Shown piece by piece: positions 1-64,000 of a stretch of 64,000 bases of DNA. The DNA is from Candidatus Accumulibacter conexus (GTDB taxonomy: Bacteria > Pseudomonadota > Gammaproteobacteria > Burkholderiales > Rhodocyclaceae): positions 1 through 64,000 of the forward strand of contig JAGFNJ010000015.1 of the NCBI GenBank assembly GCA_017592775.1, read 5' to 3'. The position numbers were made by a program, and so were the translations under genes. The notes beneath the pieces were generated by a model. The model searched no databases and was not told the DNA's origin. It saw only the letters and a list, made by a program, of their open reading frames with translations. Within the stretch, counting starts at the first letter, position 1, and every line of letters starts with the position of its first letter.

Positions 1-362
1 CCGCCCCATCCGTTTGGCATCGCGTCTGTGATCACCTCAAGCGGATTCTCGCTGGTATCGAGGAGCCACCAACGCATCGGTTGCTGGGAAATTATGCGGA
101 TGGAGTCGGCTAACTGCGGTTTTTAGGATGAAGGCAGCTCTTGCGCGGTGTACGGGAAATCAGACGAGAAACCGGCGACGATGCCGGGCGGCATGGGCGG
201 GGATACGCGCGGATCGGCGATCGGATCTCCCCTTGTTCGACACGCAGCACGCGCCGACCGGTGGCCCGGTCGCCTGGAGCGGCAGCGCCGGCACCTGCTC
301 GGCCTGCCCGAAGGCGGCGGCACGCTGCGAGGTGGCGACCCGCTTCGTTGTTGCTGTGCGCG
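1..362. other. Left-edge region without a firm gene
   Basis: No convincing complete gene is seen. The first ~125 bases are visibly less GC-rich than what follows. On the minus strand they carry a reading frame that runs off the left edge, with in-frame ATG at 76-78 and a stop at about 125-127; it reads MRWWLLDTSENPLEVITDAM and onward. This may be the start of a gene outside the window or a remnant. Bases 128-362 form the GC-rich 3' flank of the membrane STAND gene and show no clear terminator. Confidence 0.3.
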
Positions 363-2609
363 CTACAGCGGCGCCACCCGCTCGCAGATCCAGCGGCCGA
401 AAACCGGCACCAGCAACTCACCGTTGTCGCCCATGAGCTGCCGCCGTTGCAGGATTCGCCGCATTGCATGGTCGGCCGGCAGTGGGTGCCCCTGCGCCGC
501 GGCGGCGACGACCGCCTGCGCCAGTGGCGGCAGGTCGCCCCAGACGTTCCGAAAATAGTACGCCGCCTGCTCGAGCACGGCTTCCTCGACCGCCTGTAGG
601 TCGGCGGCGCTTGCCGTGCGCCGCTGCTCGTCGTTCAGCTGGTCAACCAGCAGCGAACCGTAGAGCTGCGTCAGGAACGGCTGACCGCCGGTCCGCGCGA
701 CAACCGAGGCGGCGAGCGCCTTGGGAATCGTCCCGAGCGGGAACTCGGGGATCGGTTGCTGCAGAAGGTCGATCGCCGTCTGCCGATCGAGGTAGCCGAC
801 GCGGATTTCGCGCAGATTGATGAAGTGGTCGTCCCACAGCGCGTCGAGTTCGTCGAAGGGCGCCGCACCGGCGACCAGCAGGCGCACACGCCGCCGGTGC
901 TGGATCGTCGCCCGCAACAGGCCCATGAACTGCAACAGCTCGTTGCCGGTACTCGGGAACAGGCTCGGCAGGCGCTCGAATTCGTCAATGCAAACGAGAA
1001 AGCGCGGCGCGTCGGCCATCTCTTCGAGAGCCTGCAGCCAGGCGCGCAGAGCCTCGATCGGCGCACCGGGCAGCAGCGGCGGCAGCCGCAGCCGGCGGTC
1101 GGCAAACGCCTGTTCGCTCGCCTGCCGGACGAGCGCGGCGTAGAACGCTGCCGGCGTCGTTGCCGGGTTGTCTTGCAGGTCGAAGAGGACGATCTGCGTG
1201 TCCGGCAGCAGCAAGCGGAACATGTTCAGTAGCGACGACTTGCCGCAGCGCCGGGGGCCGATCAGCGCCAGCGCGCCGCCATGCTGCCGCTCGCCGAGCA
1301 GCCCCTCGACCTGACGGACGACGTCCTCGCGACCGCGGAACACCTGCCGGCCCCAGTGCAGCGTGCCGGACAGTGGCTGGCCGGTGACGAACGGGTTTGG
1401 CAACAGCGTCGCTGCCGCCTGCGCGCTCTGCGCCTGCAAGTCGGTAACCGCGCGCCGGTACGCCGCCAGCGGACCGGCGACGAAGCGCGCCAGCGGCTCG
1501 CGCGACTGCAGGCGCAGGTTGTCGAGGGCAGCAAGTTGCCGTTCGACATCGCGCAGATGCTGCTGCGCGCGATGCGGCTGATGGCTAGCCCCGGCCGCAG
1601 CGAGGAAACGCGCCGCTTCGGCGAAGGCGCGCAACAGATCGCTGCCCGGATCGCGACCGGGTAGCCATTGCCCCTGCAGCACCAGGGCGTCAGCGAAGCG
1701 CCCGGAGGCGATGAGCTCAGCCAGTTCGCGCGCCTGCAACTCGGCAAGCGCCGCGTGCCCGACGCGCCGCTGTCCGGGAATCAGCGCGCAGACGTCAAGC
1801 ACTCGGCGGACGAGTTCCGGGTCTTGTGGCGCCGCGGCGACGATGTCGCGCGCCAGGAACGGCAACGGCAGGCAGGAGAGTTCGTGGAACAGCACCGGCG
1901 ACCAGTGCAGCGCGCGCGCCGGCGCGCGGCCGGCGAACAGGTGCAACTGCGCTTGCAGCAGGCACTCGAACGGGTAGAGTGGCAGGCGCAGGAAGCCTAG
2001 GACGACCCCTACGCCGAACCCCGCGTCCGCTGGGTCGATGGAAGCCACACTGACAGCTAGCGCGACCGCTACCCCGACCGCTACCCCAAATACCACGTCC
2101 CCCGCCGCACCACGCCCTCCACTGAACGCTACTCCGCACGCAACACCAACAGCTACAGCCAGTACTGCGTCGACCGCTGCTCCGAAAGCTACGCTGAGCA
2201 GTAAGCAACCCGTTACGCCGAACGTTACCCCGCCCGCTACGCTCAACGATACGCCGCGCAGTACGCCGAAGCCTACGCTCAACCCCACAGCTGCCGTCAC
2301 GCCGGCCGCTAAGCCGACCGCGAACAGCGCGATCGGGAGATCGAGCGCCAAGATGGCGTTTGCCCGTGCCAGGCCAGCCAATACCATTAGTGCGACGACG
2401 GTCACCACAACTAGCAGAGCCGCCAGCCGCCGGCCGTACGCGCGATACGACGGGTGAAGTTGCTTCCGCCGTCGCCACCATCGCCAGCCACTGATGTCGG
2501 GCTCGTCGATGCCCGCAGCGAGCAGGCGTCGGTTCAGGCTCAGCGGCTGCATGAAGAACATCCAGGCGAAGCGCGCGTAGCCCGGCAGCGGCGCTTCGCC
2601 GGCGTTCAT
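363..2609 (-). CDS. Membrane STAND/AAA NTPase, second gene of a TIR-linked pair
   Basis: Predicted membrane-anchored P-loop NTPase of STAND/AAA type, function unknown. From the start chosen here (748 aa), a cytosolic N-terminal stretch is followed by a hydrophobic helix at about 63-82 and a Gly/Val/Ala-rich hydrophobic repeat at about 89-207. A helical linker leads to an NTPase domain with Walker A GPRRCGKSS near residue 450 and Walker B FLVCIDEFERL near 540. The C-terminus resembles the winged-helix end of such ATPases. The ATG at 2609 gives an ATGA overlap with the stop of the upstream TIR gene, so translation is probably coupled; an ATG at 2627 is the alternative. The TIR gene carries the same kind of NTPase. 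A sensor/effector or immunity role is inferred from architecture only. Confidence 0.75.
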   Translation of the reverse strand: MNAGEAPLPGYARFAWMFFMQPLSLNRRLLAAGIDEPDISGWRWWRRRKQLHPSYRAYGRRLAALLVVVTVVALMVLAGLARANAILALDLPIALFAVGLAAGVTAAVGLSVGFGVLRGVSLSVAGGVTFGVTGCLLLSVAFGAAVDAVLAVAVGVACGVAFSGGRGAAGDVVFGVAVGVAVALAVSVASIDPADAGFGVGVVLGFLRLPLYPFECLLQAQLHLFAGRAPARALHWSPVLFHELSCLPLPFLARDIVAAAPQDPELVRRVLDVCALIPGQRRVGHAALAELQARELAELIASGRFADALVLQGQWLPGRDPGSDLLRAFAEAARFLAAAGASHQPHRAQQHLRDVERQLAALDNLRLQSREPLARFVAGPLAAYRRAVTDLQAQSAQAAATLLPNPFVTGQPLSGTLHWGRQVFRGREDVVRQVEGLLGERQHGGALALIGPRRCGKSSLLNMFRLLLPDTQIVLFDLQDNPATTPAAFYAALVRQASEQAFADRRLRLPPLLPGAPIEALRAWLQALEEMADAPRFLVCIDEFERLPSLFPSTGNELLQFMGLLRATIQHRRRVRLLVAGAAPFDELDALWDDHFINLREIRVGYLDRQTAIDLLQQPIPEFPLGTIPKALAASVVARTGGQPFLTQLYGSLLVDQLNDEQRRTASAADLQAVEEAVLEQAAYYFRNVWGDLPPLAQAVVAAAAQGHPLPADHAMRRILQRRQLMGDNGELLVPVFGRWICERVAPL
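1989..2345 (-). repeat. Gly/Val-rich hydrophobic repeat coding segment
   Basis: This part of the membrane STAND gene encodes short units of the form GVA.GVA / FGVAVGVA over about 120 residues. At the DNA level it is a degenerate series of gctac.ccg-like units. The antisense strand therefore shows a spurious Thr/Pro-rich open frame (2038-2457). The composition fits packed membrane helices. Confidence 0.6.
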
Positions 2610-4003
2610 AGGCGCAGCAGCCGCCATTCTTCGAGCACGGCCCCGAACGGCTGGCCCTCGTCGAGCAGTCCGCGCCGCTGCAAGGCGCCGACGAGTGGTG
2701 CTGGCGCGCCGTGGCCAGCGGAGCAGAGCGCTTCGCGCTCACGCGCCGGCAAGGCGCGTGACCATTCGTCGAGGCGCTGGAAAGCGTTGTCTCGGAAAGC
2801 CTCGATCGCCGCCTCGTCGCTCTCACCGCCGCAGCGCGCCTGCCACAGGTAGTGCGCCAGCAGGCTGAGGTAGAACGGGTGGCGGCCAGCGAAGCGGCGC
2901 AGCGTTGCCGCATCATCGCCGCCGAGCACGCCGGCACCTCTTGCGAGCAGCGCGCTGACGCCGGTCCAGTCAAGCAGGCCGACGCGCTGCACTTCGAGCC
3001 GGTTGAGCAACGGCGAAGTCCTGCCGTCGTCGCGCGCGATTTCGCCAATCTCGTGCCGCGTCGCGAACAGCAGACAGACGCGGCCGAGCATGCCACGCAG
3101 ACGCTCGAAGAAGCGGTACGGCAGCCGCGCCAGAACCGCCTCGGCCTCGTCGATAATCAGCAGCGGTGGCAGCCCACCCGACGACGACGCCCACGCCGAC
3201 AGCTCGTCGGCCGCGACGTCGGCCGCCGCTTCGCGCGCAGCACCACTGCACGGCTTGGCGGTCAGTGCCTTTACGAGCGCCCCGCACGAAGCCGCTTCCG
3301 GCCCCTGCCCGTCGGCGATGGCGACGATCCGCCCGGCCTGCCGGGCGCGCTCTGCCCAGGTGAGCAGCAACGACGACTTGCCGGTACGCGCGTCGCCGAG
3401 CAGCGAGACGCTGCCATTGCGGTCGAGGGCGTGGTGCAACCGGCGCAGCAGCGGCTCGCGACCGCAGAAACGCGGCGGCAGCGCCGGCGTCCACGGGTCG
3501 AATGGGTTGGCGGCGGGCATCGCGTGGGGTTCGCCATGCGCCTCGCCGCAGCCGCCACCGCCGTCGTGGCCAATCAGAGGCGGCTTGTCGCCGCGTACTC
3601 CCCAGACGATCCGGCGCACTTCCGCGTCGCGCCAGCCCTGCCGCAGATCGACCCTGGTGCGATTGTGCAGAAAAAGCGGCAGTTCAGGCTCCGCGGGTGC
3701 GCCCGGCAACAGCACCGGAATCACCGCCTTCTTCGCCTGCACTGCGAGTCGGAGTGCCGCCTGCACTTCCTCTTCCTGCCACGGTCCAGAGCCACTTGCG
3801 CCGACCAGGACGACGATGCTGCGCGCCGTTTGCAGCGCTTCCTCGAGCAGTGGCTGCCAGTTCTGGCCCGGCTGCAGTTCGTGGACGTCGAGCCAGACGT
3901 TCAGCCGATGCGTCTCCAGCGTCACCTTCAGCGCTTGCGCGTCGGCTTGGTCCGCGCGGTGGTAGCTCAGGAAGACGTCGAAACTGGCGGGCGCATTGGG
4001 CAT
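2606..4003 (-). CDS. TIR domain-STAND NTPase
   Basis: This 465-residue protein begins with a TIR domain (about 6-135), recognised by FDVFLSYHRAD at 8-18 and WLDVHELQPGQNW at 37-49. W75 and E79 form a WxxxE-like pair at the position expected for the NAD-cleaving glutamate of bacterial TIR enzymes. A Gly-rich linker follows, then an NTPase domain with Walker A GDARTGKS at 203-210 and Walker B LLIIDE at 281-286, and a helical C-terminus. Bacterial TIR domains commonly act as NADases or nucleotide-signal makers in antiphage defence; TIR plus STAND resembles prokaryotic NLR-like proteins. No leucine-rich, WD40 or TPR sensor domain is present, so sensing may lie in the partner at 363-2609. The catalytic role is inferred, not shown. 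Confidence 0.8.
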   Translation of the reverse strand: MPNAPASFDVFLSYHRADQADAQALKVTLETHRLNVWLDVHELQPGQNWQPLLEEALQTARSIVVLVGASGSGPWQEEEVQAALRLAVQAKKAVIPVLLPGAPAEPELPLFLHNRTRVDLRQGWRDAEVRRIVWGVRGDKPPLIGHDGGGGCGEAHGEPHAMPAANPFDPWTPALPPRFCGREPLLRRLHHALDRNGSVSLLGDARTGKSSLLLTWAERARQAGRIVAIADGQGPEAASCGALVKALTAKPCSGAAREAAADVAADELSAWASSSGGLPPLLIIDEAEAVLARLPYRFFERLRGMLGRVCLLFATRHEIGEIARDDGRTSPLLNRLEVQRVGLLDWTGVSALLARGAGVLGGDDAATLRRFAGRHPFYLSLLAHYLWQARCGGESDEAAIEAFRDNAFQRLDEWSRALPAREREALCSAGHGAPAPLVGALQRRGLLDEGQPFGAVLEEWRLLRL

Positions 4004-4313
4004 GGTGGGAGGGTATCATGGCTGGGCATTTCGGCTGCGCGATGGCGTTGGGCAATCCATCGCCGGCCGCGCAACGGCCCGATTGGCGATGCGCCGCTCA
4101 CCAATACCCCGGCAGCGCGCAGTATGTGCCGTCGCTCCCTCGACCGTCAAGCCGACAGGCAGGCTGCCGATCAACCTGCAGGGTCCGTCATTCAGTCCGC
4201 TTTGCAGAACCGGTTGTTTCGGTCTCGCAGATCGGGTCAGTCCAGACCGGGGCGCCGACTCGGTTGCACGACGGTCGGCGCATGGCACCGGCAATGCCGA
4301 CGCCGATTGCTGG
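4004..4313. other. Intergenic region upstream of the TIR-STAND gene
   Basis: This is the 5' flank of the minus-strand TIR gene. It has only frames typical of GC-rich antisense noise and no protein family was recognised. It must hold the promoter of the TIR/STAND pair, but no clear -35/-10 pair was found. Confidence 0.3.
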
Positions 4314-4529
4314 ATGCACACGGCCGAAGCCACGCGCGAGGTCGCAGCCTTCCAGCCGAAGAGCAGGTCGAGCACCCTCCTCGACCGCGTGGCCAATGGC
4401 CATCAAGCCGTCATCAACCGCCGCGGCAAAGCCGTCAGGCAGCTGCTGCCTCCAGAACCCTACCTGGCTAGGCCACGCCCATGCGATGATACGGCAGCAG
4501 AGGAAATCGGCAAGGGTTCGATGCGATGA
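4314..4529 (+). CDS. Orphan Phd/YefM-like antitoxin, possibly a remnant
   Basis: A 71-residue frame whose central part matches the Phd/YefM antitoxin pattern: EVAAFQPKSRSSTLLDRVAN, then QAVINRRGKAVRQLLPPEPY. Family members typically read as VGAFEAKTHLSxLLDxVxxGE followed by ITRxGKPVAxLVP. Its stop overlaps the start of yffB (ATGA at 4526-4529). No RelE/ParE/Doc/PIN toxin reading frame lies beside it, and no good ribosome site precedes the ATG. It may therefore be an orphan, a solitary regulator, or the residue of a decayed toxin-antitoxin module. The adjoining 5' sequence stays open but does not look coding. Confidence 0.45.
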   Translation: MHTAEATREVAAFQPKSRSSTLLDRVANGHQAVINRRGKAVRQLLPPEPYLARPRPCDDTAAEEIGKGSMR

Positions 4530-4870
4530 TCACCGTCTTTGGCATCCGGAATTGCGACACCATGAGCAAGGCCTTCGCTTGGCTCGAGGCCAATGGCGTC
4601 GCCTACGAGTTCTGCGATTACCGGCAGCCGGGGGTGGTGGCCGCACGGCTGCCGGAGTGGAACCGCTGTGCCGGCTGGCAGGAATTGCTCAACACGCGCG
4701 GACTGACCTGGCGACGTCTGTCGCACGACGAGCGCGCCGGGATCGACGAGGCGCGGGCACTGCAGTTGATGGTGGCGCATCCGACGCTGATCCGCCGCCC
4801 GCTCGTCGCCGTGGACGGCCACCTGCTGCTGGGATTCAGCCCCGAAGGCTACGCCCGGCTGCTCGACTGA
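4526..4870 (+). CDS. yffB: ArsC/Spx-family reductase-like protein YffB
   Basis: A 114-residue member of the ArsC/Spx/YffB thioredoxin-fold family. The N-terminal VFGIRNCDTMSKA motif carries the single family cysteine, and RRPLVAVDGHLLLGFSPE is the conserved C-terminal segment. The length is normal for YffB (about 115). The family resembles glutaredoxin-coupled arsenate reductases, but YffB proteins probably reduce another thiol substrate. The start overlaps the stop of the antitoxin-like frame upstream. Confidence 0.85.
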   Translation: MITVFGIRNCDTMSKAFAWLEANGVAYEFCDYRQPGVVAARLPEWNRCAGWQELLNTRGLTWRRLSHDERAGIDEARALQLMVAHPTLIRRPLVAVDGHLLLGFSPEGYARLLD

Positions 4871-5065
4871 AGAACTGCTGGCCACGAGGGCGCGTGCGCA
4901 GGATGACGGTAAAGCGATCGGCAGACGCCGACCCTGAGGGATGAGGAGCGCTGCCGTCGTTGCCGGCAGGGTCGGCGACGATGGTGCCAACAAGGTCTGC
5001 GGACCAGAGTCAACCGCTGTGGCAGGATGGCACCCCCCGCCGCAGCCGGAAGAAGGGAAGAGCTC

Positions 5066-6334
5066 ATGATCACCGTCGGTGTGGCGGGGGCGGGCAGCAT
5101 CGGTGCCGGCCTGATCCGCCTTCTGCACACCTCGCCGGCTGCCCGCAACCTGCGGCTGAAGACCGTCCTCGTCCGTGACGCTGCCAAGCAGCGCCCGGAA
5201 CTCCCCGCCGGCACCCCGCTGACGGTCTGCCCGGCTGAGCTGACCGACGATCCGCAGATCGATGTCGTCGTCGAGCTGCTGGGTGGCGTCGACGAGCCAT
5301 TTGGCATCGTCAGTCGGGCGCTGTCGCAGGGGAAGGCCGTCGTCACGGCGAACAAGAACCTGCTCGCCGAACGCGGCCCCGAGATCTTTGCCCTGGCGGC
5401 GGAGCGCCGCTTGCCACTGGGCTACGAAGCCAGCGTCTGCGCCGGCATGCCGATCATCCGGACGCTGCAGGAAGCCCTGCGCGTCGACCGGATCACGGCC
5501 CTCGAGGGGATCGTCAATGGGACGAGCAACTACCTGCTGACGCGGATGAGTGAGGAACGGGCATCGTACGCACAATGCCTGGCCGACGCGCAGCGGCTCG
5601 GCCTTGCCGAGCCCGACCCCGCCTACGACGTTTCGGGCCAGGATGCGGCCTGCAAAGCGGGCATCCTGGCGACCCTCGCCTTTGGCGCCTACGTCGACTG
5701 CCACCGGATCCCCACTTCGGGCATCGGCAGCATCGCCCTCGAAGACGTCCATCAGGCCGAGGCGATGGGCTACCGCATCAAGCTCGTCGCTGCCCTCGGC
5801 CGCCCGGCCAGTGGCCGCGTCGCTGCCGAGGTGGCGGCGGTTCTGCTGCCACGGCATCATCCTCTGGCCTCGATCCGCATGGAGTGCAATGCGGTCCGCA
5901 TCGAGAGCGAAGGCCTCGGGGAAACGCTTCTCGCCGGCAGGGGAGCCGGTCCGGAACCGACGTCCGTGAGCCTGCTGGCCGACCTGCTGGACATCGCCGA
6001 GGGCCGGGCCCGGATTCCGACGGCCGAGCATCCGTTCATCGCCAGTGTCGCCGATTTCGAGGACCGGCAGGCTGTCGCTTCCCGCTACTATCTGCGGCTG
6101 GCCGTCGCCGACCGGCCGGGCACGCTGGCGCAGGTGGCCGGTTTCTTCGCCAGCCAGGGCATCAGCCTCGCATCGGTGCTGCAGCCAGAGGTTCCGGACC
6201 TCGCCGGCAGCTCGCTCGTGCCGCTGATCCTGACCACCCACACCACCGACCGCCGGCGCCTCGACTTGGTGCTGGCAACCCTTGCCGCCGCCGGCTGGGG
6301 GCGCAGCGTCGTCCTGCGCATCCGGGAGCACTGA
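5066..6334 (+). CDS. hom: Homoserine dehydrogenase
   Basis: Catalyses NAD(P)H-dependent reduction of aspartate semialdehyde to homoserine, the branch point towards threonine and methionine. The 422-residue product has an N-terminal Rossmann motif VGVAGAGSIGAG, the family region GIVNGTSNYLLTRM, and a catalytic/substrate block including YDVSGQDAACKAGILA. A C-terminal ACT domain (about 340-420, RPGTLAQVAGFFASQGISLA) fits allosteric threonine inhibition. The ATG at 5066, just after a purine-rich GAAGGGAAGAG stretch, was preferred over the upstream in-frame start at 5027 because the Rossmann strand begins immediately. The GAGSIGAG loop differs slightly from the more common GxGTVG. Confidence 0.95.
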   Translation: MITVGVAGAGSIGAGLIRLLHTSPAARNLRLKTVLVRDAAKQRPELPAGTPLTVCPAELTDDPQIDVVVELLGGVDEPFGIVSRALSQGKAVVTANKNLLAERGPEIFALAAERRLPLGYEASVCAGMPIIRTLQEALRVDRITALEGIVNGTSNYLLTRMSEERASYAQCLADAQRLGLAEPDPAYDVSGQDAACKAGILATLAFGAYVDCHRIPTSGIGSIALEDVHQAEAMGYRIKLVAALGRPASGRVAAEVAAVLLPRHHPLASIRMECNAVRIESEGLGETLLAGRGAGPEPTSVSLLADLLDIAEGRARIPTAEHPFIASVADFEDRQAVASRYYLRLAVADRPGTLAQVAGFFASQGISLASVLQPEVPDLAGSSLVPLILTTHTTDRRRLDLVLATLAAAGWGRSVVLRIREH

Positions 6335-6406
6335 GCTGCCGGCAGTGTGCACCCCGTTCAGCGCTGCGACCGGGCCCCGCCGGGCGTGGCAGCGGAGCGG
6401 GCGGAG

Positions 6407-7258
6407 ATGAACGTCACCACCTTCGAGGCGCTCGCCTGTCCGCTGGACGGAACCCCCCTGCGGCGCGAAGGCTCGACCTGGCGTTGCCCTGCCGGGCACA
6501 GTTACGATATCGCGCGGCAGGGACATGTCCATCTGCTGCCCGTGCAGCAGAAGCGCTCGCGCGGCCCCGGCGACAGCCGGGAGATGGTGGCTGCCCGTCG
6601 GCGTTTCCTGAATTCCGGCGCTTACGGCCCCATCGCCGCCGCGGTGAGCAGGGCAGTTCTGGCGCAGGTGCCGGCAGCGACGGCCGCCAGTTGCCTCGAT
6701 GCCGGCTGTGGTGAGGGCTACTACCTGCGGCAGCTGGCGGCTGCGGGCAGCGATGGGCCGGACTTGGCGCTCATCGGCATCGACATCTCGCGCTGGGCTG
6801 TGGCAGCGGCGGCAGGACAGGATCGGCGGCCCAGCTGGGTGGTGGCCAGCAACGCCAACCTGCCCGTGCAGTCGAGAACCCTCGACTGCGTTATCTGCCT
6901 CTTCGGTTTTCCGGTCCATGCCGAGTTTGCACGCGTACTCAAGCCGGGCGGCCTGCTGCTGCAGGCCGATGCCGGCGACGACCATCTGCGCGAGCTGCGC
7001 GAAATCATCTATCCCAGCCTCAAGCCGCGACACAGTGCCCCTGCGCCGGCGGTCGAGGGATTTGTCGCCCTGCCCGGCGAGCGCGTCCGCTACGCTCTGG
7101 ATCTGCGCGACAGCGAATCGATCGCCGACCTGCTGGCGATGACGCCGCATCTGTACCGGGCCAGCGCCACGCGCCGCGCGCAGGTCGGCAGGCTGACGGC
7201 GCTGTCGGTGACCGTCGATGTCTCCCTGACGCAGTTGCGGCGGGGCGCCTCGGGTTGA
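6407..7258 (+). CDS. rlmA: 23S rRNA (guanine-N1)-methyltransferase RlmA
   Basis: SAM-dependent methyltransferase predicted to methylate N1 of G745 (E. coli numbering) in 23S rRNA. The 283-residue protein has the RlmA N-terminal metal site region, then HVHLLPVQQKRSRGPGDS, which is nearly identical to the E. coli segment. The SAM loop is LDAGCGEGYYLRQL. The zinc-site ligands appear as C11, D14, C27 and H31: the second cysteine of the usual CPxC is replaced by Asp. The start at 6407 puts the metal site at the expected distance from the N-terminus; the longer frame from 6347 adds an Arg/Pro-rich tail with no family support. Confidence 0.88.
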   Translation: MNVTTFEALACPLDGTPLRREGSTWRCPAGHSYDIARQGHVHLLPVQQKRSRGPGDSREMVAARRRFLNSGAYGPIAAAVSRAVLAQVPAATAASCLDAGCGEGYYLRQLAAAGSDGPDLALIGIDISRWAVAAAAGQDRRPSWVVASNANLPVQSRTLDCVICLFGFPVHAEFARVLKPGGLLLQADAGDDHLRELREIIYPSLKPRHSAPAPAVEGFVALPGERVRYALDLRDSESIADLLAMTPHLYRASATRRAQVGRLTALSVTVDVSLTQLRRGASG

Positions 7259-7459
7259 GCGCGACCGCCATCTCCCGACCGGCTGGCGACGATTTCATGA
7301 CGATCTCCCCGGTCGCGGATGGCAATCGGCACGAAACGTGAAATAGTTCCTGGTGCTTCGGCAACCGGCGACGACAGACTCTCGTCGTGGGCAATGGGGT
7401 GCGTGCTGGGGTCGTGCGGCAGCCCCGTGGAACTGGTTCGAGCAGGGGGTGCGAGAGCG

Positions 7460-8317
7460 ATGATACGGGTTTGGGGCAAGCAGATGTTCGCCAGCGTGGC
7501 ATTGCGTCTGGTCGTGGCGATTGCCCTCCCGGGAGCAGTGGCACAAGCAGAGAGCTACATCGAGGCGCCACGGGTGACGGCGGCACTGCAGCAGGGGCAC
7601 GCTGCCGAGTTCGGCGTCGGCATCAGGCGCAACCCCCTGCTGGCAGTGGCCCTCTATTGTGATGCGGGAACGATGGGCAGCCCGGAAGGCTTCTTCCGTG
7701 TCGGCCGCGTACTCGCCAGCGCGCCCCGCCCGCTGCGCAACCCGGCGCTGGCCAACGCCTACCTGGCACTGGCTGCCCGCCTCGGACACCACGAGGCGCT
7801 CAGGCTCTACGATTCACGCGTGGCCAGTGCGGTCATCGGGGACGAGTGCGGTGTGTACGGCAGCGGCACCGACGGGACGCGTTTCGACCTCGATGGTTAC
7901 CTGGCCGGACAGTCCGTGGCGAAGCAGAGGATCGCCCTCCTCATCCGCCGCGCAGCGCGCCAGTATCAGGTCGATCCGCGCCTCGCACTGGCGATCGCCA
8001 TCGCCGAATCGAATCTCGATGCCGCTGCCGTGTCGCCACGCAATGCGCAGGGCGTGATGCAACTGATCCCGGCAACCCAGGAGCGATTTGGCGTCACCCG
8101 TCCGTTCGACCCCGAGCACAACGTCAGGGGCGCACTCGCCTATTTGCGCTGGTTGGACCGGCGTTTCGCGGGCAACTGGCGACTGATTGCCGCCGCCTAC
8201 AACGCGGGTGAGGGAGCGGTCGATCGTTACAGCGGCGTGCCGCCCTTTGCCGAGACGCAGCAGTACGTGCGCCGTGTCCTGCATTTCTCGGGCTTCGCCA
8301 CCAAGGAGAGGGGCTGA
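7460..8317 (+). CDS. Lytic transglycosylase, SLT domain
   Basis: Periplasmic peptidoglycan lyase that makes 1,6-anhydromuropeptides. The 285-residue product starts with a signal-peptide-like segment ending near VAQAES. The N-terminal half is helical and Sel1-like. The C-terminal SLT domain (about 165-280) has the catalytic glutamate in ALAIAIAESNLDA, the NAQGVMQLIPAT motif and the AAYNAGEGAV motif. The ATG at 7460 was chosen because it precedes the signal peptide directly; the open frame extends upstream to 7319 without family similarity. The 200 bp separating it from rlmA hold no recognised element. Confidence 0.85.
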   Translation: MIRVWGKQMFASVALRLVVAIALPGAVAQAESYIEAPRVTAALQQGHAAEFGVGIRRNPLLAVALYCDAGTMGSPEGFFRVGRVLASAPRPLRNPALANAYLALAARLGHHEALRLYDSRVASAVIGDECGVYGSGTDGTRFDLDGYLAGQSVAKQRIALLIRRAARQYQVDPRLALAIAIAESNLDAAAVSPRNAQGVMQLIPATQERFGVTRPFDPEHNVRGALAYLRWLDRRFAGNWRLIAAAYNAGEGAVDRYSGVPPFAETQQYVRRVLHFSGFATKERG

Positions 8318-8668
8318 GGGGCGCCCGGCGCGCCGTTCCGCCACCTTGCTCGCCCCGGGGATGCAGCGTGCGGCTGGCCCCCGTGCAAACGACCCTGGCC
8401 CGGTCGCTGCCGAGTGCGGGCGGCGACGCGAGCTGGCTGCCGGGTCCATGCGTCCGACGCCGGCAGGTTCTGCCGCCAACCCGATAGTGCTCAGAGCAAC
8501 CCCCGGGTGCGCCTCCCGTCGGCATAAAGCATTTTTCTTGCGCTCCATTGCCTCTGTTTGTTGTACTCTTTGCGCCGTCTTCGCCCACCGGTGCATGATC
8601 GAAAGACATGTGCGCCGCGAGGATGGTGCCGCGTCGCCCGCGTCCGATCTTCATCAACAGGAGGTATC
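8318..8668 (+). other. Intergenic region, probable promoter of the amino-acid ABC operon
   Basis: No gene seen. The stretch at about 8524-8575 is locally AT-rich and contains a weak sigma70-like pair (TTGCGC and TGTACT, about 18 bp apart). A strong Shine-Dalgarno AGGAGG at 8659-8664 serves the next gene. Confidence 0.35.
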
Positions 8669-9442
8669 ATGCGTCTTCTAGCCAGGTTGTTGAGTGCCGT
8701 CATTCCTCTTTCGCTGCTGCTCTGCGGTCCGGCGGCGGCGCGTGAGTGGGATGCGATCAAACAGTCGGGAACCATCATCGTTGCCACCGAAGGGGGTTTC
8801 CAGCCGTTCAACTACTATGATGGGCCGAAGCTCACCGGTTTCGAGGTGGAGCTTGCCGAAGCGATCGCGAAGAAGCTCGGGCTCAAGCTCGAATGGCGCG
8901 TGGTTCCGTTCGACGGACAGATTGCCGCACTGAAGCAGGATCGTTTCGACTTTGCCATCGCTTCGCATGGCTATACGGCAGAGCGGGCGAAGTCGGTCGA
9001 TTTCGCCAATCCGCACTACTGTACCGGCGGTCAGATCGCCGCACACAAGGACGGTCCGCTGACCGTTGCGGCACTGGATGGCAAGACCGTCGGCGTCCAG
9101 CTCGCAACCAGCTACGCCGACGCGGCGAAAAAGGTCAAGGGCATCAAGACGATCAAGACCTACAAGGGCGACCCCGAAGCCTTTGCGGCGCTGCGTGCGA
9201 AGAAGGTCGATGCCTGGATCTCCGACAAGTTCACCGTCAAGGCGACGCTCGACAAGAACGCCGATGCCGGCATCACTGCCGGCGAGCTGGTGTTCGTCGA
9301 GCGCGTGTCGATGATCCTGCGCAAGAACAACAAGGCGCTTGCGGAGCAGCTCAATCAGGGGCTGGCCGAGGTGATGAAGGATGGCACCTACAAGGCACTG
9401 TCGGAAAAGTACTTCAAGGAAGACGTTTCCTGCCGTTCCTGA
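8669..9442 (+). CDS. Amino-acid ABC transporter, periplasmic binding protein
   Basis: A 257-residue solute-binding protein of the polar amino-acid family (PBPb fold). It has a cleavable signal peptide ending near GPAAA|RE, then the family motifs GTIIVATEGGFQPFNYYD and LTGFEVELAEAIAKKLG, and a C-terminal GLAEVMKDGTYKALSEKYF segment. The ATG at 8669 follows a near-perfect AGGAGG; the open frame upstream to 8558 is noncoding. Permease and ATPase genes follow at 21 and 11 bp, making a three-gene importer operon. The substrate cannot be read from the sequence. Confidence 0.92.
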   Translation: MRLLARLLSAVIPLSLLLCGPAAAREWDAIKQSGTIIVATEGGFQPFNYYDGPKLTGFEVELAEAIAKKLGLKLEWRVVPFDGQIAALKQDRFDFAIASHGYTAERAKSVDFANPHYCTGGQIAAHKDGPLTVAALDGKTVGVQLATSYADAAKKVKGIKTIKTYKGDPEAFAALRAKKVDAWISDKFTVKATLDKNADAGITAGELVFVERVSMILRKNNKALAEQLNQGLAEVMKDGTYKALSEKYFKEDVSCRS

Positions 9443-9463
9443 GCCTGAGCTGAGTCGCGCGCG

Positions 9464-10222
9464 ATGAACTGGACCAGGCAGCACCCGGGATGGGCGATGT
9501 TCGCCGCCATGATCGGGCTGCTTCTCTTCCTCTGGGGGATGGCGCTGCCGCTCGCGGCAGCGCCATCCCCCATCGGGCCAGCGGCCGAGCAGTTTGCCGA
9601 CGGGGCGAGAATCACCGTCGGGCTGACCTTGATCGCCGGCAGCGCCGGCGTCCTGATCGGCGTCCTCGCCGGCCTCGGCAAGCTGTCGCGCTTCTGGCCA
9701 CTGCGCTGGCTCTGCGACAGCTACGTCTGGCTGATTCGTGGCACCCCCCTGCTGCTGCAGATTCTGTTCGTCTGGCTGGCCTTGCCGACGATCATGCCCG
9801 AAGGAGTGGAACTGTCCGATTTCGCCTGCGCGGCGATCGCCCTGTCGCTCAATGTCGGTGCCTACAACACCGAGTGCGTGCGGGCGGGGATCCTTGCCGT
9901 GCCGCACGGTCAGGTCGAGGCCGCGCGCGCCCTCGGACTGACGCCGCTGCAGACGTTCATGGACGTGATCCTGCCGCAGAGCATGCGCGTGGCGCTGCCG
10001 GCACTGGCCAACAACCTGGCCTCCCTGGTCAAGGATTCGTCTCTCGCCTACGCCATCAGCGTCGTTGAACTGACCATGGTCGGTTACCGGGTGCAGGCCG
10101 AGAGCTATCAGCCCATCCCGGTGTTCGTGACCATTGCCGCCATCTACCTGATCCTGACCACGGCCTTCACGACGCTGACGGCCGCGCTCGAGGCGCAACT
10201 CGATGTCGGCCAGAAGCGCTAG
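9464..10222 (+). CDS. Amino-acid ABC transporter permease
   Basis: A 252-residue inner-membrane subunit of the HisM/GlnP type. It has an N-terminal membrane helix, the [19 protein letters not shown] segment that opens the transporter core, and the EAA loop [20 protein letters not shown], which docks the ATPase. Four further hydrophobic segments follow. A single permease gene suggests a homodimeric channel. The short extra periplasmic loop after the first helix is slightly longer than in GlnP. Confidence 0.92.
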
Positions 10223-10233
10223 CGGGAGTCGCC

Positions 10234-10992
10234 ATGAACTCTGAAGCCGTTCCCCGACCGATCATCGAGGCGCGCGCGATCGGCAAGCGCTTTGGCGCCT
10301 TCCATGCGCTCAGGGACGTCTCGGCGACGTTCCACGAGGGGCAGGTCACCGCCATCGTCGGACCTTCGGGATCCGGCAAATCGACCTTCCTGCGCACCCT
10401 GAACCGCCTCGAAGCGCACGATTCGGGCGAGATCGTCATCGACGGCATCGTCCTCAGCGACGACATCAAGAACCTGAACGCCATCCGCCGCGAGGTGGGG
10501 ATGGTCTTCCAGAGCTTCAACCTGTTCTCGCATCTCACCATTCTGCGCAACCTGACGCTGGCGCCGATGCGCGTGCGCAGGATGGCGAGGGCCGCTGCCG
10601 AAGAGAAGGCGATGAACCTGCTCGAGCGGGTGGGGCTGAAGACCCAGGCCAGCAAATATCCCGTACAACTGTCCGGCGGCCAGCAGCAGCGGGTGGCGAT
10701 CGCCCGCGCGCTGGCGATGGACCCGAAGGTGCTGCTGTTCGATGAGCCCACTTCGGCGCTGGACCCGGAAATGGTCAACGAGGTGCTGGCGGTGATGCGC
10801 GAACTGGCCTACAGCGGCATCACCATGCTCGTGGTGACGCATGAGATGGGTTTCGCGCGCGAGGTCGCCGATCGCGTCATCTTCTTCGACGAAGGAGTGA
10901 TTCTTGAAGACACCACGCCGGAGAGCTTCTTTTCGAATCCCGGGCATGAGCGGGCCAAGGCCTTCCTGTCACAGGTCCGGCACGGTTTCTGA
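10234..10992 (+). CDS. Amino-acid ABC transporter ATP-binding protein
   Basis: A 252-residue GlnQ/HisP-like ATPase. It shows Walker A GPSGSGKS, the Q-loop in [18 protein letters not shown], the signature LSGGQQQR, Walker [12 protein letters not shown] and the switch His in VVTHEMGF. It is the last gene of the importer operon, 11 bp behind the permease. The following 115 bp, convergent with mtfA, hold only weak GC-rich inverted repeats. Confidence 0.95.
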
Positions 10993-11107
10993 GCATTTGC
11001 GGCGGCCTCGGTCCGGCAGCCCGGCTGGCGGCCGCTGCCGCAACCCGGGTTGACGGGCCCGCTACGGCCACTTGCGGCGGCAAGGGGCCGCAGCCTCGAT
11101 GCCTGGC

Positions 11108-11902
11108 TCAAGTGGGAGCGGTGCTGCCTGGCGGCCACATCCTCGCTGCCGGATCCTGCCGGTAGAAGCACGCCAGGTTGGCATAGAGACCCGGAAATTC
11201 GGCGCGCAGCCGTTGCGGCGTTTCGAAGAAGGCTTCACTCATGACGGCGAAGAACTCGCCGGGGTTCTCGGCGGCGTAGGGATCGAAGACGGTTTCCTCG
11301 CCGCCGCGGTCGGCTCGGTCGACGGCGGCGCAGAAGGCATCGTAGCTGGCGAGAAGAACCCGCTGCCATTCCGCGGCCGCGATGCCCGGCGGCAGTGGCG
11401 GCATGCCGTTGGCTTCGCCGTTGCGCATGTCGAGCTTGTGCGCGAACTCGTGGATGACCACGTTGTAGCCGTCACCCGCCATCTGCGCGTCGCGCCAGGA
11501 AATCAGCAGCGGCCCGCCATCCCAGGCCTCGCCCGATGCCAGCTCCTGGTATTCGTGCACGACGCCGTACTCGTCCTCGATGCAGCGCGGAATGATGAAC
11601 TCGTCGGCGTAGACGATGATGCCGACCCAACCGCCGTAGTGGCCGAGACCGAGGTTGAGGATCGGCAGGCAGCCCTGGACGGCGATCGAGACGCAGATGG
11701 CGTCGTTCAGTTCGAGGCCGGCGACGGCGGTGAACTCCTTCTCGGCGAGGAACTCCTCGGCCAACCGCCGCAGGCGCAGTTGTTCGTCGCTGTCGAGACA
11801 GGAAACGAAAGGCAGTTGCGAGCTGACGTCACGCCACAGTGCCTCGGGGATGCGTGCAGGTTCGTGGCGGTTCCTCAGCCAGCCGAACAGCTTGCCGATC
11901 AT
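11108..11902 (-). CDS. mtfA: MtfA-family zinc peptidase
   Basis: A 264-residue MtfA (YeeI) homologue. In E. coli, MtfA binds the glucose repressor Mlc and has zinc aminopeptidase activity. The metal motif HEFAHKLD (HExxH) is intact, and a downstream glutamate region AENPGEFFAVMSEAFFE matches the third-ligand segment. The start at 11902 overlaps the stop of the EamA gene by 4 bp (ATGA), so the two are probably co-translated. The open frame continuing upstream to 12622 is a shadow of the EamA gene. Whether an Mlc partner exists here is unknown. Confidence 0.9.
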   Translation of the reverse strand: MIGKLFGWLRNRHEPARIPEALWRDVSSQLPFVSCLDSDEQLRLRRLAEEFLAEKEFTAVAGLELNDAICVSIAVQGCLPILNLGLGHYGGWVGIIVYADEFIIPRCIEDEYGVVHEYQELASGEAWDGGPLLISWRDAQMAGDGYNVVIHEFAHKLDMRNGEANGMPPLPPGIAAAEWQRVLLASYDAFCAAVDRADRGGEETVFDPYAAENPGEFFAVMSEAFFETPQRLRAEFPGLYANLACFYRQDPAARMWPPGSTAPT

Positions 11903-12804
11903 GCCGTTCGCGTCCCTGCGCGTGCCGCTGTAGTCATGTAGATGCCGGCGAAGATCAGCGCGATCCCCAGATAGTGATACCGCTGCGGCGTCTCGGCGAG
12001 GAAGATGGCCGAGAGGATGGTGGCGAAGACCGGCATCAGGTGCAGGAAAAGGCTGGCCTTGCTGGCGCCGACTTCGCCGACGGCGCGATTGTAGAAGACG
12101 TAGCCGAGGAAACCGGGGAAGATCCCCGTGTAGGCGATTCCCGCCAGCGCGCCTGGCGAGACGCTGATCGTCCGCCCCTGGGAAAGCTCCCAGGCGTAGG
12201 CCGGCGCCAGCGCCAGCAGGCCAACGAGGGTGAATGCGGCAAGCAGCAGCATGGGGTCGACAGCGGCCGGTCGCCACTGCAGTCCGATCGTGTACAGCGC
12301 CCAGGTGAAGACGGCGACGAGCATCCACAGGTCGCCGACGTTGAAGCTCAGTTGTCCGAGGCTGGCGGGATCGCCACGGCTGACGATGATGCTGACACCG
12401 CAAAAGGAGATGAGCACGCCGAGCCAGTCGATGGTCCGCAAGTGCTTGCCGAGGAAGGCCCAGGAGAGGGTGATGGTGGCGATCGGAATGAAGGAATTGA
12501 GCAGCGCGGCGTTGGTTGCCGGGGTGTATTGCAGTCCGATGTAGGCCAGCGTGTTGTAGCCGCCAACACCGAGCAGCCCGAGCACGCTCACTGCTTTCCA
12601 GCTCGTGCGCAGCAGCGGCCATTGCGCCCGCAGGTGCGGCAGCGCCAACGGCAGAACGAGCGCGAAGGCGATTGCCCAGCGCCAGAAGGCGAGCGACAGC
12701 GGCGGCACCTGCTCACGCAGCGCGCGACCGATGACCATGTTGCCGGACCAGAAGAGAACCGTCAGGACGAGCAGCAGGTAGGGGTTCTGCAGGCGATCGC
12801 GCAT
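11899..12804 (-). CDS. EamA/DMT-superfamily permease
   Basis: A 301-residue membrane protein with ten predicted helices in two EamA repeats. Landmarks are FWSGNMVIGRALREQVPP in the first repeat and FPGFLGYVFYNRAVGEVGAS in the second. The superfamily exports or exchanges small metabolites such as amino acids, and the substrate here is not predictable. The promoter must lie in the 66 bp shared with divergent relA; a CATAAT hexamer on the minus strand is a candidate -10. mtfA follows with a 4-bp overlap. Confidence 0.88.
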   Translation of the reverse strand: MRDRLQNPYLLLVLTVLFWSGNMVIGRALREQVPPLSLAFWRWAIAFALVLPLALPHLRAQWPLLRTSWKAVSVLGLLGVGGYNTLAYIGLQYTPATNAALLNSFIPIATITLSWAFLGKHLRTIDWLGVLISFCGVSIIVSRGDPASLGQLSFNVGDLWMLVAVFTWALYTIGLQWRPAAVDPMLLLAAFTLVGLLALAPAYAWELSQGRTISVSPGALAGIAYTGIFPGFLGYVFYNRAVGEVGASKASLFLHLMPVFATILSAIFLAETPQRYHYLGIALIFAGIYMTTAARAGTRTA

Positions 12805-12858
12805 CGCTGTCTGGGAGCGGCAAAAGGCGCATTATGCATCAATGGCCGCCAGCGCCCT

Positions 12859-12864
12859 TATAAT
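12859..12864 (+). promoter_or_regulatory. Consensus -10 box of relA
   Basis: A perfect TATAAT with only 6 bp between it and the ATG at 12871. Transcription would then start on or next to the A of the start codon, giving a leaderless mRNA. No good -35 hexamer is visible. Confidence 0.5.
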
Positions 12865-12870
12865 GAGCCG

Positions 12871-15096
12871 ATGGTGTCGGTCGTCCACTCGCTCGCCGCA
12901 CACGGCGATCCCGTTCAGTCGCTGCAGGCGCTCGCCGACGGCCTGCCGACGACGGCCGCAGATCGCTTGTGGCGGGCAGTCGAGCATGCCCGCCCGCTCT
13001 ATGCCGAGCGCCTGCTGGGCAGCGGCGAGGAGGTCTGGGGACATGCGCTGGGAATGGCCCTGATCGTCGCCGGACTAAAGCTCGACGTCGATTCGCGGCT
13101 GGCGGCGCTGCTCTTTGCCGTACCGGCGCTGCAGGAACGCGGCTTGGCGCAGATCGAGGCACACTTCGGAGACGGCGTTGCCCAGTTGGTCGACGGCATC
13201 TCGCGGCTCAATCGCATGCGTCCGATCACGCGCAGCTTCACGGCGCATTCGGCGGCGAGCGGTGAGCGCAACGCGCAGGAGATGAAGGCGCAGGTCGAGA
13301 TCCTGCGCAAGATGCTGCTGGCGACGGTCGAGGACATTCGCGTCGTCCTGCTGCGCCTCGCTTCGCGGACGCAGACCTTGCGGCATTACGCCGCCGAAGC
13401 GGACGAGTTGCGCTTGCCGGTGGCACGCGAAACGCTCGAGCTGTACGCCCCGCTGGCCAACCGCCTCGGCGTCTGGGAGCTGAAGTGGGAACTCGAAGAC
13501 CTTTCGTTCCGCTTCCTGCACCCGGAGATTTACAAGGAAATCGCGCGCCAGCTCGACGAGAAGCGCGCCGAGCGCGAGCAGTTCATCGCTGCGGCGATCG
13601 CCCGCCTGAGAGACGAGTTGCAGGCCGCCGGTGTCGACAGCGCCGAGGTTTATGGTCGCCCGAAGCACATTTACAGCATCTGGAACAAGATGCGCAACAA
13701 AGGGGTGGGTTTCGCCGAGGTCTATGATGTGCGCGCACTTCGCGTCATCGTCGGCGAGGTGCGTGACTGCTACACGGCGCTCGGCATCGTGCACCACATC
13801 TGGTCGCCGATCGCCAAGGAGTTCGACGACTACATCGCGCATCCGAAGGGCAACGACTATCGCTCGCTGCATACCGCGGTGCACTGCGCCGATGGCCGCG
13901 CGCTCGAAGTGCAGATTCGCACACGCGACATGCACCGGCATGCCGAGCTCGGCGTCGCCGCACACTGGCGTTACAAGGAGGGCAGCAAGACGACGCCCGA
14001 GGACCGCTACGACGAGAAGATCGCCTGGCTGCGTCAGTTGCTCACCTGGCGCGACGAGGTGTCCGACTCATCGGACTGGGTCAGGCATTACAAGCAGGCT
14101 GCCTTCGACGAGACGGTCTATGTCCTGACACCACAGGGGCGCGTCGTCGACCTGCCGCGGGGTGCGACGCCGGTCGATTTCGCCTATCGCGTGCATACCG
14201 ACGTCGGGCATCGCTGCCGCGGCGCCAAGGTGAACGGTGCGCTGGTGCCGTTGAATACCCAGTTGGCGACCGGGCAGCGCGTCGAGATCGTCCTTGCCAA
14301 GCATGGTGGGCCGTCGCGTGACTGGCTCAATCCGGCGCTCGGCTATCTGTTCACCCATCGCTCGCGAAGCAAGGTCCGGCAGTGGTTTGCCGGCCTGGCA
14401 CTCGAGGACACCCTGGCCGAAGGGCGGTCGCTGGTGCTGCGTGAACTGCAGCGGCTCGGGCAGCCCGGGCTCAACCTCGACGACCTCGCTGTCCGGCTCG
14501 GCCTGGGACGCAGCGAGGACCTCTTCATCGCCATGGCGCGGGCGACGCTGAACATGCGCCAGTTGCAGGCGGCGGTGCGTGCCGGCGAGGTGCCGGGCGA
14601 GGAACGCGCCGGCGACGAACTGACGGTTCGCCGGCAACGCGACAGCGACGTCGCCGAGAAGGGCATCCTGATCGTCGGTGTCGGCCGCCTGCTGACGCAG
14701 CTCGCCGGGTGCTGCAAGCCGGCGCCACCGGACCCGATCGTCGGTTTCGTCACGCGTGGCCGCGGCGTGTCGGTCCATCGCGCCGATTGCAGCAATTTCG
14801 TCCACATGCGGGCGATGCACCCGGAGCGGGTGATCGAGTCCACCTGGGGCGGCAGCACCGATGGCGTCTTTGCCGTGGACATCGTCGTCGATGCCCATGA
14901 CCGACAGGGTCTGCTGCGTGATGTCTCGGACGTGCTCGCGCGCGAGAAGATCAATGTCATCGCAGTAAACACGCAGTCGCGCCAGGGCAACGCGCACATG
15001 AGCTTCACCGCCGAGGTCGCCAGCGTGCCGCAACTCGAACGGACACTCGTCCTGCTGCACGCCGTGCAGGGCGTGGTCGGCGCGCGCCGCGCCTGA
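12871..15096 (+). CDS. relA: GTP pyrophosphokinase RelA
   Basis: Synthesises (p)ppGpp from ATP and GDP/GTP on stalled ribosomes. The 741-residue protein has an N-terminal HD-like domain lacking the catalytic His-Asp pair (LFAVPAL stands where SpoT has HD), so it should be synthetase-only. The synthetase domain has RPKHIYSIWNKMRNKG, the RelA-type EFDD motif in KEFDDYIAHPKGNDYRSLHT, and QIRTRDMHRHAELGVAAHW. A TGS domain (VYVLTPQGRVVDLPRGATP), a zinc-finger/RIS region and a C-terminal ACT domain follow. The frame stays open upstream to 11839, but that part is antisense to EamA/mtfA. It ends 33 bp from convergent ppk1. Confidence 0.95.
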   Translation: MVSVVHSLAAHGDPVQSLQALADGLPTTAADRLWRAVEHARPLYAERLLGSGEEVWGHALGMALIVAGLKLDVDSRLAALLFAVPALQERGLAQIEAHFGDGVAQLVDGISRLNRMRPITRSFTAHSAASGERNAQEMKAQVEILRKMLLATVEDIRVVLLRLASRTQTLRHYAAEADELRLPVARETLELYAPLANRLGVWELKWELEDLSFRFLHPEIYKEIARQLDEKRAEREQFIAAAIARLRDELQAAGVDSAEVYGRPKHIYSIWNKMRNKGVGFAEVYDVRALRVIVGEVRDCYTALGIVHHIWSPIAKEFDDYIAHPKGNDYRSLHTAVHCADGRALEVQIRTRDMHRHAELGVAAHWRYKEGSKTTPEDRYDEKIAWLRQLLTWRDEVSDSSDWVRHYKQAAFDETVYVLTPQGRVVDLPRGATPVDFAYRVHTDVGHRCRGAKVNGALVPLNTQLATGQRVEIVLAKHGGPSRDWLNPALGYLFTHRSRSKVRQWFAGLALEDTLAEGRSLVLRELQRLGQPGLNLDDLAVRLGLGRSEDLFIAMARATLNMRQLQAAVRAGEVPGEERAGDELTVRRQRDSDVAEKGILIVGVGRLLTQLAGCCKPAPPDPIVGFVTRGRGVSVHRADCSNFVHMRAMHPERVIESTWGGSTDGVFAVDIVVDAHDRQGLLRDVSDVLAREKINVIAVNTQSRQGNAHMSFTAEVASVPQLERTLVLLHAVQGVVGARRA

Positions 15097-15129
15097 GTCG
15101 GCCCGGCGCCGCCGTGCAGCAGACCCCTT

Positions 15130-17250
15130 CTAGGCCTTGAGCAGCTCGATCAGTTCGGCCTGTGACGAATGCGGGCTGGTGCGCGAGCCGCGCTTCTGGT
15201 GGTAGCTGCCATCCGGCCCGAGTTCCCAGGCCAGCGTGTTGTCGCTGAGGTAGATCTGCAGGCCCTCGCTCATCACACGCCGTTTGAGCTTGCGATCGAG
15301 TACCGGAAACGCCAGTTCGATACGGCGAAAGAAGTTGCGATCCATCCAGTCGGCGCTCGACAGATAGACCTTCTCCTCGCCGCCGGCGTAGAAGTAGAAG
15401 ACGCGATGGTGTTCCAGCTGGCGACCGATGATCGAGCGGACGCTGATGTTCTCCGACAGGCCCTTGACACCCGCGCGCAGCCCACAGACACCGCGAACGA
15501 TGAGGTCGATCTTGACGCCTGCCTGCGAGGCCTCATAGAGGGTCGCGATGGTTTCCGGTTCGAGCAGCGAATTCATCTTGGCGATGATCCGCGAACGCTT
15601 GCCGGCACGTGCCGCTTCGGCTTCGGCGCGGATCCCCGCGACGACGTTGGGCTGCAAGGTGAAGGGCGCCTGCCACAGGTGTGTCAGCGTCTGCGCGCGG
15701 CCGAGGCCCGTGAGCTGCTTGAAGACCTCGTTGGTGTCAGCGCCGATCTCCTCGTTGCAGGTCAGGAGGCCAAAGTCGGAGTACAGGCGGGCAGTCTTCG
15801 GATGGTAGTTGCCGGTTCCGAGATGCACATAACGGCGCAGGATGCTGCCGCCGCCGTTGCTCTCCTCACGACGGACGACCATCAGCATCTTGGCATGGAC
15901 CTTGTACCCGAAGACGCCATAGACGACATGGGCACCGACCTCTTCGAGCTTGGTCGCCCAGCCGATGTTCGCCTCCTCGTCGAAGCGCGCCATCAGTTCG
16001 ACGACAACCGTGACCTCCTTGCCGTTCTGCGCTGCCCGCAGCAATGACTGCATCAGGACCGAATCGGTACCCGTGCGATACACCGTCATCTTGATCGCCA
16101 CCACCTGCGGGTCGACCGCCGACTGTTCGAGCAGTTCGATCACCGGATTGAAGCTCTGGTAGGGGTGGTGCAGCAGGATGTCACCGCTGCGGATGCCGTC
16201 GAAGACGCTCTGGCTCTTGTGCAGGGCCTTCGGCAGGCCTGGCGTGAAGGGCTGGAACTTGAGATCCTGGCGCAGCACCCAGTCCGGAACCTGCATCAGG
16301 CGAACCAGGTTGACCGGACCGGCAACACGGTAGAGGTCGGTCTCGGTCAGATTGAACTGGCCGAGCAGGAACTGGGTCATCGCCTCCGAGCAACTGTTCG
16401 CCACTTCCAGACGGACGGCGTCGCCGAAATGGCGCTGCGGCAACTCGCCCTGGATCTTGGCGCGCAGGTTCTTCACTTCTTCCTCGTCGACGAAGAGGTC
16501 GCTGTTGCGCGTGACGCGGAACTGGTAGCAACCAAGCACCTTCATGCCGGCGAACAGTTCATGCACGAACTCGTGCAGGATCGACGACAGGAAGACGAAG
16601 GAATACTCGCTTTCGCCGAGTTCGCGCGGCAGGCGGATGACTCGCGGCAGGACGCGCGGCGCCTGCACGATCGCTGCGCCGGAGCTGCGCCCGAAGGCAT
16701 CGCGCCCTTCGAGTTCGACGGCAAAATTGAGACTCTTGTTGAGCACGCGCGGGAAGGGGTGCGATGGGTCGAGACCGATCGGCGTGATGACCGGCATCAC
16801 CTCGCGGAAGAAGAAGTCCCTGATCCAGTCGCGCTGTTCGGCGTTCCAGTCTGCCCGCTTGAGGAAGCGGATGCCCTCGGCAGCAAGCTGCGGCAGTACT
16901 TCGTCGTTCAGCAGGCCATACTGCTCCTTGACTATGGCATGAACCTCGTCGCTCACCAGCTGATAGACCTCGCGCGCCGTCTTGCCGTCGGTGGTGATCG
17001 CCACCGAGTTCAGCTTGAGTTGTTCCTTGATGCCCGCCTCACGGATCTCGAAGAACTCGTCCAGGTTGCTGCTGACGATGCAGAGGAAGCGCAGCCGCTC
17101 GAGCAGGGGGGTACGCGGGTTCTTCGCCTGCCACAGGACCCGCCGATTGAACGCCAGCAAGCTCATCTCGCGATTCTGGAAGTACTCCGGGGGAAAGCCC
17201 GCGGGTGCCTGAAGGGGAGGAGTTTCGCTGGTCGTGGCAACTATGTTCAT
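15130..17250 (-). CDS. ppk1: Polyphosphate kinase 1
   Basis: Reversibly transfers the ATP gamma-phosphate onto polyphosphate. The 706-residue product has the PPK1 layout: an N-terminal helical domain (FQNREMSLLAFNRRVLWQA, SSNLDEFFEIREAGIKEQ), a head domain and two phospholipase-D-like catalytic domains. The phospho-accepting histidine lies in YVHLGTGNYH, roughly residue 475. Arginine/lysine motifs are seen at KMTVYRTGTDS and near DLIVRGVCGLRAGVKG. It is divergent from ppx across 233 bp and convergent with relA. This clustering is common in betaproteobacteria and fits a polyphosphate-accumulating lifestyle. Confidence 0.97.
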   Translation of the reverse strand: MNIVATTSETPPLQAPAGFPPEYFQNREMSLLAFNRRVLWQAKNPRTPLLERLRFLCIVSSNLDEFFEIREAGIKEQLKLNSVAITTDGKTAREVYQLVSDEVHAIVKEQYGLLNDEVLPQLAAEGIRFLKRADWNAEQRDWIRDFFFREVMPVITPIGLDPSHPFPRVLNKSLNFAVELEGRDAFGRSSGAAIVQAPRVLPRVIRLPRELGESEYSFVFLSSILHEFVHELFAGMKVLGCYQFRVTRNSDLFVDEEEVKNLRAKIQGELPQRHFGDAVRLEVANSCSEAMTQFLLGQFNLTETDLYRVAGPVNLVRLMQVPDWVLRQDLKFQPFTPGLPKALHKSQSVFDGIRSGDILLHHPYQSFNPVIELLEQSAVDPQVVAIKMTVYRTGTDSVLMQSLLRAAQNGKEVTVVVELMARFDEEANIGWATKLEEVGAHVVYGVFGYKVHAKMLMVVRREESNGGGSILRRYVHLGTGNYHPKTARLYSDFGLLTCNEEIGADTNEVFKQLTGLGRAQTLTHLWQAPFTLQPNVVAGIRAEAEAARAGKRSRIIAKMNSLLEPETIATLYEASQAGVKIDLIVRGVCGLRAGVKGLSENISVRSIIGRQLEHHRVFYFYAGGEEKVYLSSADWMDRNFFRRIELAFPVLDRKLKRRVMSEGLQIYLSDNTLAWELGPDGSYHQKRGSRTSPHSSQAELIELLKA

Positions 17251-17427
17251 CGATTCGTTCCGTCAAGAAAGTGGCTCGGGCAAGGGTTCAATTGCAGGCG
17301 GACATATTACAGCCATAGGCCGCGTGCGGGTCTGCGTGGCTGCCATTTTCTTCCTTGCCGGCGGTCCGTGGCGCGCCGTCGCGTCTGCATGCCGGTTGCC
17401 AGGGGTGACAGCGGTGAAGCCCGGGGA

Positions 17428-17436
17428 TGCTAGAAT
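17428..17436 (+). promoter_or_regulatory. Extended -10 promoter element upstream of ppx
   Basis: TGcTAGAAT is a full extended -10 motif, 47 bp before the ppx ATG. A GTGACA 20 bp further upstream is poorly spaced for a -35; extended -10 promoters can work without one. Confidence 0.45.
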
Positions 17437-17483
17437 GCTCGGCCCAAGCAGACCGACTCGCACGCGAGCGAACAAGAGCAGCC

Positions 17484-19016
17484 ATGAGTTTCGAACTGAT
17501 TGCCGGGGTGGACCTCGGTTCCAACAGCTTCCGCGTCCAGGTCGGGCGGATCGTTGGCGACCAGATTCACCCGCTGGATACGCTGCGCGAGACGGTCCGG
17601 CTGGGTTCCGGTCTCACCCGCGAGAAGTTGCTCGATCATGCGTCGCAGCAGCGTGCGATCGCCGCGCTGCGCCGTTTCGGCGAGCGTCTGCGCGGTTTTG
17701 CGCCGGACGCCGTGCGAGCGGTGACGACCGATGCCATGCGCGTAGCGCGGAACGCGCCGCTGGTGCTGTTGCAGGCAGAGGCAGCACTCGGCTTTCCGAT
17801 CGAGATCATTGGCGGACGGGAGGAAGCGCGGCTGATCTTCATCGGTGCCGCGAACGCCCTGCCGGCAGCCAGCCATCGCCGGCTGGTGGTCGATATCGGT
17901 GGCGGCTCGACGGAGTTCATCATTGGCGAGGGTACCGAGCCGGTGTTGATGGAATCCCTGTTCATGGGCGGCATCAGCTATCGGCAACGCTTCTTTCCCG
18001 ACGGCAAGGTGGACAAGAAGCGCCTCTATGCGGCCGAGGTGTCGGCGGCGCGCGAGGTCGAGGCCATCGTGGTGGACTATCAGCGCTGTGGCTGGGGCGA
18101 GGCGGTGGGATCCTCCGGATCGGCACAGGAACTGGCGACGTTGCTGGAGATGAACGCTCTCAACCCGCAGGGAGAGAACGGCATCACCCGCGAGGGACTG
18201 GCGAGGATGCGTCAGTTGCTCATTCGCGCCGGTTCGGCGGAGGCGCTGAACCTCAAGGGCATGCGTCCGGATCGCTGCCTGATCCTGCCCGGCGCCATCG
18301 CCATCATGTCGGCAGTGTTCGCCGAAATGGGGCTCGAGCGGATGACCTACTCCGATGGTGCGTTGCCGCTGGGCGTGCTCTACGACCTGCTCGGGCGCTT
18401 CGCTCATCACGATACGCGCGACACGACGGTGGCCGAGTTCATGCAGCGTTATCAGGTGGACGAGACCCAGGTCAGGCGGGTCGAGCGCACGGCCCTGCTC
18501 ATTCTTGGCCAGATGATCAAGCTCGATGACGTTGCGCACGAGAACGATGTGCACTTCCTGCGCTGGGCCGTCTCGCTGCACGAGATCGGCGTCTCGGTGG
18601 CGCACAGCCAGTTCCACAAGCACGGCGCGTACATTCTCGGACACGCCGACATGTCGGGGTTCTCGAAACGTGATCAGGCACGGCTTGCGCTGCTGGTTCT
18701 CGGCCAGCGCGGCAAGCTGCAGAAGCTCGCGGCAATGCCGGCCGGCGATCCCAACTGGCGCCTCCTCTTCTGTCTGCGGCTGGCGGCGCTGTTGCACCGT
18801 GCGCGTGACGATCAGCCGCTGCCCGAGATGTCGGTCCGGGAGGCGGCCGATGGCTTCGAACTCGACCTGCCGGCGCGCTGGCAGGCGGGCAATCCGATCA
18901 CCGCCACGGCGCTGGCGGATGAAGTGCTTTTCTGGCGTCGCATCGGCATCACGCTGAAGATCGGCACGGTGCCTCGCGACAGGGTGCTGCAGTTGGAGCT
19001 GTTGCAGAAATCGTAG
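17484..19016 (+). CDS. ppx: Exopolyphosphatase (Ppx/GppA family)
   Basis: A 510-residue ASKHA-fold phosphatase that removes terminal phosphates from polyphosphate and may also act on pppGpp. The N-terminal AGVDLGSNSFRVQVGRI and the LVVDIGGGSTEFIIGEG phosphate loops are intact. The C-terminal half is the HD-like helical region typical of the long Ppx type, with LHEIGVSVAHSQFHKHGAY. The ATG at 17484 fits the family start; the frame is open from 17427. Divergent ppk1 makes the opposing enzyme. Confidence 0.93.
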   Translation: MSFELIAGVDLGSNSFRVQVGRIVGDQIHPLDTLRETVRLGSGLTREKLLDHASQQRAIAALRRFGERLRGFAPDAVRAVTTDAMRVARNAPLVLLQAEAALGFPIEIIGGREEARLIFIGAANALPAASHRRLVVDIGGGSTEFIIGEGTEPVLMESLFMGGISYRQRFFPDGKVDKKRLYAAEVSAAREVEAIVVDYQRCGWGEAVGSSGSAQELATLLEMNALNPQGENGITREGLARMRQLLIRAGSAEALNLKGMRPDRCLILPGAIAIMSAVFAEMGLERMTYSDGALPLGVLYDLLGRFAHHDTRDTTVAEFMQRYQVDETQVRRVERTALLILGQMIKLDDVAHENDVHFLRWAVSLHEIGVSVAHSQFHKHGAYILGHADMSGFSKRDQARLALLVLGQRGKLQKLAAMPAGDPNWRLLFCLRLAALLHRARDDQPLPEMSVREAADGFELDLPARWQAGNPITATALADEVLFWRRIGITLKIGTVPRDRVLQLELLQKS

Positions 19017-19090
19017 CAGGCGCGCGGGCGAAAGTGGCGGCCCGCAGGAGACCAGGGAATTGCTTTCCCGAGAGAGGAGTGAGCGAGTGA
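19006..19090 (+). repeat. Dispersed intergenic repeat, copy 1
   Basis: An 85-bp stretch at the 3' end of ppx. It starts with AGAAATCGT and ends with the 17-mer GAGGAGTGAGCGAGTGA. Both ends recur in the same order in an 88-bp stretch after mlaF (21066-21153). The interior is not clearly conserved. Confidence 0.35.
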
Positions 19091-19145
19091 AGAGCACGTC
19101 GGCGCCGCCCGGCAGCCGAACCGTAGCCGGCGACTGATCCCGGCA

Positions 19146-20258
19146 ATGGCGGCGGCGACCATCGATGTTGTCGATAAGACGGGCGTCCGGCAGTTGGTGC
19201 TCGCTGGTGACTGGCGCCTGGCGACCATGCCGCAGCCGATCGCGGAATTCGAGTTGCACCTGCGGCAACTGGCTGCCGGCAACCCCGACTGGGAATTGCG
19301 CTCGATCTCGCGTCTCGACAGCGCCGGCGCGACCGTGCTCTGGCGGGCCTGGGGCAGACAGTGGCCGGCCGCGCTGGCGCTGTCGGCCGAGCACCGGGCC
19401 TTGCTCGAACGGGTGGCGTCGATCGCCCGCGAGCCGGAGGCTCCGGCAGCGCGTGATCCACTGGCGTGGATCACGGCACTGGGACAGCTTTCGCTGGCAG
19501 CGCAGCGGCATTTGTCCGAGATCATCGCCCTTATCGGCCAACTGGTCCTCGATCTCGGCTACCTCTGCCTGCACCCGCGCGAGATTCCTTGGCGGGAGTT
19601 CTCGGCCAACCTCTACAAGAGCGGCGCGCTGGCCTTGCCGGTGATTGCGCTGATCGGTTTCCTCATCGGCATCGTCCTGTCGTACCTGTCGGCACTGCAG
19701 TTGAAGACCTTCGGCGCCGACGTCTTCATCGTCAATCTGCTCGGCATCAGCATCGTTCGCGAACTGGGTCCGATGCTGGTCGCGGTGCTGGTCGCCGGAC
19801 GTTCCGGTTCGGCGATGACCGCCCAGATCGGCGTCATGCGCGTGACGGAGGAGATCGATGCCCTGGCGACGATGGGGGTTTCGCGCAGTCAGCGCCTGCT
19901 GCTGCCGAAGGTGCTGGCGCTCGCCGTCGCGATGCCGCTGCTGGTGATCTGGTGCTCGGCCGCCGGCATCATCGGCGGCATGATCGCTGCCAAGCTGCAG
20001 ATGGGCCTCTCCTACGGCTTCTTCATCGACACGCTGCCGCGCGTGGTGCCGGTGGCGAACGTCTGGATCGGCCTCTGCAAGGGACTGGTATTCGGCGTGC
20101 TCATCGCGCTGATCGCCTGCCATTTCGGGCTCCGGGTCAAACCCAACACCGAGAGCCTGTCGGCGCTGACGACCAGTTCGGTGGTATGCTCGATCACCGT
20201 TGCGATACTCGTCGACGCGGTCTTCGCGGTCGCGACACGCGGCCTCGGACTGCCGTAG
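19146..20258 (+). CDS. mlaE: STAS-MlaE fusion, lipid ABC transporter permease
   Basis: A 370-residue permease of the MlaE/YrbE family with an N-terminal STAS-like extension of about 100 residues. That extension carries the anti-sigma-antagonist-type SRLDSAGATVLW motif, which in other systems is the separate MlaB subunit. The MlaE part runs from about 135 with YKSGALALPVIALIGFLIG, then GPMLVAVLVAGRSGSAMTAQIG and VTEEIDALATMGVS (coupling loop). It forms the inner-membrane core of a phospholipid/organic transport complex with MlaF and MlaD, which follow directly. Confidence 0.92.
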   Translation: MAAATIDVVDKTGVRQLVLAGDWRLATMPQPIAEFELHLRQLAAGNPDWELRSISRLDSAGATVLWRAWGRQWPAALALSAEHRALLERVASIAREPEAPAARDPLAWITALGQLSLAAQRHLSEIIALIGQLVLDLGYLCLHPREIPWREFSANLYKSGALALPVIALIGFLIGIVLSYLSALQLKTFGADVFIVNLLGISIVRELGPMLVAVLVAGRSGSAMTAQIGVMRVTEEIDALATMGVSRSQRLLLPKVLALAVAMPLLVIWCSAAGIIGGMIAAKLQMGLSYGFFIDTLPRVVPVANVWIGLCKGLVFGVLIALIACHFGLRVKPNTESLSALTTSSVVCSITVAILVDAVFAVATRGLGLP

Positions 20259-21055
20259 TGAACGCACCGCCCGCCGCCAGCCAGGCGCTGCCACCGGTGA
20301 TCGAGATCCGGGGGCTGTACACGCAGTTCGATGATCTCGTCGTTCACCGCGATATCGATCTCGACATCGAAGCGGGGCAGATGCTTGGCCTGGTCGGTGG
20401 CTCGGGCAGCGGCAAGACGACCTTGCTGCGCGAGATGGTCGGGCTGCTGGCGCCGAGCAGGGGAAGCGTGCGACTGTTTGGCCAGTCGGTGCTCGATACC
20501 GATCCGCAGCGCCGGCGCGCACTGCGGCGCCGCTTCGGCATGCTCTTCCAGCAGGGAGCGCTGTTCTCGGCGCTGTCGGTCTTCGACAACATTGCTTTTC
20601 CCTTGCGGGAACTGCACACTCTCGACGAGGGGATGGTGGCTGATCTGGTCTTTCTCAAGCTCGCCATGGTCGAACTCGAAGCGCGGCATGCGCGGCTGAT
20701 GCCCGCCGAGTTGTCGGGCGGCATGGTCAAGCGCGTGGCGCTGGCGCGCGCCCTGTCGCTCGAGCCCGAACTGCTGGTTCTCGACGAGCCGACGGCCGGC
20801 CTCGATCCTGATCGCAGCGAGAGTTTCGTCAAGCTGTTGCGTATCTTGCAGAAGGAACTGGGTTTCACGGTGGTGATGGTGACGCACGACCCCGAGACGC
20901 TGGCCGGGCTGGCAACCCGCCTGGCGGTTCTCGCCGACCAGCGGATCGTCGCCTGTGGCACGGCCGCCGAGGTGGCGGCGGTCGATCATCCCTTCGTGCG
21001 CAACTTCTTTGGTTCCGGTCGTGGGGCGGCGGCGATCCGCCAGCGGCAGGGCTGA
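20258..21055 (+). CDS. mlaF: MlaF-family ABC ATPase
   Basis: A 265-residue ATPase. It has Walker A GGSGSGKTT, signature LSGGMVKRVALARAL, Walker B LLVLDEPTAGLDPDRSE and H-loop VMVTHDPE. The GTG start shares one base with the mlaE stop (TAGTG), so translation is coupled; there is no ATG near the family N-terminus. The LFQQGALFSALSVFDNIAFPLRE Q-loop region is typical of MlaF. The next gene, mlaD, lies 147 bp downstream, behind a repeat-like stretch. Confidence 0.93.
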   Translation: MNAPPAASQALPPVIEIRGLYTQFDDLVVHRDIDLDIEAGQMLGLVGGSGSGKTTLLREMVGLLAPSRGSVRLFGQSVLDTDPQRRRALRRRFGMLFQQGALFSALSVFDNIAFPLRELHTLDEGMVADLVFLKLAMVELEARHARLMPAELSGGMVKRVALARALSLEPELLVLDEPTAGLDPDRSESFVKLLRILQKELGFTVVMVTHDPETLAGLATRLAVLADQRIVACGTAAEVAAVDHPFVRNFFGSGRGAAAIRQRQG

Positions 21056-21065
21056 GGGGTTGTCA

Positions 21066-21153
21066 AGAAATCGTCGCGAGCAGGCCGGGATCCAAGGTGC
21101 GAGCGAGCGAACGACGAGACGTGTCAGATGGAAGGCGAGGAGTGAGCGAGTGA
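21066..21153 (+). repeat. Dispersed intergenic repeat, copy 2
   Basis: An 88-bp stretch between mlaF and mlaD sharing its left end (AGAAATCGT.GC) and the right-end 17-mer GAGGAGTGAGCGAGTGA with 19006-19090. It lies inside what should be one operon, so it is transcribed. Confidence 0.35.
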
Positions 21154-21202
21154 GCAACGCCGCAGATCGGTCGCGCAACAGATTGATGCACAACCTCTGA
21201 AC

Positions 21203-22141
21203 ATGGAGAACAGGGCACATGCGCTGGTGGCCGGCGTGTTCACTCTGCTGCTTGGTCTGGCAGTGGTCCTGGCTGTCTGGTGGTTCGGTGGCAAACACGA
21301 AGCGACAACGGACTACACGGTGGTCAGCCGGCACAATGTCACCGGCCTCAACCTGCAGGGGCAGGTACGTTATCGCGGCATCCGGGTGGGCAAGGTGGAA
21401 GCCATTGAGCTCGATCCTGCGGAGGTGCGCAACATCCTGATCCGGATCAGTGTGGACCGCAACGTCCCGGTGACCCGGAGCACCACCGCGCGCCTTGGTT
21501 ATCAAGGCGTCACGGGTATCGCCCACATCCTGCTCGAGGACAATGGGAAGGACCCGACGCCGCTTGCCGGCGACGACGGCGGGCTGCCGCGCATCACGAT
21601 GCAATCGTCGCTGATCGAAGAGCTGTCGGACGTCGGCGGCGCAACGCTGCGCCAGGCGCGGGACTTTCTCGAGCGGGCAAACCTCGTTCTCGATGACGAC
21701 AACCGGCGGCACTTGGCTGCGATTCTTGGCAATCTTGAAGCGACGACGAGGAGTACCAACGAGGCGGCGCTGCAGTTGCGCAAGTTGCTGTCGGACGAGA
21801 ACCTGCGCCTGCTGAACAGCACGCTGGCGCGCGCCGATCAGGCGGCGGCCGAAGCGGCGCCACTGTTGCTCGAGTCGCGTCGCCTGGTCGGCAGCCTGCA
21901 GCCGGTGAGCGAACGTCTTGGGCGGCTGATCGGCGAACCCTCGCCCGGCGGCATCGCAGCCCTGGTGACGCGTCTCGACGAGGTCGGCAGCGATCTGTCG
22001 GCGAATTCGCGCCAGCTCAACCGGGTGCTGCAGATGCTTGAGGAGTCGCCGCAGAGCATCGTCTTCGGCCCACCACGGCATGCACCCGGCCCCGGTGAGG
22101 CCGGTTTTGTCGCGCCGACGATGTCCGGGGAGAGTCGATGA
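21203..22141 (+). CDS. mlaD: MlaD/MCE-domain substrate-binding protein
   Basis: A 312-residue MCE protein anchored by an N-terminal membrane helix (about 8-28, LVAGVFTLLLGLAVVLAVWW). The MCE domain (about 37-115) starts with TTDYTVVSRHNVTGLNLQG and VRYRGIRVGKVEAIELD. A long helical C-terminal region (about 130-290) could form the tunnel or coiled needle seen in larger MCE proteins. It follows mlaEF and overlaps the start of the lipoprotein gene by 4 bp. Confidence 0.93.
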   Translation: MENRAHALVAGVFTLLLGLAVVLAVWWFGGKHEATTDYTVVSRHNVTGLNLQGQVRYRGIRVGKVEAIELDPAEVRNILIRISVDRNVPVTRSTTARLGYQGVTGIAHILLEDNGKDPTPLAGDDGGLPRITMQSSLIEELSDVGGATLRQARDFLERANLVLDDDNRRHLAAILGNLEATTRSTNEAALQLRKLLSDENLRLLNSTLARADQAAAEAAPLLLESRRLVGSLQPVSERLGRLIGEPSPGGIAALVTRLDEVGSDLSANSRQLNRVLQMLEESPQSIVFGPPRHAPGPGEAGFVAPTMSGESR

Positions 22142-22758
22142 AGAGCTTTGTGAGCCTTCTTGCCGCGAGCCTGCTGGTGGCCTGCAGCGGCGGCCTGCGC
22201 AGTCCGCAGCCGACGGATTCCTATGATTTCGGGCCGCCCCCGACACGGCTGACCGACGGGAGCCGCTGGTCCGGGGTCGCACTCGAGATCAGGATGCCGT
22301 ATTGGTTCGATGCGCTGACGATCGAGTATCGCCTGCTCTACGACAACCCGCTCATGTTGCGCAGCTACGCTGCGAGCCGTTGGGCCGCGGCCCCAGGCCA
22401 ACTGCTCGCGCAGCGGCTGCGGCAGCAACTCGGCCTCAGCGGTGCCCGCGGCCGGAACGTGGAGGCCTGTCTGCTGCGCATCGAGCTGCAGGAGTTGTCG
22501 CAGCTTTTCGCTACGCCGCAGCAGAGCAGCGCGCTGCTGCAAGGGCAGGCGACACTGCTCGACACCAAACAGCGGATCATCGCCGAGCAAGTGCTGCAAG
22601 TCGAACGACCGGCTGCCACTGCCGACGCGCGCGGTGGCGTCACCGCGATGGCGGCGGCGAGCGTGGAACTCGGCAGGGAACTGCTGGCCTGGTTGAATGA
22701 TGTCGAGAAACGTGGCAGGCTGAAGGACTGCCGTGCCACGGCTGAGCAACATCAATAA
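22138..22758 (+). CDS. ABC-type transport auxiliary lipoprotein (PqiC-like)
   Basis: A 206-residue lipoprotein with a short signal and lipobox LLVAC|S (Cys at about 16). The rest matches the DUF330/PqiC-type auxiliary component: VALEIRMPYWFDALTIEYRL, QLLAQRLRQQLG and an ELGRELLAWL-type C-terminus. Such lipoproteins pair with MCE transporters at the outer membrane. No MlaC-like periplasmic carrier is present in this operon, so this protein may take that place. Confidence 0.82.
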   Translation: MKSFVSLLAASLLVACSGGLRSPQPTDSYDFGPPPTRLTDGSRWSGVALEIRMPYWFDALTIEYRLLYDNPLMLRSYAASRWAAAPGQLLAQRLRQQLGLSGARGRNVEACLLRIELQELSQLFATPQQSSALLQGQATLLDTKQRIIAEQVLQVERPAATADARGGVTAMAAASVELGRELLAWLNDVEKRGRLKDCRATAEQHQ

Positions 22759-22787
22759 CACTCACTGTCAGAGAGGAGAAGCTGGGG

Positions 22788-24425
22788 ATGTCGAATATCT
22801 ACCGGGTGGGGCTTGACAAGAATCCTGCCAACTACACGCCACTCACGCCGCTGACCTTCCTCGAGCGCAGCGCCTATGTCTATCCCGACCGTGTCGCGGT
22901 GATTCATGGGCAACGGCGGCAGAGCTGGCTGCAGACCTTCACCCGCTGCCGGCAGCTCGCATCGGCCCTCGTCGCGCACGGCATCGGCGAAGGCGATACG
23001 GTGGCGGCGATGCTCAACAACACGCCGGAAATGATCGAGTGCCACTTCGGCGTGCCGGTCACTGGGGCGGTGCTGAACACGCTGAACACCCGGCTCGACG
23101 CCGAGACGATCGCCTTCATGCTCGAGCACGGTGAGGCCAGGGTGCTGCTCACCGACCGCGAGTATTCGTCCACCGTACGCAAGGCGCTGGCCAGATGTCG
23201 GCGCGAGATCCTGGTGATCGATGTCGACGATCCGGAGTACGGCGGCCCCGGTGATCGGCTGGGGACGCGCGAGTACGAGGAGTTCATCGCCGGCGGCAGC
23301 CCCGACTTCCCGTGGCGTGGTCCGGCAGACGAGTGGGAAGCGATTTCGCTCAATTACACATCCGGTACCACCGGCAATCCGAAGGGCGTCGTGTACCACC
23401 ATCGCGGGGCTTACCTCAATTCGATGAGCAACATCGTCAGCTGGGGCATGCCGCCGCACGCGGTCTACCTGTGGACGCTGCCGATGTTTCACTGCAACGG
23501 CTGGTGCTTCGTGTGGACCATGGCTGCCAACGCGGGTACCAATGTCTGCCTGCGCCGCGTGGATCCGAAGCTGATATTCGATGCCATGCGCGACCACGGG
23601 GTGACCCACTATTGCGGGGCGCCGATCGTGCATAGCCTGATGGCCAATTCTCCGGCCGAACTGCGTGCCGGAATCAGCCAGAAGGTCTGCGGGCTGATCG
23701 CCGCTGCACCACCGCCGGCTGCCGTGATCGAGGCGATGGCCAACATCGGGATCGACCTGACGCACGTCTACGGCCTCACCGAAACCTACGGCCCGGCAGC
23801 TGTCTGTGCCAAGCACAGCGACTGGAGCAGCCGTCCGCTGGCCGAGCAGGTCGACCTCAATGGCCGCCAGGGGGTACGCTACCATGCACAGGAAGGGATC
23901 ACTGTCCTCGATCCGGTCAGCATGGCTGCCGTGCCATGGGACCGCGAAACGATGGGCGAGATCATGTTCCGCGGCAACCTGGTGATGAAGGGCTACCTGA
24001 AGAATCCGAAAGCGACCGAAGAGTCCTTTGCCGGCGGCTGGTACCACACGGGCGACCTGGCCGTCATGCACCAGGATGGCTATGTCAAGATCAAGGATCG
24101 CTCCAAGGACGTGATCATCTCGGGCGGCGAGAACATCTCGTCGATCGAGGTCGAGGACGTGCTCTACAAGCACCCGGCCGTGATTGCCGCGGCGGTCGTC
24201 GCAACCCCTGATCCGACTTGGGGAGAGGTACCCTGCGCATTCCTCGAGTTGCGCGAGGGCTGCACGGTCAGCGAACAGGAAGTGATCGAGTTCTGTCGGC
24301 AGCACATGGCGCGCTTCAAGGTGCCAAAGCGGGTTGTCATCTGCACGCTGCCGAAGACCTCGACCGGCAAGATCCAGAAGTACGTGCTGCGCGAGCAGGC
24401 GAAGTCCTCTGCCGCCATCGAGTGA
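22788..24425 (+). CDS. AMP-forming acyl-CoA synthetase
   Basis: A 545-residue ANL-superfamily ligase that activates a carboxylic acid to its acyl-CoA by way of an acyl-AMP. Motifs are intact: YTSGTTGNPKGV (P-loop), YGLTETYGP, GWYHTGDLAVMHQDGYVKI, ISGGENISSIEVEDVLYKHP (hinge), and PKTSTGKIQKYVLRE with the catalytic lysine. It is close to the medium/short-chain fatty-acyl-CoA synthetase group. An enoyl-CoA hydratase gene follows on the same strand after a 96-bp gap, suggesting a shared fatty- or aromatic-acid degradation role. A good SD (GAGAGGAGAAG) precedes the ATG. Confidence 0.92.
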   Translation: MSNIYRVGLDKNPANYTPLTPLTFLERSAYVYPDRVAVIHGQRRQSWLQTFTRCRQLASALVAHGIGEGDTVAAMLNNTPEMIECHFGVPVTGAVLNTLNTRLDAETIAFMLEHGEARVLLTDREYSSTVRKALARCRREILVIDVDDPEYGGPGDRLGTREYEEFIAGGSPDFPWRGPADEWEAISLNYTSGTTGNPKGVVYHHRGAYLNSMSNIVSWGMPPHAVYLWTLPMFHCNGWCFVWTMAANAGTNVCLRRVDPKLIFDAMRDHGVTHYCGAPIVHSLMANSPAELRAGISQKVCGLIAAAPPPAAVIEAMANIGIDLTHVYGLTETYGPAAVCAKHSDWSSRPLAEQVDLNGRQGVRYHAQEGITVLDPVSMAAVPWDRETMGEIMFRGNLVMKGYLKNPKATEESFAGGWYHTGDLAVMHQDGYVKIKDRSKDVIISGGENISSIEVEDVLYKHPAVIAAAVVATPDPTWGEVPCAFLELREGCTVSEQEVIEFCRQHMARFKVPKRVVICTLPKTSTGKIQKYVLREQAKSSAAIE

Positions 24426-24521
24426 GCAACTGCCGTTTGCCGACCGGTTGCCGACAGCGGCCGGTCGGCGGCTTCGCAGTCCCGCACGATAGTGGCAGCG
24501 ATCAACCATGAGGAAAAAAGG

Positions 24522-25316
24522 ATGAACACATCGACCCCGGCTGAACCCTACGTCCTGCGCGTCGATGAGCAGGGCATCAGCACCCTGACGCTGAACCGCG
24601 GCAGCCAGTTCAACGCCTTGTCGAGGGCGATGATCGGCGCCTTGCAGAAGGAGCTGGACGCGATTGCGGCTGACCCTGCGCTGCGCGTCGTCGTCATTGC
24701 CGGAGCCGGCAAGGCCTTCTGTGCCGGTCACGATCTGAAGGAGATGCGGGCGAATCATGACCAGGCCTTCATGCAGGATCTGTTCCGCAGTTGCGGCCGC
24801 ATGATGATGAGCCTGACGCAGATGCCGCAACCGGTGATCGCGCGCGTCCATGGCATTGCCACTGCGGCCGGCTGCCAGCTCGTTTCGATGTGCGACCTGG
24901 CAGTTGCCGCCGACAGCGCGCGCTTCGCCACGTCGGGGATCAACGTCGGCCTTTTCTGCGCTACGCCGGCGGTCGGCCTGTCGCGCAACCTGGGCCGCAA
25001 GCAGGCACTCGAGATGCTCCTCACCGGCAATTTCATCGATGCCCAGGCGGCGCTGCAGCAAGGGCTGGTCAACCGCGTCGTCGCCAGCGACGCGCTCGAT
25101 GCCGAAGTGGGGCTTCTCGCACGGTCGATCCTGGCCAAATCAGCGGTAGCCATCGGCATGGGCAAGCAGATGTTCTACCGACAGCTTGAGATGGGGCTCG
25201 AGGCAGCCTATCAGTACGCTTCGGAAGTGATGGCCTGCAACATGATGACCGAAGATGCCGGGGCAGGCATCGACGCCTTCATCGACAAGCGTCAGGTGGA
25301 ATGGAAGGGGCGCTAG
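24522..25316 (+). CDS. Enoyl-CoA hydratase/isomerase family protein
   Basis: A 264-residue crotonase-fold protein. The oxyanion-hole segments are AGAGKAFCAGHDLKEM and HGIATAAGCQLVSMCDLAVA. It is closest in pattern to ECHDC3-like hydratases: the usual catalytic Glu pair of ECH1 is not evident (ATAAGCQL, GINVGLFCATP), so the exact reaction is uncertain. The ATG at 24522 follows GAGGAAAAAAGG; the longer frame from 24492 would include that site. It probably belongs with the acyl-CoA synthetase gene. Confidence 0.88.
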   Translation: MNTSTPAEPYVLRVDEQGISTLTLNRGSQFNALSRAMIGALQKELDAIAADPALRVVVIAGAGKAFCAGHDLKEMRANHDQAFMQDLFRSCGRMMMSLTQMPQPVIARVHGIATAAGCQLVSMCDLAVAADSARFATSGINVGLFCATPAVGLSRNLGRKQALEMLLTGNFIDAQAALQQGLVNRVVASDALDAEVGLLARSILAKSAVAIGMGKQMFYRQLEMGLEAAYQYASEVMACNMMTEDAGAGIDAFIDKRQVEWKGR

Positions 25317-25366
25317 CCCGGTGGTCCCCTGCTGTGCCGACGTACAGCGACGGTGGCGTGACCCTG

Positions 25367-26887
25367 CTACCGTCGCCCGGCGGTACCCTCGTCTGGACTG
25401 GAGTCGCTCGTTGATCGCGCCGCGACGACGCGATCATGGCCGGCCGCAGCGGCGGACTGCAGTGCCTGCGCGGCGCGCTTGAGCAGGTCGTCGGTCGAGC
25501 GATCGCTGGCCATGACTTCACTGGCACCGGCGCTGATGCTGAAGCGGACAGTGCCGTTCTCCGTTGCGATGGCGATTTCGCCGATCTGGGCACGGATGCG
25601 CTCGGCGACCAGGAGCGCCTCGGCGATCTCGGTATCGGGCAGCAGAACGGCGAACTGGCCGCCGCCAAAACGGGCCAGCAGGTCCCGCTGACGCAGTGCG
25701 CGTTTGGCAGCCTGGGCGACGGCAAGCAGCACCTGGTCACCGACGGCATGGCCGTAGCCGTCGTTGATGCGGCGGAAGAAATCGATGTCGATGAGCATGA
25801 CGGCGAGCGGCAAGTGTCGACGCTGCCGCAACACGAGTTCGTCGGCGAGGGTTGCGACGAAGTGCTGCCGGCTGCTGACGCCCGTAAGCTGGTCCGAGAT
25901 CGCCAACTCCTGCAGTTGTACGCTGTGCTCGGCGAGCGTGCGCAGCAGGCGCAACGATCGCCAGGCAACCACGGCCAGCGGGATCGTCATTCCGAGCGCC
26001 AGCAGAATGGTCCACAAGCCTTGTCGTTGCCAGACTGCGAGCGCGACATCGTAGTCCTCGAGAACGACGACGACGAGCGGCAAGTCGGGCAGCAAGGAGT
26101 AGCCCACCAACATCCGCGGATGCTTGCCACTGCGCTCATCGAGAACGACGAAGGCGCGCGACTGCTGCGGCAGGTGCCGGTTGAACAGCGGCCCTCCGGC
26201 AAGCGAGTGAGCGCGTTGCTGGTCCTCGGCAGCCTGCGCCAGAACCGTGCCGTCAAGGGAGAGCAGGACAATCGCGCCGCCCGGTCGCAGTCGCTCGGAG
26301 TCGTAGATGTGGCGCAGCGCTTGTGGGTCGACCATCGCCACCAGTTGCAGGACGTTCGCGGTCTGGCTGTTCAGCGGCCGGGCGACCGGCAGATGGACGC
26401 GGGCCGTCGCCGGGTCAGTCATCGGCTGCCCGATCGTCAGCCGGGCGCCGCCCGACGGGCGATCTGAACGGTCACTGCCAGCCGCTGGCGTCGGCGACGA
26501 GGGGTCCGTGCCGGTGGCCGCGAACGATCGGCCAGCGGCTGCGAGAAGTCGGATGTCGAAGAAGTCGCCGCTGGTCGCCCGCAGACTGTCGAGCAAGCGG
26601 CGCAGGTCGGGATCGCTGCGCGGGTCGCGCGTCGGATGGTCCTGCAGCCAGTGTTCGCTCGCGACGAGGACCGTTTCGAGCAGGCGAAACTGTTGCCGCG
26701 TCTGCTCCTCGAGCGCGTGCGTCAGGCGCTGCAGCGCCATGCCGGTGGCAGCAATGGTGTCGCGGCGAGCAACGACCAGCGAAGTGATGACTGCCGCCCA
26801 CAGTCCGGCGAGGAGCAGCAGCGTCAGCAACACGACGGTTCGCGGCCTGGCCCACTCCTCGACGTGCCTGATGTTCTCTCTTTCCAT
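25367..26887 (-). CDS. Membrane GGDEF protein with degenerate active site
   Basis: A 506-residue protein with an N-terminal helix (about 16-38), a periplasmic sensor of about 240 residues (dCache-like, including RLLETVLVASEHWLQDHPT), a second helix near 290-315 and a C-terminal GGDEF domain (about 340-490). The domain keeps DQLTGVSSRQHF and LIDIDFFRRINDGYGHAVGD, but the signature reads RFGGGQF instead of RFGGDEF (about 408-412). The metal-binding Asp/Glu are lost, so it is unlikely to make c-di-GMP and may bind GTP or act by protein contact. Start M at 26887 was chosen for the GGAGGGGG site just upstream; 26902 is the alternative. Confidence 0.88.
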   Translation of the reverse strand: MERENIRHVEEWARPRTVVLLTLLLLAGLWAAVITSLVVARRDTIAATGMALQRLTHALEEQTRQQFRLLETVLVASEHWLQDHPTRDPRSDPDLRRLLDSLRATSGDFFDIRLLAAAGRSFAATGTDPSSPTPAAGSDRSDRPSGGARLTIGQPMTDPATARVHLPVARPLNSQTANVLQLVAMVDPQALRHIYDSERLRPGGAIVLLSLDGTVLAQAAEDQQRAHSLAGGPLFNRHLPQQSRAFVVLDERSGKHPRMLVGYSLLPDLPLVVVVLEDYDVALAVWQRQGLWTILLALGMTIPLAVVAWRSLRLLRTLAEHSVQLQELAISDQLTGVSSRQHFVATLADELVLRQRRHLPLAVMLIDIDFFRRINDGYGHAVGDQVLLAVAQAAKRALRQRDLLARFGGGQFAVLLPDTEIAEALLVAERIRAQIGEIAIATENGTVRFSISAGASEVMASDRSTDDLLKRAAQALQSAAAAGHDRVVAARSTSDSSPDEGTAGRR

Positions 26888-26920
26888 CGCAGCCCCCTCC
26901 ACTGCGGATTCAGGGAATGG

Positions 26921-26929
26921 ATTCTAGCA
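26921..26929 (-). promoter_or_regulatory. Extended -10 promoter of the degenerate GGDEF gene
   Basis: On the minus strand, TGcTAGAAT lies 33 bp before the ATG at 26887. It is the same motif as upstream of ppx. No consensus -35 is visible at 16-18 bp. Confidence 0.4.
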
Positions 26930-26984
26930 GTCGGCCGCTGGCAATCGACGAGAATCGTCGGCGCAGGGTCCACTTTCCAGGCCG

Positions 26985-27647
26985 TCAGCGGTGCGCAGGG
27001 GTGATCGCCTCGCTGGCCGCCCGGTCTGCATCCGTCACCGTCGCGCCCTCGACATCGATGACGTCGGTGAAGAGGTCGATCGCTGTTTCGGCAACCTGCG
27101 CCGTGTCATAGAAAGCGTAGGCACCGGCACCGATGGCGCCGACAACGGGAATCCAGCGCGAGATGCCCCGGCCGACCAGGCGCTGCGAGATGTGCAACGC
27201 GATCTTGAGGGCAATCGCATTGATTTCCGGACGCGACGCGTGCCGAACGACGAAGCGCTGGCCGATCCTGGCCACCAGATTGGCGACCGCTGGCGTATCG
27301 GTATGCCGGAAGAGGCAATACAGCATCTCCTCACGCCCGAGGCCGGCGGTCTTTCCGTAGCAGGCGGCAATATCGGCCACCATCTGCGTCTGCAGCTTCC
27401 ACAACGAGCGCAGTTCGGGCAACAGCGTGAGCCAGCCAAGTGGACCAGGCGGCAGTGAGAGGCTGCCGGCGGTCATCGCCGCGCTGCGGGTGGCCCTGCG
27501 GGCGATGGCACGGGCCCGATCCTGTGGTCTGGCAGCCCGCTGTTCACTGCTGGCCGGCGTGTCGCCAACGAAATCCAGAATCGCCTCGGCGATCGTCCGG
27601 CTGGGTTGCAGGCGTGTCGCGTGTCGTGAAGAGCGTTTGGCGGGCAT
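26985..27647 (-). CDS. EcsC-family protein
   Basis: A 220-residue protein of the EcsC family (named after the Bacillus ABC-exporter-linked EcsC; molecular function unknown). It contains the family hydrophobic glycine-rich segments SLPPGPLGWLTLLPELRSLWK and RWIPVVGAIGAGAYAFYDTAQ. The N-terminal 50 residues are basic and disordered. It stands alone, upstream of the GGDEF gene on the same strand and divergent from the potassium channel gene. Confidence 0.75.
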   Translation of the reverse strand: MPAKRSSRHATRLQPSRTIAEAILDFVGDTPASSEQRAARPQDRARAIARRATRSAAMTAGSLSLPPGPLGWLTLLPELRSLWKLQTQMVADIAACYGKTAGLGREEMLYCLFRHTDTPAVANLVARIGQRFVVRHASRPEINAIALKIALHISQRLVGRGISRWIPVVGAIGAGAYAFYDTAQVAETAIDLFTDVIDVEGATVTDADRAASEAITPAHR

Positions 27648-27854
27648 GATGCGGTTCCTTGATGCGTTGGCCTGAAGTGTGCCCCAAAGTCGCCGATCCT
27701 GTCATCTGCGCAGGCTGTTGCTGGTGGACAAGAAGGGACAAATGTGCGAGGCTCGCGCGCCGTGCCGATACGGTACGGAATGTTGCCTGGTCGCTGCCTG
27801 ACCGCCAGTTCGTCGCCGCAGTACCCCAGTCTGCCAAGGGAGGGTGTCGTTTCG

Positions 27855-28958
27855 TTGCCCATCTTCGATAGTCCATTGATCGTACGCCGCCGGGCACGCC
27901 GCCTGCGCCGCCTGCGCGAATCGGACCTGCGTGTCAGCATGCAGTTGCAGCGCATCGTCGTCCGCATTGTCTGGGCCGCCGTCACCGTTCTGGCGCTGAT
28001 CGGTATCGGGACTGTCGGTTTCTTCAATATCGGCGGTGACCACAGCGACTGGTCGGACGCCCTGTACATGACACTGATCACCATCTCGACGGTCGGCTAC
28101 GGCGAGATCGTTCCGCTGCCGGCGCTCGGTGACCGCGTCTTCGCTGGCTTCATCGCCATCTCCGGTCTCGGGGCACTGACCTTCCTCTTTACCAGCCTGT
28201 CCGTGTTCTTCCTCGAGAAGGATCTCGACCATTCCCTGCGGAGACGACGAATGGAAAAGCGCATCCAGAAACTGCGTCAGCATTTCATCATCTGCGGTTT
28301 CGGCAGGGTTGGCCGCAGCGTCGGCGGCGAGTTGCAGAACACCGGCCGGCACTTCGTTGCGATCGACACCGAGGAAGCGCGCTTCGAGGACAATCTCGAC
28401 AAGTTTCCGGGACTGCTCTGCCTGCAGGGCGATGCTTCCGACGATGACCTCCTCGAGGCAGCCGACATCGTGGACGCCAGGGGCCTGTTTGCGGTGACCG
28501 GGGACGATTCGCGCAACCTGATGATCATCATCACCGCTCGCCAGCTCAATCCCGATCTGCGGATCGTCGCGCGAGCACAGGAGGCGCGCAACGTCGAGAA
28601 GATGCGCAAGGTTGGCGCCGATGCGGTCATCTCGCCGGATTTCACCGGCGGCATCCGCCTGGCGTCAGCCATGGTGCGGCCGCACGTCGTCAGTTTCCTC
28701 GACGAAATGGTTCGTTCCGACAAGAACGTGCGGCTCGAGGAAGTCCACGTTCCAGGGGGCTTTCCTGCCACCCGCGTCGGCGACCTGCGCCTGCGCAGTC
28801 CGGACTACATCCTTCTTGCCCTGCGTGATGAGGACGGGAGTTGGGTCTTCAACCCGCGGGTCGACGAGGTCGTCAGCGTCGGCACGACGATCATCGCGCT
28901 CGCCAATCCGTCGGGGCGCGCGCAACTCAAGGCGCACCTGATCGAAAGGATTGGCTAG
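27855..28958 (+). CDS. Potassium channel with RCK/TrkA-N domain
   Basis: Kch/MthK-like two-TM channel. Two membrane helices flank a pore loop with the selectivity filter TVGYGE. A cytosolic RCK (TrkA-N) domain follows, with Rossmann loop ICGFGRVGRSVGGEL and acidic strand end FVAIDTEEARFE, and then a TrkA-C-like C-terminus. The start is uncertain. The frame is open from 27744, but a TTG at 27855 has an AGGGAGGG site 10 bp upstream (27837-27844) and gives 367 residues; ATG 27780 is another option without SD. Role: ligand- or NAD-gated K+ flux. Confidence 0.85.
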   Translation: MPIFDSPLIVRRRARRLRRLRESDLRVSMQLQRIVVRIVWAAVTVLALIGIGTVGFFNIGGDHSDWSDALYMTLITISTVGYGEIVPLPALGDRVFAGFIAISGLGALTFLFTSLSVFFLEKDLDHSLRRRRMEKRIQKLRQHFIICGFGRVGRSVGGELQNTGRHFVAIDTEEARFEDNLDKFPGLLCLQGDASDDDLLEAADIVDARGLFAVTGDDSRNLMIIITARQLNPDLRIVARAQEARNVEKMRKVGADAVISPDFTGGIRLASAMVRPHVVSFLDEMVRSDKNVRLEEVHVPGGFPATRVGDLRLRSPDYILLALRDEDGSWVFNPRVDEVVSVGTTIIALANPSGRAQLKAHLIERIG

Positions 28959-28991
28959 CCTGGGGAAGCGGGCACGGCGCTGCTGCGCGGC

Positions 28992-29405
28992 TCAATCGGC
29001 GACATCGACCGGCTTCTTCGGCATCGCGGGAGGTGCTTGGCCAGCCCTGCGGCGGCGGCGGATCAGCCAGCCGTAGCAACCGAGGTTGATGGCGATCAGG
29101 GCGCCCGCCAGGATCAGTTGAACCTCGCGCGTCAGCCCAGACGGATAGATGATCGGCAGCAGGTAATGCGCCATGAAGCTGCCAGAATAGCCTGCCTGGC
29201 CAGCCGCCAGGCGCAGTTCGTTCTCGAGGGGGGTCAACGGGCAGATCCAGCCGGTGATCTCGATCAGTACGCCCCAACAGGCCGCCGGGACATGCGCCAA
29301 CGCCAGCCTTGGCCAGCGCAGGCTCAGGAAGCCACCGGCAACGACAAAGGCGATGAAGAAAAAGTGGACGACGACGATGCCGTCGGCCAGCAGCCGCTCG
29401 CTCAT
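28992..29405 (-). CDS. DUF2784 membrane protein
   Basis: A 137-residue membrane protein with four predicted helices matching DUF2784. Features are LLADGIVVVHFFFIAFVVAGG, the conserved WGVLIEITGWICPLTPLEN segment, GSFMAHYLLPIIYPSGL, and a basic tail. Function unknown. It is convergent with the potassium channel gene (33 bp gap) and 162 bp from regA on the same strand. Confidence 0.82.
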   Translation of the reverse strand: MSERLLADGIVVVHFFFIAFVVAGGFLSLRWPRLALAHVPAACWGVLIEITGWICPLTPLENELRLAAGQAGYSGSFMAHYLLPIIYPSGLTREVQLILAGALIAINLGCYGWLIRRRRRAGQAPPAMPKKPVDVAD

Positions 29406-29567
29406 CCGGATACCTGCTGCGTGGGCCGTGGTTGCGGAATCGCCCCCGGGACACCGCGAGGATTGCGCAAGTGCTGCGGTTGTCGAGCACGGCGTCTCAT
29501 TCCCTGTCGTTGAAGCCTCGGATTTCGAGCCGCATTGCTGCCACCACGGACGGTTCGGCGGGCATGA

Positions 29568-30131
29568 CTATTCGCGCGACGGGTGTTTGCCGAGCTTGCG
29601 CTGCAGCGTCCGGCGGTGCATCTTCAGGGCCCTGGCAGTCGCCGAGATGTTGCCATGCTGCTCGGCGAGGACGCGCTGGATATGTTCCCATTCGAGCCGG
29701 TCGACCGAAAGCGGCGAGCCGGCGATGGCGATCGCCGAATCACCGTCGCTGCTCTTGTTGAGCGCCGCCAGAACCTGATCGGCGTCACAGGGTTTGGCCA
29801 GGTAGTGGATCGCGCCAAGCTTGATCGCTTCGACCGCCGTAGCGATGCTGGCATAGCCGGTGAGCATCACGACGCGCGTGTTCGGGTCGAGCTCGATCAG
29901 TTTCTCGATCAATACCAAGCCCGACTCGCCGGGCATCTTCAGGTCGACGACAGCGTACTCGGGCGACAGAGCCTGCGCTTTCGCCAGTGCCGCCGACACG
30001 CTGCTGGCAACCGTCACGGCGAAGCCTCGCCGCTCGAGCGCACGTGCCAGGACGCGTCGGAACGCCTCGTCATCGTCTACGAGCAGCAGCGTCGAGCGCT
30101 CGTCATCCACTGGGGGTTGGGTATCTGGCAT
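29568..30131 (-). CDS. regA: RegA/PrrA-type response regulator
   Basis: A 187-residue response regulator. The receiver domain (about 13-130) has acidic residues DDD at 19-21, phospho-acceptor D63 in AVVDLKMPGESG, and the LTGYAS and LAKPCDADQ motifs. A Fis-type helix-turn-helix ends the protein (AEQHGNISATARALKMHRRT and RTLQRKLGKHPSRE), nearly identical to the RegA/PrrA/ActR signature. It lies 6 bp downstream of the histidine kinase gene, forming an operon. In relatives it controls respiration, carbon and nitrogen metabolism in response to redox state. Confidence 0.9.
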   Translation of the reverse strand: MPDTQPPVDDERSTLLLVDDDEAFRRVLARALERRGFAVTVASSVSAALAKAQALSPEYAVVDLKMPGESGLVLIEKLIELDPNTRVVMLTGYASIATAVEAIKLGAIHYLAKPCDADQVLAALNKSSDGDSAIAIAGSPLSVDRLEWEHIQRVLAEQHGNISATARALKMHRRTLQRKLGKHPSRE

Positions 30132-30137
30132 GGTCGA

Positions 30138-31511
30138 TCAGGCTTTCAGACGTTTGAGTGGCAGCGTGACACGAGTGCAGGCACCGCCCTGCGCATCATC
30201 GCGGTTGAACAGCTCGACCTGTCCGCCGAAACGCTCGATGGTGGCGTTGCTCAGGAAGAGACCGATGCCGAGGCCGAGCGGACGGCCCCCGGGATCGTTC
30301 TTGGTGCTGAAGAAGGCCTTGCCAAGGCGATTCCTGGCGCTCTCGTCGACCCCCGGACCGCGGTCCAGGACTTCGATGCGACAACTGTCGGCATCCCAGT
30401 CGGCAGCGAAACGAAGCGCCTCCGGGTGGCCGGCGTTGGCATCGGCCGCATTGTCGAGAAGATTCAGCAGCGCCTGCTCAAGGGTGCGCTCGGCGGCGAT
30501 CCGCGGCGCCGGCTGCGGCCCGTGCAGGGTGACACAGAGCTGCACGTGTGGGCGGATGATCTGCCAGTCGTCCAGCAGGCGATTCAGGTAGGCGTCGAGT
30601 GGCAGCGACTGCAGACCGTCATCGCGTCCGTGCCCCGTCGAGGCGAGGATCTGCGAGATGCTCTGCTTGCAGCGATCGACCTGCTCGCGCAGGAGAAGGA
30701 TGTCCTCGCGCAGCTCGGCATCATCGCCATGGTTGAGTTCGAGTTCGCGCAGCACGACTGCCATCGTTCCGAGCGGGGTACCGAGCTGGTGTGCGGCACC
30801 AGCGGCGAGCGTGCCGAGCGAGAGGATCTGCTCGTTGCGCAGCGCTTCTTCACGCGTTGCCGACAGCTCGCGCTCACGCGCTTTGAGGGCAGCAGCCATG
30901 CGTGTGACGAAGAAGGCGACGACGCCGACACTGATGAGGAAGTTCAGCCACATGCCGAGTACGTGCAAGGCAAAGCTGCTGCCGTGGGCGGCGTGCTCGC
31001 CGGCACCGCCAGTGGCACGCGCGAGCAGCTGGTCGAAGCGGGCGAGGTCGCCCTGCGGCGGCGGCAACGGCAGCTTCCAGAACATGAGGAACGTGTAGGC
31101 GATGAGGGTGATGCCGGCCATTGCCCAGGCGTGGCGTGCGGGCAGCATCGCGGCAGCCAGCGTTGCCGGCAACAGGAACAGCGAAATGAAGGGGTTGGCC
31201 GAGCCGCCGGCAAAGTAGAGCAGCAAGGTCAGGATGACGGTGTCGATGAGCAGGTGCGCAAAGACCTCGCCGTCGCCAGCCCGGCGGCCCCGCTCGAGTC
31301 GCCACTGGGTGGCCAGGTTGAAGGCTGCGAGCAGGGCGATGATCGCCGCCATCGGTACGACGTCGAGCGGGATTCGGAGCCACGCCACAGCCAGGATGAG
31401 CACGACCACCTGCGTCAGCACCTCAATGCGACGCAGGGCGACGAGGCGCCGCAGTGGGTCCTCGGTCTCCGTCAACGAAGTCAATCCCACAGTCTGAGTG
31501 TTACGCAGCAT
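30138..31511 (-). CDS. regB: RegB/PrrB-type redox sensor histidine kinase
   Basis: A 457-residue membrane kinase with six predicted helices. GGSANPF (102-108) matches the GGxxNPF quinone-sensing motif of RegB. The phospho-acceptor is H241 in LAAGAAHQLGTPLGTM. C281 in REQVDRCKQSIS sits where RegB has its redox-active cysteine. The ATPase domain shows ALLNLLDNAADA, VLDRGPGVDE and PLGLGIGLFLSNATIERFGG. It is followed by regA 6 bp away. The HELGTPL signature has Q in place of E, which may affect phosphatase activity. Confidence 0.9.
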   Translation of the reverse strand: MLRNTQTVGLTSLTETEDPLRRLVALRRIEVLTQVVVLILAVAWLRIPLDVVPMAAIIALLAAFNLATQWRLERGRRAGDGEVFAHLLIDTVILTLLLYFAGGSANPFISLFLLPATLAAAMLPARHAWAMAGITLIAYTFLMFWKLPLPPPQGDLARFDQLLARATGGAGEHAAHGSSFALHVLGMWLNFLISVGVVAFFVTRMAAALKARERELSATREEALRNEQILSLGTLAAGAAHQLGTPLGTMAVVLRELELNHGDDAELREDILLLREQVDRCKQSISQILASTGHGRDDGLQSLPLDAYLNRLLDDWQIIRPHVQLCVTLHGPQPAPRIAAERTLEQALLNLLDNAADANAGHPEALRFAADWDADSCRIEVLDRGPGVDESARNRLGKAFFSTKNDPGGRPLGLGIGLFLSNATIERFGGQVELFNRDDAQGGACTRVTLPLKRLKA

Positions 31512-31675
31512 CGATCGGGCGACCCCTGGCAGCGGGCGGAGCGGCGAATTCTACGCTGTCCGGCCGGCTGATGGCTGGCGGTGCGGCGATCTGTCGCAGC
31601 TCGGGGCGGGTTGCAGCGGGCGACATGCCCGGACGCTGCTGCCGCCCGGGCTTGCGCATGCGGTCCCGCCGCCGC

Positions 31676-31993
31676 TCAGAGCAGGGAAACGGGTTCGCCG
31701 GCCTGCGTCGAGACGAGATCCGAGAGTGTCGACAGCAACTCCGAACCACTGCGCGTATCGCGCCAGCAGCTTCCCTGCCAGCGGTAGTGAAAGCCGCCAG
31801 AACGGGCCGCGACCCAGATTTCCTGCGCTGCGTCGTGGCGGTTGACGATGATCCTGCTGCCGTCGGCAAAGTCGATCTGCAGCACCTGGTCGCCCACCCG
31901 TTCGAAATCGAGATCGGCGCCGCTGCGTTCAAGCGCCGCTTCAATCCGGGACAGGACGGCCTCGGCGCGAGCGTTGAAATCGTGCTCTTCCAT
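31676..31993 (-). CDS. cyaY: Frataxin homologue CyaY
   Basis: Small iron-binding protein that modulates Fe-S cluster assembly. The 105-residue product has the frataxin core: LQIDFADGSRIIVNRHDAAQ, EIWVAARSGGFHY, then CWRDTRSG and a C-terminal QAGEPVSLL. The acidic ridge in helix 1 is partly kept (DFNARAEAVLSRIEAALE). The start at 31993 matches E. coli CyaY length; an in-frame ATG at 32005 with an AGGGG just upstream is possible. It is divergent from lptM, as in many proteobacteria. Confidence 0.9.
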   Translation of the reverse strand: MEEHDFNARAEAVLSRIEAALERSGADLDFERVGDQVLQIDFADGSRIIVNRHDAAQEIWVAARSGGFHYRWQGSCWRDTRSGSELLSTLSDLVSTQAGEPVSLL

Positions 31994-32029
31994 CTGTGCT
32001 ACCATTGGCCCCTTTTTCCGTGGCGCATT

Positions 32030-32242
32030 ATGTGGTCATTCCTTGTGCCGGCCACTCTGGCCCTTAGCTTGCTCGCCGGCTGTGGCAATCGCGGCGGCTT
32101 GGTCCTGCCGCCGAAGCCGCCGGCAGCGCCGGCGACCGTCGTATCGGGCACCCCGTCGGCGGCATCCGAAGCCGACAGCAGTGCGGCAGGAATCCCGACC
32201 CAGCCGGATTCTAGCACGGCTGCCACAGAGGCCCAGCGATGA
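32030..32242 (+). CDS. lptM: LPS-assembly lipoprotein LptM (YifL)
   Basis: A 70-residue lipoprotein with signal helix and lipobox LLAGC|GNRGGLVLPP. The GxxGxLxxPP block after the cysteine is the LptM signature; the rest is a disordered Pro/Ala/Ser tail. LptM binds the LptDE translocon and assists disulfide maturation of LptD. Its stop overlaps the lysA start (ATGA). Synteny with lysA and divergent cyaY is conserved in proteobacteria. The short length explains why it is often missed. Confidence 0.85.
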   Translation: MWSFLVPATLALSLLAGCGNRGGLVLPPKPPAAPATVVSGTPSAASEADSSAAGIPTQPDSSTAATEAQR

Positions 32243-33483
32243 GTGCCTTTGTCCTTCGCCAAGGCATCCTGCACGCGGAAGAGGTTTCACTGGCAGACAT
32301 TGCCGACCGCTTTGGTACGCCGTGCTGGGTCTATTCGCGGCGCGCGCTGGAGGCGGCGCTCGACGAGTTCCAGAGTGAACTCGGCGGCATCGATGCGCTC
32401 GTCTGCTACGCGATCAAAGCCAACTCGAACCTCGCCGTACTCGACGTCCTCGCCCGGCGTGGCGCAGGTTTCGACATCGTTTCCGGCGGCGAACTCAAGC
32501 GCGTTCTGGCTGCCGGCGCCGATCCACGGCGGATCGTCTTCTCGGGGGTCGGCAAGAGCGCCGGCGAGATGGAGCTGGCGCTGCAGGCCGGCATCCTCTG
32601 CTTCAACGTCGAGTCCGCCGCGGAACTCGACCGCCTCGATTCGGTGGCCGGCGCGTTGGGCAAGGTGGCGCCGATCAGCCTGCGGGTGAATCCCGACGTC
32701 GATGCGCGCACACACCCCTACGTGTCGACCGGGCTCAAGGAAAACAAGTTTGGCGTCGCCTATGAGGATGCATTGCCACTGTATCGGCATGCTTCCCGCC
32801 GCCGCAACCTGCGCGTCGGCGGCATCGACTGCCACATCGGCTCGCAGCTGCTCGATTCGGCGCCCTTCGTCGAGGCGCTCGACAAGATCCTCCTGTTGGT
32901 CGACCGACTCGCCGCCGAAGGAATTGCCCTGGAACACATCGATCTCGGTGGCGGGCTTGGCATCCGCTACCGCGACGAAGTTCCCCCGACCGTCAAGGAT
33001 TACCTGCAGCCGATGCTGGCGAGGCTTCGCCAGCGCCAGCTGCGCGTTCTGCTCGAGCCCGGGCGGCGCCTGGTCGGCAACGCCGGTGTGTTGTTGACGC
33101 GTGTCGAATACCTCAAACCCGGCGACGTGAAGAGCTTCGCGATCGTGGACGCGGCGATGAATGATCTCGCGCGGCCAGCGCTGTACGGCTCGTGGCACGA
33201 AATCGTACCCGTCGTTCCACACCCGGGTGCGGTCCGACCGTGGGAGATCGTCGGCCCGGTATGCGAATCGGGCGATTTTCTCGGGCGTGGCCGCGAACTG
33301 GCACTCGCCGCCGGCGATCTGCTGGCCGTCATGTCGGCCGGCGCCTACAGCATGTCGATGAGTTCGAACTACAACTCTCGCCCGCGCGCCGCAGAGGTGA
33401 TGATCGACGGCAGCCAGGCCCATCTGGTGCGTCGCCGCGAGACGATCGAGGAACTGTACGCGCTCGAGAATCGCTTGCCCTGA
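32239..33483 (+). CDS. lysA: Diaminopimelate decarboxylase
   Basis: PLP enzyme converting meso-diaminopimelate to lysine. The 414-residue protein has the alanine-racemase-like barrel with the PLP lysine in VCYAIKANSNLAVL and the glycine loop HIDLGGGLGIRY. The C-terminal barrel carries the substrate cysteine in GPVCESGDFLG and the MSMSSNYNSRPRAAEV tail. It is translationally coupled to lptM by a 4-bp overlap. The 213 bp before convergent PBP1A hold no recognised gene. Confidence 0.96.
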   Translation: MSAFVLRQGILHAEEVSLADIADRFGTPCWVYSRRALEAALDEFQSELGGIDALVCYAIKANSNLAVLDVLARRGAGFDIVSGGELKRVLAAGADPRRIVFSGVGKSAGEMELALQAGILCFNVESAAELDRLDSVAGALGKVAPISLRVNPDVDARTHPYVSTGLKENKFGVAYEDALPLYRHASRRRNLRVGGIDCHIGSQLLDSAPFVEALDKILLLVDRLAAEGIALEHIDLGGGLGIRYRDEVPPTVKDYLQPMLARLRQRQLRVLLEPGRRLVGNAGVLLTRVEYLKPGDVKSFAIVDAAMNDLARPALYGSWHEIVPVVPHPGAVRPWEIVGPVCESGDFLGRGRELALAAGDLLAVMSAGAYSMSMSSNYNSRPRAAEVMIDGSQAHLVRRRETIEELYALENRLP

Positions 33484-33696
33484 GCCCGTCGTGAGCAAGT
33501 CGGCACGAGCATGCCGGCAGGAACAGGCAGGGCGCGAGCGAGCACGACCGGTCCAGCTGCCGGAACACTCGCCGCGTTGCGAGCCCCTGCAGCCGGGCGG
33601 GTGGGTGGGTGGGAAAAGGCGCGGTGGCGGCAAGGAGTCGGCAGCCTCGCTGCCGGGGTGGGCGGCAGATCCTGGATCCATCGACGACCGCTGCGC

Positions 33697-36015
33697 TCAA
33701 TCTTCGGCGCGCACCTCGTCACCTGGTGGTTCCGGTTCGATCTGCTCGGGAACGTTTTCCTGGTAGAACACTTCTTGTGCCGGACCCTTGCCGCTATCCG
33801 GCGTGGCCACGGAAACGATGCCTTCCGGCATGGGCAGGAAGGACTCGGGTGTGTTGCTGAGAGTCTTTGCCATGTAGCCGATCCATGCTGGCAAGGCCGC
33901 CGTGCCGCCAGTCTCACCTTTGCCAAGGTTGCGCGGCTGGTCAAAGCCGATCCACGAGCAGGCGACGACCGTCCGCTGGTAGCCGCAGAACCACGCGTCC
34001 ACGTGTTCGTTGGTGGTGCCCGTCTTGCCAGCCAGATCCTTGCGCTTCAACGTCCCCGAAGCGCGCGCGGCAGTGCCGTAGATCGTCACGTCACGCAACA
34101 TGCTGTCCATCAGGTAGGCGTTGCGTGGGTCGATGGCCCGCAGGGTCTCGTCACCGGCGGTGACCGGCTCGGCCTGCGCCAGTACCTGCTTCCTGTCGTC
34201 GAGAATTTCGCGCACGACGTAGGGCCGGATGCGGTAGCCGCCGTTGGCGAACACGGCGTAGGCGGTGACCATCTCCCACGGCGTTACCGAGCCGGCGCCA
34301 AGCGCCATGGTCAGGTAAGGCGGGTGCTTGCTGGCATCGAAGCCGAAACGGGTAATGTAGTCCTGAACGTAGCGAACACCGCTGGCCTGCAGCAAGCGGA
34401 TCGAAACCATGTTCTTCGACTTGGCCAACGCCGTGCGAAGTCGCATCGGGCCTTCATACCGCCCGTCGTAGTTCTTCGGTTCCCAGGCCTGGCTGCCGGT
34501 GACCGTCGCCGGGAAGCTGATCGGCTCGTCATTGACGATCGAGGCCGGCGTGAAGCCACGTTCCAGCGCGCCGGAGTAGATGAAGGGCTTGAAGCTCGAC
34601 CCTGGCTGCCGCCAGGCCTGCGTCACGTGGTTGAACTTGTTGCGTTGGAAGTCGAAACCGCCCACCAGCGCACGAACGGCCCCGTCGTGGGGATCCGCCG
34701 CCAGGAAGGCCCCTTCGACTTGCGGCAGTTGAGCGATTCGCCAGTTGCCCTTTTCGTCGGTCTGGACGCGGATGATCGCGCCGCGGCGCAGGCGTTTGTT
34801 GGGCGGGGCCTTGTCGTCCATCATGCCCGCCGCGAATTTCAAACCGTCGCCGGTAATGCTGATCACGTCGCCACCGCGGCGGAACGCCCGCAGCTTCCTG
34901 GCATCGGCCTGCAGGACGATCGCCGGTTGCAGATCCTCGGTCTCCTGGTAGTCGAGAAGCAATTCGTCGAGCGCTTCGTCGGCGTCGGACTGGATTCCCG
35001 CGAGGTCGACGTAGGCTTCGGCACCGCGATATCCGTGCCGGCGATCGTAATCGAGGATATTCCGGCGCAGACTGGTGTACGCGGCTTCCTGGTCATCCTT
35101 GCGAATCGTCGTATAGACGCGTAGGCCGCGCGTGTATACGTCGTCGGGGAACCTCTCGGCGGCAATCTGGCGTGCCATTTCGGTGACATACTCGGCGTGG
35201 ATCGGCGTCGCGTTGCTCTCGCGCCGAAGCACCAGCGCTTGCGCCAGGGCTGTGTCGTGTTGCGTGGCGCTGATGAACCCGAGTTCGCGCATTCGGCGCA
35301 AGACATACTCCTGCCGGACACGCGCACGCCGCGGATTGACGATCGGGTTGTAGGCGGAGGGCGCTTTCGGGAGCCCGGCCAGCATCGCCGCTTCGGCAAG
35401 CGTCAGCTCTCCCAGAGCTTTGCCGAAATAGATGTGCGCAGCGGCAGCAAAGCCGTAGGCACGCTGCCCGAGGAAGATCTGGTTGAGGTAAAGCTCGAAG
35501 ATCTGGTCCTTGCTCAGGTTGTTCTCGATCTTGAACGACAGCAGCGCTTCGTAGAGCTTGCGCGTGTAGGTCTTCTCCGACGACAGGAAGAAGTTCCGGG
35601 CAACCTGCTGGGTAATCGTCGAAGCGCCCTGGCGTTTGCCACCGCCTACCAGATTCGCGTGCAACGCGCGCAGAACGCTCAGGGTATCGACTCCCCCGTG
35701 CTGATAGAAGCGCTCGTCCTCGGCCGCGAGGATGGCCTTTTTCAGGAGGTCGGGCACGTCCTGGATGCTGACCACGGCACGCCGCTCCTCACCGAACTCG
35801 CCAAGCAGATCACCCTCGGCCGTGAACACCCGCAACGGGATTTTCGGTCGATAGTCCGTCAGAATCTCAAGTGACGGCAGATTCGGGTAAGCCAGGCTCA
35901 GGACGACGATCACCATCGCAAGTGCGATAGCGGCAAGTCCGAGAACCACGACCAGAGGATAAAGCAGCCAGCGAAGAGCGGTAGGCAAGAGAGAGTCCCG
36001 CAGGGGGTTTTCCAC
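33697..36015 (-). CDS. mrcA: Penicillin-binding protein 1A (bifunctional)
   Basis: A 772-residue class A PBP. It has an N-terminal membrane helix (about 14-40) and a transglycosylase domain with the catalytic Glu in AAEDERFYQHGGVD. An OB-like insert follows, then a transpeptidase domain with the active serine in GSSFKPFIYS (SxxK), a SKN motif in AKSKNMVSIRLLQ and the KTGTTNEHVDAWF box. The start is GTG, only 8 bp after a TATAAT on the minus strand, so the mRNA leader is minimal. It is divergent from pilM, the common betaproteobacterial arrangement. Confidence 0.95.
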   Translation of the reverse strand: MENPLRDSLLPTALRWLLYPLVVVLGLAAIALAMVIVVLSLAYPNLPSLEILTDYRPKIPLRVFTAEGDLLGEFGEERRAVVSIQDVPDLLKKAILAAEDERFYQHGGVDTLSVLRALHANLVGGGKRQGASTITQQVARNFFLSSEKTYTRKLYEALLSFKIENNLSKDQIFELYLNQIFLGQRAYGFAAAAHIYFGKALGELTLAEAAMLAGLPKAPSAYNPIVNPRRARVRQEYVLRRMRELGFISATQHDTALAQALVLRRESNATPIHAEYVTEMARQIAAERFPDDVYTRGLRVYTTIRKDDQEAAYTSLRRNILDYDRRHGYRGAEAYVDLAGIQSDADEALDELLLDYQETEDLQPAIVLQADARKLRAFRRGGDVISITGDGLKFAAGMMDDKAPPNKRLRRGAIIRVQTDEKGNWRIAQLPQVEGAFLAADPHDGAVRALVGGFDFQRNKFNHVTQAWRQPGSSFKPFIYSGALERGFTPASIVNDEPISFPATVTGSQAWEPKNYDGRYEGPMRLRTALAKSKNMVSIRLLQASGVRYVQDYITRFGFDASKHPPYLTMALGAGSVTPWEMVTAYAVFANGGYRIRPYVVREILDDRKQVLAQAEPVTAGDETLRAIDPRNAYLMDSMLRDVTIYGTAARASGTLKRKDLAGKTGTTNEHVDAWFCGYQRTVVACSWIGFDQPRNLGKGETGGTAALPAWIGYMAKTLSNTPESFLPMPEGIVSVATPDSGKGPAQEVFYQENVPEQIEPEPPGDEVRAED

Positions 36016-36023
36016 AGCCTGCC

Positions 36024-36029
36024 ATTATA
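36024..36029 (-). promoter_or_regulatory. Consensus -10 box of the PBP1A gene
   Basis: TATAAT on the minus strand, 8 bp before the GTG start at 36015. It sits inside a CCTGCC / GGCAGG inverted repeat (36018-36023 and 36036-36041), which could be an operator or chance. No clear -35. Confidence 0.45.
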
Positions 36030-36397
36030 TTGGAAGGCAGGCGCCGCGCGGCGGCCGCCATGCAATCGGTTCGCCGGCGCCTGACTGAAGCGGCGGCTGC
36101 CGCCGCGGCGTGCCTGCTCGCCAGTGTGGCGTGACGCACATGGCGCCTGAGCGTTGGGCTGGGCCTCGTCACGCCATGTTCCGTCGGCTTCTTGCCGGAA
36201 CGATGTCGGTCACGCCCGTCCTCTTCGCCGCCCGTCAGATGGAGGGCAGCCAGCCGTTGTCGATCCGCTACAAGCCGGGATGCCTCCGGAGAAATCGCTT
36301 TACACTCTGCAGTGTTGTTGTTAGCATCTAAAGTAGAATATCTATAAGTACGCTAACTCTAAATTATTCAAAGGTTTTTTGGGCAAGGGGTACGGTT
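36030..36397 (+). other. Divergent PBP1A/pilM intergenic region
   Basis: No gene recognised. The left part is GC-rich. The right end (about 36300-36380) is abruptly AT-rich and carries the pilM promoter. Confidence 0.4.
36321..36348 (+). promoter_or_regulatory. Candidate sigma70 promoter of pilMNOPQ
   Basis: TTAGCA (-35, 36321-36326), a 16-bp spacer, and TATAAG (-10, 36343-36348), inside the only strongly AT-rich stretch of this region. A second -10-like TAGAAT overlaps the spacer (36334-36339). Confidence 0.5.
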
Positions 36398-37477
36398 TTG
36401 CAGCTTGATCTTTCGATCTTCAATCCGAAGGCTCGCTCGCTGATCGGACTGGACATCAGTTCGTCATCGGTAAAGATGGTCGAACTGGCGAGTGACGGCA
36501 AGGGGGGATATCGCGTCGAACGCTATGCGATCGAGATCCTGCCGCGGGATGTGGTCTCCGACGGGAACATCGTGAACCTCGAGGCCGCGGCCGAGTCCGT
36601 CCGGCGAGCGTGGAAGAAGCTGGCGACCTCGACGAGGCAGGTGGCGATTGCCCTGCCCGCTTCGCATGTCATCACCAAGAAGATCATCGTCGCCGCCGGC
36701 CAGCGCGAAGCGGAGCTCGAGTTGCTCGTCGAGTCGGAGGCCAACCAGTACATTCCCTTCGCACTGGAGGAGGTCAACCTCGATTTCCAGGTGATTGGCC
36801 CGGCACCGTCTTCGCCGGACGAGATCGAGGTTCTGATCGCCGCATCGCGCAAGGAGAAGGTCGAAGATCGGGTTGCCGTGGCCGAATCCGCTGGTCTGAA
36901 GCCGCGCGTTCTCGATGTCGAATCATACGCTGTCCTTTCGGCCTTTCAACTGGTCGAGGCAACGCTTCCCGAAGGCGGCAAGGGGCAGATCATCGCCCTC
37001 GTCGATGTCGGCGCGAACGTCATGAACCTGACCGTATTGCGCAACGACCAGCAGATCTACGCGCGCGAGCAGGCATTCGGCGGCAATCAACTGACGCAGG
37101 ACATCGCGCGCATGTTCAACATGACTTTCGAGGAGGCGGAAGCCGAGAAACGTCGCAACAGCCTGCCGGAAAAATATGAAAGCGAGCTCCTGCGACCATT
37201 CCTCGAGGCGCTGGCGCTTGAACTGTCGCGCGCGCTGCAGTTCTTCTTCACGTCCACCCAGTTCAACCAGGTCAACCACATCGTCCTCGCGGGCGGCTGC
37301 GCGGTCATTCACGGTATCGACCAGGTGGTTGCATCGCGGACGCAGATCAACACCGTCATTGCCAATCCGTTTGCCGGCATGCTGCTTTCCGACCGCATCC
37401 GCGAAAAGAGCCTGTTGGCCGATGCATCGTCGCTGATGGTGGCATGCGGTCTGGCGCTGCGGAGATTCGACGAATGA
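36398..37477 (+). CDS. pilM: Type IV pilus assembly protein PilM
   Basis: A 359-residue cytoplasmic actin-like ATPase that binds the N-terminus of PilN and links the pilus alignment complex. The N-terminal LIGLDISSSSVKMVEL and the IALVDVGANVMNLTVLRN phosphate loops are present, plus HIVLAGGCAVIHGIDQ. The start is a TTG (36398) with AAGGGG upstream; there is no ATG before the conserved N-terminus. First gene of pilMNOPQ; its stop overlaps pilN. Confidence 0.95.
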   Translation: MQLDLSIFNPKARSLIGLDISSSSVKMVELASDGKGGYRVERYAIEILPRDVVSDGNIVNLEAAAESVRRAWKKLATSTRQVAIALPASHVITKKIIVAAGQREAELELLVESEANQYIPFALEEVNLDFQVIGPAPSSPDEIEVLIAASRKEKVEDRVAVAESAGLKPRVLDVESYAVLSAFQLVEATLPEGGKGQIIALVDVGANVMNLTVLRNDQQIYAREQAFGGNQLTQDIARMFNMTFEEAEAEKRRNSLPEKYESELLRPFLEALALELSRALQFFFTSTQFNQVNHIVLAGGCAVIHGIDQVVASRTQINTVIANPFAGMLLSDRIREKSLLADASSLMVACGLALRRFDE

Positions 37478-38040
37478 TACGCATCAATCTCCTGCCTCAC
37501 CGGGAAGAAAAGCGCCGGGCACGGCGTCAGCAGTTCTACGCTTTGCTCGGCCTGGTTACGGTCCTGTCCGTGTTGATCGGCGTTCTCGTCTACTCGATAA
37601 TCGCTGGCTACATCGCCAACCAGGAGGCCAAGAACGACTTTCTGAAGAAGGAGATCGCCGTCCTCGACAAGGAGATCGACCAGATCAAGCGGCTCAAGCA
37701 ACAGACCGAGGCGCTGCTCAAACGCAAGGAAACCATCGAGGCGCTGCAGCGCGACCGGGCCGAAGCCGTGCGGCTGCTGACCGAACTGGCCAAACAGATG
37801 CCCGAAGGCGTCTACCTGAAATCGCTGAAGCAGGAAGGGCAGCGCATTCAGATGGTCGGTTTTGCCCAGTCCAGCGCTCGCGTGTCGACGCTGATGCGCA
37901 ACATCGAGGCTTCGCCCTGGCTCGAGAAACCCGAACTCCTGGAAGTCAAGGCAGTGACCATCGACAAGCGACGGCTCAACGAGTTCGGCATGAACGCGTC
38001 GCTGAAGCGGACTCCGGTTGATCAAAAGGGAGCGAAGTGA
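37474..38040 (+). CDS. pilN: Type IV pilus assembly protein PilN
   Basis: A 188-residue inner-membrane protein. The first residues MIRINLLPHREEKR form the PilM-binding motif INLLP. A membrane helix follows (about 21-43), then a coiled coil (about 45-90, KNDFLKKEIAVLDKEIDQIK) and a periplasmic ferredoxin-like domain. The ATG at 37474 overlaps the pilM stop, and the stop overlaps the pilO ATG. Confidence 0.95.
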   Translation: MIRINLLPHREEKRRARRQQFYALLGLVTVLSVLIGVLVYSIIAGYIANQEAKNDFLKKEIAVLDKEIDQIKRLKQQTEALLKRKETIEALQRDRAEAVRLLTELAKQMPEGVYLKSLKQEGQRIQMVGFAQSSARVSTLMRNIEASPWLEKPELLEVKAVTIDKRRLNEFGMNASLKRTPVDQKGAK

Positions 38041-38711
38041 TGGCGAGGTCTCTTGCGAGCATTGATTTCCGGGGAATCATCGCTGACTTCCAGAACCTGA
38101 ATCCGCGCGACGTCGGTGCCTGGCCGGTCGCACCCCGTGCCACCGTACTCGTCGTCCTCTGCCTGTTGATTCTGCTCGCCGGCTGGTGGTTCTACTGGGA
38201 TGATCAACTGGTTTCCCTGCGCGAGAAGCAGGAGGCCGAGTTGCGACTGCGCGACGAGTATGTCCGCAAGAAAGCGCAGGCGGTCAACCTGGACCTCTAC
38301 GTGCAGCGCCTGAGCGACATCGATCTTGCCTTCGGGGCGCTGCTGAAGCAGTTGCCCAACAAGGCGGAGGTCGAGTCGCTGCTGGTCGAGATCAACCAGG
38401 CCGGCATGGGCAGGGGGCTGCAGTTCGATCTCTTCAAGCCGGGGCCTGAGCAGATCAGGGACTTTTATGCCGAGCTGCCGATAACCGTTCGTCTGACGGG
38501 CACGTACCACGATTTCGGTGCGTTTGCCGGCGACATCGGCAAGCTGTCGCGCATCGTCACCCTGAACAACATCTCGATCAACACCAATCAGCAGAGCAAG
38601 GATGGCAGTCTGGTGATGGATGCGACGACGAAGACCTTCCGCTACCTGGATGAAGAGGAACTGGCGGCGAACCGCAAGAGAGCGGCCGAGGCGGCAAAGG
38701 GCGGCAAATGA
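38040..38711 (+). CDS. pilO: Type IV pilus assembly protein PilO
   Basis: A 223-residue inner-membrane partner of PilN. It has a cytoplasmic N-terminus, one helix (about 32-52), a periplasmic coiled coil (LREKQEAELRLRDEYVRKK), and the ferredoxin-like domain with LPITVRLTGTYHDFGAFAGD, a hallmark of PilO. The ATG at 38040 lies 7 bp after GGGAG; a GTG at 38037 is an alternative. Confidence 0.95.
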   Translation: MARSLASIDFRGIIADFQNLNPRDVGAWPVAPRATVLVVLCLLILLAGWWFYWDDQLVSLREKQEAELRLRDEYVRKKAQAVNLDLYVQRLSDIDLAFGALLKQLPNKAEVESLLVEINQAGMGRGLQFDLFKPGPEQIRDFYAELPITVRLTGTYHDFGAFAGDIGKLSRIVTLNNISINTNQQSKDGSLVMDATTKTFRYLDEEELAANRKRAAEAAKGGK

Positions 38712-39229
38712 TGCGCATACTGTCCTTGCTTCTGGCCAGTGCCCTGCTCGTTTCCGGCTGCGCCGACAATGACCAGGAGGAACTCCGCGAGTGGATGAAG
38801 ACGGCAGCGGCGGGTGTCAAGCCGAACATCCCGCCATTGCCGGTGGTGCAGCCCTATGAACCGGTTCCCTATGACGTCGCCAACCTGACCGAACCGTTCG
38901 CCGCCGCCAAGATGGGTGTGGCAGACAAGAAGACCGGCGGCGGTTTCCGGCCGGACCTCGATCGGCCGAAGGAGCCACTGGAGCTCTATCCTCTCGAGTC
39001 ACTCAAGTACGTTGGCGTGATCACCAGGAACAAGGTGTCCTTCGCGATCATACAGGTCGAAGGGGCGCTGCATCAGGTGAAGATCGGCAACTACATGGGT
39101 CAGAATTTTGGCGTTGTCGTTGGCGTCACCGAGTCCGAAATAACACTGCGGGAACTCGTTCAGGATTCAGCCGGTGACTGGGTCGAGCGGACGAGCACCT
39201 TGATGCTGCAGGAAAAGGGAGCAAGGTAG
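38708..39229 (+). CDS. pilP: Type IV pilus lipoprotein PilP
   Basis: A 173-residue lipoprotein with lipobox LLVSGC|ADN. A disordered linker of about 60 residues precedes the beta-rich PilP/HR domain (about 90-170: LESLKYVGVITRNKVSFAII, GNYMGQNFGVVVGVTESEI). It bridges PilNO and the PilQ secretin. The start overlaps the pilO stop. Confidence 0.94.
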   Translation: MMRILSLLLASALLVSGCADNDQEELREWMKTAAAGVKPNIPPLPVVQPYEPVPYDVANLTEPFAAAKMGVADKKTGGGFRPDLDRPKEPLELYPLESLKYVGVITRNKVSFAIIQVEGALHQVKIGNYMGQNFGVVVGVTESEITLRELVQDSAGDWVERTSTLMLQEKGAR

Positions 39230-41287
39230 ATGAAACGGATCAAACATTGGCTGCCCGGCCTGATGGGTGCCCTGTCGCTGCTCGTCGGCATCGCCACGGC
39301 CCAGGAGGCAGGGCCGAACGCCATCGAGTCGATGAATGTGATGCAGCAGGGCCCGGTGGTCAACGTCAGGCTGACCTTCAAGGAGCCCCTGCAGGCGCTT
39401 CCCCCTGCCTTCAGTGTTGCCAAGCCGGCCCGCATCGCGCTCGACTTTGCGAATACGGTCAATGCCCTGGGCAAATCGAGCCAGACCTACAACGAAGGCG
39501 ACCTGAAGAGCGCCAACATTGTCCAGGCCGAGGGCCGCACCCGAGTCGTCCTCAACCTCAACAAGGCGATGTCCTACGAGGCGAGCATTGACGGCAAGAG
39601 CCTCCTGCTGGCGATGGTCCCGGCCGCCAAGCCGGACAGTACGCAGGCGGTCGAACATTTCGCCAGGGCGCAGGCCAGCGATGTTGGCAACAGCATTCGC
39701 GACGTCACGTTCCGCCGCGGTAAGGATGGTGAGGGCCGGATCACCGTTGATCTCACCGATGCCAACGCTGGCATCGACATCCGGCATGAGGGCAAGAATC
39801 TCGTCGTCGACTTTGTCCGCGTCGCCGTGCCGCCGGCGTTGCGCCGGAAGCTCGACGTCACCGACTTTGCCACCCCGGTGCTGACCGTGAACACGATCCA
39901 GAAGGGCGGCGATGCGCGCATGACGATCACCCCGCGCGGCCTCTGGGAGCACAACGCCTATCAGAGCGACACGCAGTTCGTCATCGAAGTGAAGCCGATC
40001 ATCGAGGATCCGAACAAGCTGGTGCAGGGTTCGCGCGGTGGCTACCGCGGCGAGAAGCTGTCGCTGAACTTCCAGAACGTCGATGTCCGCCGCCTGCTGC
40101 AGGTGATCGGCGAGTTCACCGGCATGAACATGGTGATCAGCGATTCCGTCGGCGGTTCGATCACCCTGATCCTCAAGGACGTGCCCTGGGATCAGGCGCT
40201 CGACATCATCATGCAGCAGAAGGGTCTCGACATGCGCAAGAACGGCAACGTGATCCTGATTGCGCCACGCGAGGAGATCGCGACCAAGGAGAAGCTCGAG
40301 TTCGAGTCGCAGGCGCAGATCGGCGATCTCGAGCCGTTGCAGACCGAGAGCTTCCAGATGAACTACATCAAGGCGGAAGCCGTGCAGAAGCTGCTGATCG
40401 ATCCCAAGCAGACGCTGCTGTCCAAGCGCGGCAGCGCGCTGCTCGACGAGCGCTCGAACATGATGTTCGTCAAGGATACCCCCGGCCGGCTGGCCGAATT
40501 GCGTGCCATGATCGCCAAGGTCGACGTGCCGACACGACAGGTGATGATCGAGGCGCGGATCGTTGAGGCCGGCGACAGTTTTGCCAAGAACCTCGGGGTA
40601 CGGCTGGGTTTCACGCAGACCTTCCCGGATGGAGCGGTCCGCATCGGTGGCGATCAAACGGCGATCAGGGGCAACCTGAACACGGAGGCCGCGGTCAACC
40701 TGCCTGCCACGCCACGTGCAGGCACCGCCGGCACCTTCTCGTTCCTCCTCTTCAACAACGCATTGACCCAGTTTCTCGCCACCGAGATCTCGGCACTCGA
40801 ATCCGATGGCCGCGGTCGGGTGATCTCCAGCCCGCGGGTGATGACCGCCAACGGGGTCGAGGCGATCATCGAACAGGGCCAGGAGATTCCCTACCAGCAG
40901 GCGACGAGTTCCGGTGCCACCAGCGTCTCCTTCCGCAAGGCCGTCCTGTCGCTCAAGGTCAAGCCGCACATCACGCCCGACGGGAAGATCGCGATGGAAC
41001 TGGACGTCAACAAGGACACTCCGAACACCCGCCTGTCAACGGGTGCCGGTGTGGCGATCGACACCAAGCACGTGAAGACCGAGGTGCTGGTCGAGAACGG
41101 CGGTACGGTCGTCATCGGCGGCATTTTCGAACAGGTGACGCGCAACAACGTGCAGCGCATACCTTTCCTGGGCGATTTGCCATACATCGGCTTCCTGTTC
41201 AAGAACCGCGAGATCATCGACGACAAGACCGAGCTGTTGGTCTTCATCACGCCGCGGATCGTCACCGAACACCTGTCGCTGCGCTGA
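39230..41287 (+). CDS. pilQ: Type IV pilus secretin PilQ
   Basis: A 685-residue outer-membrane secretin. A signal peptide (ends near ATAQEA) precedes two AMIN domains (about 30-230), an N0/STN domain (SLNFQNVDVRRLLQVIGEFT), an N1 domain and the C-terminal secretin pore. The pore includes VDVPTRQVMIEARIVEAGDS, VISSPRVMTANGVEAIIEQG and VVIGGIFEQVTRNNVQRIPF. Last gene of the pilus alignment operon; an excellent terminator follows at 41311. Confidence 0.97.
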   Translation: MKRIKHWLPGLMGALSLLVGIATAQEAGPNAIESMNVMQQGPVVNVRLTFKEPLQALPPAFSVAKPARIALDFANTVNALGKSSQTYNEGDLKSANIVQAEGRTRVVLNLNKAMSYEASIDGKSLLLAMVPAAKPDSTQAVEHFARAQASDVGNSIRDVTFRRGKDGEGRITVDLTDANAGIDIRHEGKNLVVDFVRVAVPPALRRKLDVTDFATPVLTVNTIQKGGDARMTITPRGLWEHNAYQSDTQFVIEVKPIIEDPNKLVQGSRGGYRGEKLSLNFQNVDVRRLLQVIGEFTGMNMVISDSVGGSITLILKDVPWDQALDIIMQQKGLDMRKNGNVILIAPREEIATKEKLEFESQAQIGDLEPLQTESFQMNYIKAEAVQKLLIDPKQTLLSKRGSALLDERSNMMFVKDTPGRLAELRAMIAKVDVPTRQVMIEARIVEAGDSFAKNLGVRLGFTQTFPDGAVRIGGDQTAIRGNLNTEAAVNLPATPRAGTAGTFSFLLFNNALTQFLATEISALESDGRGRVISSPRVMTANGVEAIIEQGQEIPYQQATSSGATSVSFRKAVLSLKVKPHITPDGKIAMELDVNKDTPNTRLSTGAGVAIDTKHVKTEVLVENGGTVVIGGIFEQVTRNNVQRIPFLGDLPYIGFLFKNREIIDDKTELLVFITPRIVTEHLSLR

Positions 41288-41310
41288 TCGTTCTTGGCAC
41301 CCAAGAGGGA

Positions 41311-41333
41311 GGCCGGCGCGAGCCGGCCTTTTT
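41311..41333 (+). terminator. Rho-independent terminator after pilQ
   Basis: A perfect 7-bp GGCCGGC/GCCGGCC stem with a 4-base loop, followed by five T (41329-41333). It lies 24 bp after the pilQ stop and separates pilMNOPQ from aroKB. Confidence 0.85.
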
Positions 41334-41362
41334 CCTGCACGAGCAGCACCGCGCGCTTGCGT

Positions 41363-41368
41363 TAGAAT
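41363..41368 (+). promoter_or_regulatory. -10 box of aroK
   Basis: TAGAAT with 6 bp between it and the GTG start at 41375, so transcription would start at the start codon. It comes right after the pilQ terminator. No strong -35. Confidence 0.45.
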
Positions 41369-41374
41369 GCCGCG

Positions 41375-41911
41375 GTGAGATTCCAGCAAGAAACCCGCAA
41401 CGTCTATCTGGTCGGCCTGATGGGAGCCGGCAAGACGACCGTCGGCAAGGCACTCGCCAAGCGCCTGGGCTACCGCTTTGTCGACTCCGACCATGAAGTC
41501 GAGGTGCGCACCGGCGTCAGTCTGGCAACCATCTTCGAGATCGAAGGCGAGGACGGTTTCCGCAAGCGCGAAGCGCAGCTCATCGCCGAACTGGCTGTAC
41601 TCAGGCAGCACGTCGTCGCCACTGGCGGCGGCTCCGTCCTGCGACCGGAGAACCGGCTGGCGCTGCGCTCGAGCGGCACGGTGGTCTATCTCGACGTGCC
41701 GCTCAGCACGCTCCACGAACGGACGCGACATGACCGCAAGCGGCCACTGTTGCAGGTCAGCGATCCGCGCCAGAAGCTGCGCGAACTGCTGGCGCAGCGC
41801 GACCCGCTCTACCGCGAGGTGGCGGATGTGACCATTTCGGGCAGCCACATCACCGCACAGGCGATTCTCAATCTACTGCTCCGGGAAGAGGGTGAAGCAT
41901 GGAAACGCTGA
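41375..41911 (+). CDS. aroK: Shikimate kinase
   Basis: A 178-residue P-loop kinase phosphorylating shikimate at O3. Walker A is [15 protein letters not shown]. The shikimate-binding motif is [12 protein letters not shown], with ATGGGSV, and the LID arginine region is [12 protein letters not shown]. The start is GTG; the family begins a few residues before NVYLVGLMG, in agreement. The gene overlaps aroB by 13 bp. Confidence 0.95.
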
Positions 41912-42987
41912 CGCTTGCGCTGGGAGAACGTTCCTACCCGATCCACGTCGGTCGCTCGCTGCTTGAACGGGCCGACCTGCTGCTGCCCTCGCTGCGCCAG
42001 AAAAAGGTGGCGATCGTCAGCAACACGACGGTGGCGCCGCTGTATCTGCGCAGACTGGCGGAGCCGCTGCAGCAAGCAGGCGTCGACGTGCTCGAGATCG
42101 TCCTGCCCGATGGCGAGGAGTTCAAGGACTGGCGTACCCTGAACTCGATATTCGATGCGCTCATCGCAGGTCGGTGCGAACGTTCGACGACCCTGATCGC
42201 TCTCGGTGGTGGGGTGCTCGGCGACCTCGGCGGCTTTGCCGCCGCCTGCTTCCAGCGGGGCATGCCGTTCATCCAGGTACCGACGACCCTGCTGGCCCAA
42301 GTGGATTCATCGGTTGGCGGCAAGACGGCGATCAATCACCCGCAGGGCAAGAACATGATTGGCGCCTTTTACCAGCCGCGACTGGTGCTGGCCGACACCG
42401 ACACCCTGACGACCTTGTGCGACCGCCAGCTTCGCGCCGGTCTGGCCGAGGTCATCAAGTACGGACTGATCCGGGATCTGCCGTTCCTCGAATGGCTGGA
42501 GATCAACCTCGAGCGGCTACTGGCGCGTGACCCGGCAGCTCTGGCCGAAGCGGTGTGTCGCTCGTGCCGCAACAAGGCCGAGGTGGTGGCAGCGGATGAG
42601 CGTGAAGCCGGGGAGCGGGCGCTGTTGAACCTCGGTCACACCTTCGGACATGCGATCGAGGCGGGTGTCGGTTACGGCGAATGGCTGCACGGTGAAGCGG
42701 TCGCCGCCGGGACGATGATGGCGGCGCAACTGTCGCATCTGCTCGGCTGGCTTGACCGCGACGACATCAGCCGCGTCGAGCGCCTCCTGCAGCGCGGCGG
42801 TCTGCCGGTGAATGGACCCATGCTGAACGTCGAGCGCTACCTGGAACTGATGCAGCACGACAAGAAGGTGCAGGATGGCAGGTTGCGGCTGGTCCTGCTG
42901 CAGCAGATCGGGCAGGCCGTACTGACGGAGAAGGCACCGCTGGCGCAGGTGCGGCAGGCGATCGCCGAACGTACGGCGCATGCCTGA
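41899..42987 (+). CDS. aroB: 3-dehydroquinate synthase
   Basis: A 362-residue NAD- and metal-dependent enzyme making 3-dehydroquinate from DAHP. NAD site [13 protein letters not shown], catalytic region [20 protein letters not shown], metal ligands in EVIKYGLI and in [11 protein letters not shown] / [12 protein letters not shown]. It overlaps aroK (13 bp) and dgt (8 bp) in a tight operon. Confidence 0.97.
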
Positions 42988-44101
42988 ACTGGCGCCGTAC
43001 GCGGTCAGCGAGGCCAACTCTCGCGGCCGGCGGCATGCGGACTCGCAGCCGGTCCAGCGCACCGAATTCCAGCGCGACCGCGATCGCATCGTACACTCGA
43101 CCGCTTTCCGGCGTCTCGAGTACAAGACGCAGGTGTTCGTCAATCACGAGGGCGATCTTTTTCGCACCCGCCTGACCCATAGCCTGGAAGTGGCGCAGAT
43201 CGCCCGCGGCATCGCGCGCGCGCTACGGCTCAATGAAGATCTCGTCGAAGCGATCTCCCTGGCACACGATCTCGGTCATACCCCGTTCGGTCATGCCGGA
43301 CAGGAGGCGCTCAACGCATGCATGCGCGACCACGGCGGCTTCGAACACAATCTGCAGAGCCTGCGGACGGTCGACCTGCTCGAGGAGCGTTACGCGGCGT
43401 TTGACGGTCTCAACCTGTGTTTCGAGACGCGAGAGGGGATTGTCAAGCATTGTTCCCTCACCGACGCGCGTCGTCTCGGCGATCTCGGCGAGCGCTTCCT
43501 GACTCGCACGCAGCCGTCGCTCGAAGCGCAAATCTGCAACCTGGCCGACGAAATCGCCTACAACAACCACGACCTCGATGACGGACTGCGCGCCGGCCTG
43601 ATCACCCTCGAGCAACTGGACGAGGTGCCCCTCTTCGCCGAGCACGTTGCCGACGTCCGCGGGCAGTATCCGGGTATCGGCGGGCGCCGCCTGATCCACG
43701 AGACAATCCGGCGGATGATCAATGCCCTGGTCTGTGATCTGATCGCGACCACCGCCAGCAACATCGCCCGACTACAGCCGGAGGACATCGCCGCCGTGCG
43801 GCGTGCGCCAGCGCTGGTTGCATTCTCCGAAAAACTTGGTGAAGCGCAGCACGACATGAAGCGCTTCCTGCGTACGCAGCTCTATGAGCATTTCCAGGTC
43901 CGGCGAATGGCCAACAAGGCGCGGCGCATCGTCAGCGAGCTTTTCTGCGCCTTCACCGCGGACGTCCGCCTGCTGCCGCCGCAATACCAAGCCCCGGCAG
44001 CTGCCGACCGGGCACGCAGGGTCGCCGACTACATCGCCGGGATGACCGATCGCTACGCCATTCGCGAGCACCGGCGACTGTTTGCTGTCGGCGAAGGCTG
44101 A
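42980..44101 (+). CDS. dgt: dGTPase-like HD-domain triphosphohydrolase
   Basis: A 373-residue dNTP triphosphohydrolase of the Dgt type. N-terminal [28 protein letters not shown] is the family start. HD metal residues lie in [12 protein letters not shown] and [14 protein letters not shown], with a further Asp in [16 protein letters not shown]. It regulates dNTP pools. It overlaps aroB, the usual betaproteobacterial arrangement. Confidence 0.93.
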
Positions 44102-44146
44102 CCCGGCCGGGGCCGCCGAAGCGCAAGCCGACCGCGGAACCGCCTC

Positions 44147-44608
44147 TCAGGGCGCGGGCCAGTCCTTGATGTAGGCCTTGAGCAGCTTGTTCTCCATGTT
44201 CCTCTCTTCGAGCACCGCCTTGGCAACGTCGTGAAAGGAAACGATGCCGACGATGGTGTCTTCCTCCATCACCGGCACGTAGCGCGTGTGGCTATCCACC
44301 ATCATGCGCCGCAGTTCGTCGACATCCATGTCCGGATGGGCCGTCGGTGGATTGTGGTCCATGGCCTCAACGACGAGGATCTCGGCGATCGGCGGCGTCG
44401 GGCCGACCCGTCGTTCGGTCTGACGCTTGGCGAGAATCAGGAGCACTTCGCGGAAGGTCAGCATGCCGGCCAGCTTGCCACCGTCCATGACGATCACCGA
44501 GCCGATGTCGTTGTCAGCCATCATGATGACTGCTTCAGAAAGTGGCGAGTCCGGATGCACGGCAAAAAGAGCGGAATCCTTGACCTGCAGAACTTCTTTT
44601 ACCTCCAT
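44147..44608 (-). CDS. CBS-domain pair protein
   Basis: A 153-residue protein made almost only of two CBS domains (FAVHPDSPLSEAVIMMADND and PPTAHPDMDVDELRRMMVDS), which usually bind adenosine nucleotides. Start M at 44608 is preceded by GAGGGGG at good distance; the frame runs to 44680 without similarity. Partner unknown. It is convergent with dgt and lies downstream of pntB, past a terminator. Confidence 0.85.
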   Translation of the reverse strand: MEVKEVLQVKDSALFAVHPDSPLSEAVIMMADNDIGSVIVMDGGKLAGMLTFREVLLILAKRQTERRVGPTPPIAEILVVEAMDHNPPTAHPDMDVDELRRMMVDSHTRYVPVMEEDTIVGIVSFHDVAKAVLEERNMENKLLKAYIKDWPAP

Positions 44609-44830
44609 GATACCCCCTCGATAAAGGATGGCTGGTTGCGGCGCCAGTTCATGTTCCGATTTGATTTTACCAGATGTCAAACGACATCCGGCAATACGGA
44701 TACGGTTGGATGGTTGCGACCGCCGGCCGCCGCGCGCGCACTTAGCCCAGCGCGAACCGGTGCCCGTCGCAGGCCGGCAGCCCTACCGCCGCACGCCCAC
44801 GGACGCTGCCGCCGTCAGGCCACGCCAGAA

Positions 44831-44860
44831 GGACGACGCCCGCGGAAGCGGGCGTCGTCC
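44831..44860 (-). terminator. Terminator-like hairpin after pntB
   Basis: A perfect 13-bp inverted repeat with a 4-base loop, 31 bp after the pntB stop on its strand. The following tract TTCT is short, so termination may be moderate. Confidence 0.7.
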
Positions 44861-44890
44861 CTGTCAGCCACCGGTTCGGACGACGGCGGC

Positions 44891-46309
44891 TCAGCTCTTC
44901 AGGGACGCCAGGACTTCATCGAGCATCTTCTTCGCGTCACCGAAGAGCATGCGATTGTTATCCTTGTAGAAGAGCGGGTTATCGACACCGGCATAGCCCG
45001 AAGCCATGCTGCGTTTCATGACGATCGAGGTCTTGGCCTTCCAGACCTCGAGCACCGGCATGCCGGCGATCGGGCTGTTCGGGTCGTCCTGCGCCCCCGG
45101 GTTGACGATGTCGTTGGCGCCGATGATCATCGCGACGTCAGTCTGCGGGAAATCGTCGTTGAGTTCGTCCATCTCCTGAACGATGTCATAGGGCACCTTG
45201 GCCTCCGCCAGCAGCACGTTCATGTGTCCCGGCATGCGCCCCGCCACCGGGTGGATGCCAAAGCGGACATTGACGCCCTTCTCGCGCAGCAGCCTGGTGA
45301 TCTCGTAGACCGTGTGCTGCGCCTGCGCCACCGCCATGCCGTAACCGGGAACGATGATGACGTTCCTGGCTTCGCGCAGCAATTCGGCCGTATCCGGGGC
45401 GGTGATCGCAACCACCTCACCGGCCGGCTGGGCTCCGGCTGCCGCCGGCGTACCGCCGGTCGTACCGAAGCCGCCAGCAATGACGCTGATGAAGTGACGG
45501 TTCATTGCCGCACACATGATGTACGAGAGAATCGCGCCGCTCGAACCGACGAGCGCGCCGGTGACGATCAGCAGGTCGTTGGAGAGCATGAAACCGGTTG
45601 CTGCGGCGGCCCAGCCAGAGTAGCTGTTGAGCATCGAGACGACGACCGGCATGTCGGCGCCACCGATTGCCATCACCATGTGGATGCCGAAGAGCAGCGC
45701 GATGACGGTCATCACCACCAGCGGCAGCATGCCGTCGCTGACCGAGTGGGCGTTGATGAACTCGCGTCCGAACCAGATCACCACCAGCAGGCCGACCAGG
45801 TTGATCCAGTGACGCGCCGGCAGCAGCAACGGGTTGCCGGAGATCTTGCCCGACAGCTTGCCAAAGGCGATCACCGAGCCGGAGAAGGTGACGGCGCCGA
45901 TCAGGATGCCGACGTAGATCTCGATTTCGTGGATGGTCTTCTCGGCGCCAACCATCTGCGCCGAAGCGGCCGGGTCGATGTAGTTGGCGAAACCGACCAG
46001 CATCGCCGCCAAGCCGACCAGACTGTGCATCAGCGCGACCAGCTCCGGCATCTGCGTCATCTGCACCGTGCGGGCCGCATAGACTCCGATGCCGGCACCG
46101 ACCACCATCGCGGCAATGATCCAGGCGTAACCGGCACCGCCGACACGTGGACCGAAGACCGTCGCCAGAACGGCGATGGTCATGCCGATGACGCCGTAGA
46201 GATTGCCGCGGCGAGACGTCTCGGGGTGACTCAGACCTCCAAGACAGAGGATGAAGAGGATGGTAGCACCGAGATAGGAAACGGTTGCCAGACTTTCGGA
46301 CATGATCAT
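44891..46309 (-). CDS. pntB: NAD(P) transhydrogenase subunit beta
   Basis: A 472-residue inner-membrane subunit of the proton-translocating transhydrogenase. About nine helices come first ([20 protein letters not shown] and onward). The cytosolic dIII domain at about 300-472 has NADP-binding motifs [38 protein letters not shown], and [20 protein letters not shown]. It is 6 bp from pntA and makes NADPH from NADH using the proton gradient. Confidence 0.97.
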
Positions 46310-46315
46310 CGTCTC

Positions 46316-47908
46316 CTATTTGCGGAACATCGCCAGCATGCGCTGGGTCACGGCGAAGCCGCCGAACATGTTGATCGTCGCCAGAACGATGGCACCGACC
46401 GCTAGCCAGCGAATCCAGTCCTCGGGACGGGCGACCCCGCCGTCCGCCAGTGGCGGGGCGATCTGTACCAGAGCACCGATGGCGATGATGCTGCTGATCG
46501 CGTTGGTGACGCTCATCAGCGGCGTGTGCAGAGCCGGCGTGACGTTCCAGACCACCATGTAGCCGACGAAGCAGGCGAGGACAAAGACCGTGAAGTGGCC
46601 GAGGAAGGCGGCCGGCGCGCCCGCACCGATGCCCCAGAAGATCAGCGCGCCGGCGGCGAAGAGGAGGCCGACGGCGGTGCTCGAGGCCGACGATCCGCCC
46701 CTGCCATGACCATGTGACTTGGCGGCTGGCTTGACGGCGGCGGCGGCGGCGGGTGCTGCTGCCGGTGCCATCGACAGCGTCGGTGCCGGCGGCGGCCAGG
46801 TGATGTTGCCCTCCTTGACGACCGTCGTGCCGCGGATGACTTCATCATCCATGTTGACGTCGATCACGCCGTCCTTGCTCTTGCACAGTTCCTCGCTCAG
46901 ACGGAAGAGATTGGTGGCGTAGAGGGTGCTCGACTGCTTCGACAGGCGACTCGGCAGATCGGCGTAACCGATGATCGTCACGCCATGCCTGACGACGACC
47001 TGGCCCGGCTCGGTGAGTTCGCAGTTGCCGCCCTGCTCGGCCGCCATGTCGACGATGATGCTGCCCGGCTTCATCGACTGCACCATTTCGGCGGTGATCA
47101 GCCGCGGTGCCGGCTTGCCCGGAATCAGCGCCGTCGTGATGATGATGTCCACGTCCTTCGCCTGCTTGGCGAAGGTTTCGCGCTGCGCCTTCTGGAAGCC
47201 TTCGCTCATCACCTTGGCGTAGCCGCCAACCCCGGAACCTTCCTCCTGATAGTCGACGGCAACGAACTCGCCGCCCATCGACTTGACCTGATCCGCCACC
47301 TCCGGGCGAGTGTCGTTGGCGCGGGCGATCGCACCCAGGCCCGAGGCGGCACCGATTGCCGCCAGGCCGGCGACACCGGCACCGATGACGAACACCTTGG
47401 CGGGCGGCACCTTGCCGGCGGCAGTGATCTGGCCCGTGAAGAAACGGCCGAAATGATGGGCCGCCTCGATCACCGCCCGGTAACCGGCGATGTTGGCCAT
47501 CGAACTGAGGGCATCCAGCTTCTGCGCCCGCGAAATGCGCGGCACGCTGTCCATCGCCAGCACCGTCGCCTTGCGCGCCGCCAATTGCTGCAGCAGTTCG
47601 GGATTCTGCGCCGGCCAGATGAAGCTGACCAGCGTGCCGCCTTCACGCAGCAGTCCGACCTCTTCGATCGACGGGCCACGGACCTTGAAGACGATGTCCG
47701 ACGACGACCAGAGGCTGGCCGCATCGGCGACGATTTCCGCACCAGCGGCGCGGTAGGCCTCGTCGGAAATGTTCGCCAAATCACCGGCGCCGGATTCGAC
47801 GGCAACGGTGAAACCCAGCTTGATCAGCTTCTCGACGACTTCGGGTACGGTCGCGACCCGTTTTTCCCCCGGTGCCGTTTCCCTCGGCACCCCGATTTTC
47901 ATTGGCAT
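46316..47908 (-). CDS. pntA: NAD(P) transhydrogenase subunit alpha
   Basis: A 530-residue subunit joining the NAD-binding dI domain (about 1-375) to a C-terminal four-helix membrane segment (about 425-530), as in E. coli PntA rather than the split form. NAD motif [22 protein letters not shown], plus [15 protein letters not shown]. The linker (about 385-420) is Ala/Pro-rich with a His/Gly patch. SD GGAGG lies 5 bp before the ATG at 47908. Confidence 0.97.
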
Positions 47909-48468
47909 TCAGTCCTCCATTGCTCGTTGCTCGTTCTGCGAGTCCTCATGTTCAACAAGACCAGTCCGCAGCCTGCCCGCCTGGTCCCCCAAAAAAGCCA
48001 CTTCCTTCTTGTCGACAACTGCCGCGGCTCGACGCCCCACCCTGTTCCTGCCACTGGCCGCGACTGCCGGCTCGCTGTCCTCACCTGTCGCGAGGACGGC
48101 GACCTGTCATTGGCGTACGCATGCCAGCTTACCACAAGCGTAAACCCGAATTTACCATGGCGACAGCGCCGGATAGCCGAGTTCTCCCGCCGGGCAGAGT
48201 GATCGGCGCTCGCATCGCGGTCGGATCGCTCCGCTCTCGTGCGCGCGAGGCGGCGAGCCGTGCACCGAGGGAGCCGCGGAAACACCGCCCGTCCAGCCGC
48301 CAACGGTTGCGCGTCGGCCTTCGCGGGCGGCTGACAGGCCACCCGCTTCGAGCCCCACGAGACTGCGGCACGCATCTTGCTTCGTCCGGTGTCTGACTGC
48401 CCGGGCCTCGCAGTTCGCCGCTGACATCACGGTGAATGCCCCGTCCCGGTGCAGACGCGGTGCCAGCG
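47909..48468. other. Long noncoding region between pntA and gltB
   Basis: No protein family, tRNA or known riboswitch was recognised in the open frames of this 560-bp stretch. It should contain the pnt promoter on the minus strand, but no clear consensus was found. Confidence 0.4.
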
Positions 48469-48485
48469 TGCACCCTCTTGGTGCA
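48469..48485 (+). promoter_or_regulatory. Candidate NtrC-binding site upstream of gltBD
   Basis: A perfect 6-bp dyad, TGCACC-N5-GGTGCA, matching the NtrC consensus. Its centre is about 54 bp upstream of the predicted start of the sigma70 promoter at 48496-48524. No -24/-12 sigma54 promoter was found downstream, so repression or indirect activation is possible. Confidence 0.55.
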
Positions 48486-48495
48486 GTGCAGCATC

Positions 48496-48524
48496 TTGTC
48501 TCGGCAGGGCTTTCCGGGTATAGT
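48496..48524 (+). promoter_or_regulatory. Sigma70 promoter of gltBD
   Basis: TTGTCT (48496-48501), 17-bp spacer, TATAGT (48519-48524). It gives an mRNA leader of about 100 bases before gltB. Confidence 0.6.
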
Positions 48525-48632
48525 CGCGGGTCGCGCGGCGTGGCCCGGTCGGCCGCGTCGTACCCGAGATGACGGCTTTTGCGAGCACGGTCGTTTTGCG
48601 TGCCGTCCCAGTTTTTTGAGGATTCAAAAGTG

Positions 48633-53306
<4,674 letters not shown>

Positions 53307-53308
53307 AA

Positions 53309-54751
53309 ATGGGCAAGCCGACAGGATTCATCGAGTACCAGCGTCTGGCGGAAGCCTCCGAACCGGTCGCTTCGCGCCTCAAGCACTACCGCGAGTTCGT
53401 CCTCACTCTGACGGACGAACAGGCCAGCCTGCAGGGTGCGCGCTGCATGGATTGCGGCATTCCGTTCTGCAACACCGGATGTCCGGTCAACAACATCATT
53501 CCCGACTGGAACGATCTCGTGTACCGCGGCAACTGGCAGCAGGCTCTGGCGATCCTGCATTCAACCAACAACTTCCCGGAATTCACCGGCCGCATCTGCC
53601 CGGCACCGTGTGAAGCGGCCTGCACGCTGAACATCAATACGGATGCGGTGGGAATCAAGTCGATCGAGCATGCGATCGCCGACAAGGGCTGGCAACAGGG
53701 GTGGATCGTGCCGCAACCGCCAGCGCAGAAGACGGGCAGGAAGGTCGCCATCGTCGGCTCCGGTCCGGCCGGGCTGGCAGCGGCACAGCAACTGGCGCGT
53801 GCTGGCCATGCCGTCGTCGTGTTCGAGAAGAGCGACCGGATCGGCGGCCTGCTGCGCTATGGTATCCCCGATTTCAAGCTGGAGAAGTCGCACATCGACC
53901 GCCGCGTCGAACAGATGCAGGCGGAAGGCGTCGAGTTCCGCGTCAGCCAGGAGGTTGGCGGCAGCGGGCCGGGCGCAGTGGCGGCAGCACAGCTGCTGGC
54001 CGACTTCGATGCAGTCATCGTCGCCGGTGGCGCCGAGTCGCCGCGTGATCTGCCGGTACCGGGGCGCGAGCTCGATGGCGTGCACTTCGCGATGGAGTTC
54101 CTGCCGCAGCAGAACAGGGTGAACGCCGGTGATCGTCTGCCGACGCAGATCACCGCCACCGGCAAGCGGGTCGTCGTCATCGGCGGTGGCGATACCGGCT
54201 CCGACTGCGTCGGTACCAGCAATCGTCAGGGAGCACTGTCGGTCACCCAGTTCGAAGTGATGCCGCAGCCCCCCGAGCAGGAGGACAAGAGCCTGACCTG
54301 GCCTTACTGGCCGATGAAGCTGCGCACGTCGTCGTCACACGAGGAAGGCTGCGCGCGCGACTTCGCCGTGTCGACCACGCAGTTCCTTGGCGAGGGCGGC
54401 AAAGTCAGGGCGCTGCGAGTGGCGCGCGTCGAATGGCGCGGCGGGCGGATGACCGAGGTCCCGGGCAGCGAGAGCGAGATTGCCGCCGACCTCGTCCTGC
54501 TCGCCATGGGTTTCGTGTCGCCGCTGCGGCAGGGGTTGCTGGAGCAACTGGCGGTCGAACTCGATGCACGCGGCAACGTCCGCGCCACTACCGACGGCGC
54601 GGGCTGCTACGCGACCAGCGTCGCCAAGGTGTTTGCGGCGGGTGACATGCGGCGCGGGCAGTCGCTGGTCGTCTGGGCGATCCGTGAGGGCCGGCAGTGC
54701 GCACGCGAGGTCGACGCCTTCCTGATGGGGCGTTCGGACCTGCCGCGCTGA
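53309..54751 (+). CDS. gltD: Glutamate synthase small subunit
   Basis: A 480-residue NADPH-oxidising beta subunit. Fe-S cysteines are in [17 protein letters not shown] and [12 protein letters not shown] motif [22 protein letters not shown] and NADPH motif [16 protein letters not shown] are intact, with a C-terminal [21 protein letters not shown] segment. It starts 2 bp after gltB, so expression is coupled. Confidence 0.97.
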
Positions 54752-55073
54752 AACTTCCCGGCGCAGCGCCGGCGCGACGCTGCCCGTGGAGGCAGCTTCC
54801 AGCGTATACTGTTTCTCCCTGTTGCACGCGGGCAAGCATCGCGTTCGCTTCTCGCCTGCGCGCACCGTTCGGCGCCATCCGCGGTCGAGCGTGACATTGT
54901 TGTGCCAAGCTCGAGACAGGATCTGGAACAATGCGTTGCAACAACGTGGTCGCTGGTGCCGACGCCCGTCGCGCGCTGCCGGATTCTCAGCATCGGCAAG
55001 CCGTTGCCGCCGGCCTCGACTGCCGGCAAGCGCAACCAGGACCCATCGTAGCGTCTGATCAGGTTTCCGCAAA
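54752..55073 (+). other. gltD-glmU intergenic region
   Basis: No gene recognised. A weak 6-bp stem (54758-54772) follows gltD. A TATACT hexamer at 54805-54810 is a possible -10 box, about 260 bp before glmU. Confidence 0.35.
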
Positions 55074-56432
55074 ATGAACATCGTCATTCTCGCCGCCGGG
55101 CAGGGCAAGCGCATGCACTCCAATCTGCCGAAGGTCCTGCATCCGGTGGCCGGCAAGGCGCTCGTGTCGCACGTCATCGACACCGCGCGCAGTCTTGCGC
55201 CGGAGAGGATCTGCATCGTGTACGGCCACGGCGGCGAGGCCGTGCGTGCCGCCGTCGCGGCGCCCGATCTGCTCTGGGCGCTGCAGGAGCCGCAGTTGGG
55301 GACGGGGCACGCGCTGATGCAGGCGTTGCCGCATCTGTCCGCTGCCGGAACGACGCTGGTGCTCTATGGCGACGTGCCGCTGACCCGCGCGGAAACGCTG
55401 CAACGACTGCTGCATGCGGCACGTGACTCACTGGCAGTGCTCACCGTCGAACTGGCCGACGCGACCGGCTATGGCCGGATCGTCCGCAACGCTGCCGGCG
55501 AAGTGGCGCGCATCGTCGAACAGAAGGATGCATCGCCGCAGGAGCGCACGATCCGCGAGATCAACACCGGCATCATGGCCCTGCCGACAGCGCGCCTCGC
55601 CGAGTGGCTTGGCCGCCTGTCGAACGACAATGCGCAACGCGAGTACTACCTGACCGACATCGTCGGCATGGCGGTTGCCGCTGGTCTGCCGGTGCGTACC
55701 GCCCACCCGCAGTCGGCGGCGGAGGTGCTCGGGGTGAACAGCAAGGTGCAGCTCGCCGAGCTCGAGCGCGTCGCGCAGCGGCGCATCGCCGATCAGTTGC
55801 TCGAGCAGGGAGTCCGCCTGGCAGACCCGGCGCGAATCGACGTGCGCGGCGAACTCACCTGCGGCCGTGACGTGTTCATCGACATCAACTGCGTCTTCGA
55901 GGGCCGGGTCGTTCTTGACGAGGCCGTCGAAATCGGCCCCTCATGCGTGCTGAAGAATGCGCGCATCGGTTCCGGCGCGCGTCTCGCCGCCTTCAGCCAC
56001 ATCGAGGACGCGGTCGTCGGACCGGACGGGGTGATCGGGCCCTTTGCCCGCCTGCGCCCCGGAACGGAGCTTGGCGCGGGCGTTCATGTCGGCAATTTCG
56101 TCGAACTGAAGAACAGCCGTTTTGCCGCCCAGTCGAAGGCCAACCACTTGGCCTACGTGGGTGATGCCATCGTCGGCAGTCGCGTCAACATCGGTGCCGG
56201 CACCATCACCTGCAACTACGACGGTGCCAACAAGTTCCAGACGGTGATCGAGGACGACGCCTTCATCGGTTCCGACACGCAGTTGGTGGCGCCAGTGACG
56301 GTTGGTCGTGGTGCAACCCTCGGCGCCGGAACGACGCTGACCCGCGATGCCCCGCCGGACACGCTGACCCTCTCGCGTGCCCGGCAAACCTCCATAGCGG
56401 GCTGGAAACGGCCCCAGAAAATGAAGAAGTGA
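55074..56432 (+). CDS. glmU: Bifunctional GlmU uridyltransferase/acetyltransferase
   Basis: A 452-residue enzyme making UDP-GlcNAc from glucosamine-1-phosphate. The N-terminal pyrophosphorylase domain has [20 protein letters not shown] and LYGDVPLT; the C-terminal left-handed beta-helix has [22 protein letters not shown] and the [16 protein letters not shown] acetyl-CoA region. glmS follows 7 bp later, so two steps of the same pathway are co-transcribed. Confidence 0.97.
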
Positions 56433-56439
56433 CCTGACC

Positions 56440-58269
56440 ATGTGTGGCATCGTTGCCGCGGTCGCTGACCGCAATATCGTTCCCGTTCTCCTCGAAGGCC
56501 TGCGCAAGCTCGAATACCGCGGCTACGACTCGGCCGGTCTCGCCCTGATCGACGACAGCGGCCTGCACCGGTTGCGTGCGGTCGGCCGTGTTGCCGAACT
56601 GACGGCGCAGGTTGATGAAACCCATGCTGCGGGCAGCACCGGCATCGCGCACACGCGCTGGGCAACACACGGCGTGCCGTGCGAACGAAACGCCCATCCG
56701 CACATCTCCGGCGGGCTGGCCGTGGTCCACAACGGGATCATCGAGAACCACGAGTCACTGCGTGCCCGTCTCAAGGCTCTCGGCTACGTTTTCACGTCCG
56801 ACACCGATACCGAAGTGGTCGCGCACCTGATTGCGCATGAGCTGAAGACCGACAGCGATCTTCTCGCTGCCGTCCGGCGGGCGGTTGCGCAACTGCAGGG
56901 CGCCTACGCGATCGCCGTCCTGCGCGAGGCAGACGCGAGCCGGCTGGTCGTTGCGCGTGAAGGCGCACCGCTCCTGCTTGGTCTGGGTGACGACGGATTC
57001 TACGCTGCCTCCGATGCGTCGGCTCTGGTACAGGTCACGCGCCGGATGGTATACCTCGAGAACGGCGACTGTGCCGAGCTGCGGCGCGACGGCTACCGCA
57101 TTGCCCGCGTTGACGGCACCCCAGTCGAGCGGCCGGAGAGCGAATCGAACCTGTCGGCAGAGGCGATCGAACTGGGCAACTACCGCCACTACATGCAGAA
57201 GGAAATCTTCGAGCAGCCGGTGGCGCTGGCAAACACCCTCGAAATGCTCGGTGCCGCGCGCAGCATCCAGCCGGGCATCTTCGGCGCCGAGAGTGAAGAC
57301 TTGCTGCGGGGTGTGCGGCAGGTGCTGATCATCGCCTGCGGCACCAGTTACCATGCCGGCCTCGTGGCGCGTTACTGGCTGGAATCGATCGCCGGTGTCG
57401 CCTGCTCGGTCGAAGTGGCGAGCGAGTACCGCTATCGCGACTCGGTGCCCGACCCACACACCCTCGTCGTCACCATTTCACAATCCGGTGAAACCGCTGA
57501 CACGCTCGCCGCGCTGCAGCACGCCAAGTCGCTCGGCATGAGCCGTACGCTGTGCATCTGCAACGTGCCCGAGTCATCGCTGGTGCGCGAGAACAGCCTG
57601 CGCTTCATCACACGCGCCGGTCCGGAGATTGGCGTTGCGTCGACCAAGGCTTTCACCACCCAGCTCGCCGCCCTCTATCTGCTGACGCTCGTGCTGGCCA
57701 AGATTCGCGATCGGCTCGACACCGAGCAGGAGGCAATCGAACTGCTCGCCATGCGACACCTGCCGATGGCCGTCAGCATGATCCTCGAACTGGAGCCACA
57801 GATCCGTGAGTGGGCGGAGTGTTTTTCGATGAAGCACCATGCCCTGTTCCTCGGCCGCGGCCGGCACTATCCGATCGCCATGGAGGGTGCGCTGAAGCTG
57901 AAGGAAATCTCCTACATTCATGCTGAAGCCTATCCGGCCGGTGAACTGAAGCATGGTCCACTGGCGCTGGTCGATCGCGACATGCCGGTGATTGCCGTGG
58001 CGCCCAACGACGCCCTGCTGGAGAAGCTCAAGTCGAATCTGCAGGAAGTGCGGGCCCGCGGTGGCGAACTCTGGGTGTTCGCCGATGCCGACAGCGAAAT
58101 GAAGGAGTCGGACGGGATTCACGTGCTGCACCTGCCGGAGCACTACGGTGCCCTGTCGGCGCTGCTGCACGTCGTACCGCTGCAGCTGCTGGCCTATCAT
58201 GTCGCGCTGGTGCGCGGCACGGACGTCGACAAGCCGCGCAATCTGGCGAAGTCGGTGACGGTCGAGTGA
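56440..58269 (+). CDS. glmS: Glucosamine-6-phosphate synthase
   Basis: A 609-residue aminotransferase using glutamine and fructose-6-phosphate. N-terminal [12 protein letters not shown] exposes Cys as the glutaminase nucleophile; [12 protein letters not shown] and [18 protein letters not shown] follow. Two SIS domains ([37 protein letters not shown]) and the C-terminal [12 protein letters not shown] are complete. No glmS ribozyme-like leader is present; the gap to glmU is only 7 bp. Confidence 0.97.
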
Positions 58270-58306
58270 ATCAGCGATCGCGGGGCGGCTGTAGCGGCAG
58301 CGATCC

Positions 58307-60472
58307 TCAGTACTTCACGCGCGCAAAATAGCTCTTCTCCGAGGCCTCGAGCGCCTGCCGCAGGGTGACGATTCCCATCTGAGCCAGCAGCGGCAGCATC
58401 CGAAGGAAGACCTCGGCCGTTGCACAGGCGTCGCCGAGCGCGTTGTGGCGGCCTTCGATCACCACGCCCAGGCGCTCGGCGATGTGGTCGAGCTGGTGCG
58501 AGTCCTGATTGGCGTGCAGCACTCCGGAAAGCAGCAGCGTGTCGAGGACTGGCTGACTGAAGACCACCCCCGTCGAATCCTCCTTCAACTGCAGAAAGCG
58601 CATGTCGAAGGCAGCGTTGTGGGCGACGAGCACGGTGTCACTGCAGAAATCATGGAAGGCGGGCAGAACGATGTCGATCTGCGGCTGCCCGCGCACCATG
58701 TCGTCGGTGATGCCGTGAATGCGCACACCCTCGGGTCGCAGGAAGCGTTGCGGGTCGACCAGCTGATCAAAGTTCTCGTGCCGCAGAAGGCGGCCGTTGA
58801 CGATGCGCACGGCACCGATCTGGATGATCTCGTCCCCGGCAGCGGGCTCGAGCCCGGTGGTTTCGGTGTCGAAGACGGTGTACGCCAGATCGCTCAGCCG
58901 CCGGTCGAGATCGATGCTCTGGTCGCGGAAATGAAAGAGGTCGAAATCGTAGTACTCCGGGCGGACGCTCGGCTCGTCGCCGGCAGCCTGCGCCTGCAGG
59001 CTGTCGGGCAGGGCGACCGGCAGGACGAAGCGAAAGAAGCAGCGCTGGCTGGCCTTTTCGCGTTCGTACCAGATTTCACCCCCATGGCGGTCGATCACAT
59101 CGCGCAGCGACAGGGGTGAGCTTTCGCTGCCCAGTTGCATGGGCTCGTTCTCCCAGGTCGCGAACGTCTCCGACGAGATGGCATGGTCAGCCCAGATGAG
59201 GTCGAGGTAGGCCAGCCTGCCGAAAGGCAGCAGGCGGAAGCGCAGGTCGGCGATCCGATGCTGGGCGACCAGTCTGGCAGCCAGGAAACAGATCGAAAAA
59301 ACCAGCGAGAAGCTCTCGGCGCGCAGCCAGACCGCTTCGTCGATCTCCTCGCAGCCGGTTGCCAGCTGCAGTTCCTGCTCGATCCGACGCTGTGCGGCGG
59401 TGACCAGGTCCAGCCCCTGAACCTCTTCGAGCGGCCAGCGTGTCTTCAGCGAATCGGCGAACTCGCTCATCGTCCGGTCGAGGCGCTGGCTCATGCGGAC
59501 GACCTCGTCGCTGATGATGCCGATGAAGCGCTCACGGATTTCCGGTTCGATGTCGGGGTAGTCCAGCAGGTTGCCGACGGCGACGCGGATGTTGGCGAGG
59601 CTGCCGCGGGTACCGTCGGTCAGCGACTGCAGGACCTGATCGCGGCGGGATTCCTGTTCCAGGCTGCGGGTGATGTTCTCCACCGTCAGCACGTAGCCGG
59701 TCATCTCCTGCTGTCGCGGCGCGTCATCGGTCGCCAGCACGGGCACCAGCTGGACGCGCAGGAGCTGGCCACCGCGCGCCGCAGTGATGAAGGTGGCGAT
59801 GGCCGTTGCCGCGCCCTTGTGCAGTCGCTGGCGGACGACGTCGAGAGCGTGATCGATCTGACTGCGTTCGAGTATCGAAAAGATCGACCGGCCGAGGCCG
59901 ATCAGTGCGCCGCCGGCGACTGCCGTGCTGCCGAGCGCGAGTGCCCGGAACTGCAGCCGGGCGCGGCTGTTGTAGAGCAGGATGCGCCCTTCGCGGTTGC
60001 ACACCACGACCGCCTGCGCCAACTCCGACATCAGCGCCGCCAGCCGGTTCTTTTCCTCCTCGACCGACGACTTGGCGGCGGCAATCTGCGCCGCGACATC
60101 ATCCATCAGGCCGTCACGCTGCTGCGCCAGGTCGTTCGTCGCCGCGGCCAGCAGGCGGACCTCCGGTGGTCCCTCCGGTGTGACGCGGAAGTTGCGGTTC
60201 GCCGCCAGCATCAGACGCAGGTTCTCGGCCATCTTCAACAGACCCTGGACATACTCCCGAAAGAGATAGCGGATGACCAGGAGACCGAGGAAGAAGCCAA
60301 AGGCGGTCATCATCGTACCCAGTGACAGGTGTGGCGCGATCAGGCGGAGCAGCGCCGCGCGCTCGTCCGCCTGGGCATCTGCCCACACCAGCGCCGCCGT
60401 GATCAGGAAGGGGCCGGTCACCAGCAGGAAGAGGATGATGACCGAGATGGCCAGGCGGAGGCGCGCGTTCAT
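58307..60472 (-). CDS. Membrane pseudo-histidine-kinase fused to a DEDDh exonuclease
   Basis: A 721-residue fusion. Two membrane helices (about 8-31 and 50-72), a HAMP-like stretch and a PAS-like domain (AVVVCNREGRILLYNSRARL) come first. Next is a region laid out like histidine-kinase DHp/ATPase domains, but RGSLANIRVAVGNLL replaces the phospho-acceptor His box and the N-box Asn is absent. The C-terminal 3'-5' exonuclease of DnaQ type is intact: FDTETTGLEPA (near 533), VLVAHNAAFDMRFLQL, and RHNALGDACATAEVF. The start could also be GTG at 60529; a TAGAAT (-10, 60545-60550, minus) lies just before it. Role unknown. Confidence 0.85.
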   Translation of the reverse strand: MNARLRLAISVIILFLLVTGPFLITAALVWADAQADERAALLRLIAPHLSLGTMMTAFGFFLGLLVIRYLFREYVQGLLKMAENLRLMLAANRNFRVTPEGPPEVRLLAAATNDLAQQRDGLMDDVAAQIAAAKSSVEEEKNRLAALMSELAQAVVVCNREGRILLYNSRARLQFRALALGSTAVAGGALIGLGRSIFSILERSQIDHALDVVRQRLHKGAATAIATFITAARGGQLLRVQLVPVLATDDAPRQQEMTGYVLTVENITRSLEQESRRDQVLQSLTDGTRGSLANIRVAVGNLLDYPDIEPEIRERFIGIISDEVVRMSQRLDRTMSEFADSLKTRWPLEEVQGLDLVTAAQRRIEQELQLATGCEEIDEAVWLRAESFSLVFSICFLAARLVAQHRIADLRFRLLPFGRLAYLDLIWADHAISSETFATWENEPMQLGSESSPLSLRDVIDRHGGEIWYEREKASQRCFFRFVLPVALPDSLQAQAAGDEPSVRPEYYDFDLFHFRDQSIDLDRRLSDLAYTVFDTETTGLEPAAGDEIIQIGAVRIVNGRLLRHENFDQLVDPQRFLRPEGVRIHGITDDMVRGQPQIDIVLPAFHDFCSDTVLVAHNAAFDMRFLQLKEDSTGVVFSQPVLDTLLLSGVLHANQDSHQLDHIAERLGVVIEGRHNALGDACATAEVFLRMLPLLAQMGIVTLRQALEASEKSYFARVKY

Positions 60473-60714
60473 GGTTCGGTGGTCGGCAAGGGTCGGTGGG
60501 CGATCGCTGGTGGCCGCGGGCGTGTGCACCGCGGGGGCACGCCAATTCTACCGGCTAACGTTCGCTCCGTTGCCCAGTGTCGTGCGAACACTCGGGAATT
60601 CCGGGTGCCGCCGTCGCTTGCCGGGGCAAGGCAGCCGATTAGGTGCGCATACCTGCACCTGCGCGACAAAGGCCTGTATGGTGGACTTCCTTACAACTGC
60701 CTGGGAAAAATACC

Positions 60715-60855
60715 ATGACCCTCTGCCCGATTGCCATCGTCGCCGGCTGCAAGAAATGCCCGGCGTTTTCCATCTGCCCGCTGAAGACGGTCCTAGGCGA
60801 TGCACCGAAGCCCGGGGAAACACCGGCAGGGCAGCCTCCGGCCGAGAAGAAGTAG
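60715..60855 (+). CDS. Small cysteine-rich protein
   Basis: A 46-residue protein with cysteines at 4, 12, 15 and 21 (CPIAIVAGCKKCPAFSICPL) and a Pro/Ala/Lys-rich tail. The C-x7-C-x2-C-x5-C spacing suggests metal or Fe-S binding. Short proteins with a very similar start occur in related Rhodocyclales, as far as I recall, without known function. The ATG at 60715 is preceded by a weak GGGAA. The gene stands alone between the exonuclease fusion and gcdH. Confidence 0.6.
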   Translation: MTLCPIAIVAGCKKCPAFSICPLKTVLGDAPKPGETPAGQPPAEKK

Positions 60856-60866
60856 CCTTTGCCGCC

Positions 60867-60889
60867 GCTGCCGCGACCCGCGCGGCAGC
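60867..60889 (+). terminator. Weak terminator-like hairpin
   Basis: A 9-bp GCTGCCGCG / CGCGGCAGC stem, 11 bp after the stop of the small cysteine-rich gene. The tail GTTGT is not a real T-tract. Confidence 0.35.
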
Positions 60890-60991
60890 CGTTGTGCACG
60901 CCAGGCTGCCGTGCGCCCTGGCCGGCAGCGCGGCGGCATCATGTCACGCGTGCGGCCGCGCTGGCGGTCACCTGCCGCCATGCCCTGCCCA

Positions 60992-62179
60992 TCAGAAAGC
61001 CGCGATGCCGGTCTGCGCCCGACCGAGAATCAGCGCATGGACGTCGTGCGTTCCCTCGTAGGTGTTCACCACCTCCAGGTTGAGCAGGTGGCGGACGACG
61101 CCGAATTCGTCCGAAATGCCGTTGGCGCCGAGCATGTCGCGCGCCGTGCGGGCGATCTCGAGCGCCTTGCCGCAGGAGTTGCGCTTCATGATCGAAGTGA
61201 TCTCGGGCGTCGCCGTCCCGTCGTCCTTCATGCGCCCCAGACGCAGGCATCCCTGCAACCCGAGCGTGATTTCCGTCTGCATGTCGGCGAGCTTCTTCTG
61301 TACCAGCTGATTCGCCGCCAGCGGCCGCCCGAACTGCCGCCGCTCGAGCGTGTACTGGCGAGCCGTGTGCCAGCAGGACTCGGCGGCGCCGAGAGCACCC
61401 CAGGCAATGCCGTAGCGCGCCGAATCGAGGCAGGTGAAGGGCCCCTTCAAGCCGCGGATTTCCGGAAAGACGTTCTCCTCGGGAACGAAGACCTCGTCCA
61501 TGACGATCTCGCCGGTGATCGAGGTGCGCAGTCCGAACTTGCCGTGGATCGTGGGGGCGCTGAGCCCGCGCATTCCCCGGTCGAGCACGAAGCCGCGGAT
61601 GGCGGCCGAATCGTCCTTCGCCCAGACGATGAAGACATCGGCGATGGGTGAGTTCGTGATCCACATCTTGCTGCCGGAAAGGCGAAAGCCGCCGCCGACG
61701 GTGCGCGCTCGCGTCTCCATGCTGCCAGGGTCGGAACCGTGGTTGGGCTCGGTCAACCCGAAGCAGCCGACCAGTTCGCCGCTTGCCAGTCGTGGCAGGT
61801 AACGACTTCGCTGCTCCTCGCTGCCGAAGCGGAGAATCGGCAGCATCACCAGCGACGATTGCACGCTCATCATCGAGCGATAGCCGGAATCCACCCGTTC
61901 GACCTCGCGTGCGATCAGCCCATAGCTGACGTGCCCGAGGCCGGCGCCCCCGTATTCGCGTGGAATCGTCGGACCGAGGAGGCCCATCTCGCCCATTTCG
62001 CGGTAGATCGTGGTGTCGGTTCGCTCGTGGCGAAACGACTCCAGGACGCGCGGCAGGAGTCTGCGCTGGCAGTAGTCCTGCGCCGCATCGCGCAGCCGCC
62101 GCTCGTCGTCGTCGAGCTGTGCGTCGAGGAGCAGTGGATCCTGCCAGCAGAACCGGGGCCTGGCTCGCGTCACCATCAT
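60992..62179 (-). CDS. gcdH: Glutaryl-CoA dehydrogenase
   Basis: A 395-residue acyl-CoA dehydrogenase that oxidises and decarboxylates glutaryl-CoA to crotonyl-CoA (lysine, tryptophan and aromatic degradation). Motifs: [55 protein letters not shown], and the catalytic Glu in [20 protein letters not shown] near the C-terminus. The RTSITGEI block is typical of GcdH. Two in-frame ATGs open it (62179, 62176). A strong hairpin lies upstream at 62215. Confidence 0.93.
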
Positions 62180-62214
62180 CGTCTCCCTGTCAAGCCGCCG
62201 GCGGCGCGTCGCGC

Positions 62215-62265
62215 CGGGCGTGCAATCCGGCCTGCGGCAACGGGCCGCAGGCCGGATGCAGCCCG
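62215..62265. promoter_or_regulatory. Strong inverted repeat between gcdH and the heme sensor gene
   Basis: A nearly perfect hairpin of about 22 bp per arm with a single bulged A and a 5-base loop (62239-62243). It lies 36 bp upstream of gcdH in a divergent region. It lacks a T-tract, so an operator, mRNA leader structure or REP-like element is more likely than a terminator. Confidence 0.6.
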
Positions 62266-62407
62266 AATTGTACGCACGGCGAGACTGACCGGGGGCGTAC
62301 TTTCGCCCGTTGTCACCGCCCGCCAGGAGGCAGCAGCCGCGGATCCCGCCGTGCCTGGCGCGCAGCGGCGAAATCGGCTTGCGCGGCTGGCGACGCAGGG
62401 CGGCCGA

Positions 62408-62436
62408 TTGACTCGCAGCGGCAAGGCCCGGATACT
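62408..62436 (+). promoter_or_regulatory. Candidate sigma70 promoter of the heme sensor/kinase operon
   Basis: TTGACT (62408-62413), 17-bp spacer, GATACT (62431-62436). It lies 114 bp before the ATG at 62551. Confidence 0.5.
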
Positions 62437-62550
62437 CGCGACGTTGCCGGCGAGATGCCGGCGATGCAAGGCAAGGGACGCCGGTCCGGGCTGCCGTCGG
62501 GCTGCCATTTGCCGGTACCGCCGTTTCACTCCTGACTGGGAGGTTCCTCC

Positions 62551-63423
62551 ATGGGTCTGCGACTGAAATTCAATCTCGTGCTGCTTGCCGTCTTCCTTGC
62601 CGGCTTTGCCGTCACCGGCTACGTTTCCCGGACCCTGCTCGACCGGCACGCGCGCGAGCAGGTGCTTGGCGAGGCGCGCCTGGTGATGGAAGCGGCGTTG
62701 GCCGTGCGCGGGTATACGGTCGACCAGGTGCGACCGCATCTCGTCGGGCAGATGGACAAGGTCTTCCTGCCGCAGACGGTACCGGCGTTTGCCGCCACCG
62801 AGACGCTCAACCATCTGCGACGGAAGTACACCAACTACGCCTACAAGGAGGCGACGCTCAATCCAACGAACCTGCGCGACCGGCCCGCCGACTGGGAAGC
62901 CGACCTGATCCACAGCTTCCGCAACCGCGCCGACCAGAAGGAGATCAGCGGTGAGCGCGACACGCCCACCGGTCGGCTGCTCTACGTCGCGCATCCGATC
63001 CGCATCGAATCGCCGGCCTGCCTGCAATGCCACAGTACACCCGACGTCGCGCCGCCGTCGATGATCCGAATCTACGGCCCGGCGAACGGATTCGGCTGGA
63101 AGCTCGATGAGGTGGTCGGGGCGCAGGTCGTTTCGGTGCCGATGTCGGTGCCACTGGAGAACGCCGCGCAGGCCTTTCGCACCTTCATGCTTTCCCTGGC
63201 GGCGGTGTTCGTGGTCGTCTTCATCGTCCTCAACCTGCTCCTTTCGTGGCTGATCATCCGGCCGGTGACTCGCCTGTCGGCGGCAGCCGACAAGGTCAGC
63301 ACCGGCGACTTCGAGCAGCCGGAGTTTGCCGAGAAGGGCGGCGACGAGGTTGCCGTTCTGGCCAGTTCGTTCAACCGCATGCGTCGCAGTCTCGAGAAGG
63401 CGATGCAGATGATCGATGGCTGA
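62551..63423 (+). CDS. DUF3365 heme-binding HAMP sensor
   Basis: A 290-residue membrane protein. It has an N-terminal helix (about 7-25) and a periplasmic DUF3365/Tll0287-like domain (about 30-200) with a single c-type heme motif CLQCH near 154-158. A second helix (about 212-235) leads to a HAMP domain ([20 protein letters not shown]). It ends right after HAMP with no kinase, cyclase or methyl-accepting domain, so it must signal through a partner. The next gene, a Ser/Thr kinase, overlaps it by 8 bp. SD GGGAGG precedes the ATG. Confidence 0.87.
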
Positions 63424-64000
63424 GCCAGCGATGGGCGGAGCAGGCAACGAAGAGGCCGGCCAGGCGCGGGTTCGTGCGGCGGCTCACGACAGCGACCTGC
63501 TGGCGCTGCCGGCCGGCTACGCGGTGCACGAATACCGGATTGATCACGTTCTCGGCAGCGGGGGCTTCGGCATCACCTACCTGGCGCACGATACCCACCT
63601 CGACTGCCCGGTGGCAATCAAGGAGTATCTGCCGCGCGACACCGCCGGGCGCGGGCCTGATCTGTCCGTGCGGCCGCACTCGACTGGCGGGGCCAAGTCC
63701 TTCGCCTGGGGTCTCGATCGCTTCCTGCAGGAATGCCGCGCACTCGCCAGCTTTCACCATCCTGGGATCGTCCGTGTGCTGCGCTATTTTGCCGCCAACG
63801 ACACGGCCTACATGGTGATGGAATACGAGAGTGGCGAACCCCTCGACAGGTGGCTGGCCAGTCGCGAGCCAATCGACGCCGGCACGCTGCAACGCATCGT
63901 GCGGCCCTTGCTCGACGGGCTCGAGGCCATCCACAACGCCGGCTTCCTGCATCGCGACATCAAGCCGCGCAACATCTACATGCGTGCCGACGGTTCGCCC
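63416..64000 (+). CDS. Ser/Thr protein kinase, partial at right edge
   Basis: Hanks-type kinase. The first 195 residues are in the window and run off its end. Glycine loop LGSGGFGITYLA, catalytic lysine in CPVAIKEYLPRD, and catalytic loop LHRDIKPRN are all present. Start ATG 63416 overlaps the heme sensor gene by 8 bp (ATG 63431 is also in frame). Such GFGITY-type kinases often carry C-terminal membrane or FHA/formylglycine parts, not visible here. The overlap suggests it acts with the heme sensor. Confidence 0.88.
   Translation, partial: MAEPAMGGAGNEEAGQARVRAAAHDSDLLALPAGYAVHEYRIDHVLGSGGFGITYLAHDTHLDCPVAIKEYLPRDTAGRGPDLSVRPHSTGGAKSFAWGLDRFLQECRALASFHHPGIVRVLRYFAANDTAYMVMEYESGEPLDRWLASREPIDAGTLQRIVRPLLDGLEAIHNAGFLHRDIKPRNIYMRADGSP

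What the first reader, a model, noticed from the sequence alone, without database searches (positions are those of the whole stretch)
363..4003. TIR-STAND plus membrane-STAND two-gene module
Two overlapping minus-strand genes both encode P-loop STAND/AAA NTPases: one has an N-terminal TIR domain with a WxxxE-like pair, the other a long membrane region. The ATGA overlap implies fixed stoichiometry. Neither has a classical repeat sensor domain. This could be a split NLR-like immune system in which the membrane NTPase senses or executes and the TIR protein depletes NAD or makes a signal.
Basis: partly seen in the sequence, partly recalled or inferred. Interest (0 to 1): 0.75.

Follow-up and report, generated by a model that had tools for sequence, protein, structure and literature searches.

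The report
TIR enzyme paired with membrane ATPase
Two overlapping genes in a wastewater bacterium encode a matched pair of immune-type switch proteins, one carrying an interchangeable enzyme and the other sitting in the membrane through a fast-changing repeat, which looks like a two-part bacterial immune receptor whose function is still untested here.

Summary
In detail: window 2606-4003(-) encodes a TIR-STAND protein (WxxxE, E79) and 363-2627(-) a membrane STAND; frames overlap by 22 bp, or ATGA with an inner start. The host is Candidatus Accumulibacter. Of 23 strong membrane-STAND loci, 16 have a co-directional STAND gene directly upstream, 6 do not, 1 was not examined. In 15 pairs compared, gene 1 carries TIR, SEFIR, trypsin, a weak DUF4062/TIR-like part, a possible HTH, or nothing recognised; gene 2 keeps P-loop GxRRxGK[ST] (15/15), gene 1 loses its P-loop in 3/15. 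Distances of the two STANDs correlate (Mantel r 0.90). The membrane stretch has glycine about every fourth residue, comes from a 12-bp minisatellite in several relatives, and turns over fast (39% identity where the STAND keeps 94%). TPR-S genes lie beside some relatives; none was found on the examined side of the window's pair, whose neighbours are housekeeping; the other side is a contig end. Best reading: a membrane-anchored, two-part NLR-like conflict system with swappable effector. The nearest published kind is the nSTAND2 two-gene operon, whose model neither window protein passes. Defence, interaction and NAD cleavage are inferred, not shown.

The parts
2606..4003 (-). Gene 1: TIR-STAND protein, 465 aa, ending soon after the STAND part
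3608..3976 (-). TIR domain (residues 10-132)
   Evidence: Pfam TIR_2 83.7 bits, cut-off 28; RPP1 and SARM1 TIR fold matches
3767..3781 (-). WQEEE (W75-E79), the WxxxE motif with the putative catalytic glutamate E79
   Evidence: aligned with the WxxxE stretch of AbTIR and other bacterial TIRs; that this glutamate is catalytic in those enzymes is recalled
3374..3397 (-). Walker A of gene 1, GDARTGKS (residues 203-210)
3140..3163 (-). Walker B of gene 1, LLIIDEAE (residues 281-288)
2606..2627 (-). Frame overlap: TGA of gene 1 (2606-2608) with ATG of gene 2 at 2607-2609 (ATGA) or at 2625-2627 (22 bp)
363..2627 (-). Gene 2: membrane-STAND protein, 754 aa from the longest frame
1995..2336 (-). Glycine-rich membrane stretch (about residues 98-211) with remnants of a 12-bp tandem repeat
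   Evidence: hydropathy and G-G spacing; 12-bp units at 2052-2087 and 2211-2256; longer arrays in relatives
1407..1856 (-). All-helical domain between membrane stretch and STAND (about residues 258-407), candidate sensor or linker
   Evidence: AlphaFold2 model; no Pfam family there at E<=1
678..1346 (-). STAND NTPase of gene 2 (Pfam nSTAND1 match, residues 428-650)
1236..1259 (-). Walker A of gene 2, GPRRCGKS (GxRRxGK[ST], residues 457-464)

Best explanation
A membrane-anchored two-part STAND conflict system that works like a split NLR. Gene 2 is a membrane-inserted STAND ATPase which, on a membrane-linked cue of invasion (sensed by the repeat-built membrane domain and/or the helical domain), binds ATP and oligomerises. 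Gene 1 has a related STAND domain but no recognised sensor; it is recruited into the same assembly and brings its N-terminal effector. Here that effector is a TIR domain which, once clustered, would cleave or cyclise NAD+ through E79 and stop the infected cell. Shown: domains, gene order and overlap, co-variation of the two STANDs, effector exchange, P-loop kept in gene 2 but lost in some gene 1 proteins, fast turnover of the membrane region. Inferred: interaction, sensing by gene 2, NADase activity, defence role.
For: Domains. A co-directional STAND gene directly upstream in 16 of 23 strong loci (and those named in the report); of 15 pairs measured, frames overlap by 4-53 bp in 14 and are 32 bp apart in 1, with starts as I chose them. 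Effector exchange on the same side: TIR; SEFIR (31.1 and 27.7 bits, cut-off 23); trypsin in a second module of the same genome (60.5 bits, cut-off 27.6). Mantel r 0.897 (n=15, p<=5e-5), and 0.763 without four close relatives (n=11, p 2.5e-4), with mirrored subclades. P-loop kept in gene 2 15/15, in gene 1 12/15. Patchy: full-length in 3 of 28 congeneric genomes, decayed in G005, G007 and G001. Membrane region 39% identical between two Accumulibacter copies whose STANDs are 94% identical.
Against: No function was tested. The window copy lies beside housekeeping genes. No relative in the plasmid or phage collections and none confirmed in viral contigs, so no sign of carriage on such elements. 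Six strong loci lack gene 1: two decayed remnants (G005, G007) and four apparently standalone genes (L118-L121); below the limit L126 lacks it too. Five of 15 paired gene 1 proteins have no recognised effector, L123 has only HTH matches below cut-off and L124 none in Pfam. With 19 other STANDs added, 9 of 12 gene 1 STANDs group (91/83), trypsin and HTH-labelled ones are unresolved, and the gene 2 group has support 35/2; long branches were flagged in both trees. Models are modest (mean pLDDT 73 and 61), the membrane region unresolved.
Confidence: 0.5

Rival explanations
1. Roles reversed: the effector-bearing STAND senses or signals and the membrane-STAND is the executioner, its glycine-zipper helices assembling into a pore when the STANDs oligomerise or bind a TIR product.
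For: Glycine about every fourth residue over roughly 100 hydrophobic residues; Foldseek's first-ranked match for the model is the NRC4 resistosome, although its TM-scores are about 0.16 and many other top matches are ORC/Cdc6 ATPases.
Against: Enzyme effectors ride on gene 1 in several lineages, which would be redundant with a pore; L057 has only 5 glycines in residues 61-260 though paired; the fastest-changing part of gene 2 in the L007/L008 comparison is the membrane region, more usual for a sensor (inference).
Confidence: 0.22
2. Three-component signalling: the TIR makes an NAD-derived signal read by a neighbouring TPR-S protein, the STAND pair being only the trigger.
For: In the genus 4 of 9 strong membrane-STAND loci have a TPR-S gene within 3 kb, expected 0.03 from the TPR-S counts of those genomes; a deletion remnant of that gene lies beside the L007 pair; a patatin-TPR-S gene lies 95 bp upstream of the SEFIR-STAND gene of L009.
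Against: The four loci are about two independent lineages (G027/G005 and G009/G007) and the 3-kb limit was set after seeing them, so the binomial 1e-7 overstates the case; two of the four (G005, G007) hold only remnants of gene 2. No TPR-S gene or convincing remnant on the examined side of the window pair, and the genome's only TPR-S match is on another contig. The gene is deleted beside the intact L007 pair.
Confidence: 0.15
3. A regulatory or developmental STAND pair with no role against phages, as in MalT-type signalling.
For: Housekeeping neighbours in the window; HTH matches below cut-off at the N terminus of L123 gene 1 (14.6 and 14.0 bits); four apparently standalone gene 2 proteins (L118-L121).
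Against: TIR, SEFIR and trypsin effectors, patchy presence and repeated decay are usual for conflict systems (general knowledge).
Confidence: 0.11
4. Chance neighbourhood of two unrelated P-loop genes.
For: Only that 6 of 23 strong loci are unpaired.
Against: Same order in three phyla with correlated distances.
Confidence: 0.01

Closest known systems
nSTAND2 two-gene operon (Kaur et al. 2021, eLife, PMC8195603; section 15 read, other passages seen)
   Same: Two adjacent genes each with a STAND module; a hetero-ring is proposed there; one STAND eroded and fused to variable effectors. Here too the STAND that erodes is gene 1 (L037, L122, L125; L038 by eye), and one relative's gene 1 (L055) passes the nSTAND2 model.
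   Different: Effectors there are most commonly GT4 or HEPN; here TIR, SEFIR, trypsin. The section read mentions no membrane partner. P0001 has no nSTAND2 match at E<=1; P0002 scores 11.7 bits against a cut-off of 24. That operon is called mobile; no mobile element was found here.
Plant TIR-NLRs (RPP1 type)
   Same: TIR followed by a STAND; RPP1 is the best fold match of gene 1.
   Different: No LRR found; 465 aa; partner gene with a second, membrane STAND.
Avs and other bacterial STAND defence proteins
   Same: Effector-STAND order; Avs4 among the fold matches (8dgf, E 5.3e-5).
   Different: No repeat sensor after the STAND; Avs proteins have no membrane-STAND partner (recalled).
bSEFIR (PADLOC model)
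   Same: SEFIR domain at the N terminus of the L009 relative, 58.7 bits.
   Different: Embedded in the paired-STAND module; the window carries TIR instead.
Thoeris
   Same: TIR protein as presumed NAD enzyme.
   Different: No ThsA-like gene among the neighbours named; ThsB_TIR 16.8 bits, cut-off 21.2.

Membership tests
TIR domain proteins | TIR fold with WxxxE glutamate | tested here: met
TIR domain proteins | NAD+ cleavage | not testable with these tools
   needs an assay of wild type and E79A
STAND NTPases | Walker A and B with STAND/AAA family match | tested here: met
   both proteins
nSTAND2 two-gene operon | both genes adjacent and both STAND | tested here: met
nSTAND2 two-gene operon | STAND passes the Pfam nSTAND2 model (PF20702, cut-off 24) | tested here: not met
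   P0001 no match at E<=1, P0002 11.7 bits; of 21 relatives' module proteins scanned, 1 passes, L055 gene 1 with 28.6 (L007 and L008 proteins not scanned)
nSTAND2 two-gene operon | effector-bearing STAND has eroded NTP motifs | tested here: not met
   window gene 1 keeps Walker A and B; gene 1 P-loop lost in 3 of 15 pairs
nSTAND2 two-gene operon | GT4 or HEPN effector most commonly | tested here: not met
   TIR in the window; SEFIR, trypsin, weak or no effector in relatives
nSTAND2 two-gene operon | conserved arginine finger in both STANDs | not tested
   stated in the paper; not looked for here
Avs | large repeat sensor after the STAND (recalled) | tested here: not met
   gene 1 ends at residue 465, no repeat family at E<=1
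Thoeris | ThsB model and ThsA partner | tested here: not met
   ThsB_TIR below cut-off; five neighbours named are housekeeping

The most novel reading that the evidence does not exclude
A general class of membrane-anchored paired-STAND immune systems: a minisatellite-built, hypervariable membrane-STAND sensor whose ATPase is always kept works with a co-evolving STAND carrier on which effectors (TIR, SEFIR, trypsin, perhaps DUF4062-like) are exchanged, with an optional TPR-S third component. The 12-bp repeat lets the membrane sensor expand and drift in frame while the ATPase stays fixed, a bacterial analogue of sensor/executor NLR pairs.
Probability: 0.33. Interest if true: 0.78.

Novelty: new variant of a known kind. 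Interest (0 to 1): 0.6.

Why it matters
If true, bacteria have a genetically split NLR in which sensing at the membrane and the killing enzyme are on separate, co-evolving ATPases, with the enzyme exchangeable. It gives small, clonable pairs with different effectors on one chassis, so the question of how paired STANDs hand over activation becomes testable. It also points to in-frame minisatellite turnover as a way to diversify a membrane sensor.

Tried and rejected
Rejected: carriage by known plasmids or phages (no match at E<=1e-5, 160 candidate stretches in viral contigs, none confirmed). Rejected: filing as Thoeris, Avs or nSTAND2 (membership test). NCBIfam and PADLOC gave only partial matches to the window pair, the NCBIfam ones far below their cut-offs. 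Considered and not kept: that the clean 100/99 split of gene 1 from gene 2 STANDs proves a single origin of gene 1; with only two groups such a split says one thing for both. With 19 other STANDs (26 found in the loci searched, duplicates removed; the three eroded gene 1 rows left out) only 9 of 12 gene 1 STANDs group, and the gene 2 group has support 35/2. Considered: an adjacent TPR-S gene in the window; no convincing remnant in 4004-4525 or 1-362 (best tblastn E 0.12). Limits: the large searches scored only 2-3 candidates per genome, so their absences are weak. The solved-structure search of the membrane-STAND gave three weak matches, best E 0.0032 to a transporter. Papers: 10 searches; I saw no title or abstract opening that describes this pair, but the lists were capped (25 of 113, 15 of 188, 10 of 2,976 and 15 of 499), most subscription journals are not held, and PMC7685563 was not held.
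Full report
What is there. Gene 1 (2606-4003, minus) encodes 465 aa: TIR (Pfam TIR_2, 83.7 bits, cut-off 28) followed by a STAND NTPase (nSTAND1 34.2, AAA_16 34.6, both over cut-off). W75-E79 is WQEEE and aligns with the WxxxE of AbTIR and other bacterial TIRs; that this glutamate is catalytic there is recalled. Walker A is GDARTGKS, Walker B LLIIDEAE. Gene 2 (363-2627, minus) encodes 754 aa with a hydrophobic stretch at about 62-224, an all-helical stretch at about 258-407 and a C-terminal STAND with Walker A GPRRCGKS and Walker B LVCIDEFE. The overlap is ATGA only with the inner start; the longest frame overlaps by 22 bp. G+C of the pair is 0.695 against a mean of 0.649 (sd 0.016, maximum 0.690) for other stretches of equal length sampled in the window.

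Host and own genome. The close relatives are named Candidatus Accumulibacter records (contiguus 60% and vicinus 63% identity over gene 2). The window starts at the first base of contig C10, so nothing is known beyond gene 2. On the other side lie ArsC, homoserine dehydrogenase, RlmA, a lytic transglycosylase and a solute-binding protein: not a defence island. The same genome holds a second module on C47 (L058): a trypsin-like protease (Trypsin_2 60.5 bits, cut-off 27.6) fused to AAA_16 (32.9, cut-off 32.6), then a membrane-STAND that can start at an overlapping TTG.

Pairing. In the genus, full-length TIR-STAND and full-length membrane-STAND occur in the same 3 of 28 genomes; gene 1 matches in 20 further genomes do not reach beyond residue 232. 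Of 395 family genomes 23 had a match to gene 2; apart from G000, G027, G006, G005 (part) and G018 (part), the best E of the other 18 was 1.7e-5 or weaker. Beyond the family, matches came from 4 further genomes of 398 in the phylum, 5 further of 340 in the class, 1 further of 343 in the L009 phylum and 3 further of 357 in the L010 phylum; these searches used different E limits and scored only 2-3 candidates per genome. Taking loci with E<=1e-50 gives 23: nine in the genus, L009, L010, three and nine. Sixteen have a co-directional STAND gene directly upstream: three TIR orthologues, G009 and G018 (TIR with eroded STAND; G018 gene 2 ends with a stop 20 bp from the contig end), L058, the decayed G001, L009, L010, L055-L057, L122-L125. 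Six do not (G005 and G007 remnants, L118-L121); a badly eroded STAND could have been missed there. One (G1525:C71) was not fetched. Below that limit L127 is paired and L126 is not; further weaker matches were not classified.

Effector exchange. Fifteen pairs were compared (G018/L038 and the decayed L099 were left out). N-terminal part of gene 1: TIR in window, L037 (Pfam), L007 and L008 (by alignment); SEFIR in L009 (Planctomycetota, 31.1 bits) and L010 (Verrucomicrobia, 27.7; cut-off 23); trypsin in L058; in L127 TIR_2 22.0 and DUF4062 17.4, both below cut-off, and PADLOC PDC-S60 46.7; in L123 HTH 14.6 and 14.0, below cut-off, with L124 labelled HTH only by likeness to it; nothing recognised in L055, L056, L057, L122, L125. 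Frames overlap by 4-53 bp in 14 of 15, with a 32-bp gap in L123; starts are the longest frame or, in L007, L008, L037 and L058, the start I judged likely, so the figures depend on that choice. Gene 2 keeps GxRRxGK[ST] in 15 of 15 and in the four standalone genes; gene 1 keeps a P-loop in 12 of 15 (lost in L037, L122, L125). So the membrane STAND looks like the obligate ATPase and gene 1 like a carrier (inference).

Co-evolution. Pairwise distances of gene 1 and gene 2 STANDs correlate (Mantel r 0.897, n=15, p<=5e-5; r 0.763, n=11, p 2.5e-4 after leaving out L007, L008, L056, L057), and subclades mirror each other: Accumulibacter TIR with SEFIR pairs; L055-L057; L122 with L125; L123 with L124. 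Shared species history contributes to such a correlation, and long branches were flagged. As control I added 19 other STANDs: nine gene 1 STANDs (TIR, SEFIR, DUF4062-like and effectorless) group at 91/83; the trypsin and HTH-labelled ones are unresolved; the three eroded ones were left out; the gene 2 group needs one change but has support 35/2.

Membrane domain. In residues 61-260 of nine gene 2 proteins, glycine-glycine spacing 4 is the commonest in six (window, L008, L009, L010, L055, L056), 16 against 17 at spacing 8 in L037, 7 against 9 at spacing 6 in L007, and L057 has only 5 glycines. A 12-bp minisatellite underlies it: 19.4 copies in L008, 27.7 in L010, 25.3 in L038, 20.6 in L122 and 8.8 in L056, more degenerate in the window, L007, L009, L055, L058 and L125. 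Units read GVAx, GIAx or GLAx (by eye), which suggests repeated expansion (inference). L007 and L008 are 94% identical in the STAND (325/344), 77% in the helical part (153/199), 60% in the N-terminal part (52/87) and 39% in the repeat (37/94, with 17 gapped columns); their gene 1 proteins are 90% identical.

Third component. TPR-S genes (PF20308) number 0-4 per genome and occur in 24 of 28 genomes. Four of nine strong membrane-STAND loci in the genus have one within 3 kb, expected 0.03; these are about two independent lineages and the limit was set afterwards, so the call's binomial 1e-7 overstates it. L007 keeps two remnants of the gene; G005 and G007 keep the gene but only pieces of gene 2. 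In L009 a patatin-TPR-S gene precedes the SEFIR-STAND. The window shows none on its examined side.

Structure. The TIR-STAND model (mean pLDDT 73, pTM 0.53) matches plant TIR-NLR RPP1 best (E 5.3e-9, but query-normalised TM 0.34-0.39) and SARM1 TIR domains (target-normalised TM up to 0.78). The membrane-STAND model (pLDDT 61, pTM 0.39; residues 76-219 below 50) matches NRC4 and ORC/Cdc6 proteins with low TM. No complex was modelled.

Literature. Closest is the nSTAND2 two-gene operon of Kaur et al. 2021 (PMC8195603; section 15 read, passages). Passages were also seen of PMC7159879, PMC9503650 and PMC10907252. The window proteins do not pass the nSTAND2 model, while L055 gene 1 does, so the families touch. 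In the capped listings of ten searches I saw no title or abstract opening describing this pair.

Verdict. A real, recurrent module with correlated STAND partners and exchangeable effectors; best read as a split NLR-like conflict system at the membrane. Confidence 0.5 in the stated mechanism, since nothing was tested at the bench.

Noticed in passing
L058 (G000:C47:8000-22000), 6249-10315, minus: Second module in the same genome: trypsin-like protease-STAND followed by a membrane-STAND; a decayed copy with a shortened protease part is in L099 (G001).
   Followed up: yes
L008 5237-7204 (-), L037 9417-10790, L098 3595-4968 (-), L039 6599-8569: TPR-S genes next to intact or decayed copies of the module; in L007 the gene is reduced to two remnants.
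   Followed up: partly
L009 4435-7392: Patatin-like phospholipase with a TPR-S domain (64.3 and 56.0 bits) 95 bp upstream of the SEFIR-STAND gene.
   Followed up: partly
L008 9259-9491, L010 7732-8063, L038 823-1126, L122 within 3630-5870: 12-bp minisatellites encoding GVAx/GIAx/GLAx membrane repeats, apparently expanded more than once.
   Followed up: partly
L008 11188-13548 and 13478-14545: Downstream of the vicinus pair: a TIR protein (TIR_2 39.5 bits) and an ORF that by eye resembles a MoxR-type ATPase.
   Followed up: no
L100 (G011:C1:134000-146000), 4174-8338, minus: Another pair of overlapping ORFs with STAND matches (858 and 537 aa) in Accumulibacter, only weakly related to this family.
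   Followed up: no
L056 3859-6115: Two tandem effectorless STAND genes (the first judged by eye) precede one membrane-STAND.
   Followed up: no
window 363-4003: G+C of the pair (0.695) exceeds every other stretch of equal length sampled in the window (maximum 0.690).
   Followed up: no
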